From Stenotrophomonas sp. 278 (GTDB lineage: Bacteria; Pseudomonadota; Gammaproteobacteria; Xanthomonadales; Xanthomonadaceae), in the NCBI RefSeq assembly GCF_003935715.1, contig NZ_RHPP01000027.1:1-35291 (forward strand): a stretch of DNA of 35,291 nt, in the 5' to 3' direction. The translations under genes and the position numbers were made by a program. Below, piece by piece: positions 1 through 35,291 of this stretch. The notes under the pieces are model-generated. The model was given only the letters and a program-made list of their open reading frames with translations. It was not told where the DNA came from and searched no databases. The stretch's first letter is position 1. Each line of letters starts with the position of its first letter.

Positions 1-653
1 GCCAGGCCAGCACCGAGCTGCGCCAGCGGGCCGCCGCCTGCTTCCTTCGTGCCGGACGCAGCTGCTGCCCCGGTGGCTGCGCTGATCGTCTGCAGAGCGG
101 GTTGCGCGGTCAGGAACTGCCCAGCGCGCTCGCCGAGCGTGGGCGCAATACTGGCCGCCGGCCGTCCCGCATTGAGCGCAGCACCGCCACCCAGGGTGAG
201 TGCCGTGCCGGTCAGCGCCTCGCCCACGTCGCCCAGCACGCGGTCGCCGGCAGTCTGAGCTTTGGGCAGGCCGAGCGCATCACCCAGGGCGATCGCTTCC
301 TCGCGATACGGCCGCGCCTCCTGCAATCCAAGCGCCCTGGCTGCAGGGTTCGCGATGTAGTTGTTGAAGGCATCGCCGCCGATCGCGCCAAGCAGGCCGC
401 CGACGCTCTGGAGCGCTGACCGCACGCCGAACGCGGCATCGCGCGGAATGCCAGCCTTCCAACCGTCGGCCTGCCTCCCATCGGCGGTGCTATCCACAGT
501 GGCGCTCACCCCGGAGAAGTCAGGGCGATCCGCCTGCACAGTGGGCAAGGTCGGGATGTCCTCCATGACGAAGCCGGGAGGAAGCGGTGGCGCGGCCCCG
601 GTGTTTGCGGCCGGCTCAAGCACAAAGCCAGGGGGAAGCGGTGGAGTCGCCAT
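1..653 (-). CDS. Putative internal virion/DNA-ejection protein, N-terminal part (cut by window edge)
   Basis: The frame is open from an ATG at 653 to the window edge, about 217 residues. The ATG overlaps the TAA of the gene upstream (TAATG), so translation is probably coupled. The N-terminus carries a duplicated PPLPPGFV motif (about residues 4-11 and 22-29), separated by an Ala/Pro stretch. A Gly/Ala-rich region follows with predicted helical and hydrophobic parts (about residues 75-95 and 140-165). It is the last visible gene of the virion operon, after other internal-protein-like genes. In podoviruses this place often holds a very large internal or transglycosylase-bearing virion protein; that assignment is inference from position and composition. 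No catalytic motif is visible in the part present. Confidence 0.6.
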   Translation of the reverse strand, partial: MATPPLPPGFVLEPAANTGAAPPLPPGFVMEDIPTLPTVQADRPDFSGVSATVDSTADGRQADGWKAGIPRDAAFGVRSALQSVGGLLGAIGGDAFNNYIANPAARALGLQEARPYREEAIALGDALGLPKAQTAGDRVLGDVGEALTGTALTLGGGAALNAGRPAASIAPTLGERAGQFLTAQPALQTISAATGAAAASGTKEAGGGPLAQLGAGL

Positions 654-1786
654 TATTCGGGCACCCATTGACCATTGCGGAGGACCAGCACTTGGCCGGT
701 GCGTGGGTTGCGAGCCCGCTGAACGGGCGCAGCGTCGGGTAGGCCAGGCGCGCGAGCCGGCGCAGCGGCCGGCATGTCGCCAAGCGTGCCCGCCCCGCCA
801 GTGATGCCCTGCAGCTCGTCAACGAATGCCTTGAGCTGCTTCATCGTGTTGGCGTTGACGCTCGGCGCGTTGGACAGGGATGGGTATTGCAGGTTGGCAA
901 TCTTCGCTTCCAGATCGGACTGCGAGCCCACGCCAGGAACGCGAGTAAGCGCGAGCATCGAGTTCTGGATCGCGCCAACGGCGGCCTCCAGCTCCTGACC
1001 AGCGGCGGTGTTGCGCACCAGATACTGATCAACCGGGCCAGTGTCCACGAATGCGCCGCCCAAATTCCCTAGCGCGGCGCTGATCCGATCGATCCCACGG
1101 TTTACGTTGCCGAGCTGCGCGCTCTTCGTTGCCGCAGCCTGGTCGGCCTTTACCTGGGCGGCAGTCGGCGGCTTTGCTGGTCGGTCGCCGAGGGTGCCGC
1201 CGCCGCCTCGATTGAACTTCGCCATGTCCAAGCCTGTTGCCTGCCTGGTTCGCGCAGCCGTGGCGTAGCTGGACGCAGCAGATGCATCCCGTTGCCGAAT
1301 CGTAGCCTCGCCGAGCGGGGTCACATTGAGATCCTGCGACGAAGCGCCAAGCGGGTTGTAGGCGACGCCATCCGAGATCTTCGTCGTGTCCACCGGCCCA
1401 TTCGCCAGCCCGAACAGTTCAGCGTTGGCTCCGACCTGGTCGCCCAAGACGGCTCTCTCGCGGGCAGCTTGGCGGAAAGCGAAGCTCTGGGTGTCTCCCA
1501 AGACGCCCATGTCCACGTTCGCATTGGACGTAAGCCCGAGCGCGGTCAGCTCATTGAGAGCATCCACGTCACCTGCTCGCGCCCGGCCAACGAGTTCAGG
1601 CGTCAGACCCTGGCGGGACGCAACGTTCTGGTCGCCGATCATCCGGTCACTACGTGCCTTGCGCGCCTGCTCAAGCGCGTAGGCGATCTTGTACTCCTGG
1701 CTCAACTGGTCGTTGTAGGCCTCCCGGCCGTTGCCGAACAGTGCCGCCCCGATGGCCGCCCCGGCTCGCTGGTATCCATTTGCCAT
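653..1786 (-). CDS. Putative virion structural/internal protein
   Basis: This is a 377-residue protein starting MANGYQRAGAAIG. The frame is open further upstream, but the ATG at 1786 lies just after the stop of the preceding gene (1788), which decides the start. The N-terminus is a Gly/Ala-rich helix (about residues 7-17), followed by long Ala/Gln/Asn-rich helical stretches without Cys. The C-terminus, NPRTGQVLVLRNGQWVPE, is a short motif often seen at the ends of phage virion proteins. With its neighbours it belongs to a set of internal or ejection-type proteins. No enzymatic motif was seen. The virion role is inferred from position in the late operon. Confidence 0.6.
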   Translation of the reverse strand: MANGYQRAGAAIGAALFGNGREAYNDQLSQEYKIAYALEQARKARSDRMIGDQNVASRQGLTPELVGRARAGDVDALNELTALGLTSNANVDMGVLGDTQSFAFRQAARERAVLGDQVGANAELFGLANGPVDTTKISDGVAYNPLGASSQDLNVTPLGEATIRQRDASAASSYATAARTRQATGLDMAKFNRGGGGTLGDRPAKPPTAAQVKADQAAATKSAQLGNVNRGIDRISAALGNLGGAFVDTGPVDQYLVRNTAAGQELEAAVGAIQNSMLALTRVPGVGSQSDLEAKIANLQYPSLSNAPSVNANTMKQLKAFVDELQGITGGAGTLGDMPAAAPARAPGLPDAAPVQRARNPRTGQVLVLRNGQWVPE

Positions 1787-1787
1787 G

Positions 1788-2471
1788 TCAGCCTCCAAAG
1801 CCGCCGCGGGGGACGCCGTAGCCATACCGCCTACCAGCACCCGGCAGGTCGTACATGGCGTCCAAGTTGTTGCCCATCTGCATGCCACTGGCGGAGCCGG
1901 CGATGGTTCCGCCGCCACCCATCGCCCCGCCGGCCGCCGTCATCGCGCCGGCCAGCAGATCGACCTCGGGACGGCGGCGAATCGCACGGATGCGCATCTG
2001 ATCCACAAAGTTCTGCCCTGCCGCCTCGCGCGCCAGCATGTCAATGTCGGTGGCCAAGCGGCCGTACCCAAAGGCTTCATCCTGCCGCTGGCGCTGCGGG
2101 GCATCGATGCGCGACATCAGTCCGGCGGTGGTCTGAGCGGCAGCGTCCGCGCCTGCCCGCGCCGCGCTGGCGTCAGCCTGGAACGCCTCTCCGCCCAAGG
2201 TTGACTCCAGGCCTGCGACGGCCTGCGGCCGCCCACGGCGAAGCTGACCCATGTACTGATTGAGAGCCTCTGCGCGCGCGTCTTCCGCCGTGCTGGCCTC
2301 AGTCTGTGCGATCTGCTCGTTCACCTTGGCGTCGGCATCCTGCTGCCGGCGGGACTGGTTGAGCAGGCTCTGCGCCGTGGCCTGGTCTTGCTTCCTGGCG
2401 ACGCGCTCGGTTTCCTGCTGCTGGAGCGCAGTGCCGGCGACGGCTAGAGCGATTGGGATTACCTGGCCCAT
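1788..2471 (-). CDS. Putative internal virion protein, Ala/Gln-rich
   Basis: The product has 227 residues. A short hydrophobic N-terminal segment (VIPIALAVAGTAL, about residues 4-16) is followed by a strongly helical, probably coiled-coil region rich in Gln, Ala and Arg (about 18-170). The C-terminus is Gly-rich (about 175-227). Hydrophobic N-terminus plus helical body is the usual look of podovirus internal proteins that leave the capsid with the DNA. The gene sits between two similar proteins, two to four bases apart, in the late operon. There are no recognised domains. The function is inferred from composition and context. Confidence 0.6.
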   Translation of the reverse strand: MGQVIPIALAVAGTALQQQETERVARKQDQATAQSLLNQSRRQQDADAKVNEQIAQTEASTAEDARAEALNQYMGQLRRGRPQAVAGLESTLGGEAFQADASAARAGADAAAQTTAGLMSRIDAPQRQRQDEAFGYGRLATDIDMLAREAAGQNFVDQMRIRAIRRRPEVDLLAGAMTAAGGAMGGGGTIAGSASGMQMGNNLDAMYDLPGAGRRYGYGVPRGGFGG

Positions 2472-2474
2472 TAT

Positions 2475-3188
2475 TTAGCCTCCATAGGTGCCGTAGCCGC
2501 CGCCGTACAGGTTCACCTGCGACACGCGGGTTGCCTCACGACGGTTTGCCTCGTCGCGGCGGTTCTTCACGAAACTGCCGATGGCACCGAACTGGTCGGC
2601 CAGTTCTTCGCCTGTCGATGCGGAACGTGCTGTCTCCAGATTCGAGCGCAGCCCTGCCGCCGCCTGCGATGCCGCGGTGGTGGCATCAAGTCCGGAGGTA
2701 GCCAGCTGGATCAGGCGCGCACGAGCGTCCTGATCGGCCGCCTCCAGCTGCGCGCCAGCACCCTGGGCGCGGCTCTCGACGTTGAGCAGCCCCCGGTTGT
2801 AGTCGTCGGCCAGCCGGCGGTTCTGATCCACGTTGACGCTCCCGCCGCTCAGGCCGCCGCGCGCTAGCGCGAAGGTCAGCTCACGCGTCGCATCGGCGTT
2901 CTGGCGGTTCAGGTCTTCCATCGCGCGCGTGCGCACCGCGCCCACGAAATCGGCGATGTCTCGAGCCCGGCGCGGGTTGTCGAACACCTGATTGATGCGG
3001 CCCTGCGTCTGCTTGATTTGGGCCTGCCGCTCCATCTCCAGGCGCGCAGCCACATCAGCAGCGGATTCGCCCTGCTTTGGGGTCTTCGTCAGGCCCAGCG
3101 GGTCCATCCACTTGCCCGCGCCGGATTTCTGGACCAGCCCAGTGGGGTCAGCCCAATTGCCCTTGCCGATATTGCCGCCGCCGGCCAT
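2475..3188 (-). CDS. Putative virion protein, helical, Gly-rich ends
   Basis: The protein has 237 residues and starts MAGGGNIGKGNWADPTG. The ATG at 3188 overlaps the TGA of the upstream gene (TGATG), which favours it over an upstream extension of the frame. The Gly-rich N-terminus is followed by a long charged/Ala-rich helical region (about residues 45-215) and ends in a Gly/Tyr tail (YGGGYGTYGG). This resembles other phage internal or ejection proteins, but I cannot name a family. It lies directly downstream of the DUF2833-like gene in the late operon. Confidence 0.6.
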   Translation of the reverse strand: MAGGGNIGKGNWADPTGLVQKSGAGKWMDPLGLTKTPKQGESAADVAARLEMERQAQIKQTQGRINQVFDNPRRARDIADFVGAVRTRAMEDLNRQNADATRELTFALARGGLSGGSVNVDQNRRLADDYNRGLLNVESRAQGAGAQLEAADQDARARLIQLATSGLDATTAASQAAAGLRSNLETARSASTGEELADQFGAIGSFVKNRRDEANRREATRVSQVNLYGGGYGTYGG

Positions 3189-3676
3189 CAGCCCGCCTCC
3201 TTTACGCGTGAAAACAGGATCGCGTCTGCACCGTTGGCGCAGTAACGCCGCAGGGTTGCCTCGCGGGTGTAGCCGAGCGATCGCTCGTACCACTCGAAGG
3301 TCTTCTCACGGCCGGCCAGCCCATAGAGCTGCAGGCGGTGAACGCCGGGCTCAGCCAGCATCCGGTCATTGAGTCGACGGGTAACGCGGGTGATGTGCCA
3401 CCAAGCCTTATCCCAGCCGTCCATGGTGCCGAGCTGCCAGCCCTCCCACACGCCCGGGCGGACCTGCCAGAAGCCGCCGGCCACAACGGGGGTGTTGTCA
3501 GCCAGAATCAGGAACTTGGGGCCGTAGACCGAGGCCATCTTGAGAATGGCCTGATCCGGGTCGTACTCGGACATACCGGTCATGGCGAGATCCTGCTCGA
3601 TCTCGTCCGGGCGCATGCGGCGCGCCAGATAGGCCAGGTCCTCGATCATCACCTGCGAGGTGGTCGTGATCTTCAT
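3188..3676 (-). CDS. GNAT-fold phage protein, T7 gp13/DUF2833-like internal protein
   Basis: The product has 162 residues. Sequence pattern and length fit the DUF2833 family (T7 gene 13 internal virion protein), which has an acetyltransferase-like (GNAT) fold. Recognisable parts are an N-terminal helix containing EDLAYLARRMRPDEIEQD, a strand pair around KFLILADNTPVVAGGFW, a WW-containing loop, and a C-terminal YERSLGYTREATLRRY segment like the last helix and strand of GNAT proteins. In T7 the protein is needed for virion assembly and infectivity; catalytic acetylation has not been shown for the family. It overlaps the gene upstream by 4 nt (ATGA), and the gene downstream by 1 nt. Confidence 0.7.
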   Translation of the reverse strand: MKITTTSQVMIEDLAYLARRMRPDEIEQDLAMTGMSEYDPDQAILKMASVYGPKFLILADNTPVVAGGFWQVRPGVWEGWQLGTMDGWDKAWWHITRVTRRLNDRMLAEPGVHRLQLYGLAGREKTFEWYERSLGYTREATLRRYCANGADAILFSRVKEAG

Positions 3677-4161
3677 GGCCCATTACCGAGGTCTATGAAG
3701 CTCAGCGACGCCTGCTGCAGGCTCCACTTCTGACCCGGCGCGAAGTCCACGCGCAGGCTGAAGGTCGGCGCAGCCATCGGGAACGGGATCACGCCGCCCG
3801 GCAGCGTGTCAGGGTCCAGCGCGTAGGGCTCGGTAAACGCCGCCAGATTGCGCTGGTCGTACCCGATGCTGATGCTTGGCGCGCCGCTGCTCACGATGTC
3901 GAAGCCCTCCATCATCTTCGTGATGCCAGGGGTTCCGAAATCGAGATAGGGCCACCACACGGTGCCGCCGAACGGGATCGTCGCCCCGCCCACATCGTCC
4001 CCCAGCGCAAAGTCGCTCACGGCGCTGATCTCGTCCCCATGCCTGATGTAGAGATCCTTGCCCAGCTGGGCGAACGCATCCACGGAGAACGGAAACAGGT
4101 AGCGGCTCCAGGCTCCAGACTTGCCGCTGCGCATCGTGTAGACGAAAACGGTGGACTGCAT
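3673..4161 (-). CDS. Putative tail/virion protein
   Basis: This is a 162-residue protein starting MQSTVFVYTMRSGKSGAWSR. The ATG at 4161 overlaps the upstream stop (TGATG) and is preferred to the longer open frame. It is beta-rich, with many Trp/Tyr/Phe and Gly turns (WSRYLFPFSVDAFAQL, IPFGGTVWWPYLDFG, IGYDQRNLAAF), and has no signal peptide. The pattern resembles the C-terminal propeller-like parts of podovirus stabilisation or tail-tube proteins such as T7 gp12 and P22 gp10. This is a guess from style and from its place after two such proteins. It may be one piece of a multi-chain tail hub. Confidence 0.55.
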   Translation of the reverse strand: MQSTVFVYTMRSGKSGAWSRYLFPFSVDAFAQLGKDLYIRHGDEISAVSDFALGDDVGGATIPFGGTVWWPYLDFGTPGITKMMEGFDIVSSGAPSISIGYDQRNLAAFTEPYALDPDTLPGGVIPFPMAAPTFSLRVDFAPGQKWSLQQASLSFIDLGNGP

Positions 4162-4736
4162 CAGGCACCCCCGAAGGCGAACTGCAGGCGGTTGCCGGTG
4201 GACATGCACACTGCGGCCAGGCCGCCGCATGGCGGATCGCTGCTCAGTAGGTATTCGGTCTGATAGCGGTCACGCTGCTGCCGGTAGTACAGCGAGCCAG
4301 CGCGCAGGTAGGCGAGGATCACGTCGGAATTACCCACCTGCCCGGCTCGTTTGTCGTCCAAGGTCAGGCGCGGATTGATGATTCCGGCGAACTGGGTGAA
4401 CACCATGCCCGGCACGGTGCTGTCGAACCACCACAGCCACGCCTGCCCAGCCTGCACGAAGGCGATTACCGGCTGCATGTTCTGGTCGAAGGCCAGCGCC
4501 ACTTCCGTGATCCCGGCGCGGATGAAGGCCCGCTGCTCCGTGCCTTCATCAGGCCCCAGATACACCACGTCGCCATCCACGCGCACACGCCACAGCTGTA
4601 CCCACAGGCCCTGTGACGGATCATTCAGCGCCACGCCGCCCATCTCGTAGTCGATCAGGGGCAGCAGCGTCGAGTTTACCCGCTCCACGAATGGGGCGGG
4701 CTGCGCTGGATTGGAGAGGCCGCCAGCGGGGATCAT
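4161..4736 (-). CDS. Putative tail protein, beta-rich
   Basis: The protein has 191 residues from the ATG at 4736, which overlaps the upstream TGA by 4 nt (ATGA); the open frame extends further but that start is unlikely. It is rich in beta strands and aromatics (LWVQLWRVRVDGDVVYLG, AWLWWFDSTVPGMVF). Its C-terminal half contains YLRAGSLYYRQQRDRYQTEY, a pattern I associate with the tail/stabilisation proteins of temperate podoviruses. Five consecutive genes here overlap by 1-4 nt, so subunits are probably made in fixed ratios. I cannot assign a family with certainty. Confidence 0.55.
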   Translation of the reverse strand: MIPAGGLSNPAQPAPFVERVNSTLLPLIDYEMGGVALNDPSQGLWVQLWRVRVDGDVVYLGPDEGTEQRAFIRAGITEVALAFDQNMQPVIAFVQAGQAWLWWFDSTVPGMVFTQFAGIINPRLTLDDKRAGQVGNSDVILAYLRAGSLYYRQQRDRYQTEYLLSSDPPCGGLAAVCMSTGNRLQFAFGGA

Positions 4737-5719
4737 GGGCTGTAGCGCCCCCAGCTCTGGCGCACCATGAAGGTGCTGACATAGTTGGAGTCCTTCGGCA
4801 GCTTGGGCGACAGGCCCCAGGCCCACGCGCCGCCCGCCTGGCCGCCGCTATTGGGCAGAGTTGCTGCGAAGAAGCAGCCGATTCCGCCCGCAACGTTCGC
4901 GTCGTTGAGCGGAATGTCGAACAAGAACGATCGTGCGTACTGCCCAGCGGTGTACGTCTGAGGCACCATCGTGCCGGCCTTTACGAGGGAAACGGGCTTT
5001 GCTCCTTGAGCCGGCAACGCCGCTGCCACAGCTGGCCCGTAGACCAGTTCGTTACCGCCTGTCGTATTGAACCCGATGCCAAGCCCAATAGTGCTGCTCC
5101 AGTTGGTGTCGTAGTCAGTGTGGATCAGCGGACGAGCGGTCCAGTTGTAGGACACGGACGCAATCGTCACCGTGCCATTCGCATCAACCAAAGTCGGGTA
5201 GATGCGCAGCTCATAGGTCACGTCCAGCACCTCATCCGGCTGGACTGCAATCGTCGTTGGAGAGCCGCCGCCATCGAGGATCAGGGCGCGACTGAACAGT
5301 GCGCTCGCGGCAGCCGGGGAAACCCCAACTTCTGCAAGATTCACAGCGGAAGCCCCCATCGAGCCCGCAGCAAAACGGATCGTGCGTCGTCGCCAGCCGT
5401 AGAACACGGTCGGCAGACCTGCCCGGTTCACGCCATTGGTATCGGCCTGAACGGTGCTGCTGACCGCCACCTGGGAAACCAGAGCAGTGTTCCCATTTGC
5501 CGGCGCGGTATTGCCAGTGCCGACGCGACAAAAGCCTTGCACAAGCGTGCTGCCGCTCGTGCCGAGGAAATCCAGCCCAGCATTCGTGATCAGGTTCGGG
5601 AACCAGTCGGCGGCAATACGACGACTGCCAGGGATCTCGATGCCATCCGCATCTACCCGGAAGGCCTCCATCTTGAACCAGCCGGCGTAGCCGTTATGGG
5701 CGCTCATGGTGTTGCTCAT
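4733..5719 (-). CDS. Putative tail fibre/tail appendage protein
   Basis: The product has 328 residues. It starts MSNTMSAHNGYAGWFKMEA and includes the segment FPNLITNAGLDFLG (about residues 40-53), a motif frequent in phage tail fibre and appendage proteins. A long beta-rich region follows, with many Thr/Ser/Gly and repeated aromatic strands. There is no signal peptide and there are no Cys clusters. It overlaps the 663-residue tail protein upstream by 4 nt (ATGA at 5716-5719). It is probably a surface structural protein of the tail; receptor binding is only inference. Confidence 0.55.
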   Translation of the reverse strand: MSNTMSAHNGYAGWFKMEAFRVDADGIEIPGSRRIAADWFPNLITNAGLDFLGTSGSTLVQGFCRVGTGNTAPANGNTALVSQVAVSSTVQADTNGVNRAGLPTVFYGWRRRTIRFAAGSMGASAVNLAEVGVSPAAASALFSRALILDGGGSPTTIAVQPDEVLDVTYELRIYPTLVDANGTVTIASVSYNWTARPLIHTDYDTNWSSTIGLGIGFNTTGGNELVYGPAVAAALPAQGAKPVSLVKAGTMVPQTYTAGQYARSFLFDIPLNDANVAGGIGCFFAATLPNSGGQAGGAWAWGLSPKLPKDSNYVSTFMVRQSWGRYSP

Positions 5720-7707
5720 GTCAGGGTGCCTCCTACGACACTGGACGACAGCCCGATAGCCTCGGGAGCCATGTTGGTGGTGATAAGTGTCTGCTTCAGG
5801 GTTCCGGCTTCAACGGCGGACGAGAGCTGCACCGCCTCAGCCGGCACCGTGTAGCCCTTGAGGATGTTGCGCAGAGTTCCGGCAGTGACTGCGCTGGAGA
5901 GCGACAGCGACTCCAAGACGTCGATCCCGAGTAGCAGTGGCCGCAGTGTTCCTCCGGACACCTCAGACGCCAGGGAAACGGCCTCGGCGGGCACCTCGTA
6001 TTCGTGGAAGATGTCGCGGAAAGTCCCGCCTACAACCGACGACGCCAGGGAAATCGACTCCGCAGGAATCTCCAGCGGGTACAGGCGCGTGGTGAGGTAC
6101 TTGAACAGCCCAGCGTTGCCGGTGCGATTCTCGACCTTGTCGGCGGTATCGCCCAGGCCATCCGTGACGCGCACGGTCCACACCGCATCGCCGCCGCTCG
6201 CCACCTCGCCAGTGACGAGGCCGGACGAATCCATGCTCAGGCCTTCCGGGAGCGCGCCGTCCACGATCTCGACGGTGTACGGCGGCAATCCGCCTGCGAT
6301 CACATAGGCGTAGTTGACTTCATCTCCGCAGCCGACCTGCGGCAGTGCGCCGAACACGCCCAGTTGCGGCGGCGGGTAGTCCGGGAACGCCAGCCAGTAC
6401 TGGCCCGCGCCGGGGTAATACGTGGCCAGCGGCGGTTTGTTGGTGCGGTCTGCGTACAGCATGGCCTGCTGCACCAGCACGTCGATGGGCGCGCCAATGT
6501 CCCCGGCAGCCAAGTTCTCAGCAGCGTTGGCAATGCCGATCGTGCGCACACCCAGCTGCGAGAGGTAAACGAGGTCGTTCGCCACCGGCACAGCAGCCTT
6601 CTGCCACTGCGAGCCCACCCCGTCCATCTGGTCCAGAATCGCCATGGAGTTGGGATCTGGGTCCACCTGCCAGTTCTGGAAACTGCTGGCATTCAGGGCA
6701 ACCAGGTTGGCGCGGTACTGCGCCAGCACGGCCATGTCGTTGGCGTTGGCCTGCTGCAGCCCGGTGGGCAGGTAGCCGGCATTGTCGGCGCTGGACCAGT
6801 CGAGCGGGTTGGCCGTGGCGCTGTACCGCACAATGTCCTTGTCGGCGGCAAACACCTTGCTCGCGACGATGGCCACTACCTTCGTGCGCGGGCACTTCTC
6901 GTCTTCCACCCGGCGCGATACCGCGCGCCAGTTGATCGTGCCGTCCTGCACCATCGCGCCGATGTCTTCCGGCCACACAGGCTCGGTGCTGCCGCTCACG
7001 TACCGCGGCGAAGCGGTCCATGTGACGCGGCTGGTGGTCACCGCCTCCCAGATCACCTCGTTGTCGATGACCTGCTGGCCCAGGATGCCGGGCCATGCCG
7101 GCTCGCTGCTGCCAGAGGTTCCGGACTCAGCCTGCACGGCGCGGTAGACCAGCCCCTCCGGGAGCCCGGCCGTAGCGCCGCTGACCGACAGGTTGTCGCC
7201 GAGGATCTGATCGTTGTGGCCGGCGTCTGAGGTCAGGTGAATGGCTGCGCGCGCGTAGGCGGCAGATGCCGGTGCGGTCGCGGTGACGGCCGACTGGTGC
7301 CAGGCCCCGCCCGACCCATCGTCGACCTTGTTGCCGGCGTCGGTCTGCAACAGGGTGTTGAGCGAGTCGAACCACTGAATCTCGGTCCAGCCAGCGGTGC
7401 GGCCGCGCGAGGATGCGCCTTGGGCGATCATCGAAGTGGCCGTCAGCTGGCCGCCGACCGGAACGACCAGCTGGGTGTTGTTGAGCGCTACGCCATCGGC
7501 CTGGTTGCCGGGCAGGCGCGCCGCACCGCCGCCGCCATACCCGCCAGTGGCGACATAGCCGGCCGCGCCGCTGAAGGTCCATCCCGTCGACCCGGCAGAG
7601 AAGTTGCCGTTGGTGACCTGCGGGTTGTTCGGCGGCGGCTGGGTGATCGGCTGAACAATGTCGCCCGGCAGATACAGGTTGCCGGCCTGCCAGAAGGGAG
7701 CCGCCAT
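5716..7707 (-). CDS. Large tail protein with CBM-like, Ig-like and C-terminal tandem repeats
   Basis: This is a 663-residue multidomain protein. Visible in order: an N-terminal jelly-roll-like carbohydrate-binding-type region (about residues 30-175, starting VTNGNFSAGSTGWTF); two EPxWP-containing modules (about 180-270); and a region typical of podovirus DNA-stabilisation/tail proteins (about 275-450, with VRYSATANPLDWSSADNAG and LPTG). Next come a putative Ig domain of the He_PIG type (about 458-530, GGLPPYTVEIVDGALPEGL) and five tandem repeats of about 25 residues to the C-terminus. Its ATG overlaps the stop of the 266-residue gene upstream (TGATG at 7707), and the EPxWP modules continue across that boundary, so both chains may form one tail component. 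The likely role is tail hub/stabilisation with host-surface contact. Confidence 0.65.
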   Translation of the reverse strand: MAAPFWQAGNLYLPGDIVQPITQPPPNNPQVTNGNFSAGSTGWTFSGAAGYVATGGYGGGGAARLPGNQADGVALNNTQLVVPVGGQLTATSMIAQGASSRGRTAGWTEIQWFDSLNTLLQTDAGNKVDDGSGGAWHQSAVTATAPASAAYARAAIHLTSDAGHNDQILGDNLSVSGATAGLPEGLVYRAVQAESGTSGSSEPAWPGILGQQVIDNEVIWEAVTTSRVTWTASPRYVSGSTEPVWPEDIGAMVQDGTINWRAVSRRVEDEKCPRTKVVAIVASKVFAADKDIVRYSATANPLDWSSADNAGYLPTGLQQANANDMAVLAQYRANLVALNASSFQNWQVDPDPNSMAILDQMDGVGSQWQKAAVPVANDLVYLSQLGVRTIGIANAAENLAAGDIGAPIDVLVQQAMLYADRTNKPPLATYYPGAGQYWLAFPDYPPPQLGVFGALPQVGCGDEVNYAYVIAGGLPPYTVEIVDGALPEGLSMDSSGLVTGEVASGGDAVWTVRVTDGLGDTADKVENRTGNAGLFKYLTTRLYPLEIPAESISLASSVVGGTFRDIFHEYEVPAEAVSLASEVSGGTLRPLLLGIDVLESLSLSSAVTAGTLRNILKGYTVPAEAVQLSSAVEAGTLKQTLITTNMAPEAIGLSSSVVGGTLT
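5719..6081 (-). repeat. Five tandem ~75-bp coding repeats at the 3' end of the tail gene
   Basis: The C-terminal 121 residues of the 663-residue tail protein are five diverged copies of a roughly 25-residue unit. The consensus is Y-x-V-P-A-E-A-V-x-L-S-S-x-V-x-G-G-T-L-R. Unit cores read PAESISLASSVVGGTFR, PAEAVSLASEVSGGTLR, ESLSLSSAVTAGTLR, PAEAVQLSSAVEAGTLK and PEAIGLSSSVVGGTLT. The regular spacing suggests a beta-solenoid or a string of short hairpins. Confidence 0.75.
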
Positions 7708-8507
7708 CAGTTGGCCTCCGTGTAGACGCCAGTAGCGCCTGCCGGCCGCGCGTATTGGTAGCGGTCCGTCACATCCGGCGGGAGGTTGTTGTTGCCAGAC
7801 TGCTCGCCCACAACCGGCGTCGGGTTGGCCACGTCGCTGTCTTCAAACACCGTTGCGCCGTCAGCGGTCGGCCAGCTCGGCTCGATCGCACCAGAGCGCG
7901 GGGCCGGGCCGAACACGTCCGTGACGGTGTACTTGTAGCCGTTGTCGGTGGTGGGCACGACGACATCGCCGAGCGCGCGCGCGATGTTCTTCAGCCACAC
8001 CGGATAGGTCTGCGTGCCGCTGTCGAGCTGATAGGCGATGCCGTTGGGGTCGGTCGGAATGACCAGCGCGCCGGGCAGGTACACCTTCCCCGGCTCCCAG
8101 GTGGTGCCGCGCTGCAGCCAGTAGTGGTACACGTCACCATTGATGAACTCGGCCACCACGTAGAGGTAGCCCAGGAACGGCCCGGCGAAGTGGATTTCCT
8201 TCAGCGGCAGGTCGGGTGTGTTCGGGTGCTTCAGCACCTCGCACTCCGTGGCCGGTGTGCTGGCCGGAATGTCCTGCGGAACGTGGCTGAAGACGATCAG
8301 CTTGCCGTCGTAGGCGCACATTCCCTTCGTGGCCCCGACCGGCAGCGACACGCGGCTTTTCGAGCCAGGCCGCGAACGCGGCACGCCGGCCTGATCGACG
8401 TATCCGTTGACCAGATCGTAGAGGCTGCTGGCATCCGCGCCGCCCTTCGTGCGCAGCCGGTTGATGCCGCCCTTGATGGCGGTGAGCGTGACAATGCGGC
8501 CGGTCAT
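7707..8507 (-). CDS. Tail/DNA-stabilisation protein, N-terminal propeller-like part
   Basis: The protein has 266 residues. The N-terminus (TAIKGGINRLRTKGGADASSLYDLVNGYVD, then RPGSK, then GKLIVFSH at about residue 68) matches the start of podovirus tail-tube/stabilisation proteins of the T7 gp12 and P22 gp10 type: GG-x-N-R, a 'DA..L.N' element, RPG, and a first propeller blade. The C-terminal third carries a W-x-x-G-x-x-YLPG element and one EPSWP module like those in the next gene. The family proteins are usually longer, and the following 663-residue gene seems to supply the rest. Overlap is 4 nt with the adaptor gene upstream and 1 nt with the tail gene downstream. Confidence 0.65.
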   Translation of the reverse strand: MTGRIVTLTAIKGGINRLRTKGGADASSLYDLVNGYVDQAGVPRSRPGSKSRVSLPVGATKGMCAYDGKLIVFSHVPQDIPASTPATECEVLKHPNTPDLPLKEIHFAGPFLGYLYVVAEFINGDVYHYWLQRGTTWEPGKVYLPGALVIPTDPNGIAYQLDSGTQTYPVWLKNIARALGDVVVPTTDNGYKYTVTDVFGPAPRSGAIEPSWPTADGATVFEDSDVANPTPVVGEQSGNNNLPPDVTDRYQYARPAGATGVYTEAN

Positions 8508-9250
8508 GGGAACGGCACCTCCGGCACAGGCGGAACCCAGACCAGTTCGGCCATATCCGGGCCGGGCCTGTACCGGCCAGTGGCGTGCGTACCGGCAACC
8601 AGGTTGCGGATGTGCACCTCCAGCTGCGACAGGTAGGTGCTGGCGTCAGCCTGCCGGTAGTGCGCCTTGGCATTGGCCAGGGCCAGCAGATACACAGCCT
8701 CGCTGTCGATGCTGGTCTTGTCTGCGTCCTCGGAGAACCGGCTCAGGCTGGCCCGGGCCTTGATGACCAAGCTGCCCAGCGTGTCGTCCGGTGCCGGCCA
8801 CAGCTCGATGCAGTTGCGGAATTCGTAGCACTGCGGCAGCCCGGTGAGCTGGTCGCTGGTGTAAGAGCTGGTGCGGATGCCCTTGCGGAGCGGGGTCCAC
8901 ACGCCGTTGCGCTCGACGCCTACGTAGGCGACCTTCGACGGGTCGATGACCGCCGGGCACTCCTGCGGCGCGTTGCGCTCGTCATTTTCGGGGTAGTCGT
9001 AGAGCCGCACCCCAGCCGTCAGCGGCCAGGAGAACCAGCGCTCGGTGCGGAATGCGCCAATCTCTCGGGCCGACAGCACCACCTGGGCGCTGTAGAGGAA
9101 GTCGTTCAGCAGCTCCTTCATGCCCGGCGGCGGGAATGCCGCCTGAGCCGCATAGCCGAGCCGGACCATCAGCCGCTTGCGCAGTTGTGCGAGGGTCTGA
9201 TTGCCTTCGTTGCTCGCGCAGCCGCACTGAATGGCGTCGGTGATGCTCAT
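8504..9250 (-). CDS. Head-to-tail adaptor protein (P22 gp4/T7 gp11-like)
   Basis: This is a 248-residue protein. The N-terminal part (QTLAQLRKRLMVRLGYAAQ, then MKELLNDFLYSAQVVLS at about residues 44-60) is the helical start of phage adaptor or tail-tubular-protein-A families. An RTERWFSWPL strand, a YDYP element and a C-terminal helix pair (VYLLALANAKAHYRQADASTY at about 186-206) follow. These proteins form the ring between portal and tail. The start at 9250 has a GAGGG ribosome-binding site 5 nt upstream. Its position between capsid and tail genes agrees. I am fairly sure of the class, less sure of the exact family. Confidence 0.7.
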   Translation of the reverse strand: MSITDAIQCGCASNEGNQTLAQLRKRLMVRLGYAAQAAFPPPGMKELLNDFLYSAQVVLSAREIGAFRTERWFSWPLTAGVRLYDYPENDERNAPQECPAVIDPSKVAYVGVERNGVWTPLRKGIRTSSYTSDQLTGLPQCYEFRNCIELWPAPDDTLGSLVIKARASLSRFSEDADKTSIDSEAVYLLALANAKAHYRQADASTYLSQLEVHIRNLVAGTHATGRYRPGPDMAELVWVPPVPEVPFP

Positions 9251-9315
9251 TGGAGCCCTCTTAAACAGCGGGCCGGGTTGCCCCAGCCCGCTTGGTTGCT
9301 ACACGCGAGCGGGAG

Positions 9316-9903
9316 TTACTCGCCCAGGGTGCTGTCAGCAGCGCCGGCCTGAGCTGCGTCGTACAACGCCTGCAGGCTGTCTCGCGAGGCGTTGCCCTTG
9401 TGCTCGATGCCCAGACGGGTCAGCTCGGCGCGCAGGTCGGCATGGGAGAGCTCTTCCTGCTCTTCCTCGCCCTCGCCTTCCTGCGAGCCACCGCCGGCCT
9501 GTACCGACTGCGCAGTGGTGGCCGGCTGCTCGTAGCCCTTCTGACCCGGACGCGGCGGCAGCTTGCTGTCGATGACCGCCTCGGACTGCTTGCGGAAGCT
9601 GTCCTTGCCCAGCTCCATGCCGGTTTCCTTGGCGATGTCGCGCGCACCGTTGCGGAATACCTGGTCGATGGCCGGCCGGTATTTCTCGCTGTACTTGCTG
9701 ATCAGGCGCTGATACTCCTGCGTCGCGTTGTTCGGCAACTCCACGGCGTGGTAGTCGTCATTGAGGACTTCCACGTTGTCCTCGCCGTGGATCAGCTGGA
9801 GGATCTCCACTTCGTGCTTCGGCACGGAGTCGGTGATGGTGTGGTACTCGCTGCGCTGGATGCTCACCAGCACCACGGGCAGGATGGTCGTCGGCTTGCT
9901 CAT
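9316..9903 (-). CDS. Phage structural-region protein with C-terminal HeH/LEM-like domain
   Basis: The product has 195 residues. The N-terminal 60 residues look like a small beta domain (TTILPVVLVSIQRSEYHTI). A charged helical region follows (about 60-105), then a low-complexity Gly/Glu/Gln linker (about 128-150, GGGSQEGEGEEEQEEL). A C-terminal helix-extended-loop-helix (SAP/LEM-like) motif ends the protein (LRAELTRLGIEHKGNASRDSLQALYD, about 155-180; written here only to mark the region). HeH domains of this kind occur at the ends of phage head or tail proteins and may bind DNA or protein. AGGAGGG lies 3 nt before the ATG. The role in the virion is unknown. Confidence 0.6.
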   Translation of the reverse strand: MSKPTTILPVVLVSIQRSEYHTITDSVPKHEVEILQLIHGEDNVEVLNDDYHAVELPNNATQEYQRLISKYSEKYRPAIDQVFRNGARDIAKETGMELGKDSFRKQSEAVIDSKLPPRPGQKGYEQPATTAQSVQAGGGSQEGEGEEEQEELSHADLRAELTRLGIEHKGNASRDSLQALYDAAQAGAADSTLGE

Positions 9904-9958
9904 GTTCCCTCCTACGGGAATCAGGGAGGAAGCGGCCGGAGTGCGGCCGCCCCCAACA

Positions 9959-10201
9959 TCAGCCCGCGAGGGCGTAGACGGTGCCGGCGGCGGACAGCTT
10001 GATCCACTGCGGCAGGTTCTGGACTTCGGTCTGACTGGTCGCCGGCAGCGTGGCGAGCGTGGTGTAGGTGCCCGCCTCGGTGTCCGAGCCCTGCAGGGTT
10101 GCCGCAGATGCGCTCAGGTTGGAGAAGGTCGCGCTGCCGCCGCGCAGGAACGGGCTGTTGCCGGTCTTGAAAGCGGTGGCGGTGATCGGGGTGGACTTCA
10201 T
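9959..10201 (-). CDS. Small head protein, possible capsid decoration protein
   Basis: This 80-residue protein is rich in Thr, Ala and Ser, with a beta-strand pattern (LQGSDTEAGTYTTLATLP, then VYALAG at the end). It is encoded immediately downstream of the major capsid gene, where many phages keep a head-decoration or cement protein. AGGAG lies 8 nt before the ATG. There is no Cys, no signal and no clear family motif. The decoration role is inferred from size, composition and position. Confidence 0.5.
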   Translation of the reverse strand: MKSTPITATAFKTGNSPFLRGGSATFSNLSASAATLQGSDTEAGTYTTLATLPATSQTEVQNLPQWIKLSAAGTVYALAG

Positions 10202-10281
10202 GGGAGTGGCTCCTGTAGCCGGATGGGTTTCAGCGAGTGCCCAGCCGAAGCCGGGACACTCGGATCAGGCCTCAGGCCGGA

Positions 10282-11328
10282 TCAGGCGATGGACAGCACC
10301 GCGTGCACGTTGCGCTTGCTGATCGTCATGCCGTACTTGTTGGTCTGCGCGTAGTACGTCACGTAGCGATCGGGCAGCTTTTCCGGCTTCCGCTTCTTCA
10401 TCCAGTTGCCCTTCACCGGGCGGAACTTGAGGAAGTTGCGGTTGAACAGGTAGCAGCGCTTAGTCCACGGGTAGGTGATCGCGCCGAGCTTCGCGTCCAG
10501 CATTTCGAAGGTCGGATCCCAGATCAGCTCGATGCCGCGGTAGAACACCGCAGTGACCGAGGCGTCCAGGCCGGTGCCGCCGTTGGAGCCGATGATGATC
10601 TGGCGGTTGACCTCTTCCTTCGCCTCGGCCTTGTAGGCGTTCAGGAAGGCCTGACCGCAGCGGATGTCGGTCGGCACCGCGCCGCCGTAGCGCACGCAGG
10701 CGTCGTACATCTCGTCCAGCGCCGCGACGACACCGCCGGAGGCAATGGCCATCTTGGCGTTGTTGCGCCAGTAGTTGAAGGTCACACCACTGACGCCGCC
10801 GACCACATCCGCAGTGCCTGGGGTGGTGGAGATCAGGTGGTCGATGCCCGGCATGGCCTTGGCGCTCTGGCTGCCGTTCTGCAGCATTTCCAGAGCCAGG
10901 CCTTCCTGCAGGCCATTTTTCATGGCGGTCCAGCTGGACTTCAGCAGATTGACCAGCTGCTCTTTTTCCTGCGAGCTGGGCACAGCCACGCCGGCGTCAT
11001 CGATGGTGATGCCGTTGCGGATCAGGCGGTCTTCGTCGAACCAGAAGCCTTCGTGGTTGCTGTAGTACTGGAACTTGGCGAAGCGGTTCGGGTCGCGCTC
11101 GTTGTAGGTGACCTGATCGGCACCTTCGTAGTTCTGGTAGTTGCTGTCGTTGGAGACGAACAGCTTCTCGTTGTAGATGCCGTTGCCGAAGAACGACACC
11201 TCTTTGTCGCGCACGAACAGGTCGAGCGTGCGGTGGGCGACCGAAATCTGGTCGATGGGATCGCCGGAGGCGTAGCTCTCCAGCGTGTAGTTCGCGCCCT
11301 GCGTCAGCTGGGCAGTGGTCCAGGCCAT
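10282..11328 (-). CDS. Major capsid protein
   Basis: The protein has 348 residues from ATG 11328, which has GAGGA 8 nt upstream; an in-frame ATG at 11367 has no such site. The sequence (MAWTTAQLTQGANYTLESYA; SFFGNGIYNEKLFVSNDSNY; C-terminal region with YYAQTNKYGMTISKRNVHAV) fits the coat proteins of temperate podoviruses, presumably HK97-fold. The order portal, scaffold, coat, small head protein is the usual one. A stem-loop separates it from the scaffold gene upstream, and it is the best ribosome-binding site in the module, which fits high expression. The identification rests on context plus family-like sequence, not on a catalytic signature. Confidence 0.8.
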   Translation of the reverse strand: MAWTTAQLTQGANYTLESYASGDPIDQISVAHRTLDLFVRDKEVSFFGNGIYNEKLFVSNDSNYQNYEGADQVTYNERDPNRFAKFQYYSNHEGFWFDEDRLIRNGITIDDAGVAVPSSQEKEQLVNLLKSSWTAMKNGLQEGLALEMLQNGSQSAKAMPGIDHLISTTPGTADVVGGVSGVTFNYWRNNAKMAIASGGVVAALDEMYDACVRYGGAVPTDIRCGQAFLNAYKAEAKEEVNRQIIIGSNGGTGLDASVTAVFYRGIELIWDPTFEMLDAKLGAITYPWTKRCYLFNRNFLKFRPVKGNWMKKRKPEKLPDRYVTYYAQTNKYGMTISKRNVHAVLSIA

Positions 11329-11490
11329 GATGGATGTCCTCGAATGGGAATGGGGTTGTGCTTCCATCCACGTTCGAGGGGGGCGAGGCCTCTCACTGCC
11401 CTACCGGGCGCGACTCCGGCGTACTGCTTGCGTGGCGCGGTTGTCAGCCGCAGGGCCAGATTGCCCGCCTTGCCGAAGGCGTCAACGGAT

Positions 11491-11515
11491 ACAAGAAACC
11501 CCGCCGAAGCGGGGT
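11491..11515 (-). terminator. Stem-loop with UUCG-type tetraloop between scaffold and capsid genes
   Basis: On the minus strand, ACCCCGC (11515-11509 read in reverse) pairs perfectly with GCGGGGT (11504-11498). The loop is TTCG closed by C-G, the unusually stable tetraloop class, and a short pyrimidine-rich run (TTCTTGT) follows. It lies just downstream of the scaffold stop (11524). It could be a weak terminator, an attenuator or an mRNA-stability/processing element that sets the scaffold-to-coat ratio. The U-tract is poor, so full termination is doubtful. Confidence 0.6.
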
Positions 11516-11523
11516 CTTGCGGG

Positions 11524-12675
11524 TCAGGCGGCGTTGTTGGCCTGCTCGATCCCGAACTCCATCGCCTTCATCGGGTCGGTGAAGGCTGGGGCCATCGTCG
11601 GCTGCGGCCCGTTCGGTCGCATCGGGCCGGGGCGCGGCTGAGCCGGGGCTGCCGGAGCGGCGGGCGCTGCAACTGCCGGTGCCTGGATGCGGGCGTAGGC
11701 AAGCGCGGTTGCCTGTGGCCACTGGCTCGGGTGCATGGTGCGGCGAATCTCGGCCACCGCCTCGTTGAGCGCAGGACGCTTCGCCACATACTGCGGGTCC
11801 TGCGCCCGGGCGTCGGCGTCGAACTTCTGCAGCCAGGCAATGCCGTCCTGCTCAGCCTGCTGGGCGGCCTGTTGCGCCTCCTGCTGCTGGCGCTGGGCTG
11901 AGCTGCTGTAGGCACCCTGCGCGCGGGTGGAGGCGATCTCCAAGGCGCGAGTGCGCGGCAGGTCGCCCGACTGCACCTCGGCAAGCAGGTCCGCATGGGC
12001 GGCGAGCGGGTCATGGACGCCCGGGACTTCCTTTCCGAGCATCTGGGCCAGCACTGCCAGCTCCTTGGACATGACCTCGTAGGCCTGCCCTGCGGCAGAC
12101 ATGTCGCCGCGCTGCGCCTTGCTGATCAGGCCGAGGTAATCCAACGCCATACCGTACTGCTCAGGCGACGTGCCGGTGTCGGTCACCATCTTGACCATAT
12201 CCTCGCCAACCGAGGCGCGCTGCACCAGATCCGGCAGGGTCGCCACGTCCTCGATGCCGGCCGCCTTCAGCGCGTCACGGATCGGGGCCAGCTGCTTCAC
12301 TTCGGCGGCCAGACCACGGAAGCGCTCGGCGGTCTTGTCCTTCAGCCCCAGCGCAGTGATTTCGGCCTCGGTTTCGGCGTCAGGCTGCGGCTTATCAGGC
12401 TCGGCCGGCGGCTGGCCGTCTGCAGGCGGAGCGCCCTCCTGCGGCTGTGCCGGCTGCTGCTCGCCATCTGCGGGCGGCTGACCATCAGCTGCGGGGGTTG
12501 CCGGCGGAGTATCGGCGACCGGTGCCGCAGGTTCCGGCGCGGGCTCCGCAGCCGGTGGCGGGCTGGATTCATCCGCAGCGGCAATGCCAGCGTCGAGCGC
12601 GGCCATGGCGTCAGCGGTGATGTCGGTCGGGGTGGTGTCCGGCGCGGTGGCCGGAGTGTCGGTCGGGTCGGGCAT
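11524..12675 (-). CDS. Capsid scaffolding protein
   Basis: This is a 383-residue acidic protein. The first roughly 125 residues are low complexity (Pro/Ala/Asp/Gln), with repeated PADGQPPA-type units around residues 58-95. The middle is predicted coiled-coil/helical (about 100-290; for example TAERFRGLAAEVKQLAPIRD and a Gln-rich stretch with AQRQQQEAQQAAQQAEQ near 265-282). The C-terminus is Pro-rich and ends in a helix (PMKAMEFGIEQANNAA), where scaffolds usually bind coat protein. The location between portal and coat genes supports this strongly. The start at 12675 follows a tiny upstream frame by one base (TGACATG). Confidence 0.75.
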   Translation of the reverse strand: MPDPTDTPATAPDTTPTDITADAMAALDAGIAAADESSPPPAAEPAPEPAAPVADTPPATPAADGQPPADGEQQPAQPQEGAPPADGQPPAEPDKPQPDAETEAEITALGLKDKTAERFRGLAAEVKQLAPIRDALKAAGIEDVATLPDLVQRASVGEDMVKMVTDTGTSPEQYGMALDYLGLISKAQRGDMSAAGQAYEVMSKELAVLAQMLGKEVPGVHDPLAAHADLLAEVQSGDLPRTRALEIASTRAQGAYSSSAQRQQQEAQQAAQQAEQDGIAWLQKFDADARAQDPQYVAKRPALNEAVAEIRRTMHPSQWPQATALAYARIQAPAVAAPAAPAAPAQPRPGPMRPNGPQPTMAPAFTDPMKAMEFGIEQANNAA

Positions 12676-12676
12676 G

Positions 12677-12748
12677 TCACTTACTCCAGGTGCCGAAAAC
12701 GCGCCAGATGGCGACGGTGAGTGGGTGGTGGCGCAGCTGGCCGGGCAT
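12677..12748 (-). CDS. Possible 23-residue micro-protein between gp49-like and scaffold genes
   Basis: An ATG at 12748 overlaps the TGA of the gp49-like gene (TGATG). The frame runs 23 codons (MPGQLRHHPLTVAIWRVFGT and three more residues) to a TGA one base before the scaffold ATG (TGACATG). The frame fills the gap exactly and is coupled on both sides, which suggests ribosomes pass through it to reach the scaffold start. The C-terminal half is hydrophobic/aromatic. It may be a real small protein or only a coupling frame; no ribosome-binding site of its own is seen. Confidence 0.4.
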   Translation of the reverse strand: MPGQLRHHPLTVAIWRVFGTWSK

Positions 12749-13116
12749 CAGTTCGACGCCAGTTGGTCGCGCAGGCGGAAGCCCAGCAGCGGCCAGATCT
12801 TCGCCACGGCGTTTTGGCGGGCGATCTTCTGGCCGATCTCGGCGTCGAAGTTCTCCGGGCTGGCGCAGGCCGACTCACCAGTCACGGTGAAGCCGTTGCG
12901 CAGCACCAGCACGCAGAAGGTCAGCAGTTCCAGCGGAGCGAGGATGTGCTCGCCCTCAACGTACTCGGACTTGATTCGGGCGCTGGTGGCCTGAGAGCCA
13001 TCGCGAGCGGTGAAATAGACTTCAGAGCGGATTTCGCTTTCGATGTCAGCCGGCGTCACACGCGGCGCGGTCAGGCCCTTGGACTGGATTTCCTGCTCGA
13101 TGGTCTGGTCGTTCAT
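12748..13116 (-). CDS. N4 Gp49 / Sf6 gene 66 family phage protein
   Basis: The protein has 122 residues. The C-terminal two thirds carry the family pattern: LTFCVLVLRNGFTVTGESAC, the CASPENFDAEIGQ segment (about residues 82-94) and KIWPLLGFRLRDQL at the end. Members are found in many phages, often beside packaging or DNA-metabolism genes, and have no established biochemical function. AGGAG lies 6 nt before the ATG. It lies 12 nt after the portal stop, so it belongs to the packaging/head operon. Confidence 0.8.
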   Translation of the reverse strand: MNDQTIEQEIQSKGLTAPRVTPADIESEIRSEVYFTARDGSQATSARIKSEYVEGEHILAPLELLTFCVLVLRNGFTVTGESACASPENFDAEIGQKIARQNAVAKIWPLLGFRLRDQLASN

Positions 13117-13128
13117 TTGAAGCTCCTA

Positions 13129-15447
13129 TCAGGCTGCGAGGGGGTCAACGGCGGGGTCGCCGCTGGGTGGTTGCTCTGTCGGTGGGGGCTGGGTGCCGCC
13201 CTGCGGCGGAGGTGCGCTGCCGGGCACGCCCTGGGCCGGCATGGCCGGCTGGGTGCCATCGTTCTGCGGGATCAGCTGGTCGATGTCGAAGCGCTCGCCG
13301 CTGCGCTCAGCCGTCAGGCGCATCAGTTGTTCCATCGCATCGGCCATTGCCTCGTTGGAAGCGCCGCGCAACTGACCGATCTGGGCGATGCCGGTCTGCA
13401 GCAGCGGCAGCAGGTTGGCCCACGACTGACGCTCTGCCGAGGTATTGGGCTTGCCCGACGAGCCGGCGCGGATCTCGATGCGCAGGAAGTTGCTCAGGTC
13501 GTCCGGCCCCTGGTACGGCGGCCAGAAGGCCGCATCACCCGCAATGAACCGAACGTCCTCGTCGGTCATGTAGACGCGCGCGATCTCGCAGGTGTACTGC
13601 GCCAGATCGCTCAGGGCAGACTCCATGTTGTCGCGGCGGCTACTGCTGCGGGCCATGAACCCGCTGTTCTGGATCTCCGCCTCGGTGGCGGTACGATCGG
13701 TGTTGACCGAGCCGGCCATAGCCTCCTGAATACCCCAGATGCGCTCCAGCGCCTGTTCGATCTTGGTCCGGTCGTACGCTGCCTGATCCATCTGCGGGTA
13801 GGTGACAGGCATCAGGATGGCGCGCAGGTCCGCATCGGGCGTGACGGTCTTGACCGCGACCATTTCACCGACCTGCGCCTTTTCGAGCTTCTTGGCCTCG
13901 GCCGGCTCCAGCGCGCCTGCGTTGAACGCAGTCTTGGGGATGATGCGGCGGCGGTGGTCCACCTCTGCCGACATGCTGCGGTTGTACTCGTCGGCCAGCT
14001 TGATCGAGCGGCTCACCAGGCTCTGCGGGTGGCGCTGGCCGTCCACCGAGGACGTGCAGAACAGGAAGTATGGATAGAACCGGGTCGTGGCCGGCGGGTT
14101 GAAGCCAGGCTTCACCCAGAACGGAACGCCAGTAATGCCGGTCAACACGGTGTTGCTCACCGCATCCCAGATTTCGACCATGCGCACGAAGCCTGCGCCG
14201 CTGCCCTCCGGGTTGGTGGCCGTGTAGGCGTCTGCGTCCTGATCGGTCAGCTTCTCGCCAATGGTGCTGACGCTCTCGTTCGTGCCCATGACAGGCTTGC
14301 GCGGGTAGTAGCGGGTCGCCTTATTCAGGATGTTCTCAGCCACCCCTTTCAGGTCGTACTTAGCCAGATGCGGGCCGCACTGAGCCAGGGCGTCTTCATA
14401 GGCGACGAACGAAAACTCGCAGTTCCAGGGGGCATCCAGATGATTGGCGATGGCGAACCCGGGCGCGACTTGGAAGTTCTCGCCCTCCACGTTGTCGACC
14501 ACGTAGCCGCGTGCCACGACGCGCTCAGCGCCAGCCTGGATGGTTGCCAGCTGGCGTTCCAGATCGGCGACCTTGGCCTCTTGATTCTGGCCGAACACGC
14601 CCTTGACCGAATCCCATGCCCCAGCGATCAGGCCAGCCGATCCGTCCTCCAGCTCGGCTTCGAGCGCGCGGGCCCGGGCGATGTTCTGCTGCAGGTCGTT
14701 GATGGCCGTCTGCGTCTCCGGCGCGATCGCGGTGCGTTCCTGCCAGGACGCCTTCATGATCCCCACGCCGATGGTCAGCGAGGAACGGCACCACGGCCTG
14801 CCGCGGCGCTTGAGGCTCGCATCCTTCCACATCTGGGTGCCCACGGCCTCCAGCGTGTCGGCGAACTGCTTCATTTCCCGCGACTTGCGTGAGTACTGCT
14901 TGCGCAGCTTCAGCACTTCGTCGTTGACCAGCTTCTCGACGCCACCCTGGGTGAGGAACGCCTCTTGCGCCTGCATGCTCTGGGCCAGGGCCTGCTGCTG
15001 GTCGACGCCCATCGCGGTGAGCTCGGTGGCCACCTGCCGGCCCACCTCCATCGCGTCGGCCTCGGCCTGCTGCTGCAGCTGCATCATCAGCTGCTCGTTC
15101 GACTCGATCACATCCCGAATCTGCTCCGGGCTGGGCATGCGGTGCGCCGGGCCGGGCGACACGTCGAAGTCGGGGTTCCGGGCGTAGAGGAACGCCTCCA
15201 AGTTGTCGATGTTGGTGCCGATCAGGTTCGCATCGACCAGGAACCCGGAATCACCACGGGCCTGACGCCGGTCGCGGGCGTACTGCCGCCGCGCCTCCTT
15301 GTCGTACTCGCGGGCTTCCTCAATCCGTGCCATCCAGCGCTTCACGTCGGCCTGTTCACGGCTCAGGCGCTGCGCGCGGGCGGGATCAGGGTCTGCGGCC
15401 AGTGCAATACCGGTGTCGAGGGCGGCGATCTGCTGCTGGTCAGCCAT
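13129..15447 (-). CDS. Portal protein
   Basis: This is a 772-residue protein, a length typical of podovirus portals of the P22 kind (around 700-770). It contains helical N-terminal parts (ARIEEAREYDKEARRQYARD), a long coiled-coil insertion (about 110-175), a portal-like core with the segment GVPFWVKPGFNPPATTRFYP (about 463-482), and a C-terminal helical barrel-like segment. It ends in a Pro/Gly/Gln-rich tail (about 735-772). It forms the dodecameric ring through which DNA is packaged and ejected. The location directly after TerL and before the scaffold supports this. The start at 15447 has only a weak ribosome-binding site (GCGAAACC). Confidence 0.8.
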   Translation of the reverse strand: MADQQQIAALDTGIALAADPDPARAQRLSREQADVKRWMARIEEAREYDKEARRQYARDRRQARGDSGFLVDANLIGTNIDNLEAFLYARNPDFDVSPGPAHRMPSPEQIRDVIESNEQLMMQLQQQAEADAMEVGRQVATELTAMGVDQQQALAQSMQAQEAFLTQGGVEKLVNDEVLKLRKQYSRKSREMKQFADTLEAVGTQMWKDASLKRRGRPWCRSSLTIGVGIMKASWQERTAIAPETQTAINDLQQNIARARALEAELEDGSAGLIAGAWDSVKGVFGQNQEAKVADLERQLATIQAGAERVVARGYVVDNVEGENFQVAPGFAIANHLDAPWNCEFSFVAYEDALAQCGPHLAKYDLKGVAENILNKATRYYPRKPVMGTNESVSTIGEKLTDQDADAYTATNPEGSGAGFVRMVEIWDAVSNTVLTGITGVPFWVKPGFNPPATTRFYPYFLFCTSSVDGQRHPQSLVSRSIKLADEYNRSMSAEVDHRRRIIPKTAFNAGALEPAEAKKLEKAQVGEMVAVKTVTPDADLRAILMPVTYPQMDQAAYDRTKIEQALERIWGIQEAMAGSVNTDRTATEAEIQNSGFMARSSSRRDNMESALSDLAQYTCEIARVYMTDEDVRFIAGDAAFWPPYQGPDDLSNFLRIEIRAGSSGKPNTSAERQSWANLLPLLQTGIAQIGQLRGASNEAMADAMEQLMRLTAERSGERFDIDQLIPQNDGTQPAMPAQGVPGSAPPPQGGTQPPPTEQPPSGDPAVDPLAA

Positions 15448-15498
15448 GGCGGTTTCGCTGGGTCATTTGCCCCAACGATGCCGCTACGGGGGAAGGCT

Positions 15499-16875
15499 TC
15501 AACGGTAGTAGCCGGCTGCCTGCTCGTCTTCGGCGCGATCTGCGGCGTCTCGCTCTCTAAACCACTTCTCGGTGAACGGCGCTGGCTTGGGCGGCTCGGC
15601 CTCGGGCGGCAGGCTCCCGTGGGCCATCAGGTCGATGCCGCGGCCGAACAGGGTGCACACGTCCACCATGTCGTCTCGCCGGCCATCCTCGCCGGTGAAG
15701 GCGCACAACTGGTCAATCAGGCGGTCGCCCCAATCGGTGTTGGGCACGTGCACCGAGCCGGTGGCAGCGCGGGCGGCAAAGCCCAGCGCGCGGTCCGCCT
15801 TGCTGCCGGCAGATGCCAGCGGCTCACGTGACACGAAGGTCTGCGTTTCCTTCATGGCGCGGCGGATAGCGCCATCGACCGAGCGAAGGATGACGCCCTT
15901 CTCCTCGAACGCCTTGATGGGCTTGTTACGACGGATCATCTGCAGCCAGGCGCGAATCCACACAGAAGGGTCCTCCTGCCCGCTCCACCAGTCGGTGAGC
16001 CAGGTGTCCCCGGTATGGTCCATGCCCATGCAGCCATGCTCGGTCCAGTCGGGATCGGCCTCGGGATCGTCCGGGTCGGGAGCGCCGGCATAGTCGCTGG
16101 ACAGGTAGTAGCGCATCCCCTTCGGCTGGTCGCCCAGGTTGAAGCGCTTGAACCAGTGCCGCTTGAACAGGATGCCGGCCTTGCCGCGCGGCTTTCCGCC
16201 GAAAATGTGGTCGTGCAGGTCCTGGGAGATGGCGAGCGTCTTGAGCCGCTCCTTCTCCATGGCCTCGTTCCACCAGGGGTTGTCCTTCCAGTTGATCTGG
16301 ATGACGATCGCGTCGGGGTCATGCCCGGTGACCCAGCGCTTGTAGGCGTAGTCGTCTTCCTGATCCGGGTTGAAGGTGACCCAGATTTCCGCCCCGGTGG
16401 TGCGGACGATGGTCGGAATCAGCTTGTTCCAGCTGTTGGTCGAGACGTTGGACGCCTCTTCCACCCACACCAGGGTGGCACCCTCGAACGACTTGATGCT
16501 GTCAGCCGTGTGGTCCTGTAGGCCCGAGAAGCTGAATGTGCTGCCGGTCAGCAGGCAGGTGATGCCGTCCTCGGCCTTCTTGTTGACCTTGAAGTAGGCC
16601 GAAAGCCCCATCTTGAGGATGTAGTCCTCGATGACTCGCTTCGAGGACTGCGCCACCGACTTCTGGATCTCGCGCAGGCACAGGATGCGGTGCTTGGCCT
16701 GCATCGACAGCATGACGAGAATCTGCGCCACGCTGTGGGACTTGGCCGAGCCGCGCCCGCCGTACAGCACCTTGAACTGCTTCGGCTCCAGCACCGGCAC
16801 CAGCTTGACCGGCAGGGAGAGCGGCGTATGGGGCTCCAGCTTGCGCGGCTGTGGCGACTTTACGGCCCGCTTCAT
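15499..16875 (-). CDS. terL: Terminase large subunit
   Basis: The packaging motor has 458 residues. The ATPase domain has Walker A GGRGSAKS (39-46), Walker B LVWVEEA (135-141, acidic pair E139-E140) and a coupling motif TFNP (167-170). The nuclease domain shows the first acidic residue in SSDYAG (D261) and a C-terminal acidic pair in GRRDDMVD (D401-D402), as in the P22/Sf6-type large terminases. The final 20 residues are charged and rich in Ala. It overlaps terS by 4 nt (ATGA). The protein cleaves concatemeric DNA and pumps it into the prohead through the portal. All motifs expected for activity are present. Confidence 0.92.
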   Translation of the reverse strand: MKRAVKSPQPRKLEPHTPLSLPVKLVPVLEPKQFKVLYGGRGSAKSHSVAQILVMLSMQAKHRILCLREIQKSVAQSSKRVIEDYILKMGLSAYFKVNKKAEDGITCLLTGSTFSFSGLQDHTADSIKSFEGATLVWVEEASNVSTNSWNKLIPTIVRTTGAEIWVTFNPDQEDDYAYKRWVTGHDPDAIVIQINWKDNPWWNEAMEKERLKTLAISQDLHDHIFGGKPRGKAGILFKRHWFKRFNLGDQPKGMRYYLSSDYAGAPDPDDPEADPDWTEHGCMGMDHTGDTWLTDWWSGQEDPSVWIRAWLQMIRRNKPIKAFEEKGVILRSVDGAIRRAMKETQTFVSREPLASAGSKADRALGFAARAATGSVHVPNTDWGDRLIDQLCAFTGEDGRRDDMVDVCTLFGRGIDLMAHGSLPPEAEPPKPAPFTEKWFRERDAADRAEDEQAAGYYR

Positions 16876-17366
16876 TCGTCCCTGGCGGGCGGGGCCACCG
16901 GCATGATGTAGAACGGCGGCGGCGGCGGCAGCTTGTCGCCGTCAGCGTCGGCCAACTGCAGCTTCTCGCCGTAACGCTTGGCGTTCTCCTTGCCCGACTG
17001 CCACTTGATGGCGTCCATCATGACGCGGGCGGCCGATGGATCCAGCTTGCCGGTGCGAACCTCTTCCATGATCTCGTCCAGGCGCTCGAACCGAGCATCA
17101 GCCCGGCTCGCGCGCGCGCGCATGTATTGCTGCCGGAAGCTGGCGGGGTCATCCTCAGTCCCTCCAGCGTTCGAGGCCAGCCACCTGAATATGGTCCTCG
17201 CGTCAGGCAGGCCGTCCATTGCTCCGATGGTGGCAACGCTGTCGCCTTGGGCAATCAGCGCGCACACTCGCTCTGCCAGGTCCTGCGTGTAACTGCTCGG
17301 TCGGCCAGTCGGCTTGGCAGCCTTTTTGCCTGGGCTGGCCTTGGTCTGCTTACGAGGTGCTGCCAT
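16872..17366 (-). CDS. terS: Terminase small subunit
   Basis: The protein has 164 residues. A basic N-terminal tail (KQTKASPGKKAAKPTGRPSS) precedes a helix-turn-helix like that of Sf6/P22-class small terminases (AERVCALIAQGDSVATIG then LPDARTIFRWL, about 32-62). An Arg/Ala/Glu-rich oligomerisation helix follows (about 78-105), and the C-terminus is Pro-rich. It recognises the packaging start on phage DNA and hands it to TerL. GAGGTGGAG lies just upstream of the ATG. It is probably the first gene of the packaging block, and it overlaps the gene upstream by 17 nt. Confidence 0.85.
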   Translation of the reverse strand: MAAPRKQTKASPGKKAAKPTGRPSSYTQDLAERVCALIAQGDSVATIGAMDGLPDARTIFRWLASNAGGTEDDPASFRQQYMRARASRADARFERLDEIMEEVRTGKLDPSAARVMMDAIKWQSGKENAKRYGEKLQLADADGDKLPPPPPFYIMPVAPPARDE

Positions 17367-17589
17367 GCTCCACCTCGAACAGCCGAATGGGAACGCCCAT
17401 CAGGTACACCTCGCCCTTCCTGACGGAATCAATCCGCAGCTGGCGACGCCCCCGTGTCGTGTGGGCAATCTCTGCCACCAATCCATGCGCCTGCCCCGCT
17501 GTCAGCAGCAGGCAGTCAGGCATGCGCCCATGGCCTCGCTGGTGGTGCCGGAGAACGTCACAGGCCCAATCCATCAGTTTGTAGGTCAT
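17350..17589 (-). CDS. Hypothetical phage protein
   Basis: The product has 79 residues from ATG 17589 (MTYKLMDWACDVLRHHQRGH), which overlaps the upstream stop by 4 nt (ATGA); a longer open frame upstream is unlikely to be used. It has a helical N-terminus, a LLLTAGQAHGLVAEIA segment, and a C-terminal pair of strands (GEVYLMGVPIRLFEV). It belongs to a chain of five small overlapping genes between the nin-like genes and terS. In lambdoid phages late-gene regulators lie here, but nothing in this sequence shows such a role. Confidence 0.6.
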   Translation of the reverse strand: MTYKLMDWACDVLRHHQRGHGRMPDCLLLTAGQAHGLVAEIAHTTRGRRQLRIDSVRKGEVYLMGVPIRLFEVEHGSTS

Positions 17590-17792
17590 GGGGTGGCCTC
17601 CGCGTGCAACCGCGCCTGCCCCCGAGCTGTGATGCCAAAGCGCTCGCCCTGCTCCTGGGCATAGCCGTGACCTACCAAGGCGTCGAGCAGGCTGTCGCCG
17701 CCGCGGTGGTGGTCGCGCCACTCCTGTCGGCTCAGGCTGAACTCGCGGGCGAGATATTGCAGGCCCTGGGTGATTGCATCTTCCTGGATCAC
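17586..17792 (-). CDS. Small winged-helix-like hypothetical protein (GTG start)
   Basis: The protein has 68 residues. The GTG at 17792 overlaps the TGA of the upstream frame (GTGA) and has GGAGG 7 nt before it, so it is preferred to longer frames. The sequence reads as two or three helices plus a wing (ITQGLQYLAREFSLSRQEWR; LLDALVGHGYAQEQGERFGI; TARGQARL), a pattern like small winged helix-turn-helix proteins. DNA binding is possible but not shown. It could be a candidate regulator because it lies just before the packaging genes. Confidence 0.55.
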   Translation of the reverse strand: MIQEDAITQGLQYLAREFSLSRQEWRDHHRGGDSLLDALVGHGYAQEQGERFGITARGQARLHAEATP

Positions 17793-17959
17793 CACAGGGC
17801 CTCCTCGGTCGCGCGGGCGGAAAGTGTCACGGTCCCGGGTTGCAGCCCGTCCCCGCCGCCACAACGTGGCAACCCGCTCCCTAGGTGCTGGCTGTTACCC
17901 ACCTGCCAGCTGGGGCCGCCGATACAACCCTCGGCGGAGGGGCGATGAATGCTGGTCAT
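17789..17959 (-). CDS. Hypothetical 56-residue protein in overlapping chain
   Basis: The ATG at 17959 overlaps the upstream TGA (ATGA), and the TGA at 17789 overlaps the next GTG start. This perfect coupling on both sides is the main support. The product (MTSIHRPSAEGCIGGPSWQV at its start) is Gly/Ser-rich with two Cys, and no domain is recognised. It may be a small protein of unknown role or a coupling frame. Confidence 0.45.
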   Translation of the reverse strand: MTSIHRPSAEGCIGGPSWQVGNSQHLGSGLPRCGGGDGLQPGTVTLSARATEEALW

Positions 17960-18399
17960 GCGGCGGCGTCCATCTGGGCGAACAGGTCCAGCTGCACTCC
18001 AGAGTCCGGGGCCGGCGCGGTCACTGCTGGCGGAACGATCCCCAGATGCTCCCGAATGTCGTCCAGCACGTCCGCAGCGGCCTGCGAGTCGGACCTGCTG
18101 AAGCGGTACGTACCCACCAACCAGGGCCAGTACGGCGAGCGCGCGGCCAGTCGGGCCATCTCCACCGCCACAGGCTTGTCCTCGGCCAGCACGAATGCCT
18201 GCGAGGTTGCTGGGTCGATAAGCAGATAGCTGGCCACACCACATGCGCGCTGGTTCTCCGTGATTCGGGGGACGATTCGGGACACCGCCTCCATCGGGCT
18301 GGCTGGGTCAACCACGCACAGAACGCGGGGCTTCCAGACCTGTCGGAAGGCAGTAGTAGTTCTACCGGCGCGCGGCGCGGCTTCAACGGATTTGCCCAT
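17956..18399 (-). CDS. Hypothetical phage protein
   Basis: The product has 147 residues from ATG 18399, which has GGGGAGG 6 nt upstream. An in-frame ATG at 18438 overlaps the preceding stop (ATGA) and could add 13 residues. The N-terminus is basic (SVEAAPRAGRTTTAFRQVWK). An alpha/beta pattern follows: VLCVVDPASPMEAVSRIVPR, YLLIDPATSQAFVLAEDKPV, then an acidic helix DVLDDIREHLG. I do not recognise a family. It lies in the small-gene chain upstream of terS, where a late regulator would be expected, but there is no direct evidence for that. Confidence 0.6.
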   Translation of the reverse strand: MGKSVEAAPRAGRTTTAFRQVWKPRVLCVVDPASPMEAVSRIVPRITENQRACGVASYLLIDPATSQAFVLAEDKPVAVEMARLAARSPYWPWLVGTYRFSRSDSQAAADVLDDIREHLGIVPPAVTAPAPDSGVQLDLFAQMDAAA

Positions 18400-18434
18400 G
18401 TTTCGACCTCCCCTGTGGAGTGCGGTCACGGTGG

Positions 18435-18665
18435 TCATGCAGCTGTCTTCCGCTCGTACTTCCGAACCTCGCGGCCCAGGGTGTAACGCATTAGCCGGTG
18501 CCGGCCGACTCTCGTCAGATGCCCGAGGGCGGCCATGTTCCCGAGCTGCACGAAGATCCGGACGCGAGCGTTACCCGACGCTTCCAACCCGTCGGCGATG
18601 TCCGAGGCGAAGTGCCAGCCGGGGTTGGCCGCGAGCCAGGCGCGGATGTCTGCGGCGCGGCTCAA
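18435..18665 (-). CDS. Small winged-helix-like protein (TTG start)
   Basis: The protein has 76 residues. The start is a TTG at 18665 overlapping the upstream TGA (TTGA), with a strong GGAGG 7 nt before it. The sequence (ADIRAWLAANPGWHFASDIA; VRIFVQLGNMAALGHLTRVG; LMRYTLG) has the look of a winged helix-turn-helix: a helix, a 'target' helix containing NMAALGHLTRVG, and a wing of two strands. The basic C-terminus (REVRKYERK) fits nucleic-acid binding. It is probably a phage regulator or accessory DNA-binding protein; the target is unknown. Confidence 0.6.
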   Translation of the reverse strand: MSRAADIRAWLAANPGWHFASDIADGLEASGNARVRIFVQLGNMAALGHLTRVGRHRLMRYTLGREVRKYERKTAA

Positions 18666-19000
18666 AACAGTTCCTCCACCCAGCCACCGCCCTTCCCCTT
18701 CGGGCGCGCCATCACCGCGCGGAACCGGAACGGGTACTGGTCGGCGGCGACCTTGATCTTTGCCCTGGCATCGTCTTCCCAGAAGCCCTTCACCTCATGC
18801 ATCTCCAGCACGCCATCGGCGGCCATCACGGCAAAGTCAGGGGTGTAGAACGTCTTGTCAGCGAGGCGCAGCTTCACGCCCTCGAACCGACGCCACTGGA
18901 TCTCGCCAGCGGCCTGCAACAGGGCGAGGTGCGCGTCATAGGCGGCCTCAGTCTTATTCATGGTGCCGGGCTTCAACCGGCCGAGCGCGTAGTGCTTCAT
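18662..19000 (-). CDS. DUF1064 family, PD-(D/E)xK nuclease-like phage protein
   Basis: This is a 112-residue protein. It matches the DUF1064 pattern: KTEAAYDAHLALLQAAGEI at the start of the domain, F-E-G-V-K-L-R-L, then YTPDFAVM (PD core), EMHEVKGFW (ExK core) and KIKVAADQYPFRF near the end. The PD...ExK arrangement (D about residue 55, E-x-K about residue 68-70) is that of restriction-fold nucleases. Members are common beside NinB and YbcO in lambdoid nin regions and are thought to process branched or single-strand DNA. It overlaps both neighbours by 4 nt. Confidence 0.75.
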   Translation of the reverse strand: MKHYALGRLKPGTMNKTEAAYDAHLALLQAAGEIQWRRFEGVKLRLADKTFYTPDFAVMAADGVLEMHEVKGFWEDDARAKIKVAADQYPFRFRAVMARPKGKGGGWVEELF

Positions 19001-19305
19001 GCTGCGGCCCTTATGAGGCCCTGCTCGAACAGCTGCAGCAAGGTGCGTTCGTGGCCGCGCTGCCAGATGTCAGCCTTCTCCTCGCGGGTGAAGTGCCGAC
19101 CCTGGTCCAACTCCCTATGGCAGGCCCGGCAACCACTGGCAAAGAAGCAGTCATGCGCCTTGAGCGCCCCGCCCTTGCCGTGCCGGCTCTGGTTGCTGTG
19201 ACAGGGCTCGCCCGGGCCTCCCTCGCACACCCCGTCGATCTGCAGGGTGCAGGTGAGCTGGTAGGCCAGGTCGAGCAGTGATCGGTCGCGATAGTTGCCG
19301 TGCAT
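18997..19305 (-). CDS. YbcO/DUF1364 family phage nuclease-like protein
   Basis: The protein has 102 residues from ATG 19305, which overlaps the upstream TGA by 1 nt; a longer open frame is a shadow. Cys/His positions fit the YbcO (DUF1364) family: CTLQIDGVCEGGPGEPCHSN, then ALKAHDCFFASGCRACHREL, and a C-terminal helix with FTREEKADIWQRGHERT. The HNH-like zinc fold is thought to cut DNA structures during phage recombination. The gene is next to NinB and DUF1064, the common company. The Cys and His ligands expected are present. Confidence 0.75.
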   Translation of the reverse strand: MHGNYRDRSLLDLAYQLTCTLQIDGVCEGGPGEPCHSNQSRHGKGGALKAHDCFFASGCRACHRELDQGRHFTREEKADIWQRGHERTLLQLFEQGLIRAAA

Positions 19306-19781
19306 CAGTAGTTGCTCCCCGGCTGGCCCGGCTCGTTGCTGCCGGTGCAGGCGTTGCGGTGGTCGGTCGCCTTCGGGCAGCGCTTGTTGCCGCACACCTG
19401 GCACACGATCACCCGCATGTCGTCCAGGCGCAGCGGGCGGCAGGCATGGCAGCCGCATTCGTCTGCCTCGCTCGGCATGCAGTGGCGGCAAAAGACAGGG
19501 CCACCGCCGCAATGCACGCACTGACTCGACTCCCGGCTCAGGATCGTGGGCTTCGGCCGACTGACGATCCAGTTGCTCCAGACGCCGCGCGCCCAGGCCA
19601 CGGTGTAGAAGCAGCACAGCACCACGATGCCCCACTGCTCAGCGCTGATGGCTGCGACGAACCAGAAGGGCTGGCCGGATAGGCCGAACAGGCAGGCATG
19701 CCGGCGCGCCCGCTCACTCTTGGACTGGGTCAGCCAGATGGCCGTGACACCAGTTGCGGCAATTGCGAGCTGGGCGATCAT
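19305..19781 (-). CDS. Membrane protein with C-terminal zinc-binding Cys clusters
   Basis: The product has 158 residues from ATG 19781, which overlaps the ninB stop by 4 nt (ATGA). Hydrophobic segments at about residues 2-16 and 38-62 (WFVAAISAEQWGIVVLCCFY) suggest one or two membrane passes. The C-terminal half has CxxC-type clusters (QCVHCGGGPVFCRHC; CGCHACRP; VCQVCGNKRCPKATDH), probably binding two zinc ions. The last part (from MRVIVCQVCGNKRCP) resembles a stand-alone small phage zinc protein, so the frame may be a fusion. The function is unknown. Confidence 0.55.
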   Translation of the reverse strand: MIAQLAIAATGVTAIWLTQSKSERARRHACLFGLSGQPFWFVAAISAEQWGIVVLCCFYTVAWARGVWSNWIVSRPKPTILSRESSQCVHCGGGPVFCRHCMPSEADECGCHACRPLRLDDMRVIVCQVCGNKRCPKATDHRNACTGSNEPGQPGSNY

Positions 19782-20215
19782 GCGGCACTCCGGTCGTAGG
19801 CAACCCAGCGGATGCCCTGCTCGGCACCCCAGGCATAGATGAACTCGATCAGATCGGCGCATGCCTTCTTGCCCAACCCGCTGGTGCGCACCGGGATCAG
19901 CTCCACGCCGTTACCGTCCAACGCCGGCAGGATCTCGATTGGCTTCCCCTCGGCGCGCATCCAGGCGGCCACCAACAGGCGCTTCCACGTCTCGGCGTCT
20001 CGCTTCTTGCCGGCCCATTCCAACTGGCCGGCCAGCTCGGTGATCAGGACGTGTAGCAGGGCGTTCTCGGCCAGCGTGCGCTTCGGCTCGCTCACCGTGA
20101 CGTCGAAGTCCTCGCCGGCGGCGACCCGATGCCGGATTTCCGATATCGCCGAGTCCATCACCAGGGGGCGGCGCGGGTTGTCGTGGCGCAATGCGAATAG
20201 GCGCTTATCGGCCAT
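19778..20215 (-). CDS. ninB: NinB family recombination protein
   Basis: This is a 145-residue protein. The NinB pattern is clear: EPKRTLAENALLHVLITELA (about 44-63), KKRDAETWKRLLVAAWMR, a basic/acidic substrate face, and KKACADLIEFIYAWGAEQGI near the C-terminus. NinB (lambda Orf) helps recombination mediators load on single-strand DNA and can substitute for RecFOR in the lambda system. The ATG at 20215 has GGAGG 7 nt upstream; a GTG just before it is less well placed. It overlaps both neighbours, inside the nin-like operon. Confidence 0.85.
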   Translation of the reverse strand: MADKRLFALRHDNPRRPLVMDSAISEIRHRVAAGEDFDVTVSEPKRTLAENALLHVLITELAGQLEWAGKKRDAETWKRLLVAAWMRAEGKPIEILPALDGNGVELIPVRTSGLGKKACADLIEFIYAWGAEQGIRWVAYDRSAA

Positions 20216-20493
20216 CACAACACCTCCGGGCGAACGGCGATCAGTTGGTCATAGGACTCTGTGACCGTGTGGCAGTTGGTCAGCATGTCCAGTAGCACGT
20301 CACGCATCGCCTCAGTCGGCTCCACCGGCACCAGCACGTAGCCAGCCGGCGGGGTGAGGGCGGTGCGCAGCGCTCTCATCACGACATGCAGGTTAATTAC
20401 CGTCATCATCGAGCCGTACTCGAACGCCTCGTCCCGAAGGTCCCGGCACTCGGATTTGAGCAGCTCCCGCGCCCTCTTCTCGATGTCGCTCAT
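20215..20493 (-). CDS. Hypothetical phage protein (nin region)
   Basis: The product has 92 residues. The N-terminus is a charged helix (MSDIEKRARELLKSECRDLR), followed by a segment LTPPAGYVLVPVEPTEAMRD. That 'PPxGYVLVPxxPTxxM' stretch recurs in many small phage proteins of unknown function. It overlaps both neighbours by 1-4 nt. Nothing suggests an enzyme activity. Confidence 0.65.
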   Translation of the reverse strand: MSDIEKRARELLKSECRDLRDEAFEYGSMMTVINLHVVMRALRTALTPPAGYVLVPVEPTEAMRDVLLDMLTNCHTVTESYDQLIAVRPEVL

Positions 20494-20672
20494 GCCGCAA
20501 TCCCCCTCTTGATCTCTGAATCCCGTTCATTCAAGCCCGCCTGCCACGCCTTGCGCAGCTGGTGGCCGTCCTCACCCATCGCAAACATGGGCACCGCGCC
20601 TCGGTCTTTGTGCGCCTCGCGCATCCAGCGGCCGGATTGCTTGGCGCTGCGCAGCTCGTCAGGTGTTGGCAT
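20490..20672 (-). CDS. Hypothetical 60-residue phage protein
   Basis: The start ATG at 20672 has GGAGGG 5 nt upstream and lies inside the 3' end of the replication gene. The protein is mostly helical and charged (MPTPDELRSAKQSGRWMREA; WQAGLNERDSEIKRGIAA). No family is recognised. Coupled overlaps on both sides suggest it is translated with ninB. Confidence 0.55.
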   Translation of the reverse strand: MPTPDELRSAKQSGRWMREAHKDRGAVPMFAMGEDGHQLRKAWQAGLNERDSEIKRGIAA

Positions 20673-21333
20673 GGATGCCCTCCCCCGCTTCGATCACGCC
20701 ATCCGAGCCCATCGCCTCGACCTCTGCCGGGGACAGGTGCAGCTCGCGGGCAATCTGGTCCATGTGCTTCTGGACCTCTTCGCGCGTGGCCGGCGTCACC
20801 TCGCGCTCTTCGTGCCCGATTTCGGCCACTGGTTCGCCCGGCAGCTGGCCGCCGCGCATCACGAACTCCTTGGCCTGGTCGTAGGCTTCGGCCAGCAGCT
20901 TGTCGGCCTTGTCGGAGCTGGCGAGGCGGTAGCGGTGCCCGTCGAGGTACTGCCACACCAGCCGGCTGAAACCGTCCTGCCGACCAACGTCAGCGCGCAC
21001 CGCGGCGAACGTCGGGATGCCCAGGCAGCGCAGGCGGAACTCGGGCAGCGTCGGCGGCCAGGGGTCGGCACAGGCGATGCTGCTGCCGATACCGTCCGCC
21101 ACCTGCTGCGGCGTGAGGCCGGCCATGCCCTTCGCCCACGTCTGCGCGGCGCTGCCGGCGGGGTCGTCTCCGTAGGAGCTACTCCAGCGGTGGCCGTAAA
21201 TCTCAGCCATGCGCAACCAGAGCTGTTGCATGACCTTCGAGGACTGCGGAGCTGGCAAGGCGCTGCTGCTCGGCTTCGGCGCGGTCGATGTTGGCTTGAA
21301 CTCGTTCGGCAGGTGACTGGCGGCGTGTTGCAT
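20659..21333 (-). CDS. Replication protein P-like (helicase-loader type)
   Basis: The protein has 224 residues. A low-complexity N-terminus (about 1-33) precedes the core (MQQLWLRMAEIYGHRWSSSY, about 35-54; AQTWAKGMAGLTPQQVADGI; PWPPTLPEFRLRCLGIP), which resembles phage replication protein P: the Trp/Pro-rich 'PPTLPEF' element is characteristic. Lambda P brings the host DnaB helicase to the origin. The start at 21333 makes it overlap the DUF1376 gene by about 130 nt; an internal ATG at 21231 would reduce this to 29 nt and keep the whole core, so the true start is uncertain. Confidence 0.7.
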   Translation of the reverse strand: MQHAASHLPNEFKPTSTAPKPSSSALPAPQSSKVMQQLWLRMAEIYGHRWSSSYGDDPAGSAAQTWAKGMAGLTPQQVADGIGSSIACADPWPPTLPEFRLRCLGIPTFAAVRADVGRQDGFSRLVWQYLDGHRYRLASSDKADKLLAEAYDQAKEFVMRGGQLPGEPVAEIGHEEREVTPATREEVQKHMDQIARELHLSPAEVEAMGSDGVIEAGEGIHANT

Positions 21334-22030
21334 GGGCGTTTCCGGTGGCGATGACGGGCGCTACAGCGCCCTCGGCATGGCGTGATCGGGCGGTGGTGAT
21401 CGCCCAGGGGAATGGCTTGCCGACAGGTGGGGCACGGCTCAGGCCCTCCCTCACCGTGTCGGCGAGCATCTCGGGGGTGACGCCCTCGGCCAGCGCGGCC
21501 AGCAGCATCGGGTGGCTGGGGTTCGTCGTGTGGCAGCCAGCGGCGCGCATCAACCGGCACGCGCGCCCGGCGTCGCTCGCGCCCTCAGAGATCTCTGGTG
21601 CTTGAGTGGAGGTATCTGGAGTAAGACTGGTGTCTGGTGTCTGGTGAGCATTGCGTTCGTTATGCGTTCGCATTCCGTCCGCATTGCCATCGCATTGCCT
21701 TGGCTGTGCGGACCTGCCCCACCGGGCATTGGCGCTGGCCCTGGCCTTGTTCTGCTTCTCCTGATACCGCTCGATTTCCTCGTCGGCGCGCTTGTTGTGC
21801 CAGCCATCGCCCTCCAGCACGAAGAATTCCTCCAGCACCACCTGCACGGCCTCCAGCTCTTCCGGCGACCGCGCGCCGGCCAAGCGCGCGACCTGGCGCT
21901 GCTCGGCCGGCAACGGCTCTTCCTGAAGGTAGTAGCGGCGCAGCAGGCGCGAGTAGATCGCGTCCTCCAGCAGAGACAGGTGCGCTGTCGCTGCTGCGTA
22001 ATCGCCGATGTGATGCTCGTAGTAGTTCAT
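21203..22030 (-). CDS. DUF1376 family phage replication-associated protein
   Basis: The product has 275 residues from ATG 22030 (MNYYEHHIGDYAAATAHLSL), the typical beginning of DUF1376 (YdaU-type) proteins, followed by EDAIYSRLLRRYYLQEEPLP. The N-terminal winged-helix-like domain is about 105 residues long. A variable linker follows (about 105-150), then a C-terminal helical domain (about 155-245). These proteins take the place of lambda O (origin-binding initiator) next to a P- or DnaC-like gene in many lambdoid prophages. Origin binding is inference from position. The family is well supported; a possible origin inside the gene was not identified. Confidence 0.8.
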   Translation of the reverse strand: MNYYEHHIGDYAAATAHLSLLEDAIYSRLLRRYYLQEEPLPAEQRQVARLAGARSPEELEAVQVVLEEFFVLEGDGWHNKRADEEIERYQEKQNKARASANARWGRSAQPRQCDGNADGMRTHNERNAHQTPDTSLTPDTSTQAPEISEGASDAGRACRLMRAAGCHTTNPSHPMLLAALAEGVTPEMLADTVREGLSRAPPVGKPFPWAITTARSRHAEGAVAPVIATGNAHATRRQSPAERVQANIDRAEAEQQRLASSAVLEGHATALVAHG

Positions 22031-22032
22031 GG

Positions 22033-22350
22033 TCAGGCTGCGCGCGGCGTATCGTCCGTGGAGCGATTCACCGGGTGCCACGTCACGCCGCTGCGGCCAT
22101 TGCTCGCCGCGCACTTGCGGACTGTCCCGCGCCGAATGAGGCCCTCCCTTTCGACCTCCGGAAGCCGGCGCGCCAGCACAAACCGGTCGATGCCGGTGGC
22201 GCGCGCCAGCTCCAGGCTGGTCATTCCGGGGTGTTTGCGTACAGCCGCAGCGGCCTGCGCCTGCTGCTGGGCCTGTTTGCCAGAGCCCACGATGAAGTCG
22301 GCAGCCTCATGGCTGCTGCTGGGGTCGTCGTTGCGTGCTGGGTGGTTCAT
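22033..22350 (-). CDS. Winged-helix phage protein
   Basis: The protein has 105 residues. After a low-complexity N-terminus, a winged helix-turn-helix pattern is visible: KHPGMTSLELARATGIDRFV (about 39-58), then ARRLPEVEREGLIRRGTVRK (recognition helix and wing). The C-terminus is basic and disordered. Lambdoid phages often have a small regulator here before the replication genes. It begins 4 nt inside the preceding gene. Confidence 0.6.
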   Translation of the reverse strand: MNHPARNDDPSSSHEAADFIVGSGKQAQQQAQAAAAVRKHPGMTSLELARATGIDRFVLARRLPEVEREGLIRRGTVRKCAASNGRSGVTWHPVNRSTDDTPRAA

Positions 22351-22544
22351 GGCGTACCTCTCTCGGGATTTTTCAGGCCCTGAATAGGGACGACCGTCCC
22401 CTGTGTCTGCGGCAGGCGGAACATGTCGTCCAACCCGCGCTTAAACGCGGCCTCTGCCGCTTCCTCGACCGTCACTCCCAGACGGCCTGCCACCTGCCGC
22501 AGCGCTTCCATTTCCGCCGGGCTGAGATTCGTTGCAATTTCCAC
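22347..22544 (-). CDS. Small helical phage protein (GTG start)
   Basis: This is a 65-residue product from a GTG at 22544 with GGGGAGG 5 nt upstream. It is mainly helical (LSPAEMEALRQVAGRLGVTV, then EEAAEAAFKRGLDDMFRLPQ). A ribbon-helix-helix- or CopG-like character is possible: short strand, then two helices. It follows the RHH gene in the leftward early operon. The function is unknown. Confidence 0.55.
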   Translation of the reverse strand: MEIATNLSPAEMEALRQVAGRLGVTVEEAAEAAFKRGLDDMFRLPQTQGTVVPIQGLKNPERGTP

Positions 22545-22573
22545 AGGGCCTCCCCTGGGCCGGGAACGGGCCT

Positions 22574-22759
22574 TCAGGCTGCCTGCAGCTCGCGGCTACC
22601 CTTCTGCATGCTCTGGACGCCAGCGAGCAGGACCTTGCGCACGAACACGGCGCGCTGCTGCTGGTTGAACCGGGCGAGTGCCTCGACAACGGCGAGCTCG
22701 TCGTCGTTCAGGCGGATCTTCACTTCGTTGTCGCGAATGTGGGTGGGGTCTGCGTACAT
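22574..22759 (-). CDS. Ribbon-helix-helix (Arc/CopG-type) DNA-binding protein
   Basis: The protein has 61 residues. The strand NEVKIRLNDDELAVVEALAR (about 11-30) followed by a second helix with NQQQRAVFVRKVLLAGVQSM (about 32-51) matches the RHH fold: beta strand then two helices, with the 'R' at the second-helix N-terminus. It is probably a dimeric DNA-binding regulator of early genes, in the place of lambda CII. The ribosome-binding site is weak (CCCTACGG). Its operator is unknown; a dyad lies upstream at 22817-22834. Confidence 0.65.
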   Translation of the reverse strand: MYADPTHIRDNEVKIRLNDDELAVVEALARFNQQQRAVFVRKVLLAGVQSMQKGSRELQAA

Positions 22760-22816
22760 GTCCGTAGGGGGTCAGTGATGGGTGGTTACTTGGGGCCCGT
22801 CCCCGCCGTAGCATTG

Positions 22817-22834
22817 GAGTTGCGAGACAACCTC
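22817..22834. promoter_or_regulatory. Dyad in the divergent intergenic region
   Basis: In the 94-bp gap between the RHH gene (minus) and the coiled-coil gene (plus), GAGTTG and CAACCTC form an imperfect inverted repeat with a 5-nt centre (GTTG-CGAGA-CAAC is perfect). It could be an operator for the RHH protein or the Cro-like protein. It does not match the ATAGG-N4-CCTAT operators. Only weak promoter-like hexamers are seen here. Confidence 0.3.
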
Positions 22835-22853
22835 AACTACGACGGAGACAGGG

Positions 22854-23117
22854 ATGAACTTGGAACAGTTGGAACGGAAGATTCAGCAGCTGGAAGGCCG
22901 AATCGTGGGATTCGACGTGCTGATGAACGTTGTGCTTCGGGAATGGGGCAACCCGCCGGAAAAGGTCATGGCCTATCTCCAGCAGACTCAGCACCGGATG
23001 ATCGCGACGAGCCTTCCTCACCCGTGCTGTTCGGACGCGCACATGGAGGGGCTGGAGCATCAGTTGAACGAGGCGATCGCCGCTCTGCGTGGACGAATCG
23101 ACTACCCGGAGGAATGA
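22854..23117 (+). CDS. Coiled-coil hypothetical protein opposite to the cro operon
   Basis: The product has 87 residues. GGAGACAGG lies directly before the ATG. The N-terminus is a heptad-like coiled coil (MNLEQLERKIQQLEGRIVGF), and a second helix ends the protein (EHQLNEAIAALRGRIDYPEE). One CC pair is present (HPCCSDAH). The gene is on the plus strand in the gap between the Cro-like gene and the RHH gene, so it runs against the leftward transcript; its own promoter is not obvious. No family is recognised. Amino-acid composition and ribosome-binding site make it more credible than the overlapping minus-strand frame. Confidence 0.6.
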   Translation: MNLEQLERKIQQLEGRIVGFDVLMNVVLREWGNPPEKVMAYLQQTQHRMIATSLPHPCCSDAHMEGLEHQLNEAIAALRGRIDYPEE

Positions 23118-23158
23118 TCCGGCCGCGCTCGTCCAGCACCAGAACCGGCATTCGCGGG

Positions 23159-23362
23159 TCAAGCCGCACGGCGCACCCCCTTCTTCTTGGGGGTGTCGCC
23201 GAACACGTCGGGCCGCAGCAGCTCGAGGAACTGCCGTCGTGCCGGAGGAATGCCGTTCGTGCGCCACTCACTCACGGAGGGCGAGCGGACTTTGCAAAGG
23301 CGTGCGACTGCGGCGGTTCCGCCCAGACGGTCGATCACTTCGGAGTCGGGAGTCTTGTCCAT
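23159..23362 (-). CDS. Cro-like (YdaS-type) DNA-binding protein
   Basis: The protein has 67 residues. A Cro/YdaS-type helix-turn-helix is visible: VIDRLGGTAAVARLCKVRSP (about 9-28) then SVSEWRTNGIPPARRQFLEL (about 29-48), with the RSPSVSEW recognition-helix pattern. The C-terminus is basic. It is transcribed away from the CI-like repressor, from a near-consensus promoter inside the operator cluster. It is probably the first lytic regulator, competing for the same sites. The -10 box lies only 6 nt before the ATG, so the mRNA would be leaderless. This promoter/start geometry is discussed as a finding. Confidence 0.8.
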   Translation of the reverse strand: MDKTPDSEVIDRLGGTAAVARLCKVRSPSVSEWRTNGIPPARRQFLELLRPDVFGDTPKKKGVRRAA

Positions 23363-23368
23363 GCCGCG

Positions 23369-23396
23369 AGTATAGGTGCGCCTATGACGTTGTCAA
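23369..23396 (-). promoter_or_regulatory. PR-like sigma70 promoter for the cro gene
   Basis: On the minus strand, TTGACA-like TTGACA (complement of 23391-23396) is followed after 16 nt by TATACT (complement of 23369-23374). The -35 box touches operator 2 and the -10 box overlaps operator 1, so repressor bound there would block polymerase. This is the best promoter seen in the window. Confidence 0.8.
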
Positions 23397-23434
23397 TAGG
23401 TTCGCCTAAATCATGTTTCGGTAGGCTTACCTGA
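23372..23434. promoter_or_regulatory. Right operator cluster (three 14-bp sites)
   Basis: Three dyads follow ATAGG-N4-CCTAT. Site 1 is 23372-23385 (ATAGG-tgcg-CCTAT, perfect arms), site 2 is 23396-23409 (ATAGG-ttcg-CCTAA) and site 3 is 23421-23434 (GTAGG-ctta-CCTGA, weakest, touching the repressor ATG). Centres are 24 and 25 bp apart, just over two helical turns. The arrangement mirrors lambda OR: strong sites over the cro promoter, a weak site near the repressor start for autoregulation. Confidence 0.8.
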
Positions 23435-23937
23435 TGGAAGCGTGGGCCCGACGAATTAAATCTCTGCTGGACGAAAAGGGGCTGTCTCAAACAGACCTCG
23501 CACGCGCCTGTGGCCGCTCCCAACCATCCATGTCCCAGTGGTTCAGCGACACGGCGTCGAAGCCCGCTACCAAAATGATCATGGGTGACAACCTTCTGGC
23601 TGCCGCTCGCTTCCTTGGAACTACTCCCGAGTACATCCTCACCGGTGAGGGGCGCAGCACCGCGTCTCAACCTACGCGACCCGACTTTCAGAAGATGGCC
23701 TCGGCGGTACTCTTGCTGAGGCATTACCTGGATTTTGCCGGCTCGCCAGCCGACTGGATCAGCGACCCCGATATGCTGGATATCGCCTATGAAGTGGTCG
23801 AATCGTTCGGAGGCCCAGTGCGCTCTGAGAACGTTCTCGACCTGACGAAGGCGCTAGCAAAGAAGATCAGGGGGCAGGATGATGCAGGACAAGGATCGAT
23901 TCGAGGAACTCGCAAGGCGGCTGGCGGCACGAACTAA
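23434..23937 (+). CDS. CI-like repressor without a peptidase domain
   Basis: The product has 167 residues. The helix-turn-helix is clear: ARRIKSLLDEKGLSQTDLAR then ACGRSQPSMSQWFSD (about 5-40), followed by the usual ALGTTPEYILTGEG-like end of the domain (residues LAAARFLGTTPEYILTGEGR region). The C-terminal part (about 88-167) is helical and shows none of the Ser/Lys signature of LexA/CI S24 autopeptidases; lambda CI is about 237 residues. It is the likely prophage-maintenance repressor, placed between the two operator clusters. The ATG has only a weak AGG upstream, inside operator site 3. Confidence 0.8.
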   Translation: MEAWARRIKSLLDEKGLSQTDLARACGRSQPSMSQWFSDTASKPATKMIMGDNLLAAARFLGTTPEYILTGEGRSTASQPTRPDFQKMASAVLLLRHYLDFAGSPADWISDPDMLDIAYEVVESFGGPVRSENVLDLTKALAKKIRGQDDAGQGSIRGTRKAAGGTN

Positions 23938-24238
23938 GCAGTTGAGCGCGGGCGAGGCGCACCGCCCTGCCCTCGCACTGGTGAGTAGCCGGCAAGCAGC
24001 CTCCATGGACAGCATCGTCCGTGAATCACATTGTCGGATGATTCGCCACTTCCGACGGCGCTGGGGTCACCCCATGCAGCTGCTCATCGACCAGGCTTGC
24101 TTCGGCTATGCCGGGGTCGAGCAGCTCCCCGATGACGACCTAATCCAACTTCACCGAGATCTTGAACGCGCGGAAGACTGCATGCGAGACGGGATCTCGT
24201 TCGAAGACGCTGGCCTGCTCCGATCCCGATACGGTTAA
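23879..24238 (+). CDS. Hypothetical protein coupled to the repressor gene
   Basis: The protein has 119 residues. ATG 23879 (a second ATG follows at once) has GGGGGCAGG before it and lies 59 nt inside the repressor gene. The N-terminus is a charged helix (DKDRFEELARRLAARTKQLS). The middle has a HCRMIRHFRRRWGHPMQLLI stretch, and the end is acidic/helical (DDDLIQLHRDLERAEDCMRD). No family is recognised. Co-transcription with the repressor means it is made in lysogens, so a role in immunity, superinfection exclusion or repressor control is plausible but unproven. Confidence 0.6.
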   Translation: MMQDKDRFEELARRLAARTKQLSAGEAHRPALALVSSRQAASMDSIVRESHCRMIRHFRRRWGHPMQLLIDQACFGYAGVEQLPDDDLIQLHRDLERAEDCMRDGISFEDAGLLRSRYG

Positions 24239-24268
24239 CTGAACAGAATTTGATTCGTTCATAAAAAT

Positions 24269-24319
24269 ATAGGTGTTCCTATAGGCTCGCCTATTGACCC
24301 GAGCCATAGGTACGCCTAT
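24269..24319. promoter_or_regulatory. Left operator cluster (three 14-bp sites)
   Basis: Three dyads with perfect arms: 24269-24282 (ATAGG-tgtt-CCTAT), 24281-24294 (ATAGG-ctcg-CCTAT) and 24306-24319 (ATAGG-tacg-CCTAT). The first two share two bases (centres 12 bp apart, nearly one turn); the third is 25 bp further. Together with the cluster at 23372-23434 they bracket the repressor operon, as OL and OR do in lambda. Confidence 0.8.
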
Positions 24320-24322
24320 CTT
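24294..24322 (+). promoter_or_regulatory. PL-like sigma70 promoter of the rightward early operon
   Basis: TTGACC (24294-24299) and TATCTT (24317-24322) are spaced by 17 nt. The -35 box touches the second left operator, and the third operator fills the spacer and reaches the -10 box, so repressor binding would silence it. The first gene reached is the DUF1566 protein at 24374. Confidence 0.75.
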
Positions 24323-24373
24323 TTCTCCATCGCCCCACACCACCCAATTCCGGGCCGGGGCATGGAGACGAAG

Positions 24374-24778
24374 ATGACCCAGCAGTCGCAGCAGCGCTTC
24401 ACCCAGACCCACGGCGGCGTCCTGACTGTGATCGACGCCAGCACCGGCCTGGAGTGGATCGCCAAGCCGCTCAGCGAGAAGAAGTCCCACCAGGGCGCGA
24501 TTGATGCCTGCGACGCGCTGGACTTCGCCGGCCACACCGACTGGCGTCTGCCGACCACGAAGGAGCTGTACTCGCTGGTCGACCTGAGCCGGATTGAGCC
24601 GGCCATCGATACCGCTGCCTTCCCCGACTTCCCGAAGAGCGGCTGGTTCTGGACGAGCGATCTGTACGCGGGCGTTGCCTCGTGCGCGTGGGACGTCTAC
24701 TTCGGCAACGGCGGCGTCAACTACTACCACCGCAACAACTACGGGTTCGTGTTGGCCGTGCGCCGCGCCAGTCAGTAA
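24374..24778 (+). CDS. DUF1566/C-type-lectin-like protein, putative DGR target 1
   Basis: The product has 134 residues from ATG 24374, which has GGAG 6 nt upstream; an ATG at 24362 is less likely. The DUF1566 (Lcl C-terminal, formylglycine-enzyme/C-type-lectin-like) pattern is clear: ASTGLEWIAK, a helix with AIDACDALDFAGHTDWRLPT (about 46-65), TTKELYSLVD, WFWTS, and the C-terminal YAGVAS...AWDVYF...YHR...GFVLAVRRASQ. This fold is the classic scaffold of diversity-generating retroelement targets, where surface residues near the C-terminus are varied. No signal peptide is seen. It is the first gene after the PL-like promoter. The variable segment and its comparison with target 2 are given separately. 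Confidence 0.85.
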   Translation: MTQQSQQRFTQTHGGVLTVIDASTGLEWIAKPLSEKKSHQGAIDACDALDFAGHTDWRLPTTKELYSLVDLSRIEPAIDTAAFPDFPKSGWFWTSDLYAGVASCAWDVYFGNGGVNYYHRNNYGFVLAVRRASQ

Positions 24779-24791
24779 TTGGCCTTTTTGA
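24665..24791 (+). repeat. Putative DGR variable repeat 1 (VR1)
   Basis: This 127-bp segment covers the last 37 codons, the stop and 13 nt beyond. It aligns without gaps with 29873-29999. The final 43 bp (24749-24791) are identical in both copies and include TAATTGGCCTTTTTGA after the reading frame. Upstream, 13 codons differ, 12 of them ending in C in both copies. VR1 keeps four AAC codons (two of them adjacent), so it may be closer to the unseen template. Confidence 0.8.
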
Positions 24792-24806
24792 CATAGGGGC
24801 AATGAC

Positions 24807-25172
24807 ATGAACGCAGATTGGAAGATTGCACGTAGCGACGACGAGGCAGACCGCGCAGACGAAGCGCGCGCCGAGTGGATCGCCCAGCGGGCCAATGATC
24901 TGAAGCTGGAGTATGCGACCGACAGCAAGAAGGTCGGTGAGGCGGTAGCGGACTTCTTCCTGGCCGATGAAGACACGCTGGTCCCGAACCTGACGCAATT
25001 TTACCTAGACCAGCCCAGCGGATCGCAGGCCGGCTTCACGCTTCACGACCAGCTGCGCGAAGCCATTGCCCCGATTCTCTGGGAGTACGCCGAAGACGCG
25101 GCCGCCGAAGAGTGGAACCGGCTGGAGCAGAACGCCATGGAAATGGCGGCGGATCGGAGGGAAGCGGCATGA
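24807..25172 (+). CDS. Hypothetical early phage protein
   Basis: This is a 121-residue acidic protein: MNADWKIARSDDEADRADEA at the start, a helix with AEWIAQRANDLKLEYATDSK, and a C-terminal EYAEDAAAEEWNRLEQNAME stretch. It is predicted mostly helical and contains no Cys. It is found after the first DGR target and overlaps the next gene by 4 nt (ATGA). I do not recognise a family. Confidence 0.6.
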   Translation: MNADWKIARSDDEADRADEARAEWIAQRANDLKLEYATDSKKVGEAVADFFLADEDTLVPNLTQFYLDQPSGSQAGFTLHDQLREAIAPILWEYAEDAAAEEWNRLEQNAMEMAADRREAA

Positions 25173-25357
25173 AGTTCGTGACCGAATCCGCATTCAACGA
25201 TCAGCCGCCGGAGATGGTGGAGCTGACCCCGCTCGATCCCGCCCTGGTCGCTCGCGTCCGCCGCGAAAACCTCAACCGCCTGAGCCGTCTCAACGGCGAG
25301 CAGCCCTCCCCCACCTACGACCCGGTTACCGACGAGGACTTTGTATGGCTGCCGTGA
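25169..25357 (+). CDS. Hypothetical small phage protein
   Basis: The product has 62 residues from ATG 25169 (MKFVTESAFNDQPPEMVELT), coupled by ATGA to the gene before; longer frames upstream are shadows. It is rich in Pro, Asp and Arg, with a helix LDPALVARVRRENLNRLSRL. It may be an early inhibitor or adaptor, but nothing shows this. Confidence 0.55.
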   Translation: MKFVTESAFNDQPPEMVELTPLDPALVARVRRENLNRLSRLNGEQPSPTYDPVTDEDFVWLP

Positions 25358-25545
25358 TCTACGACTTCCGCCAGTTCCAGACCGTGCGCGAGAACGTGCA
25401 GAAGGCTGGCCTGAGCCCCGCGCCGCTGTTTGCAAAGCTCCGTGCGGCGCAGCGTGCCGGCGACCGTGGTGCTGCAGTGGTCGCCGAAGCCCAGCGCCTC
25501 CGCCGCATGTTCCGCGACGAGCTCGACCCGAAAGGTGCGGCATGA
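25345..25545 (+). CDS. Hypothetical small phage protein
   Basis: The product has 66 residues from ATG 25345 (MAAVIYDFRQFQTVRENVQK), 13 nt inside the previous gene. It is helical and basic: LRAAQRAGDRGAAVVAEAQR and LRRMFRDEL. The sequence pattern looks like a small two-helix protein. No family is recognised. It overlaps the next start by 4 nt. Confidence 0.55.
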   Translation: MAAVIYDFRQFQTVRENVQKAGLSPAPLFAKLRAAQRAGDRGAAVVAEAQRLRRMFRDELDPKGAA

Positions 25546-25670
25546 GCGCTGAACAGCTTGTGCAGAACGTGACGCGTGAAGTGTCCCGGGCCTTCTTCAT
25601 CTTTGGCGGCATCGCTGGGCTGATCGTCGGAGCTGCGGCGTCCCTGTTGATTCAAGGAGCATTCGCGTGA
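25542..25670 (+). CDS. Small single-pass membrane protein
   Basis: The product has 42 residues from ATG 25542 (ATGA overlap). A charged N-terminal helix (MSAEQLVQNVTREVSRAFFI) leads into a hydrophobic Gly/Ala-rich segment (about 19-41), which is probably one membrane helix. The size fits small phage membrane proteins such as superinfection-exclusion factors, but the function is unknown. Confidence 0.5.
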   Translation: MSAEQLVQNVTREVSRAFFIFGGIAGLIVGAAASLLIQGAFA

Positions 25671-25891
25671 ACGCATTCCTCTCAGCAGTTCTCTACATGG
25701 TCATCGGCGGAGTTGTCACCGCCACCCTGATTAACGCCAAGGCCAAAGACTGCGGCCCCCAGGAAGTGAAGAGCGACGAAGTGTTCTACATGGTGGCGGC
25801 GTGGCCCGGGTTTATTACGGCAGCCATTGTCACTGAAGACGACGCGCCCAAGCCCTCCAGCTGCAAGCCGGCGAGTGACGAAGGCCAATGA
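25667..25891 (+). CDS. Membrane-anchored hypothetical protein (GTG start)
   Basis: The protein has 74 residues. The GTG at 25667 overlaps the upstream stop (GTGA) and has AAGGAG 7 nt before it. A hydrophobic N-terminal segment (FLSAVLYMVIGGVVTATLI, about 4-22) may be a signal anchor; a second, weaker hydrophobic stretch lies at about 42-54. The rest is polar with two Cys. The adjacent gene also encodes a membrane protein. Confidence 0.5.
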   Translation: MNAFLSAVLYMVIGGVVTATLINAKAKDCGPQEVKSDEVFYMVAAWPGFITAAIVTEDDAPKPSSCKPASDEGQ

Positions 25892-26028
25892 CCCCCGATT
25901 CCGAGCTTTCCCGCCTCTTCGCCCAGGCGTTCCCCGAAATCCCGAAGCCGGCCCCGCTGGCACCCATTGACCCTGTAGACGCCGACGAAGCAGTGAACGG
26001 CATCTGCGTGGAAGGAGACGAAGCGTGA
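25888..26028 (+). CDS. Hypothetical 46-residue acidic protein
   Basis: ATG 25888 overlaps the previous stop (ATGA), and the TGA at 26026-26028 overlaps the next GTG. The product (MTPDSELSRLFAQAFPEIPK, then a Pro/Asp-rich acidic tail) is too short to assign. Coupling at both ends and the absence of other frames in this gap are the support. Confidence 0.5.
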   Translation: MTPDSELSRLFAQAFPEIPKPAPLAPIDPVDADEAVNGICVEGDEA

Positions 26029-26282
26029 AGCACCTCACCGCGCCCTTCATGTGCGTCCTGGCTGTCGGCTTCTTCGCCGCGCTGCTGGTCCGCGCCATTC
26101 AGACCGACGCCTATTCGTTCGTGGTGTTTGGCATCGCCGGCTCTATCGCCTTCTCGATCCTCTGCTGGATGGAAACCCGCAAAGCATGGCCTGCGTTCCG
26201 GCGTGCGATGGAGCGCCGCAAGCAGATGCGCATCGCCCCGCCCTTCACCCGAATCAAGCTCCAGAAGGAAGACCTGCATTGA
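26025..26282 (+). CDS. Two-pass membrane protein (GTG start)
   Basis: The product has 85 residues from a GTG at 26025 with GGAG 9 nt before it. Two hydrophobic segments (FMCVLAVGFFAALLVRAI, about 8-25, and FVVFGIAGSIAFSILCWM, about 32-49) are followed by a strongly basic tail (AMERRKQMRIAPPFTRIKLQ). It is probably an inner-membrane protein with the basic tail in the cytoplasm. It lies directly before recT; its role is unknown. Confidence 0.55.
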   Translation: MKHLTAPFMCVLAVGFFAALLVRAIQTDAYSFVVFGIAGSIAFSILCWMETRKAWPAFRRAMERRKQMRIAPPFTRIKLQKEDLH

Positions 26283-27070
26283 ACGCCATGACCGAATCGC
26301 CGACATCCCTGACTGCGCAGCCGCGCCAGCAGTTCGACCTCAGCCCGCAGACCTTCGAGCAGGCGCTGCAGTTCTCCGACATCCTCGCCGAAAGCGACCT
26401 GGTGCCGAAGGACTTCAAGGGCAAGCCGGGCAACTGTCTGATCGCCATGCAGTGGGGTGCCGAGCTGGGCCTGAAGCCTCTTCAGGCTCTGCAGAACATC
26501 GCCATCATCAACGGCCGCCCGGCCCTGTGGGGTGACGCAGTAATCGCCCTGGTGCGCAGCTCGCCGCTGTGTGAATACATCACCGAATCGGACGATGGCG
26601 GAACGGCGGTGTGCCGTGTGAAGCGCCGCGGCGAGTCTGAGGAAGTCCGCACCTTCAGCATGGAGGACGCCAAGGCAGCCGGCCTTGCCGGCAAGCAGGG
26701 GCCGTGGACGCAGTACCCGAAGCGTATGCGCCAGATGCGCGCCCGCGCCTTTGCGTTGCGTGATGTCTTCCCTGACGTGCTGCGCGGCATGCCCATCGCT
26801 GAAGAGGTCATGGATATTCCTGCCGGCAGTGAATCGCCGCGCTCAACTTCGAGCATCACCGCCGACAAGGCGCTGCCGCTGTACTCGGAGTCTGATTTCG
26901 CGGCAAACCTGCCGAAGTGGTGGGACATCATCGCCAGCGGCAAGAAGTCAGCCGAGGACCTGATCGCCACGCTTCAGACGAAGGCGAGGTTCACCGCCGA
27001 GCAGCTGAAGGAAATCCGCAACCCGCCCACCGACGTTGACGAAACCACCGAGCAGGACGAGGAGAGCTGA
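26279..27070 (+). CDS. recT: RecT-family single-strand annealing recombinase
   Basis: The protein has about 263 residues. The RecT pattern is present: FDLSPQTFEQALQFSDILAE, VPKDFKGKPGNCLIAMQWGA (about 42-61), LGLKPLQALQNIAIINGRPA, WGDAVIALVRSS, and YPKRMRQMRARAFALRDVFP (about 145-164), then an acidic C-terminus. RecT/Bet-type proteins anneal complementary strands and work with a partner exonuclease, here encoded next. The start is taken as TTG 26279 because it overlaps the previous stop (TTGA) and has AAGGA 9 nt before it; ATG 26288 is the alternative and lacks a ribosome-binding site. Confidence 0.85.
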   Translation: MNAMTESPTSLTAQPRQQFDLSPQTFEQALQFSDILAESDLVPKDFKGKPGNCLIAMQWGAELGLKPLQALQNIAIINGRPALWGDAVIALVRSSPLCEYITESDDGGTAVCRVKRRGESEEVRTFSMEDAKAAGLAGKQGPWTQYPKRMRQMRARAFALRDVFPDVLRGMPIAEEVMDIPAGSESPRSTSSITADKALPLYSESDFAANLPKWWDIIASGKKSAEDLIATLQTKARFTAEQLKEIRNPPTDVDETTEQDEES

Positions 27071-27072
27071 GC

Positions 27073-28821
27073 ATGAGGACCGTTGAGCTGATCCAAGGCA
27101 CACCGGAGTGGCACGAACACCGCGCGCAGCATTTCAACGCCAGCGACGCGCCGTCCATGCTCGGCGTCTCTACCAACCACACTCGCACTGACCTCCTGAA
27201 GGAATTGGCGGCAGGCGTGCCGCGCGAGTTCAGCGATTTTGTGAAGGATCGTGTGATCGACCCGGGGCATGAGTACGAAGCCCAGGCGCGCGTCATCGCG
27301 GAGCAGATCGTCGGCGAAGACCTGTACCCGGTCACAGGCGTGAGCGGCAAGTACTCCGCCAGCTTCGACGGGCTCACCCTGCTGGAAGACACCGCTTTCG
27401 AGCATAAGCGCCTGAACGAGACGCTGCGCGAGGCCATGTTCGACGGCTGCACCGGGACGGATCTTCCGCTCATGTACCAGGTGCAGATGGAACACCAGTG
27501 CATGGTGGCCGAAGGCTGCGAGCGTGTGCTGTTCATGGCTTCCGAGTGGAAGCGCGTGGGCGACAGCTGGGAGCTGGTGGAAGAGCGCCACTGCTGGTAC
27601 ACCCCGAATCTGGAGCTGCGCTCGCGCATCGTGACGGGCTGGGCCCAGCTGGAAGCCGACGTGGCCGCGTTCGTTCCTGCACCTGCCGCCGCTGCCCCGG
27701 CCACTGGCCGCGCCCCCGACCAGATGCCCGCGCTCCGAATCGAAGTGACCGGCATGGTGACCGCTTCCAATCTGGTCGAGTGGAAGGAGCAGGCCATCGC
27801 GGTGTTCCAGGGCATCAGCCAGGAACTGGTCACGGATCAGGACTTTGCCGACGCCGAGAAGACGGTGAAGTGGTGCGGCGAGATCGAGGACCAGCTGAAG
27901 GGCGCGAAGCAGCACGCCCTGAGCCAGACCGAGAGCATCGACCTGCTGTTCCGGACCATTGACGAGATCAGCGCGCAAGCCCGGGAAACCCGGCTGGCGT
28001 TGGACAAACTGGTGGCGAAGCGGAAGGACGAGCGTCGCACGGAGATCGGCAACGCCGCCCGCCGCGCGGTGATCGATCACGTCCAGGCGATCAACCAGAC
28101 CCTGGGTGCGCACGCCCTGCCGATGCCTGCAACGCTGGTGGCCGATATCGCCGCCGCCATCAAGGGCAAGCGCTCTTTCGCCAGCATGCAGGACGCCGTA
28201 GATACGGTGGCCACCAACGCGAAGATCACTGCCAGTCAGGCGGCCGATCGGATCCGCGCCAACATCCGCGTGCTGGAAATGGAGGAAGGCACCTACGGCG
28301 CGCTCTTCCCGGACCGCGTGCAGCTGTGCGCCAGCAAGGCACCGGAGGATCTGCGGAACCTGATCGCAGCCCGCATCGGCGAGCACAAGAAGGCCGAGGA
28401 AGAGCGCCTGCAGCTCGAGCGTGACCGCATCCGCCAGGAAGAGGCGGACAAGGCCCGCAAGCAGCTAGAGGCCGAGCAGGTAGCCGCGCAGCAGCAGCCG
28501 GACCCGGTGGCCTTGGCTGAGCCGGTGGACGAGCCTGCGCAGCACCAGCACCAGCGTGCGGTCGTGGGCCTGGTGCGCACGCCTGCAGTTGCACCGGCAG
28601 CCGGCCCGCGCGCCGTCGTGAAGGTCAAGCTCGGCGACATCAACGCCCGCATCGCGCCGCTGACCATCAGCGCCGAGGGTTTGGCAAAGCTGGGTTTCAA
28701 CGCCCTGCCTGAGAAGGGTGCCGCGAAGCTCTACGACGACGCCCAGTTCCTCGACATCTGCAATGCCCTGTCTGCCGCAGCACTCCGTGCGGGCAGCGAA
28801 TGGCTGCAGACGGCTGCCTGA
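27073..28821 (+). CDS. YqaJ-type exonuclease fused to a long DUF1351-like C-terminal region
   Basis: This is a 582-residue protein. The N-terminal roughly 210 residues are a YqaJ viral recombinase (lambda exonuclease-like, PD-(D/E)xK fold): GTPEWHEHRAQHFNASDAPS (9-28), SFDG with D99, FEHK with E110 and K112, and YQVQMEHQCMV (135-145). The remaining 370 residues are not part of a normal YqaJ protein. They comprise a helical region resembling DUF1351 (about 225-330), a charged coiled coil (about 450-490) and an Ala/Pro/Gln linker, ending in a small globular tail. The partner of RecT degrades one strand to expose DNA for annealing. All nuclease residues expected are present. Confidence 0.8.
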   Translation: MRTVELIQGTPEWHEHRAQHFNASDAPSMLGVSTNHTRTDLLKELAAGVPREFSDFVKDRVIDPGHEYEAQARVIAEQIVGEDLYPVTGVSGKYSASFDGLTLLEDTAFEHKRLNETLREAMFDGCTGTDLPLMYQVQMEHQCMVAEGCERVLFMASEWKRVGDSWELVEERHCWYTPNLELRSRIVTGWAQLEADVAAFVPAPAAAAPATGRAPDQMPALRIEVTGMVTASNLVEWKEQAIAVFQGISQELVTDQDFADAEKTVKWCGEIEDQLKGAKQHALSQTESIDLLFRTIDEISAQARETRLALDKLVAKRKDERRTEIGNAARRAVIDHVQAINQTLGAHALPMPATLVADIAAAIKGKRSFASMQDAVDTVATNAKITASQAADRIRANIRVLEMEEGTYGALFPDRVQLCASKAPEDLRNLIAARIGEHKKAEEERLQLERDRIRQEEADKARKQLEAEQVAAQQQPDPVALAEPVDEPAQHQHQRAVVGLVRTPAVAPAAGPRAVVKVKLGDINARIAPLTISAEGLAKLGFNALPEKGAAKLYDDAQFLDICNALSAAALRAGSEWLQTAA

Positions 28822-28890
28822 TCCCCACAGGCAGCAGCCCGCGCCGGCCGGGCATCCCCAAAGCCGGCAACCTATTCCACGGAGTCCAGC

Positions 28891-29076
28891 ATGCGTAACC
28901 AGCTCGACATCTTCGACCACGACCCGGCACGGCTGGCCGCATTGAGCCGGGAGGCAGCACAGCTCGCGCTGGCAGCCGGCGACCAGGGCTACTTCACGGC
29001 CAGGGAGCGCTACGAGTTCCACACCGCAGAAGCCGAGCGCCTGGAGCGGCTGGCCGGTATGGGAATGACTGCATGA
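28891..29076 (+). CDS. Hypothetical 61-residue helical protein
   Basis: The ATG at 28891 has CGGAG 6 nt upstream. The product is helical and charged: MRNQLDIFDHDPARLAALSR, then an Ala-rich helix and ERYEFHTAEAERLERLAGMG. No family is recognised. It overlaps the next gene by 4 nt (ATGA). The 69-bp gap before it (28822-28890) contains only a short GC-rich hairpin without a U-tract. Confidence 0.55.
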   Translation: MRNQLDIFDHDPARLAALSREAAQLALAAGDQGYFTARERYEFHTAEAERLERLAGMGMTA

Positions 29077-29408
29077 AGAGCTTCGCCGGAAAAGCCAGTC
29101 TGCGCCTCGCAGCACCGGCCCATATCACCGCCCGAGACCTGCTTCGCCGCCACTTGCATGAGGCGCGACTCGATCTGAAATGGCTGGCCGACGCCTGGGG
29201 ATGCAAGCCGTTCAGCGTGTGGCGCTGCTTCCAGAGGGTCAAAGCGCCAATGCAACCCAGGCAAATCGAAGCTGCCATCACCGCCCTGGAGCTTGACGAC
29301 TTCGACGCCAACGAAATACGCCTCACCGCCGCCCGCGAGGCCGGCTGGAAGATCGACCCGCAGTTTCTCCTGAGCAACACCCCATCCACCCGCAAGGAGT
29401 CGCAATGA
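29073..29408 (+). CDS. HTH-like phage protein upstream of DGR target 2
   Basis: The protein has 111 residues. A helix-turn-helix pattern is seen at about 25-57 (LRRHLHEARLDLKWLADAWG then CKPFSVWRCFQR). A C-terminal LTAAREAGWKI element (about 86-96) recurs in the protein at 32512-32769 as LAARHEGWKL, where it also follows a helix-turn-helix. The two are probably diverged paralogues. The N-terminus is basic (MKSFAGKASLRLAAPAHITA). DNA binding is inferred; the target is unknown. It overlaps the target gene by 4 nt, so it may be co-regulated with it. Confidence 0.6.
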   Translation: MKSFAGKASLRLAAPAHITARDLLRRHLHEARLDLKWLADAWGCKPFSVWRCFQRVKAPMQPRQIEAAITALELDDFDANEIRLTAAREAGWKIDPQFLLSNTPSTRKESQ

Positions 29409-29986
29409 ACGCAGTAACCATCCATACCGGCGGTGCCTCGATCACCATTGATGGGTCGAGCATCAGCGTGCAGCAGGTTGAGAGGCCGCTGCCGAACCGT
29501 GAGCTGGGCATCGATCAGTTGTCCCGCACCGTCGGCCAGGTCGCCGTGACGCACACGAAGCTGTTTGCCGACGGAACTACCGCCAACAACAGCGGCAGGA
29601 ACTTCTCTCGCACCGAGCATGTGGCCATCATCGACCACGCCACCGGCCTGATGTGGGCTGTGGAGTCCATCGGCGACGAGGACGGCGACCCGATGAATCA
29701 CGCCGCGTGCGTCAAGGCTGCCGGCGAGCTGCGACTTCTGGGGCACGACGACTGGCGTCTGCCGACCCGCTCCGAGCTGGCCGCCCTGGTGGACGACACC
29801 CGCACTGATCCGGCCATCGATACCAGCCTGTTCCCGCGCGTGAAGCCGCATTGGCACTGGACCAGCACGGACTACGCGGGCGGTGCCTCGTACGCGTGGG
29901 GCGTCCACTTCGACCACGGCCACTTCGGCTCCTACCACCGCGCCTACGACGGGTTTGTGTTGGCCGTGCGCCGCGCCAGTCAGTAA
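29405..29986 (+). CDS. DUF1566/C-type-lectin-like protein, putative DGR target 2
   Basis: The product has 193 residues. AAGGAG lies 5 nt before the ATG, which overlaps the previous stop (ATGA). An N-terminal extension of about 65 residues (IHTGGASITIDGSSISVQQV) is absent from target 1. Then the DUF1566 pattern appears: EHVAIIDHATGLMWAVESIG, AACVKAAGELRLLGHDDWRL (about 102-121), PTRSELAALVDDTRTDPAID, HWHWTS, and the C-terminal YAGGAS...AWGVHF...YHR...GFVLAVRRASQ. The conserved frame of tryptophans and the VR at the end are those of DGR targets. It is followed directly by an Avd-like gene. No signal peptide or secretion motif is visible. Confidence 0.85.
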   Translation: MNAVTIHTGGASITIDGSSISVQQVERPLPNRELGIDQLSRTVGQVAVTHTKLFADGTTANNSGRNFSRTEHVAIIDHATGLMWAVESIGDEDGDPMNHAACVKAAGELRLLGHDDWRLPTRSELAALVDDTRTDPAIDTSLFPRVKPHWHWTSTDYAGGASYAWGVHFDHGHFGSYHRAYDGFVLAVRRASQ

Positions 29987-29999
29987 TTGGCCTTTTTGA
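29873..29999 (+). repeat. Putative DGR variable repeat 2 (VR2)
   Basis: The partner of VR1 has equal length (127 bp) and aligns without gaps. Seventeen positions differ: 16 at codon positions 1 or 2, changing 13 codons, plus one silent third-position change (TTC/TTT). The 43 bp at 29957-29999 equal 24749-24791 exactly. In VR2 no AAC codon remains; the matching sites are CAC, GGC, GCC and TAC. Confidence 0.8.
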
Positions 30000-30012
30000 G
30001 AAGAGCTGAGCG

Positions 30013-30309
30013 ATGACTTCCAGATTCCAGCCCCCGCCGATCATCAAAGCGTCCGAGAGGTTGCTTGTGGACATTGAGAAGGCCGTGCGCGCGTTCCCGC
30101 GCTATCACCGCTACGCAGTTGGTTCAGACCTCCGCTCCAAGGCGATGGAGGTTCTGACCGGTGCCGGGCGCGCATGGCGGGACCGCGCGTCCCAGGCGCG
30201 ACTGGTCGGCGAGCTGGTCTGGAAGGTCGACGAGCTGAAGCAGTACCTGCAGGTTGCCCAGCTGTTGCGTGCATATAGCAGCTTCGGGCAGTTCTGGGAG
30301 GTACTGTGA
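30013..30309 (+). CDS. avd: Avd-like DGR accessory protein (four-helix bundle)
   Basis: The protein has 98 residues. Sequence and place fit the DGR accessory variability determinant: a helix with ASERLLVDIEKAVRAFPRYH (about 13-32), the FPRYHRYAVGSDLR turn, a second and third helix rich in Ala/Arg, and VGELVWKVDELKQYLQVAQL (about 67-86). Avd is a pentameric, basic four-helix bundle that binds the template RNA and the reverse transcriptase and is required for cDNA synthesis in the Bordetella phage system. Its gene starts 14 nt after the VR2 repeat. A related four-helix (S23-type) protein without DGR role is the alternative; the location argues against that. No reverse transcriptase follows. Confidence 0.75.
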   Translation: MTSRFQPPPIIKASERLLVDIEKAVRAFPRYHRYAVGSDLRSKAMEVLTGAGRAWRDRASQARLVGELVWKVDELKQYLQVAQLLRAYSSFGQFWEVL

Positions 30310-30893
30310 TGGTTGCTCGTACCCACGGCATGACCAGGGAGGCGGACGGCCGGCGCGGCCACACGTACACGGTGTGGGCCACTATGCGTCACCGCTGCAG
30401 CAACCCCAAGGCTCGGCACTACCCCCGGTATGGCGGTCGCGGCATCTCCGTGTGTGAACGGTGGTCCGTGTTCGAGAACTTCTTGGCGGACATGGGCGAG
30501 CGCCCGGCTGACAAGCAGCTCGACCGAATCGACAACAATGCCGGGTACAGCCCCGAAAACTGCCGCTGGGTGAGCGCGAAGGAGAACGGTCGGAACAGGT
30601 CGAACAACCGTCTCCTGACCCTCAACGGTGAAACCCTCCCTCTCGCCGCATGGGTGGAAAGGACCGGATTTAGCCTCGCAACTTTGCAAGGCCGCGTGCG
30701 AATGGGCTGGCCCGATGAGCGCGTTCTGACTGAGCCGGCGCGCGCCCGAGGCGAGAAAAGGCACCTCACTGTCAACGGCGTCACTAAGCCATTGAGCGCC
30801 TGGTGCGCGGAGCTTGGCCTGAGCGCCACCACGGTTCGCCACCGGCTCCAGAAGCAGGGGATGACCGCCGCCGAAGCCTTGGGACTCAGCTGA
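30309..30893 (+). CDS. HNH-like/homing-endonuclease-like protein with two C-terminal DNA-binding repeats
   Basis: The product has 194 residues from ATG 30309; a GTG at 30306 overlaps the avd stop and is possible. The N-terminal part (YPRYGGRGISVCERWSVFEN, about 38-57; then DRIDNNAGYSPENCRWVSAK) has the order and key residues of a phage HNH-like endonuclease family. The C-terminal half has two repeats, LTLNGETLPLAAWVERTGFS and LTVNGVTKPLSAWCAELGLS, each with a following helix (about 100-140 and 150-194), like NUMOD/HTH modules of homing endonucleases. The family often moves itself in phage genomes. Here it fills the place where a DGR reverse transcriptase is expected. Cleavage activity is inferred only. 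Confidence 0.7.
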   Translation: MVARTHGMTREADGRRGHTYTVWATMRHRCSNPKARHYPRYGGRGISVCERWSVFENFLADMGERPADKQLDRIDNNAGYSPENCRWVSAKENGRNRSNNRLLTLNGETLPLAAWVERTGFSLATLQGRVRMGWPDERVLTEPARARGEKRHLTVNGVTKPLSAWCAELGLSATTVRHRLQKQGMTAAEALGLS

Positions 30894-31015
30894 TGCGTCG
30901 CATCCACACCCGATTCCCCTGGCTGCACTCCGCAGCCCGACCCCGCCGATTCAGCCTCAAGGCCGAGCGGCGCACCCTCACGATCAAGTGGCACCAGCAC
31001 AAGGAGCAGGCATGA
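30893..31015 (+). CDS. Hypothetical 40-residue basic protein
   Basis: The ATG overlaps the upstream TGA (TGATG). The product (MRRIHTRFPWLHSAARPRRF, then KAERRTLTIKWHQHKEQA) is very basic, with two Trp. It could bind nucleic acid. It overlaps the next tiny frame by 4 nt. It is too short for a family call. Confidence 0.45.
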   Translation: MRRIHTRFPWLHSAARPRRFSLKAERRTLTIKWHQHKEQA

Positions 31016-31071
31016 ACACCATGATTACTGACGCGGCGCTCCCGGCTGTTGCCCGGGAGACTCTGCCGTGA
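31012..31071 (+). CDS. Possible 19-residue micro-protein
   Basis: ATG 31012 overlaps the preceding stop (ATGA) and the TGA at 31069-31071 overlaps the next GTG start. The frame encodes MNTMITDAALPAVARETLP. Coupling at both ends is as exact as in the larger genes, so ribosomes probably pass through it. AAGGAG lies 7 nt before the ATG. It may be a leader-type coupling frame rather than a functional protein. Confidence 0.35.
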   Translation: MNTMITDAALPAVARETLP

Positions 31072-31292
31072 CCTGCAAAGGCCCCAACTGCAATGCCAGT
31101 AAGGACAACGGTCACCGCCATAGCAGTGAGTGCCTGTTTGAACACGCGAGACAGGTCGCCAGCGGGATCGAGAGCGTAACTATCGGCGCGACGATCCCTG
31201 ACCACTACACGGCTATCACTTGGCGTGGTCACACCTTCGACCTTGAATCGCTCCTGTCCAATTCCGAATCAAAGAAGGACGCAAAGTCATGA
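31068..31292 (+). CDS. Hypothetical phage protein, Cys/His-rich N-terminus (GTG start)
   Basis: The product has 74 residues from GTG 31068 (GTGA overlap). The N-terminus has CKGPNCNASKDNGHRHSSEC (residues 3-22), three Cys and two His that could bind zinc. The rest is a small alpha/beta segment (IGATIPDHYTAITWRGHTF). No family is recognised. It overlaps the next gene by 4 nt. Confidence 0.5.
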   Translation: MTCKGPNCNASKDNGHRHSSECLFEHARQVASGIESVTIGATIPDHYTAITWRGHTFDLESLLSNSESKKDAKS

Positions 31293-31969
31293 GCTGCCCG
31301 CACGGAAATCCCGAAGAAGCATGCGACGAGTGCGCTGCGCTTGAAGCGAAATGGGATGCTGGCTTTGCCGCAGGCCGAAAGCAGGCTGAGGCTGATTTCG
31401 CCGCCCGCCAGCCGGTGGGTGAGGTGGTGGCTTGGGGCGTTCGGATCGGAGATTCGGACACGTGGGGATACGTCGAAGTCGAGAGTGACGCCGATTTCAT
31501 TGGCAAGCAGTCCGGACTCCCGTATGAGAAGAAACCCCTCTACGCCGCCCCGCCCCGGCAGACCTCGCAGGCCCACTTGGAAGGCCTGGACCGCTTGCTT
31601 GGTGAAACCATCGATCAGCGCGACCGCTACCACGAAGCCGCTGACGAACTTGCCGAGAGCATCGAGCGCATCACTGGCGTGGAAATCGGCGAACACAGCA
31701 GCGCGAACTTCCCATGGCAGAACGCCATTGAAGCGGCCGAGGAGTACCAGCCTGCGCAGGTCGAATGGCAGCCAATCGAGACTGCGCCGAAGGCAAAGCA
31801 CCCGATGATCGTGGTGATCGCTGTATGGGACAGCTATGTCAGCGACGTGTACGGGGTCTTCTGGGACGGCAAGCAATGGGCTCGCTGGCCCCACAAGGCG
31901 CAACCGACCCATTGGATGCCGCTGCCAGCCGCTCCGGCGATCGACAGCCAGGGGAACGGCAATGGCTGA
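31289..31969 (+). CDS. Phage protein with C-terminal DUF551 domain
   Basis: The product has 226 residues. The N-terminus has a possible zinc site (CPHGNPEEACDECA, 3-16) and then a PVGEVVAWGVRIGD strand. A central coiled coil (about 95-125) precedes a C-terminal DUF551-like domain: WQPIETAPKAKHPMIVVIAV (about 159-178), VYGVFWDGKQWARW and THWMPLP. DUF551 is common in small phage proteins and its function is unknown. The repeated 'PxYxxPP' type segment at about 84-90 also occurs in such multi-part phage proteins. Confidence 0.65.
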   Translation: MSCPHGNPEEACDECAALEAKWDAGFAAGRKQAEADFAARQPVGEVVAWGVRIGDSDTWGYVEVESDADFIGKQSGLPYEKKPLYAAPPRQTSQAHLEGLDRLLGETIDQRDRYHEAADELAESIERITGVEIGEHSSANFPWQNAIEAAEEYQPAQVEWQPIETAPKAKHPMIVVIAVWDSYVSDVYGVFWDGKQWARWPHKAQPTHWMPLPAAPAIDSQGNGNG

Positions 31970-32114
31970 CCAACTGCTGCTCACCGCAACGAAGTGGGCC
32001 ATCTTCGCCGTGCTGGTCGTGATCGGATTCGTGCAGGTCTGGGTGGCTGTCCAGATCGGACGCGCTCTGCGGGCTGGGTGGCGGTGGTGCAGGAAGGCGG
32101 GGCGGCATGGGTGA
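31962..32114 (+). CDS. Small membrane protein
   Basis: The product has 50 residues from ATG 31962, 8 nt inside the preceding gene. A single hydrophobic helix (WAIFAVLVVIGFVQVWVAVQ, about 12-31) is followed by a basic tail (RALRAGWRWCRKAGRHG). The topology would put the basic tail inside. No family is recognised. Confidence 0.5.
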   Translation: MADQLLLTATKWAIFAVLVVIGFVQVWVAVQIGRALRAGWRWCRKAGRHG

Positions 32115-32334
32115 TTACTCCGCAGAAATCCTATGGTTCCTCGGAGCCGCAGAGCGCCTGAGCCGTGGTCCGCAATCAACCACAGCCGTCGCGCGGCAAC
32201 TGTCAGTGCGTACACCGGATGCCTCGAAAGAGCTGAAGCGCATGGAGAAGGCGGGACTGATCAAGCGCCATTTGCCGTGGTGCAACCAGGGCTTGAATTT
32301 CTGGAAGCGTGCGGGAGGGTCATACGATGAATGA
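32107..32334 (+). CDS. Winged-helix (MarR-like) small protein
   Basis: The protein has 75 residues. A winged helix-turn-helix is visible: EILWFLGAAERLSRGPQSTT (first helix), AVARQLSVRTPDASKELKRM (about 27-46, helix-turn-helix) and KAGLIKRHLP (wing). It is probably a DNA-binding regulator or accessory factor of the early operon. It overlaps both neighbours by 8 nt. Confidence 0.6.
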   Translation: MGDYSAEILWFLGAAERLSRGPQSTTAVARQLSVRTPDASKELKRMEKAGLIKRHLPWCNQGLNFWKRAGGSYDE

Positions 32335-32515
32335 TGCTACTGACCACCGCGTCGTTGGCCGCGAGCTGGCCGCGCTGTCGGGCGTGGATCTCGCACGCGC
32401 TACGCCGGCAACCGTTCGTATCTGGGATGCGCGGGGACTCGCCCTGCAGGCGCTCGCCCGCGGCGACATGGCCGAGGCCGTAAAGGTCATGGCGCATGCT
32501 GGAGGTTCCGCATGA
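32327..32515 (+). CDS. Hypothetical 62-residue protein
   Basis: The product runs from ATG 32327, 8 nt inside the previous gene. The sequence is helical (MNDATDHRVVGRELAALSGV; LALQALARGDMAEAVKVMAH) with no Cys. It is coupled by ATGA to the next gene. No family is recognised. Confidence 0.5.
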   Translation: MNDATDHRVVGRELAALSGVDLARATPATVRIWDARGLALQALARGDMAEAVKVMAHAGGSA

Positions 32516-32769
32516 TCCGCCAGCATCGATATGACCCTACGACCCTCTCCGGAGCGATCAAGCTGCGCGCATGGGACATAGGCGTTCCACTGACTAAGCT
32601 GGCTCCGATAGTGGGAATGAGGCCGGATTCACTGAGGCAGCGCCTGTCGAAGACCCGCGGGAAGCGATCTCTGCAGCCGTGGCAGGTGACTGCCATTGCG
32701 AAGGCTTTGGGACTGGACGAGAAGGACCTGCACACCCTTGCCGCTCGCCATGAGGGTTGGAAGCTATGA
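32512..32769 (+). CDS. Cro/CI-type helix-turn-helix protein
   Basis: The product has 85 residues. The helix-turn-helix is seen at about 15-45 (IKLRAWDIGVPLTKLAPIVG then MRPDSLRQRLSK), followed by a helix with PWQVTAIAKALGLDEKDLHT. The end LAARHEGWKL matches the end of the protein at 29073-29408. It might regulate integrase or late steps of the early operon. It overlaps the next gene by 4 nt. Confidence 0.6.
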   Translation: MIRQHRYDPTTLSGAIKLRAWDIGVPLTKLAPIVGMRPDSLRQRLSKTRGKRSLQPWQVTAIAKALGLDEKDLHTLAARHEGWKL

Positions 32770-32990
32770 ACCCTCAACTCTTCCCCCGCCAGCCGCGCCG
32801 CATGCGCCAGCCGCCGAAGGAGGTGTTGCGCGAGCAACTTGTAACTGCCGCTGATGAGTTGATCCGCCTGCGGGCGGAGAACCAGCGCCTGCGGGATGCA
32901 GCCCATTCCACCGCCGAGCAGCTGCGCGCTGCCTTGGCTATCGCCGAAGGAGGACAACATGGCCCGATTCAGCCAGAAGACCGCCAGTGA
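32766..32990 (+). CDS. Small coiled-coil protein
   Basis: The product has 74 residues from ATG 32766 (ATGA overlap). A basic N-terminus (NPQLFPRQPRRMRQPPKEVL) precedes a leucine-heptad coiled coil (LVTAADELIRLRAENQRLRD, about 26-45). Such basic-plus-zipper proteins may bind DNA or other proteins. It overlaps the next gene by 32 nt. Confidence 0.5.
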   Translation: MNPQLFPRQPRRMRQPPKEVLREQLVTAADELIRLRAENQRLRDAAHSTAEQLRAALAIAEGGQHGPIQPEDRQ

Positions 32991-33201
32991 CGTGTGCCTC
33001 TCCCGAGAGGAAATGCGGAGCCTGTGCGGCACGCCCTACAGGGAGAAGCAGCTGGAATTCCTGATCCTCAACGGGATCGCGCACTACAAGGGGCTGGATG
33101 GCCGGCCCCGGGTGCTGTGGGCTACGCTGGAAGGCGCGCCGGAGGCCTCCGTGGCGCAGGCCCGCGCGGTCGCGGAGTGGAAGCCGAACAAGGTGGCATG
33201 A
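32959..33201 (+). CDS. DUF4224 family protein, integrase partner (possible excisionase)
   Basis: The protein has 80 residues from ATG 32959 with a strong AGGAGG 6 nt upstream. The DUF4224 pattern is clear: LSREEMRSLCGTPYREKQLE (about 15-34), then FLILNGIAHYKGLDGRPRVL. Members sit directly before phage tyrosine integrases and look like small helix-turn-helix excisionases; that function is inferred from position. It overlaps the integrase start by 4 nt. Confidence 0.75.
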   Translation: MARFSQKTASDVCLSREEMRSLCGTPYREKQLEFLILNGIAHYKGLDGRPRVLWATLEGAPEASVAQARAVAEWKPNKVA

Positions 33202-34241
33202 GGATGGGCAGGAAACCGAAGAAGGCCGGGGCGATCCCCCGGCTTCGTGAGCGCCGGCAGAAATCTGGCATCACCTACTACTATTACGACGCTGGCTTGG
33301 ATGACGACGGCAAACGCAAGGAACTGCCGCTGGGCAGCGACTATGGGCTGGCGCTGAGGGAATGGGCCAAGCATGAGGGCGGTCGGAAGACGCCGGCCGT
33401 AGCCGTGCTGACGTTCCGCACCGTCTGCGACTCGTACCGCCGAGAGGTGATTGTGACGAAGGCAGCACGCACGCAGCAGGACAACCGGAAGGAGCTGGAC
33501 AAGCTGCTGGGCTTCTTCGATGACCCGCCGTGCCCGCTGGAGGCCATCACGCCTGTGCGGGTGCGCCAGTACCTGACATGGCGGACGAAGGGCGGCACCG
33601 GCATGGTGCGCGCGAACCGGGAGAAGGCGCTGCTGTCGCACATCTGGAACTTCGCCCGCGACAAGGGCTACACCGCGCTGCCGAACCCCTGCGCCGGCAT
33701 CAAGGGCTTCAAGGAAACCGGGCGGGATGCCTACATCGAGGACGACCAGTACCAGGCTATCCGCGCCGCGGCGGACACCGTTGTGCAGGACGCGATGGAT
33801 CTGGCCTACCTGACGGGCCAGCGGCCGGCCGACGTGCTGCGGCTGACGGAAATGGACGTTCGCGACGGGTCGGTGAACATCAGGCAGGCGAAGACCAGGG
33901 CGAAGCTGCGCATCGTGGTCGAGGGTGAGCTGGCGGTGCTGCTGGAGCGCCTGCGCAGTCGCAAGGCGGGCCAGAGTGTGCGCAGCACCTACCTGATCGT
34001 CAGTGAACGGGGAGAACCCGTCAGCGTGGCCATGATGTCCAGGCGCTGGGCCAAGGCGTGCGCGGCGGCCGGCGTGGAAGGCCTGCAGTTCCGTGACCTG
34101 CGCGCGAAGGCGGCGACGGACAAGGCCGAATCGGCCGGCGATATCCGCGAGGCGCAGCGGCAGCTGGGGCACACGACCGTCACGATGACCGAGCATTACA
34201 CCCGGCAGAGGCGCGGCCAGAAGGCGACTCCGACTCGCTGA
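33198..34241 (+). CDS. int: Tyrosine-type phage integrase
   Basis: The protein has 347 residues; ATG 33198 overlaps the stop before it (an ATG at 33204 is also possible). It has an N-terminal arm-binding domain (RLRERRQKSGITYYYYDAGL), a core-binding domain (about 70-165) and a catalytic domain. Catalytic residues are visible: Arg I in LTGQRPADVLRL, a Lys in the beta hairpin (QAKTRAKLRI), box II QFRDLRAKAATD, and LGHTTVTMTEHYTRQ with the tyrosine. In box II the usual His of HxxR is Arg. It integrates the phage into the tRNA-Leu 3' end about 120 nt downstream. Confidence 0.92.
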   Translation: MRMGRKPKKAGAIPRLRERRQKSGITYYYYDAGLDDDGKRKELPLGSDYGLALREWAKHEGGRKTPAVAVLTFRTVCDSYRREVIVTKAARTQQDNRKELDKLLGFFDDPPCPLEAITPVRVRQYLTWRTKGGTGMVRANREKALLSHIWNFARDKGYTALPNPCAGIKGFKETGRDAYIEDDQYQAIRAAADTVVQDAMDLAYLTGQRPADVLRLTEMDVRDGSVNIRQAKTRAKLRIVVEGELAVLLERLRSRKAGQSVRSTYLIVSERGEPVSVAMMSRRWAKACAAAGVEGLQFRDLRAKAATDKAESAGDIREAQRQLGHTTVTMTEHYTRQRRGQKATPTR

Positions 34242-34263
34242 ATCCGCTCCGCAACGGATTTTT
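34241..34263 (+). terminator. Terminator-like hairpin after int
   Basis: AATCCG (34241-34246) pairs with CGGATT (34255-34260) over an 8-nt loop, followed by TTT. It would end the rightward operon just after the int stop. Its loop sequence also takes part in a longer inverted repeat: TCCGCTCCGC at 34243-34252 and its exact complement GCGGAGCGGA at 34310-34319. It may therefore double as an integrase- or Xis-binding element. Confidence 0.5.
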
Positions 34264-34325
34264 GAGTCCCGCCACGCAATGGTTTGGAAGGTGCAGAAGG
34301 TTTCCGATAGCGGAGCGGAAATCGC

Positions 34326-34342
34326 GGTGAAAGCCTTTCACC
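34326..34342. repeat. Perfect 17-bp palindrome in the attachment arm
   Basis: GGTGAAAG, one C, and CTTTCACC form a perfect inverted repeat 14 bp before the tRNA-derived core. Between int and the tRNA core there is no gene, so this arm probably holds integrase arm-type or accessory (IHF/Xis-like) sites. This is inference from position. Confidence 0.55.
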
Positions 34343-34356
34343 ACAAGGAAACAGGC

Positions 34357-34416
34357 GCGGACTCAAAATCCGCCGCCCTTAAAAGCGTGTGGGTTCGAGT
34401 CCCACCTTCGGCACCA
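34357..34416 (+). tRNA. 3' part of tRNA-Leu(CAA) = right attachment site (attR)
   Basis: A tRNA 3' portion is present from the anticodon stem to CCA. The stem is GCGGA (34357-34361) with TCCGC (34369-34373), the loop CTCAAAA gives anticodon CAA, a variable region follows, and the T-arm is GTGGG-TTCGAGT-CCCAC, ending in the acceptor 3' strand CTTCGGC and ACCA. The matching 5' acceptor strand (GCCGAAG) and D-arm are absent upstream; that sequence is phage arm. So this is not a functional gene but the split end left by integration. The full tRNA-Leu should be rebuilt at the other prophage end, left of this window. Confidence 0.8.
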
Positions 34417-34436
34417 CTGGCACCTAAGTAGTTGAA

Positions 34437-34455
34437 ACCCTTGTCAGAGAAGGGT
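34437..34455. other. Hairpin downstream of the tRNA end
   Basis: ACCCTT (34437-34442) and AAGGGT (34450-34455) form a 6-bp stem with a 7-nt loop, without a U-tract. It may be the old tRNA terminator/processing hairpin or part of the attachment site of the second, decayed element. The 85-bp stretch between CCA and the next frame holds no other feature that I see. Confidence 0.35.
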
Positions 34456-34501
34456 CTCAGAGGCAGACTTCCAGAACTGCTTCCAGAATAACTACCAGAA
34501 C

Positions 34502-35214
34502 GTGACCTCCCCGCAGTACCTCACTCGACGCAAGAACGGCGTCTATTACGTCCAAGTCCCTGTACCTCTACGCCTTCGAGCAGCAGTGGGGCAGCGACTG
34601 CTTGAACGCTCCCTCAGAACGCGCGACGAAACGGCGGCCCACAGGCTCAAGCATGCCGTCATTGCTGACTTCCAGCGCCTGATCACGAGCGCTGAGAACG
34701 CCCCCCTCCCCCCTCCGGCTCCTCAGCGCTCTTGGCGCTTGCTCGCGAAGTGGAGGCCGGTCGCGAGTCGGAAGACGGGTTTGACGCTTTCGCAGAGAGG
34801 TATGTAGCCGGGCACTCGCTAGACAGCGACGGCGATCCGATCCTGGCTCCCACAGATCTTGCGAATGTGCGGAAGGCTTACTCCATCGCGAACGGCTCCT
34901 CCGCACTTCTACTTGAAAGCTTGGCCGAAGGCTGGCTGTTGCTTCTGAAGAGCAAGCGAATCAAGACCCAGACCGTTGAAGAGCGGCGGTCACACCTGCG
35001 GCGACTCATTGCATTTGTAGGCACCGATGCACGACCGGATGCACTTACGGATGAGTGCGCGATCCGGTTCGTCGAGCAGGTACTGAATCCGGCTGATCTT
35101 GTGCTCGAGCGGAAACGCTTCATCCTAGCTACATGCAACAACTTCAGTCGCTGGCTAAAGGTCGGGTTCTACCCCGATATCACGGACGGTTCTAAAAGAG
35201 CTGCAACCTTCTGA
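34502..35214 (+). pseudogene. Integrase remnant (frameshifted and truncated) of a second element
   Basis: A GTG frame from 34502 begins like a tyrosine integrase of the DUF6538 type: YLTRRKNGVYYVQVPVPLRL and LERSLRTRDETAAHRLKHAV (about 6-47). The frame is lost near a C-rich run at 34697-34714. It continues in another frame from about 34730 with a core-binding-like region (LLLLKSKRIKTQTVEERRSH; ERKRFILATCNNFSRWLK) to a stop at 35214. The catalytic domain (R...HxxR...Y) is missing. Its end overlaps a transposase C-terminus on the other strand, so an IS insertion probably cut it. It sits just downstream of the tRNA-Leu, as integrases of tRNA-inserted islands do. Confidence 0.7.
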
Positions 35215-35291
35215 TCCTGCTTGGCGACCCTTCTGCGCATCCTAGGGTTGTGGCGTCGCTCGATGTAGTCAAACACATCCGCTCGTGCCGC
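35169..35291 (-). mobile_element. IS3-type transposase C-terminal end (partial, continues past window)
   Basis: On the minus strand the frame is open from the window edge to a TAG at 35169-35171. It reads ADVFDYIERRHNPRMRRRVA near its start. The 'VFDYIExxxNPxxRR' pattern is that of the end of IS3-family OrfB transposases (DDE integrase core). The last residues (VAALLEPSVISG) may already lie outside the IS. No IS terminal repeat could be fixed here. Alternatives are another rve-type transposase; a cellular protein is unlikely. Confidence 0.45.

What the first reader, a model, noticed from the sequence alone, without database searches (positions are those of the whole stretch)
24665..24791. Two DUF1566 genes carry diversity-generating variable repeats with an AAC-type mutation pattern
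VR1 (24665-24791) and VR2 (29873-29999) align over 127 bp without gaps. I count 17 differences: 16 fall at codon positions 1 or 2 and alter 13 codons; one is a silent TTC/TTT. Twelve of the 13 altered codons end in C in both copies (TGC/TAC, GAC/GGC, TAC/CAC, GGC/GAC, AAC/CAC, GGC/CAC, GTC/TTC, AAC/GGC, TAC/TCC, AAC/GCC, AAC/TAC, TAC/GAC). Between them, codons such as TGG, GCG and CGC are unchanged. Adenine-specific retrohoming from a template rich in AAC gives exactly this: NNC codons, no third-base change, no indels. The protein fold (C-type-lectin-like, DUF1566) and C-terminal site are those of known DGR targets. Ordinary paralogue divergence would put many changes at third positions.
Basis: partly seen in the sequence, partly recalled or inferred. 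Interest (0 to 1): 0.93.

Follow-up and report, generated by a model that had tools for sequence, protein, structure and literature searches.

The report
Orphaned targets of a dead hypermutator
A bacterial virus dormant in a Stenotrophomonas genome keeps two binding-protein-like genes that were shuffled by a hypermutation cassette, but the cassette's template and most of its reverse transcriptase have been replaced by a nuclease gene, so the shuffling has probably stopped.

Summary
In detail: 17 differences in 127 bp, 16 at codon positions 1 or 2, no indels. Related prophages and viral contigs carry the same DUF1566 (Lcl_C) genes plus Avd, an AAC-rich template repeat (TR) and a reverse transcriptase (RT) with the DGR signature. 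In 17 such loci, 33 distinct VRs differ from their own TR at 516 positions: 481 TR adenines, 33 at one fixed 3' site, 2 others. Thirteen of 16 window differences inside the repeat fall on those adenines (p = 2e-7). The window's genome shows no intact RT and no TR. At the expected place lie an Avd gene cut to 98 codons, an HNH endonuclease gene of 194 codons, and the last 41 codons of the RT. So the HNH gene stands where Avd's end, the TR and about 90% of the RT should be. The two VRs are orphaned DGR targets, probably frozen unless a related phage acts in trans. DGRs, DUF1566 targets and inactivated DGRs are known; replacement by an HNH gene was not seen in the listings of two paper searches.

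The parts
24362..24778 (+). Target gene 1: DUF1566/Lcl_C protein, 138 aa, VR1 at its 3' end
   Evidence: PF07603 E 2.8e-28; relatives 65-72% identical in 9 other viral contigs
24681..24791 (+). VR1: the part shared with TR is 24681-24776; the last 15 bp are shared between VRs only
29405..29986 (+). Target gene 2: DUF1566/Lcl_C protein, 193 aa, VR2 at its 3' end
   Evidence: PF07603 E 3.8e-26; 16 other viral contigs, 14 of them at 55-60% identity
29889..29999 (+). VR2: the part shared with TR is 29889-29984
30013..30309 (+). Avd (DGR accessory protein) gene, truncated to 98 codons; relatives have about 146-155
   Evidence: phrog_3206 'Avd protein of DGR' E 3.1e-7; NF033474 E 5.5e-6, below its cut-off; no Pfam match at 0.01; frame lengths in relatives
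30309..30893 (+). HNH endonuclease gene (194 aa) standing in place of Avd's 3' end, TR and most of RT; TGATG at both borders (30307-30311, 30891-30895)
   Evidence: phrog_3377 E 9.4e-61 (ORF listed from 30306); no homologue in the loci fetched by then other than the window's own copies; sequence
30890..31015 (+). Relic of the DGR reverse transcriptase: last 41 codons plus stop, frame open
   Evidence: 82.5% identical to residues 414-453 of L019's RT; the only match to the RT in the genome besides the two VRs

Best explanation
The two repeats are variable repeats (VRs) of a diversity-generating retroelement (DGR). In the ancestor of this prophage, an RNA copy of an AAC-rich template was reverse-transcribed with errors at adenines, helped by Avd, and the cDNA replaced the 3' ends of two DUF1566 genes, diversifying about 12 residues of each C-type-lectin-like protein. 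Later the 3' third of avd, the template and about 410 codons of the RT were replaced by a free-standing HNH endonuclease gene. Today the prophage keeps two intact but orphaned target genes, a truncated avd and an RT tail, and can no longer diversify them by itself. Shown: VR anatomy, the match to relatives' template adenines, the scar, the absence of an intact RT and of a TR in the assembly. Inferred: retrohoming as the past process, loss of activity, that the proteins bind something, and how the HNH gene got there.
For: 13 of 16 core differences on relatives' TR adenines, p 2.3e-7. In 17 relative loci, 33 distinct VRs (2 distinct TRs) give 516 VR-TR mismatches, 481 at adenines; 18 within-phage VR pairs give 270 differences, 268 at adenines. 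RT domain found in 16 of 20 genomes or records searched, with the [ILV]GxxxSQ signature in the 7 RTs checked. Avd in relatives and window. 18 of 19 other Avd hits in 395 family genomes have the RT beside them. RT relic at 30890-31015 and truncated Avd flank the HNH gene within one contig. No RT in the own genome by family model, only the relic by RT protein.
Against: Three of 16 core differences (sites 20, 52, 84) are not on relatives' TR adenines, against 2 of 270 in intact phages (Fisher p 0.0014; p 0.16 if only the silent site is counted). I read this as ordinary drift after the loss, or a slightly different lost template at site 20 (A there in 4 of the 12 wider-family TRs printed, of 14 loci tried); neither is proved, and no TR seen has A at site 52. 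The window's own template cannot be seen. Activity in relatives is inferred from sequence patterns, not measured. The 19 TRs compared are only 3 distinct sequences, so they are not independent. Curated Avd models are met only below their cut-offs.
Confidence: 0.95

Rival explanations
1. The DGR is intact and active, and its template and RT are merely missing from the draft assembly.
For: The assembly has 337 contigs and this contig ends at 35291. One relative's contig does stop inside the TR (L037), so such breaks occur.
Against: The expected place is not at a contig end: VR2, truncated Avd, HNH, RT relic and integrase are continuous. No intact RT elsewhere in a genome rated 100% complete.
Confidence: 0.03
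2. Ordinary divergence or positive selection of two paralogues, with gene conversion of the 3' ends; no retroelement was involved.
For: The genes are paralogues, and the last 43 bp are identical, as gene conversion would leave them.
Against: Variable sites coincide with relatives' TR adenines; 1 third-position difference in 32 VR codons against 39 in 95 upstream codons; an Avd gene and an RT tail lie beside VR2.
Confidence: 0.01
3. The DGR parts were lost, but the VRs are still renewed in trans whenever a related DGR phage infects or lysogenises the same cell. (This is compatible with the best explanation and differs only on present activity.)
For: DGR prophages of this type occur in the genus: 4 of 91 genomes have a near full-length RT match (G046, G050, G076, G078), one of them with two loci. 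Both VRs keep an identical 43-bp 3' end.
Against: The own genome holds no intact RT. Both window VRs differ from all 19 TRs listed at non-adenine sites 99, 102 and 106 and from most at 36 and 86, though wider-family TRs such as L169's are closer. The pair shows an excess of non-adenine differences.
Confidence: 0.12
4. The phage's own RecE/RecT-like proteins (26051-28821) shuffle VR segments between genes, independently of any RT.
For: RecT- and RecE-like genes lie between the two targets.
Against: Recombination alone moves existing variants and does not create changes at template adenines; the VR differences are scattered over single sites.
Confidence: 0.03

Closest known systems
Multi-target DUF1566 DGR of Stenotrophomonas sp. 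SKA14 (PMC6642488, passages seen; PMC10743442, a passage, speaks of up to eight similar targets in Treponema denticola and Stenotrophomonas sp.)
   Same: Same genus; several VRs in DUF1566 genes; PMC6642488 calls DUF1566 the commonest Pfam domain of DGR targets
   Different: [quoted passage not shown] the window has no TR and only an RT tail. I did not compare the sequences
Inactivated DGRs of Schillinger et al. 2012 (PMC3521204, section 8 read)
   Same: RT broken while VRs remain; the paper expects additional random mutations to accumulate in an inactivated DGR
   Different: There the RT is cut by a nonsense mutation, an insertion element or a frameshift and VR/TR repeats are intact; here the TR and most of the RT are gone and an HNH gene stands in their place
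'Group 3' DGRs, TR overlapping the 5' or 3' end of the annotated RT frame (PMC3521204, passage)
   Same: In the intact relatives the TR lies inside the 5' end of the RT frame (L019: TR 11553-11648, RT from 11474)
   Different: The window has lost this part
Bordetella phage BPP-1 DGR (recalled prototype; a Bordetella phage RT matches L019's RT at E 2e-36)
   Same: VR at the 3' end of a C-type-lectin-like target, then Avd, TR, RT (BPP-1 order recalled)
   Different: Targets here are small DUF1566 proteins coded near recombination genes, not the tail gene mtd (recalled); no TR/RT in the window

Membership tests
Diversity-generating retroelement (complete, working) | Reverse transcriptase gene of the DGR clade | tested here: not met
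   No PF00078 match in the own genome; only the C-terminal relic. Met in relatives
Diversity-generating retroelement (complete, working) | Template repeat | tested here: not met
   No third copy in the own genome beyond chance-level matches; present in relatives
DGR target gene with a variable repeat | Differences confined to template adenines | tested here: met
   13 of 16 core differences, p 2.3e-7, judged against relatives' templates because the own one is lost; 3 of 16 are exceptions
DGR target gene with a variable repeat | VR at the 3' end of a C-type-lectin-like (DUF1566/Lcl_C) gene | tested here: met
   PF07603 for both; VR ends at the stop codon. The fold itself was not tested: the predicted model is of very low confidence (pLDDT 41.7)
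DGR target gene with a variable repeat | Fixed 3' (IMH-like) difference between VRs and TR | tested here: met
   Site 109 is C in all 33 relatives' VRs counted and in both window VRs, G in the 19 TRs listed; the label IMH is from the literature
DGR accessory protein Avd | Match to an Avd family beside the VR | tested here: met
   phrog_3206 E 3.1e-7, but truncated; NF033474 below its curated cut-off and no Pfam match
HNH homing endonuclease | HNH family match | tested here: met
   phrog_3377 E 9.4e-61; no Pfam or NCBIfam match at 0.01
HNH homing endonuclease | Cuts the HNH-less allele and spreads into it | not testable with these tools
   No second phage with this HNH gene at this place was found; cutting needs a bench test

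The most novel reading that the evidence does not exclude
The HNH nuclease is a selfish element that targets DGR cassettes: it cuts the TR/RT region of DGR-bearing phages and is copied in, with help from the phage's RecE/RecT-like proteins, replacing the hypermutation engine with itself and freezing the targets at one successful variant.
Probability: 0.07. Interest if true: 0.8.

Novelty: new member of a known kind. Interest (0 to 1): 0.45.

Why it matters
It is a clean fossil: the target repeats, two thirds of avd and the tail of the RT survive on both sides of the gene that replaced the engine. Comparison with 33 distinct VRs from relatives gives a yardstick for how VR sequence behaves after the engine stops, and asks whether a phage benefits from fixing a chosen variant. 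It also shows that scans which demand an RT or a template beside the VR would miss such targets.

Tried and rejected
A third VR or a hidden template in the genome: none; the other 38 of 40 hits are short matches at E 0.02 or worse. A reverse transcriptase elsewhere in the genome: none. Close relatives with the same VR 3' end: a 21-base pattern is only in the window's own IMG/VR record, and a 27-base pattern gave nothing in genome contigs. Genus: only the own genome matches the whole stretch 30013-31015; four other genomes of the 91 match parts of it, one of them (G010) 70 bp inside the HNH gene. Phage records related to the VR2 protein: none. Solved structures by profile: none. Rfam at gathering scores: none. 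The AlphaFold model of the VR2 protein has mean pLDDT 41.7 and is not used; no fold search was made.

RT-less relatives as further cases: 4 of 20. G105's contig ends inside the TR (L037). G106's record has only 3.3 kb beyond its VR gene, too short to tell. G102 has no RecET, Avd or RT homologue in the 10.8 kb beyond its VR1 gene and is unresolved. G081 is given under Noticed in passing. Rows left out of the 33-VR count: the second VR of L020 (gapped alignment), loci without a TR in the DNA held (L024, L026, L031, L032, L033, L038), L037 (truncated TR), the diverged C221 locus of G076 (L050/L068/L072), and copies of loci already counted (other cuts of the same records; G046, whose compared 14 kb are identical to G094's). 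Papers: eight text searches. Besides the two papers relied on I saw the abstract and passages of PMC10743442 and passages of PMC8144416 (it estimates active and inactive DGRs from sequence variants) and PMC4372165. The HNH query was translated out of frame and is void; one search repeats it in frame.

Full report
1. The observation. Window 24665-24791 and 29873-29999 align over 127 bp without gaps and differ at 17 positions. Sixteen are at codon positions 1 or 2 and change 13 codons; one is silent. Both stretches are the 3' ends of genes for Lcl_C (formerly DUF1566; the old name is recalled) proteins of 138 and 193 aa. The genome has no third copy and no third Lcl_C gene. Upstream of the repeats the two genes have diverged in the usual way: 43, 37 and 39 differences at codon positions 1, 2 and 3 in 95 aligned codons, against 8, 7 and 1 in 32 codons of the repeat (Fisher p 0.038).

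2. Setting. The window is one whole contig of 35291 bp. It is a prophage: terminase subunits and an SU10-type adaptor, major head protein and tail fibre proteins, two HNH proteins and an integrase, RecT- and RecE-like proteins and a repressor-like protein. The same contig is in IMG/VR as a viral record (the part fetched is identical).

3. Relatives have the complete cassette. Of 91 genomes of the genus, 7 match VR1 at E 0.001 or better, the own one included; two of the other six matches are short. IMG/VR gave 17 and 10 loci for the two proteins, the own record among both. RVT_1 was found in 16 of 20 genomes or records searched. Blast of the window VRs on these loci shows VR(s), Avd, TR, RT in that order, the TR sharing alignment positions 17-112 with the VRs and starting some 280 bp before the RVT_1 match. 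In the seven RTs checked, the motif [ILV]GxxxSQ, which Schillinger et al. 2012 describe as characteristic of DGR RTs (PMC3521204, section 8), is present in 7 of 7, as is YxDD. The RT matches RVT_1 above its cut-off and phrog_1423 'Reverse transcriptase'; all its NCBIfam matches are below their cut-offs; a Bordetella phage RT matches it at E 2e-36. In L019 the TR lies inside the 5' end of the RT frame, and other relatives' RT frames show the same stretch; that paper already has a group of DGRs with the TR overlapping the RT frame.

4. Relatives show adenine-directed change. For 17 loci with a TR and ungapped VRs I compared 33 VRs with their own TR over 96 bp (rows left out are listed under Tried and rejected). 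There are 516 mismatches: 481 at TR adenines, 33 at one fixed site (109, G to C, in every VR), 2 elsewhere. The 33 VRs are all distinct while the TRs come in only 2 forms, and no VR has an in-frame stop. Eighteen within-phage VR pairs differ at 270 positions, 268 of them TR adenines.

5. The window's VRs fit the same template. Of 16 differences inside the core, 13 are at positions that are A in all 19 TRs listed (3 distinct sequences); 24 of the 96 positions of L019's TR are A (hypergeometric p 2.3e-7). Three are not: sites 20, 52 and 84. In intact phages such differences are rare (2 of 270), so the window has an excess (Fisher p 0.0014; 0.16 if only the silent site is counted). Site 20 is A in 4 of 12 wider-family TRs printed (14 loci tried), so the window's lost template may have had A there; for site 52 no such TR was seen. 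Schillinger et al. write that random mutations would be expected to accumulate in an inactivated DGR, which fits. Both readings remain open. Both window VRs also share non-adenine differences from relatives' TRs (99, 102, 106 from all 19; 36 and 86 from most), as expected if their own lost template was a diverged one.

6. The engine has been replaced. The window's genome has no RVT_1 match. A relative's RT protein used as query finds only a C-terminal piece at 30875-31009 and the two VRs. From VR2 rightwards the contig reads: Avd (30013-30309), phrog_3206 at E 3.1e-7, 98 codons long where 18 other family genomes have frames of 146-155 (the weak G463 match lies in a frame of 399); an HNH gene (30309-30893); then 30890-31015, which encodes the last 41 residues of the RT, 82.5% identical to L019's RT residues 414-453. 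Against L071, about 1.39 kb of avd-TR-RT is replaced by about 0.58 kb. TGATG stands at both edges of the HNH gene, and its stop codon lies in a CTGATG that the RT tail also has in the four relatives printed, L071, L020, L023 and L019. Among 395 genomes of the family 19 besides the own one match Avd; in 18 of these the RT is adjacent, and the nineteenth is a weak match (E 9.5e-6) without it. The HNH gene has no homologue in the DGR relatives fetched by then, but HNH proteins of this kind are common in phages (936 records). Its G+C content (0.65) equals that of the window, so composition gives no date.

7. How it works, and what is inferred. Past mutagenic retrohoming is inferred from relatives and from the known DGR mechanism (literature). 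That the proteins bind ligands through the varied residues (VR2 protein residues 166-182) is inferred from the Lcl_C/C-type-lectin relation given in PMC6642488 (passage); my structure prediction came back with mean pLDDT 41.7 and says nothing. Since RT and TR are gone and avd is cut, the prophage alone should not diversify its targets. Renewal in trans by a related phage is possible but untested; the own genome offers no intact RT. How the HNH gene came in (homing, or chance recombination between phages) cannot be decided here.

8. Known or new. DGRs with several DUF1566 targets, one in Stenotrophomonas sp. SKA14 among them, are in print (PMC6642488, passages); DGRs with inactivated RTs are in print (PMC3521204, section 8). 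Paper searches for DGR with HNH (12 papers) and with homing endonuclease (8 papers) listed nothing that describes this replacement by title or start of abstract; I opened none of those papers for it, and the library lacks most subscription papers. So this is a new member of a known kind, a dead DGR, with an unusual cause of death.

Noticed in passing
L073:10733-11221 (-), genome G081: A VR-like gene end (72-75% identical to the window VRs) near a phage repressor gene, in a genome of 2 contigs where neither RT search found a match: a possible second orphaned DGR target, though it differs from L019's TR at several non-adenine sites too.
   Followed up: partly
L069 (G076:C22) and L072 (G076:C221): One genome carries two DGR loci with different templates; their RTs are 84% and 65% identical to L019's.
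   Followed up: no
L013, L014, L015, L016, L018, L019, L020, L021, L022, L025, L069: These 11 loci carry two VRs some 460 bp apart shortly before the TR (in L019 in two tandem genes); L015 and L069 have a third VR 4.3 kb further upstream.
   Followed up: partly
window 24362-31015: The target genes lie among early-type genes (repressor-like, RecT/RecE-like, before the integrase), away from the head and tail genes, unlike BPP-1's target (recalled); whether the proteins are virion parts is open.
   Followed up: no
L078 (G102): A VR1-type gene in a viral contig without RecET, a second VR gene, Avd or RT homologues in the 10.8 kb beyond it.
   Followed up: partly
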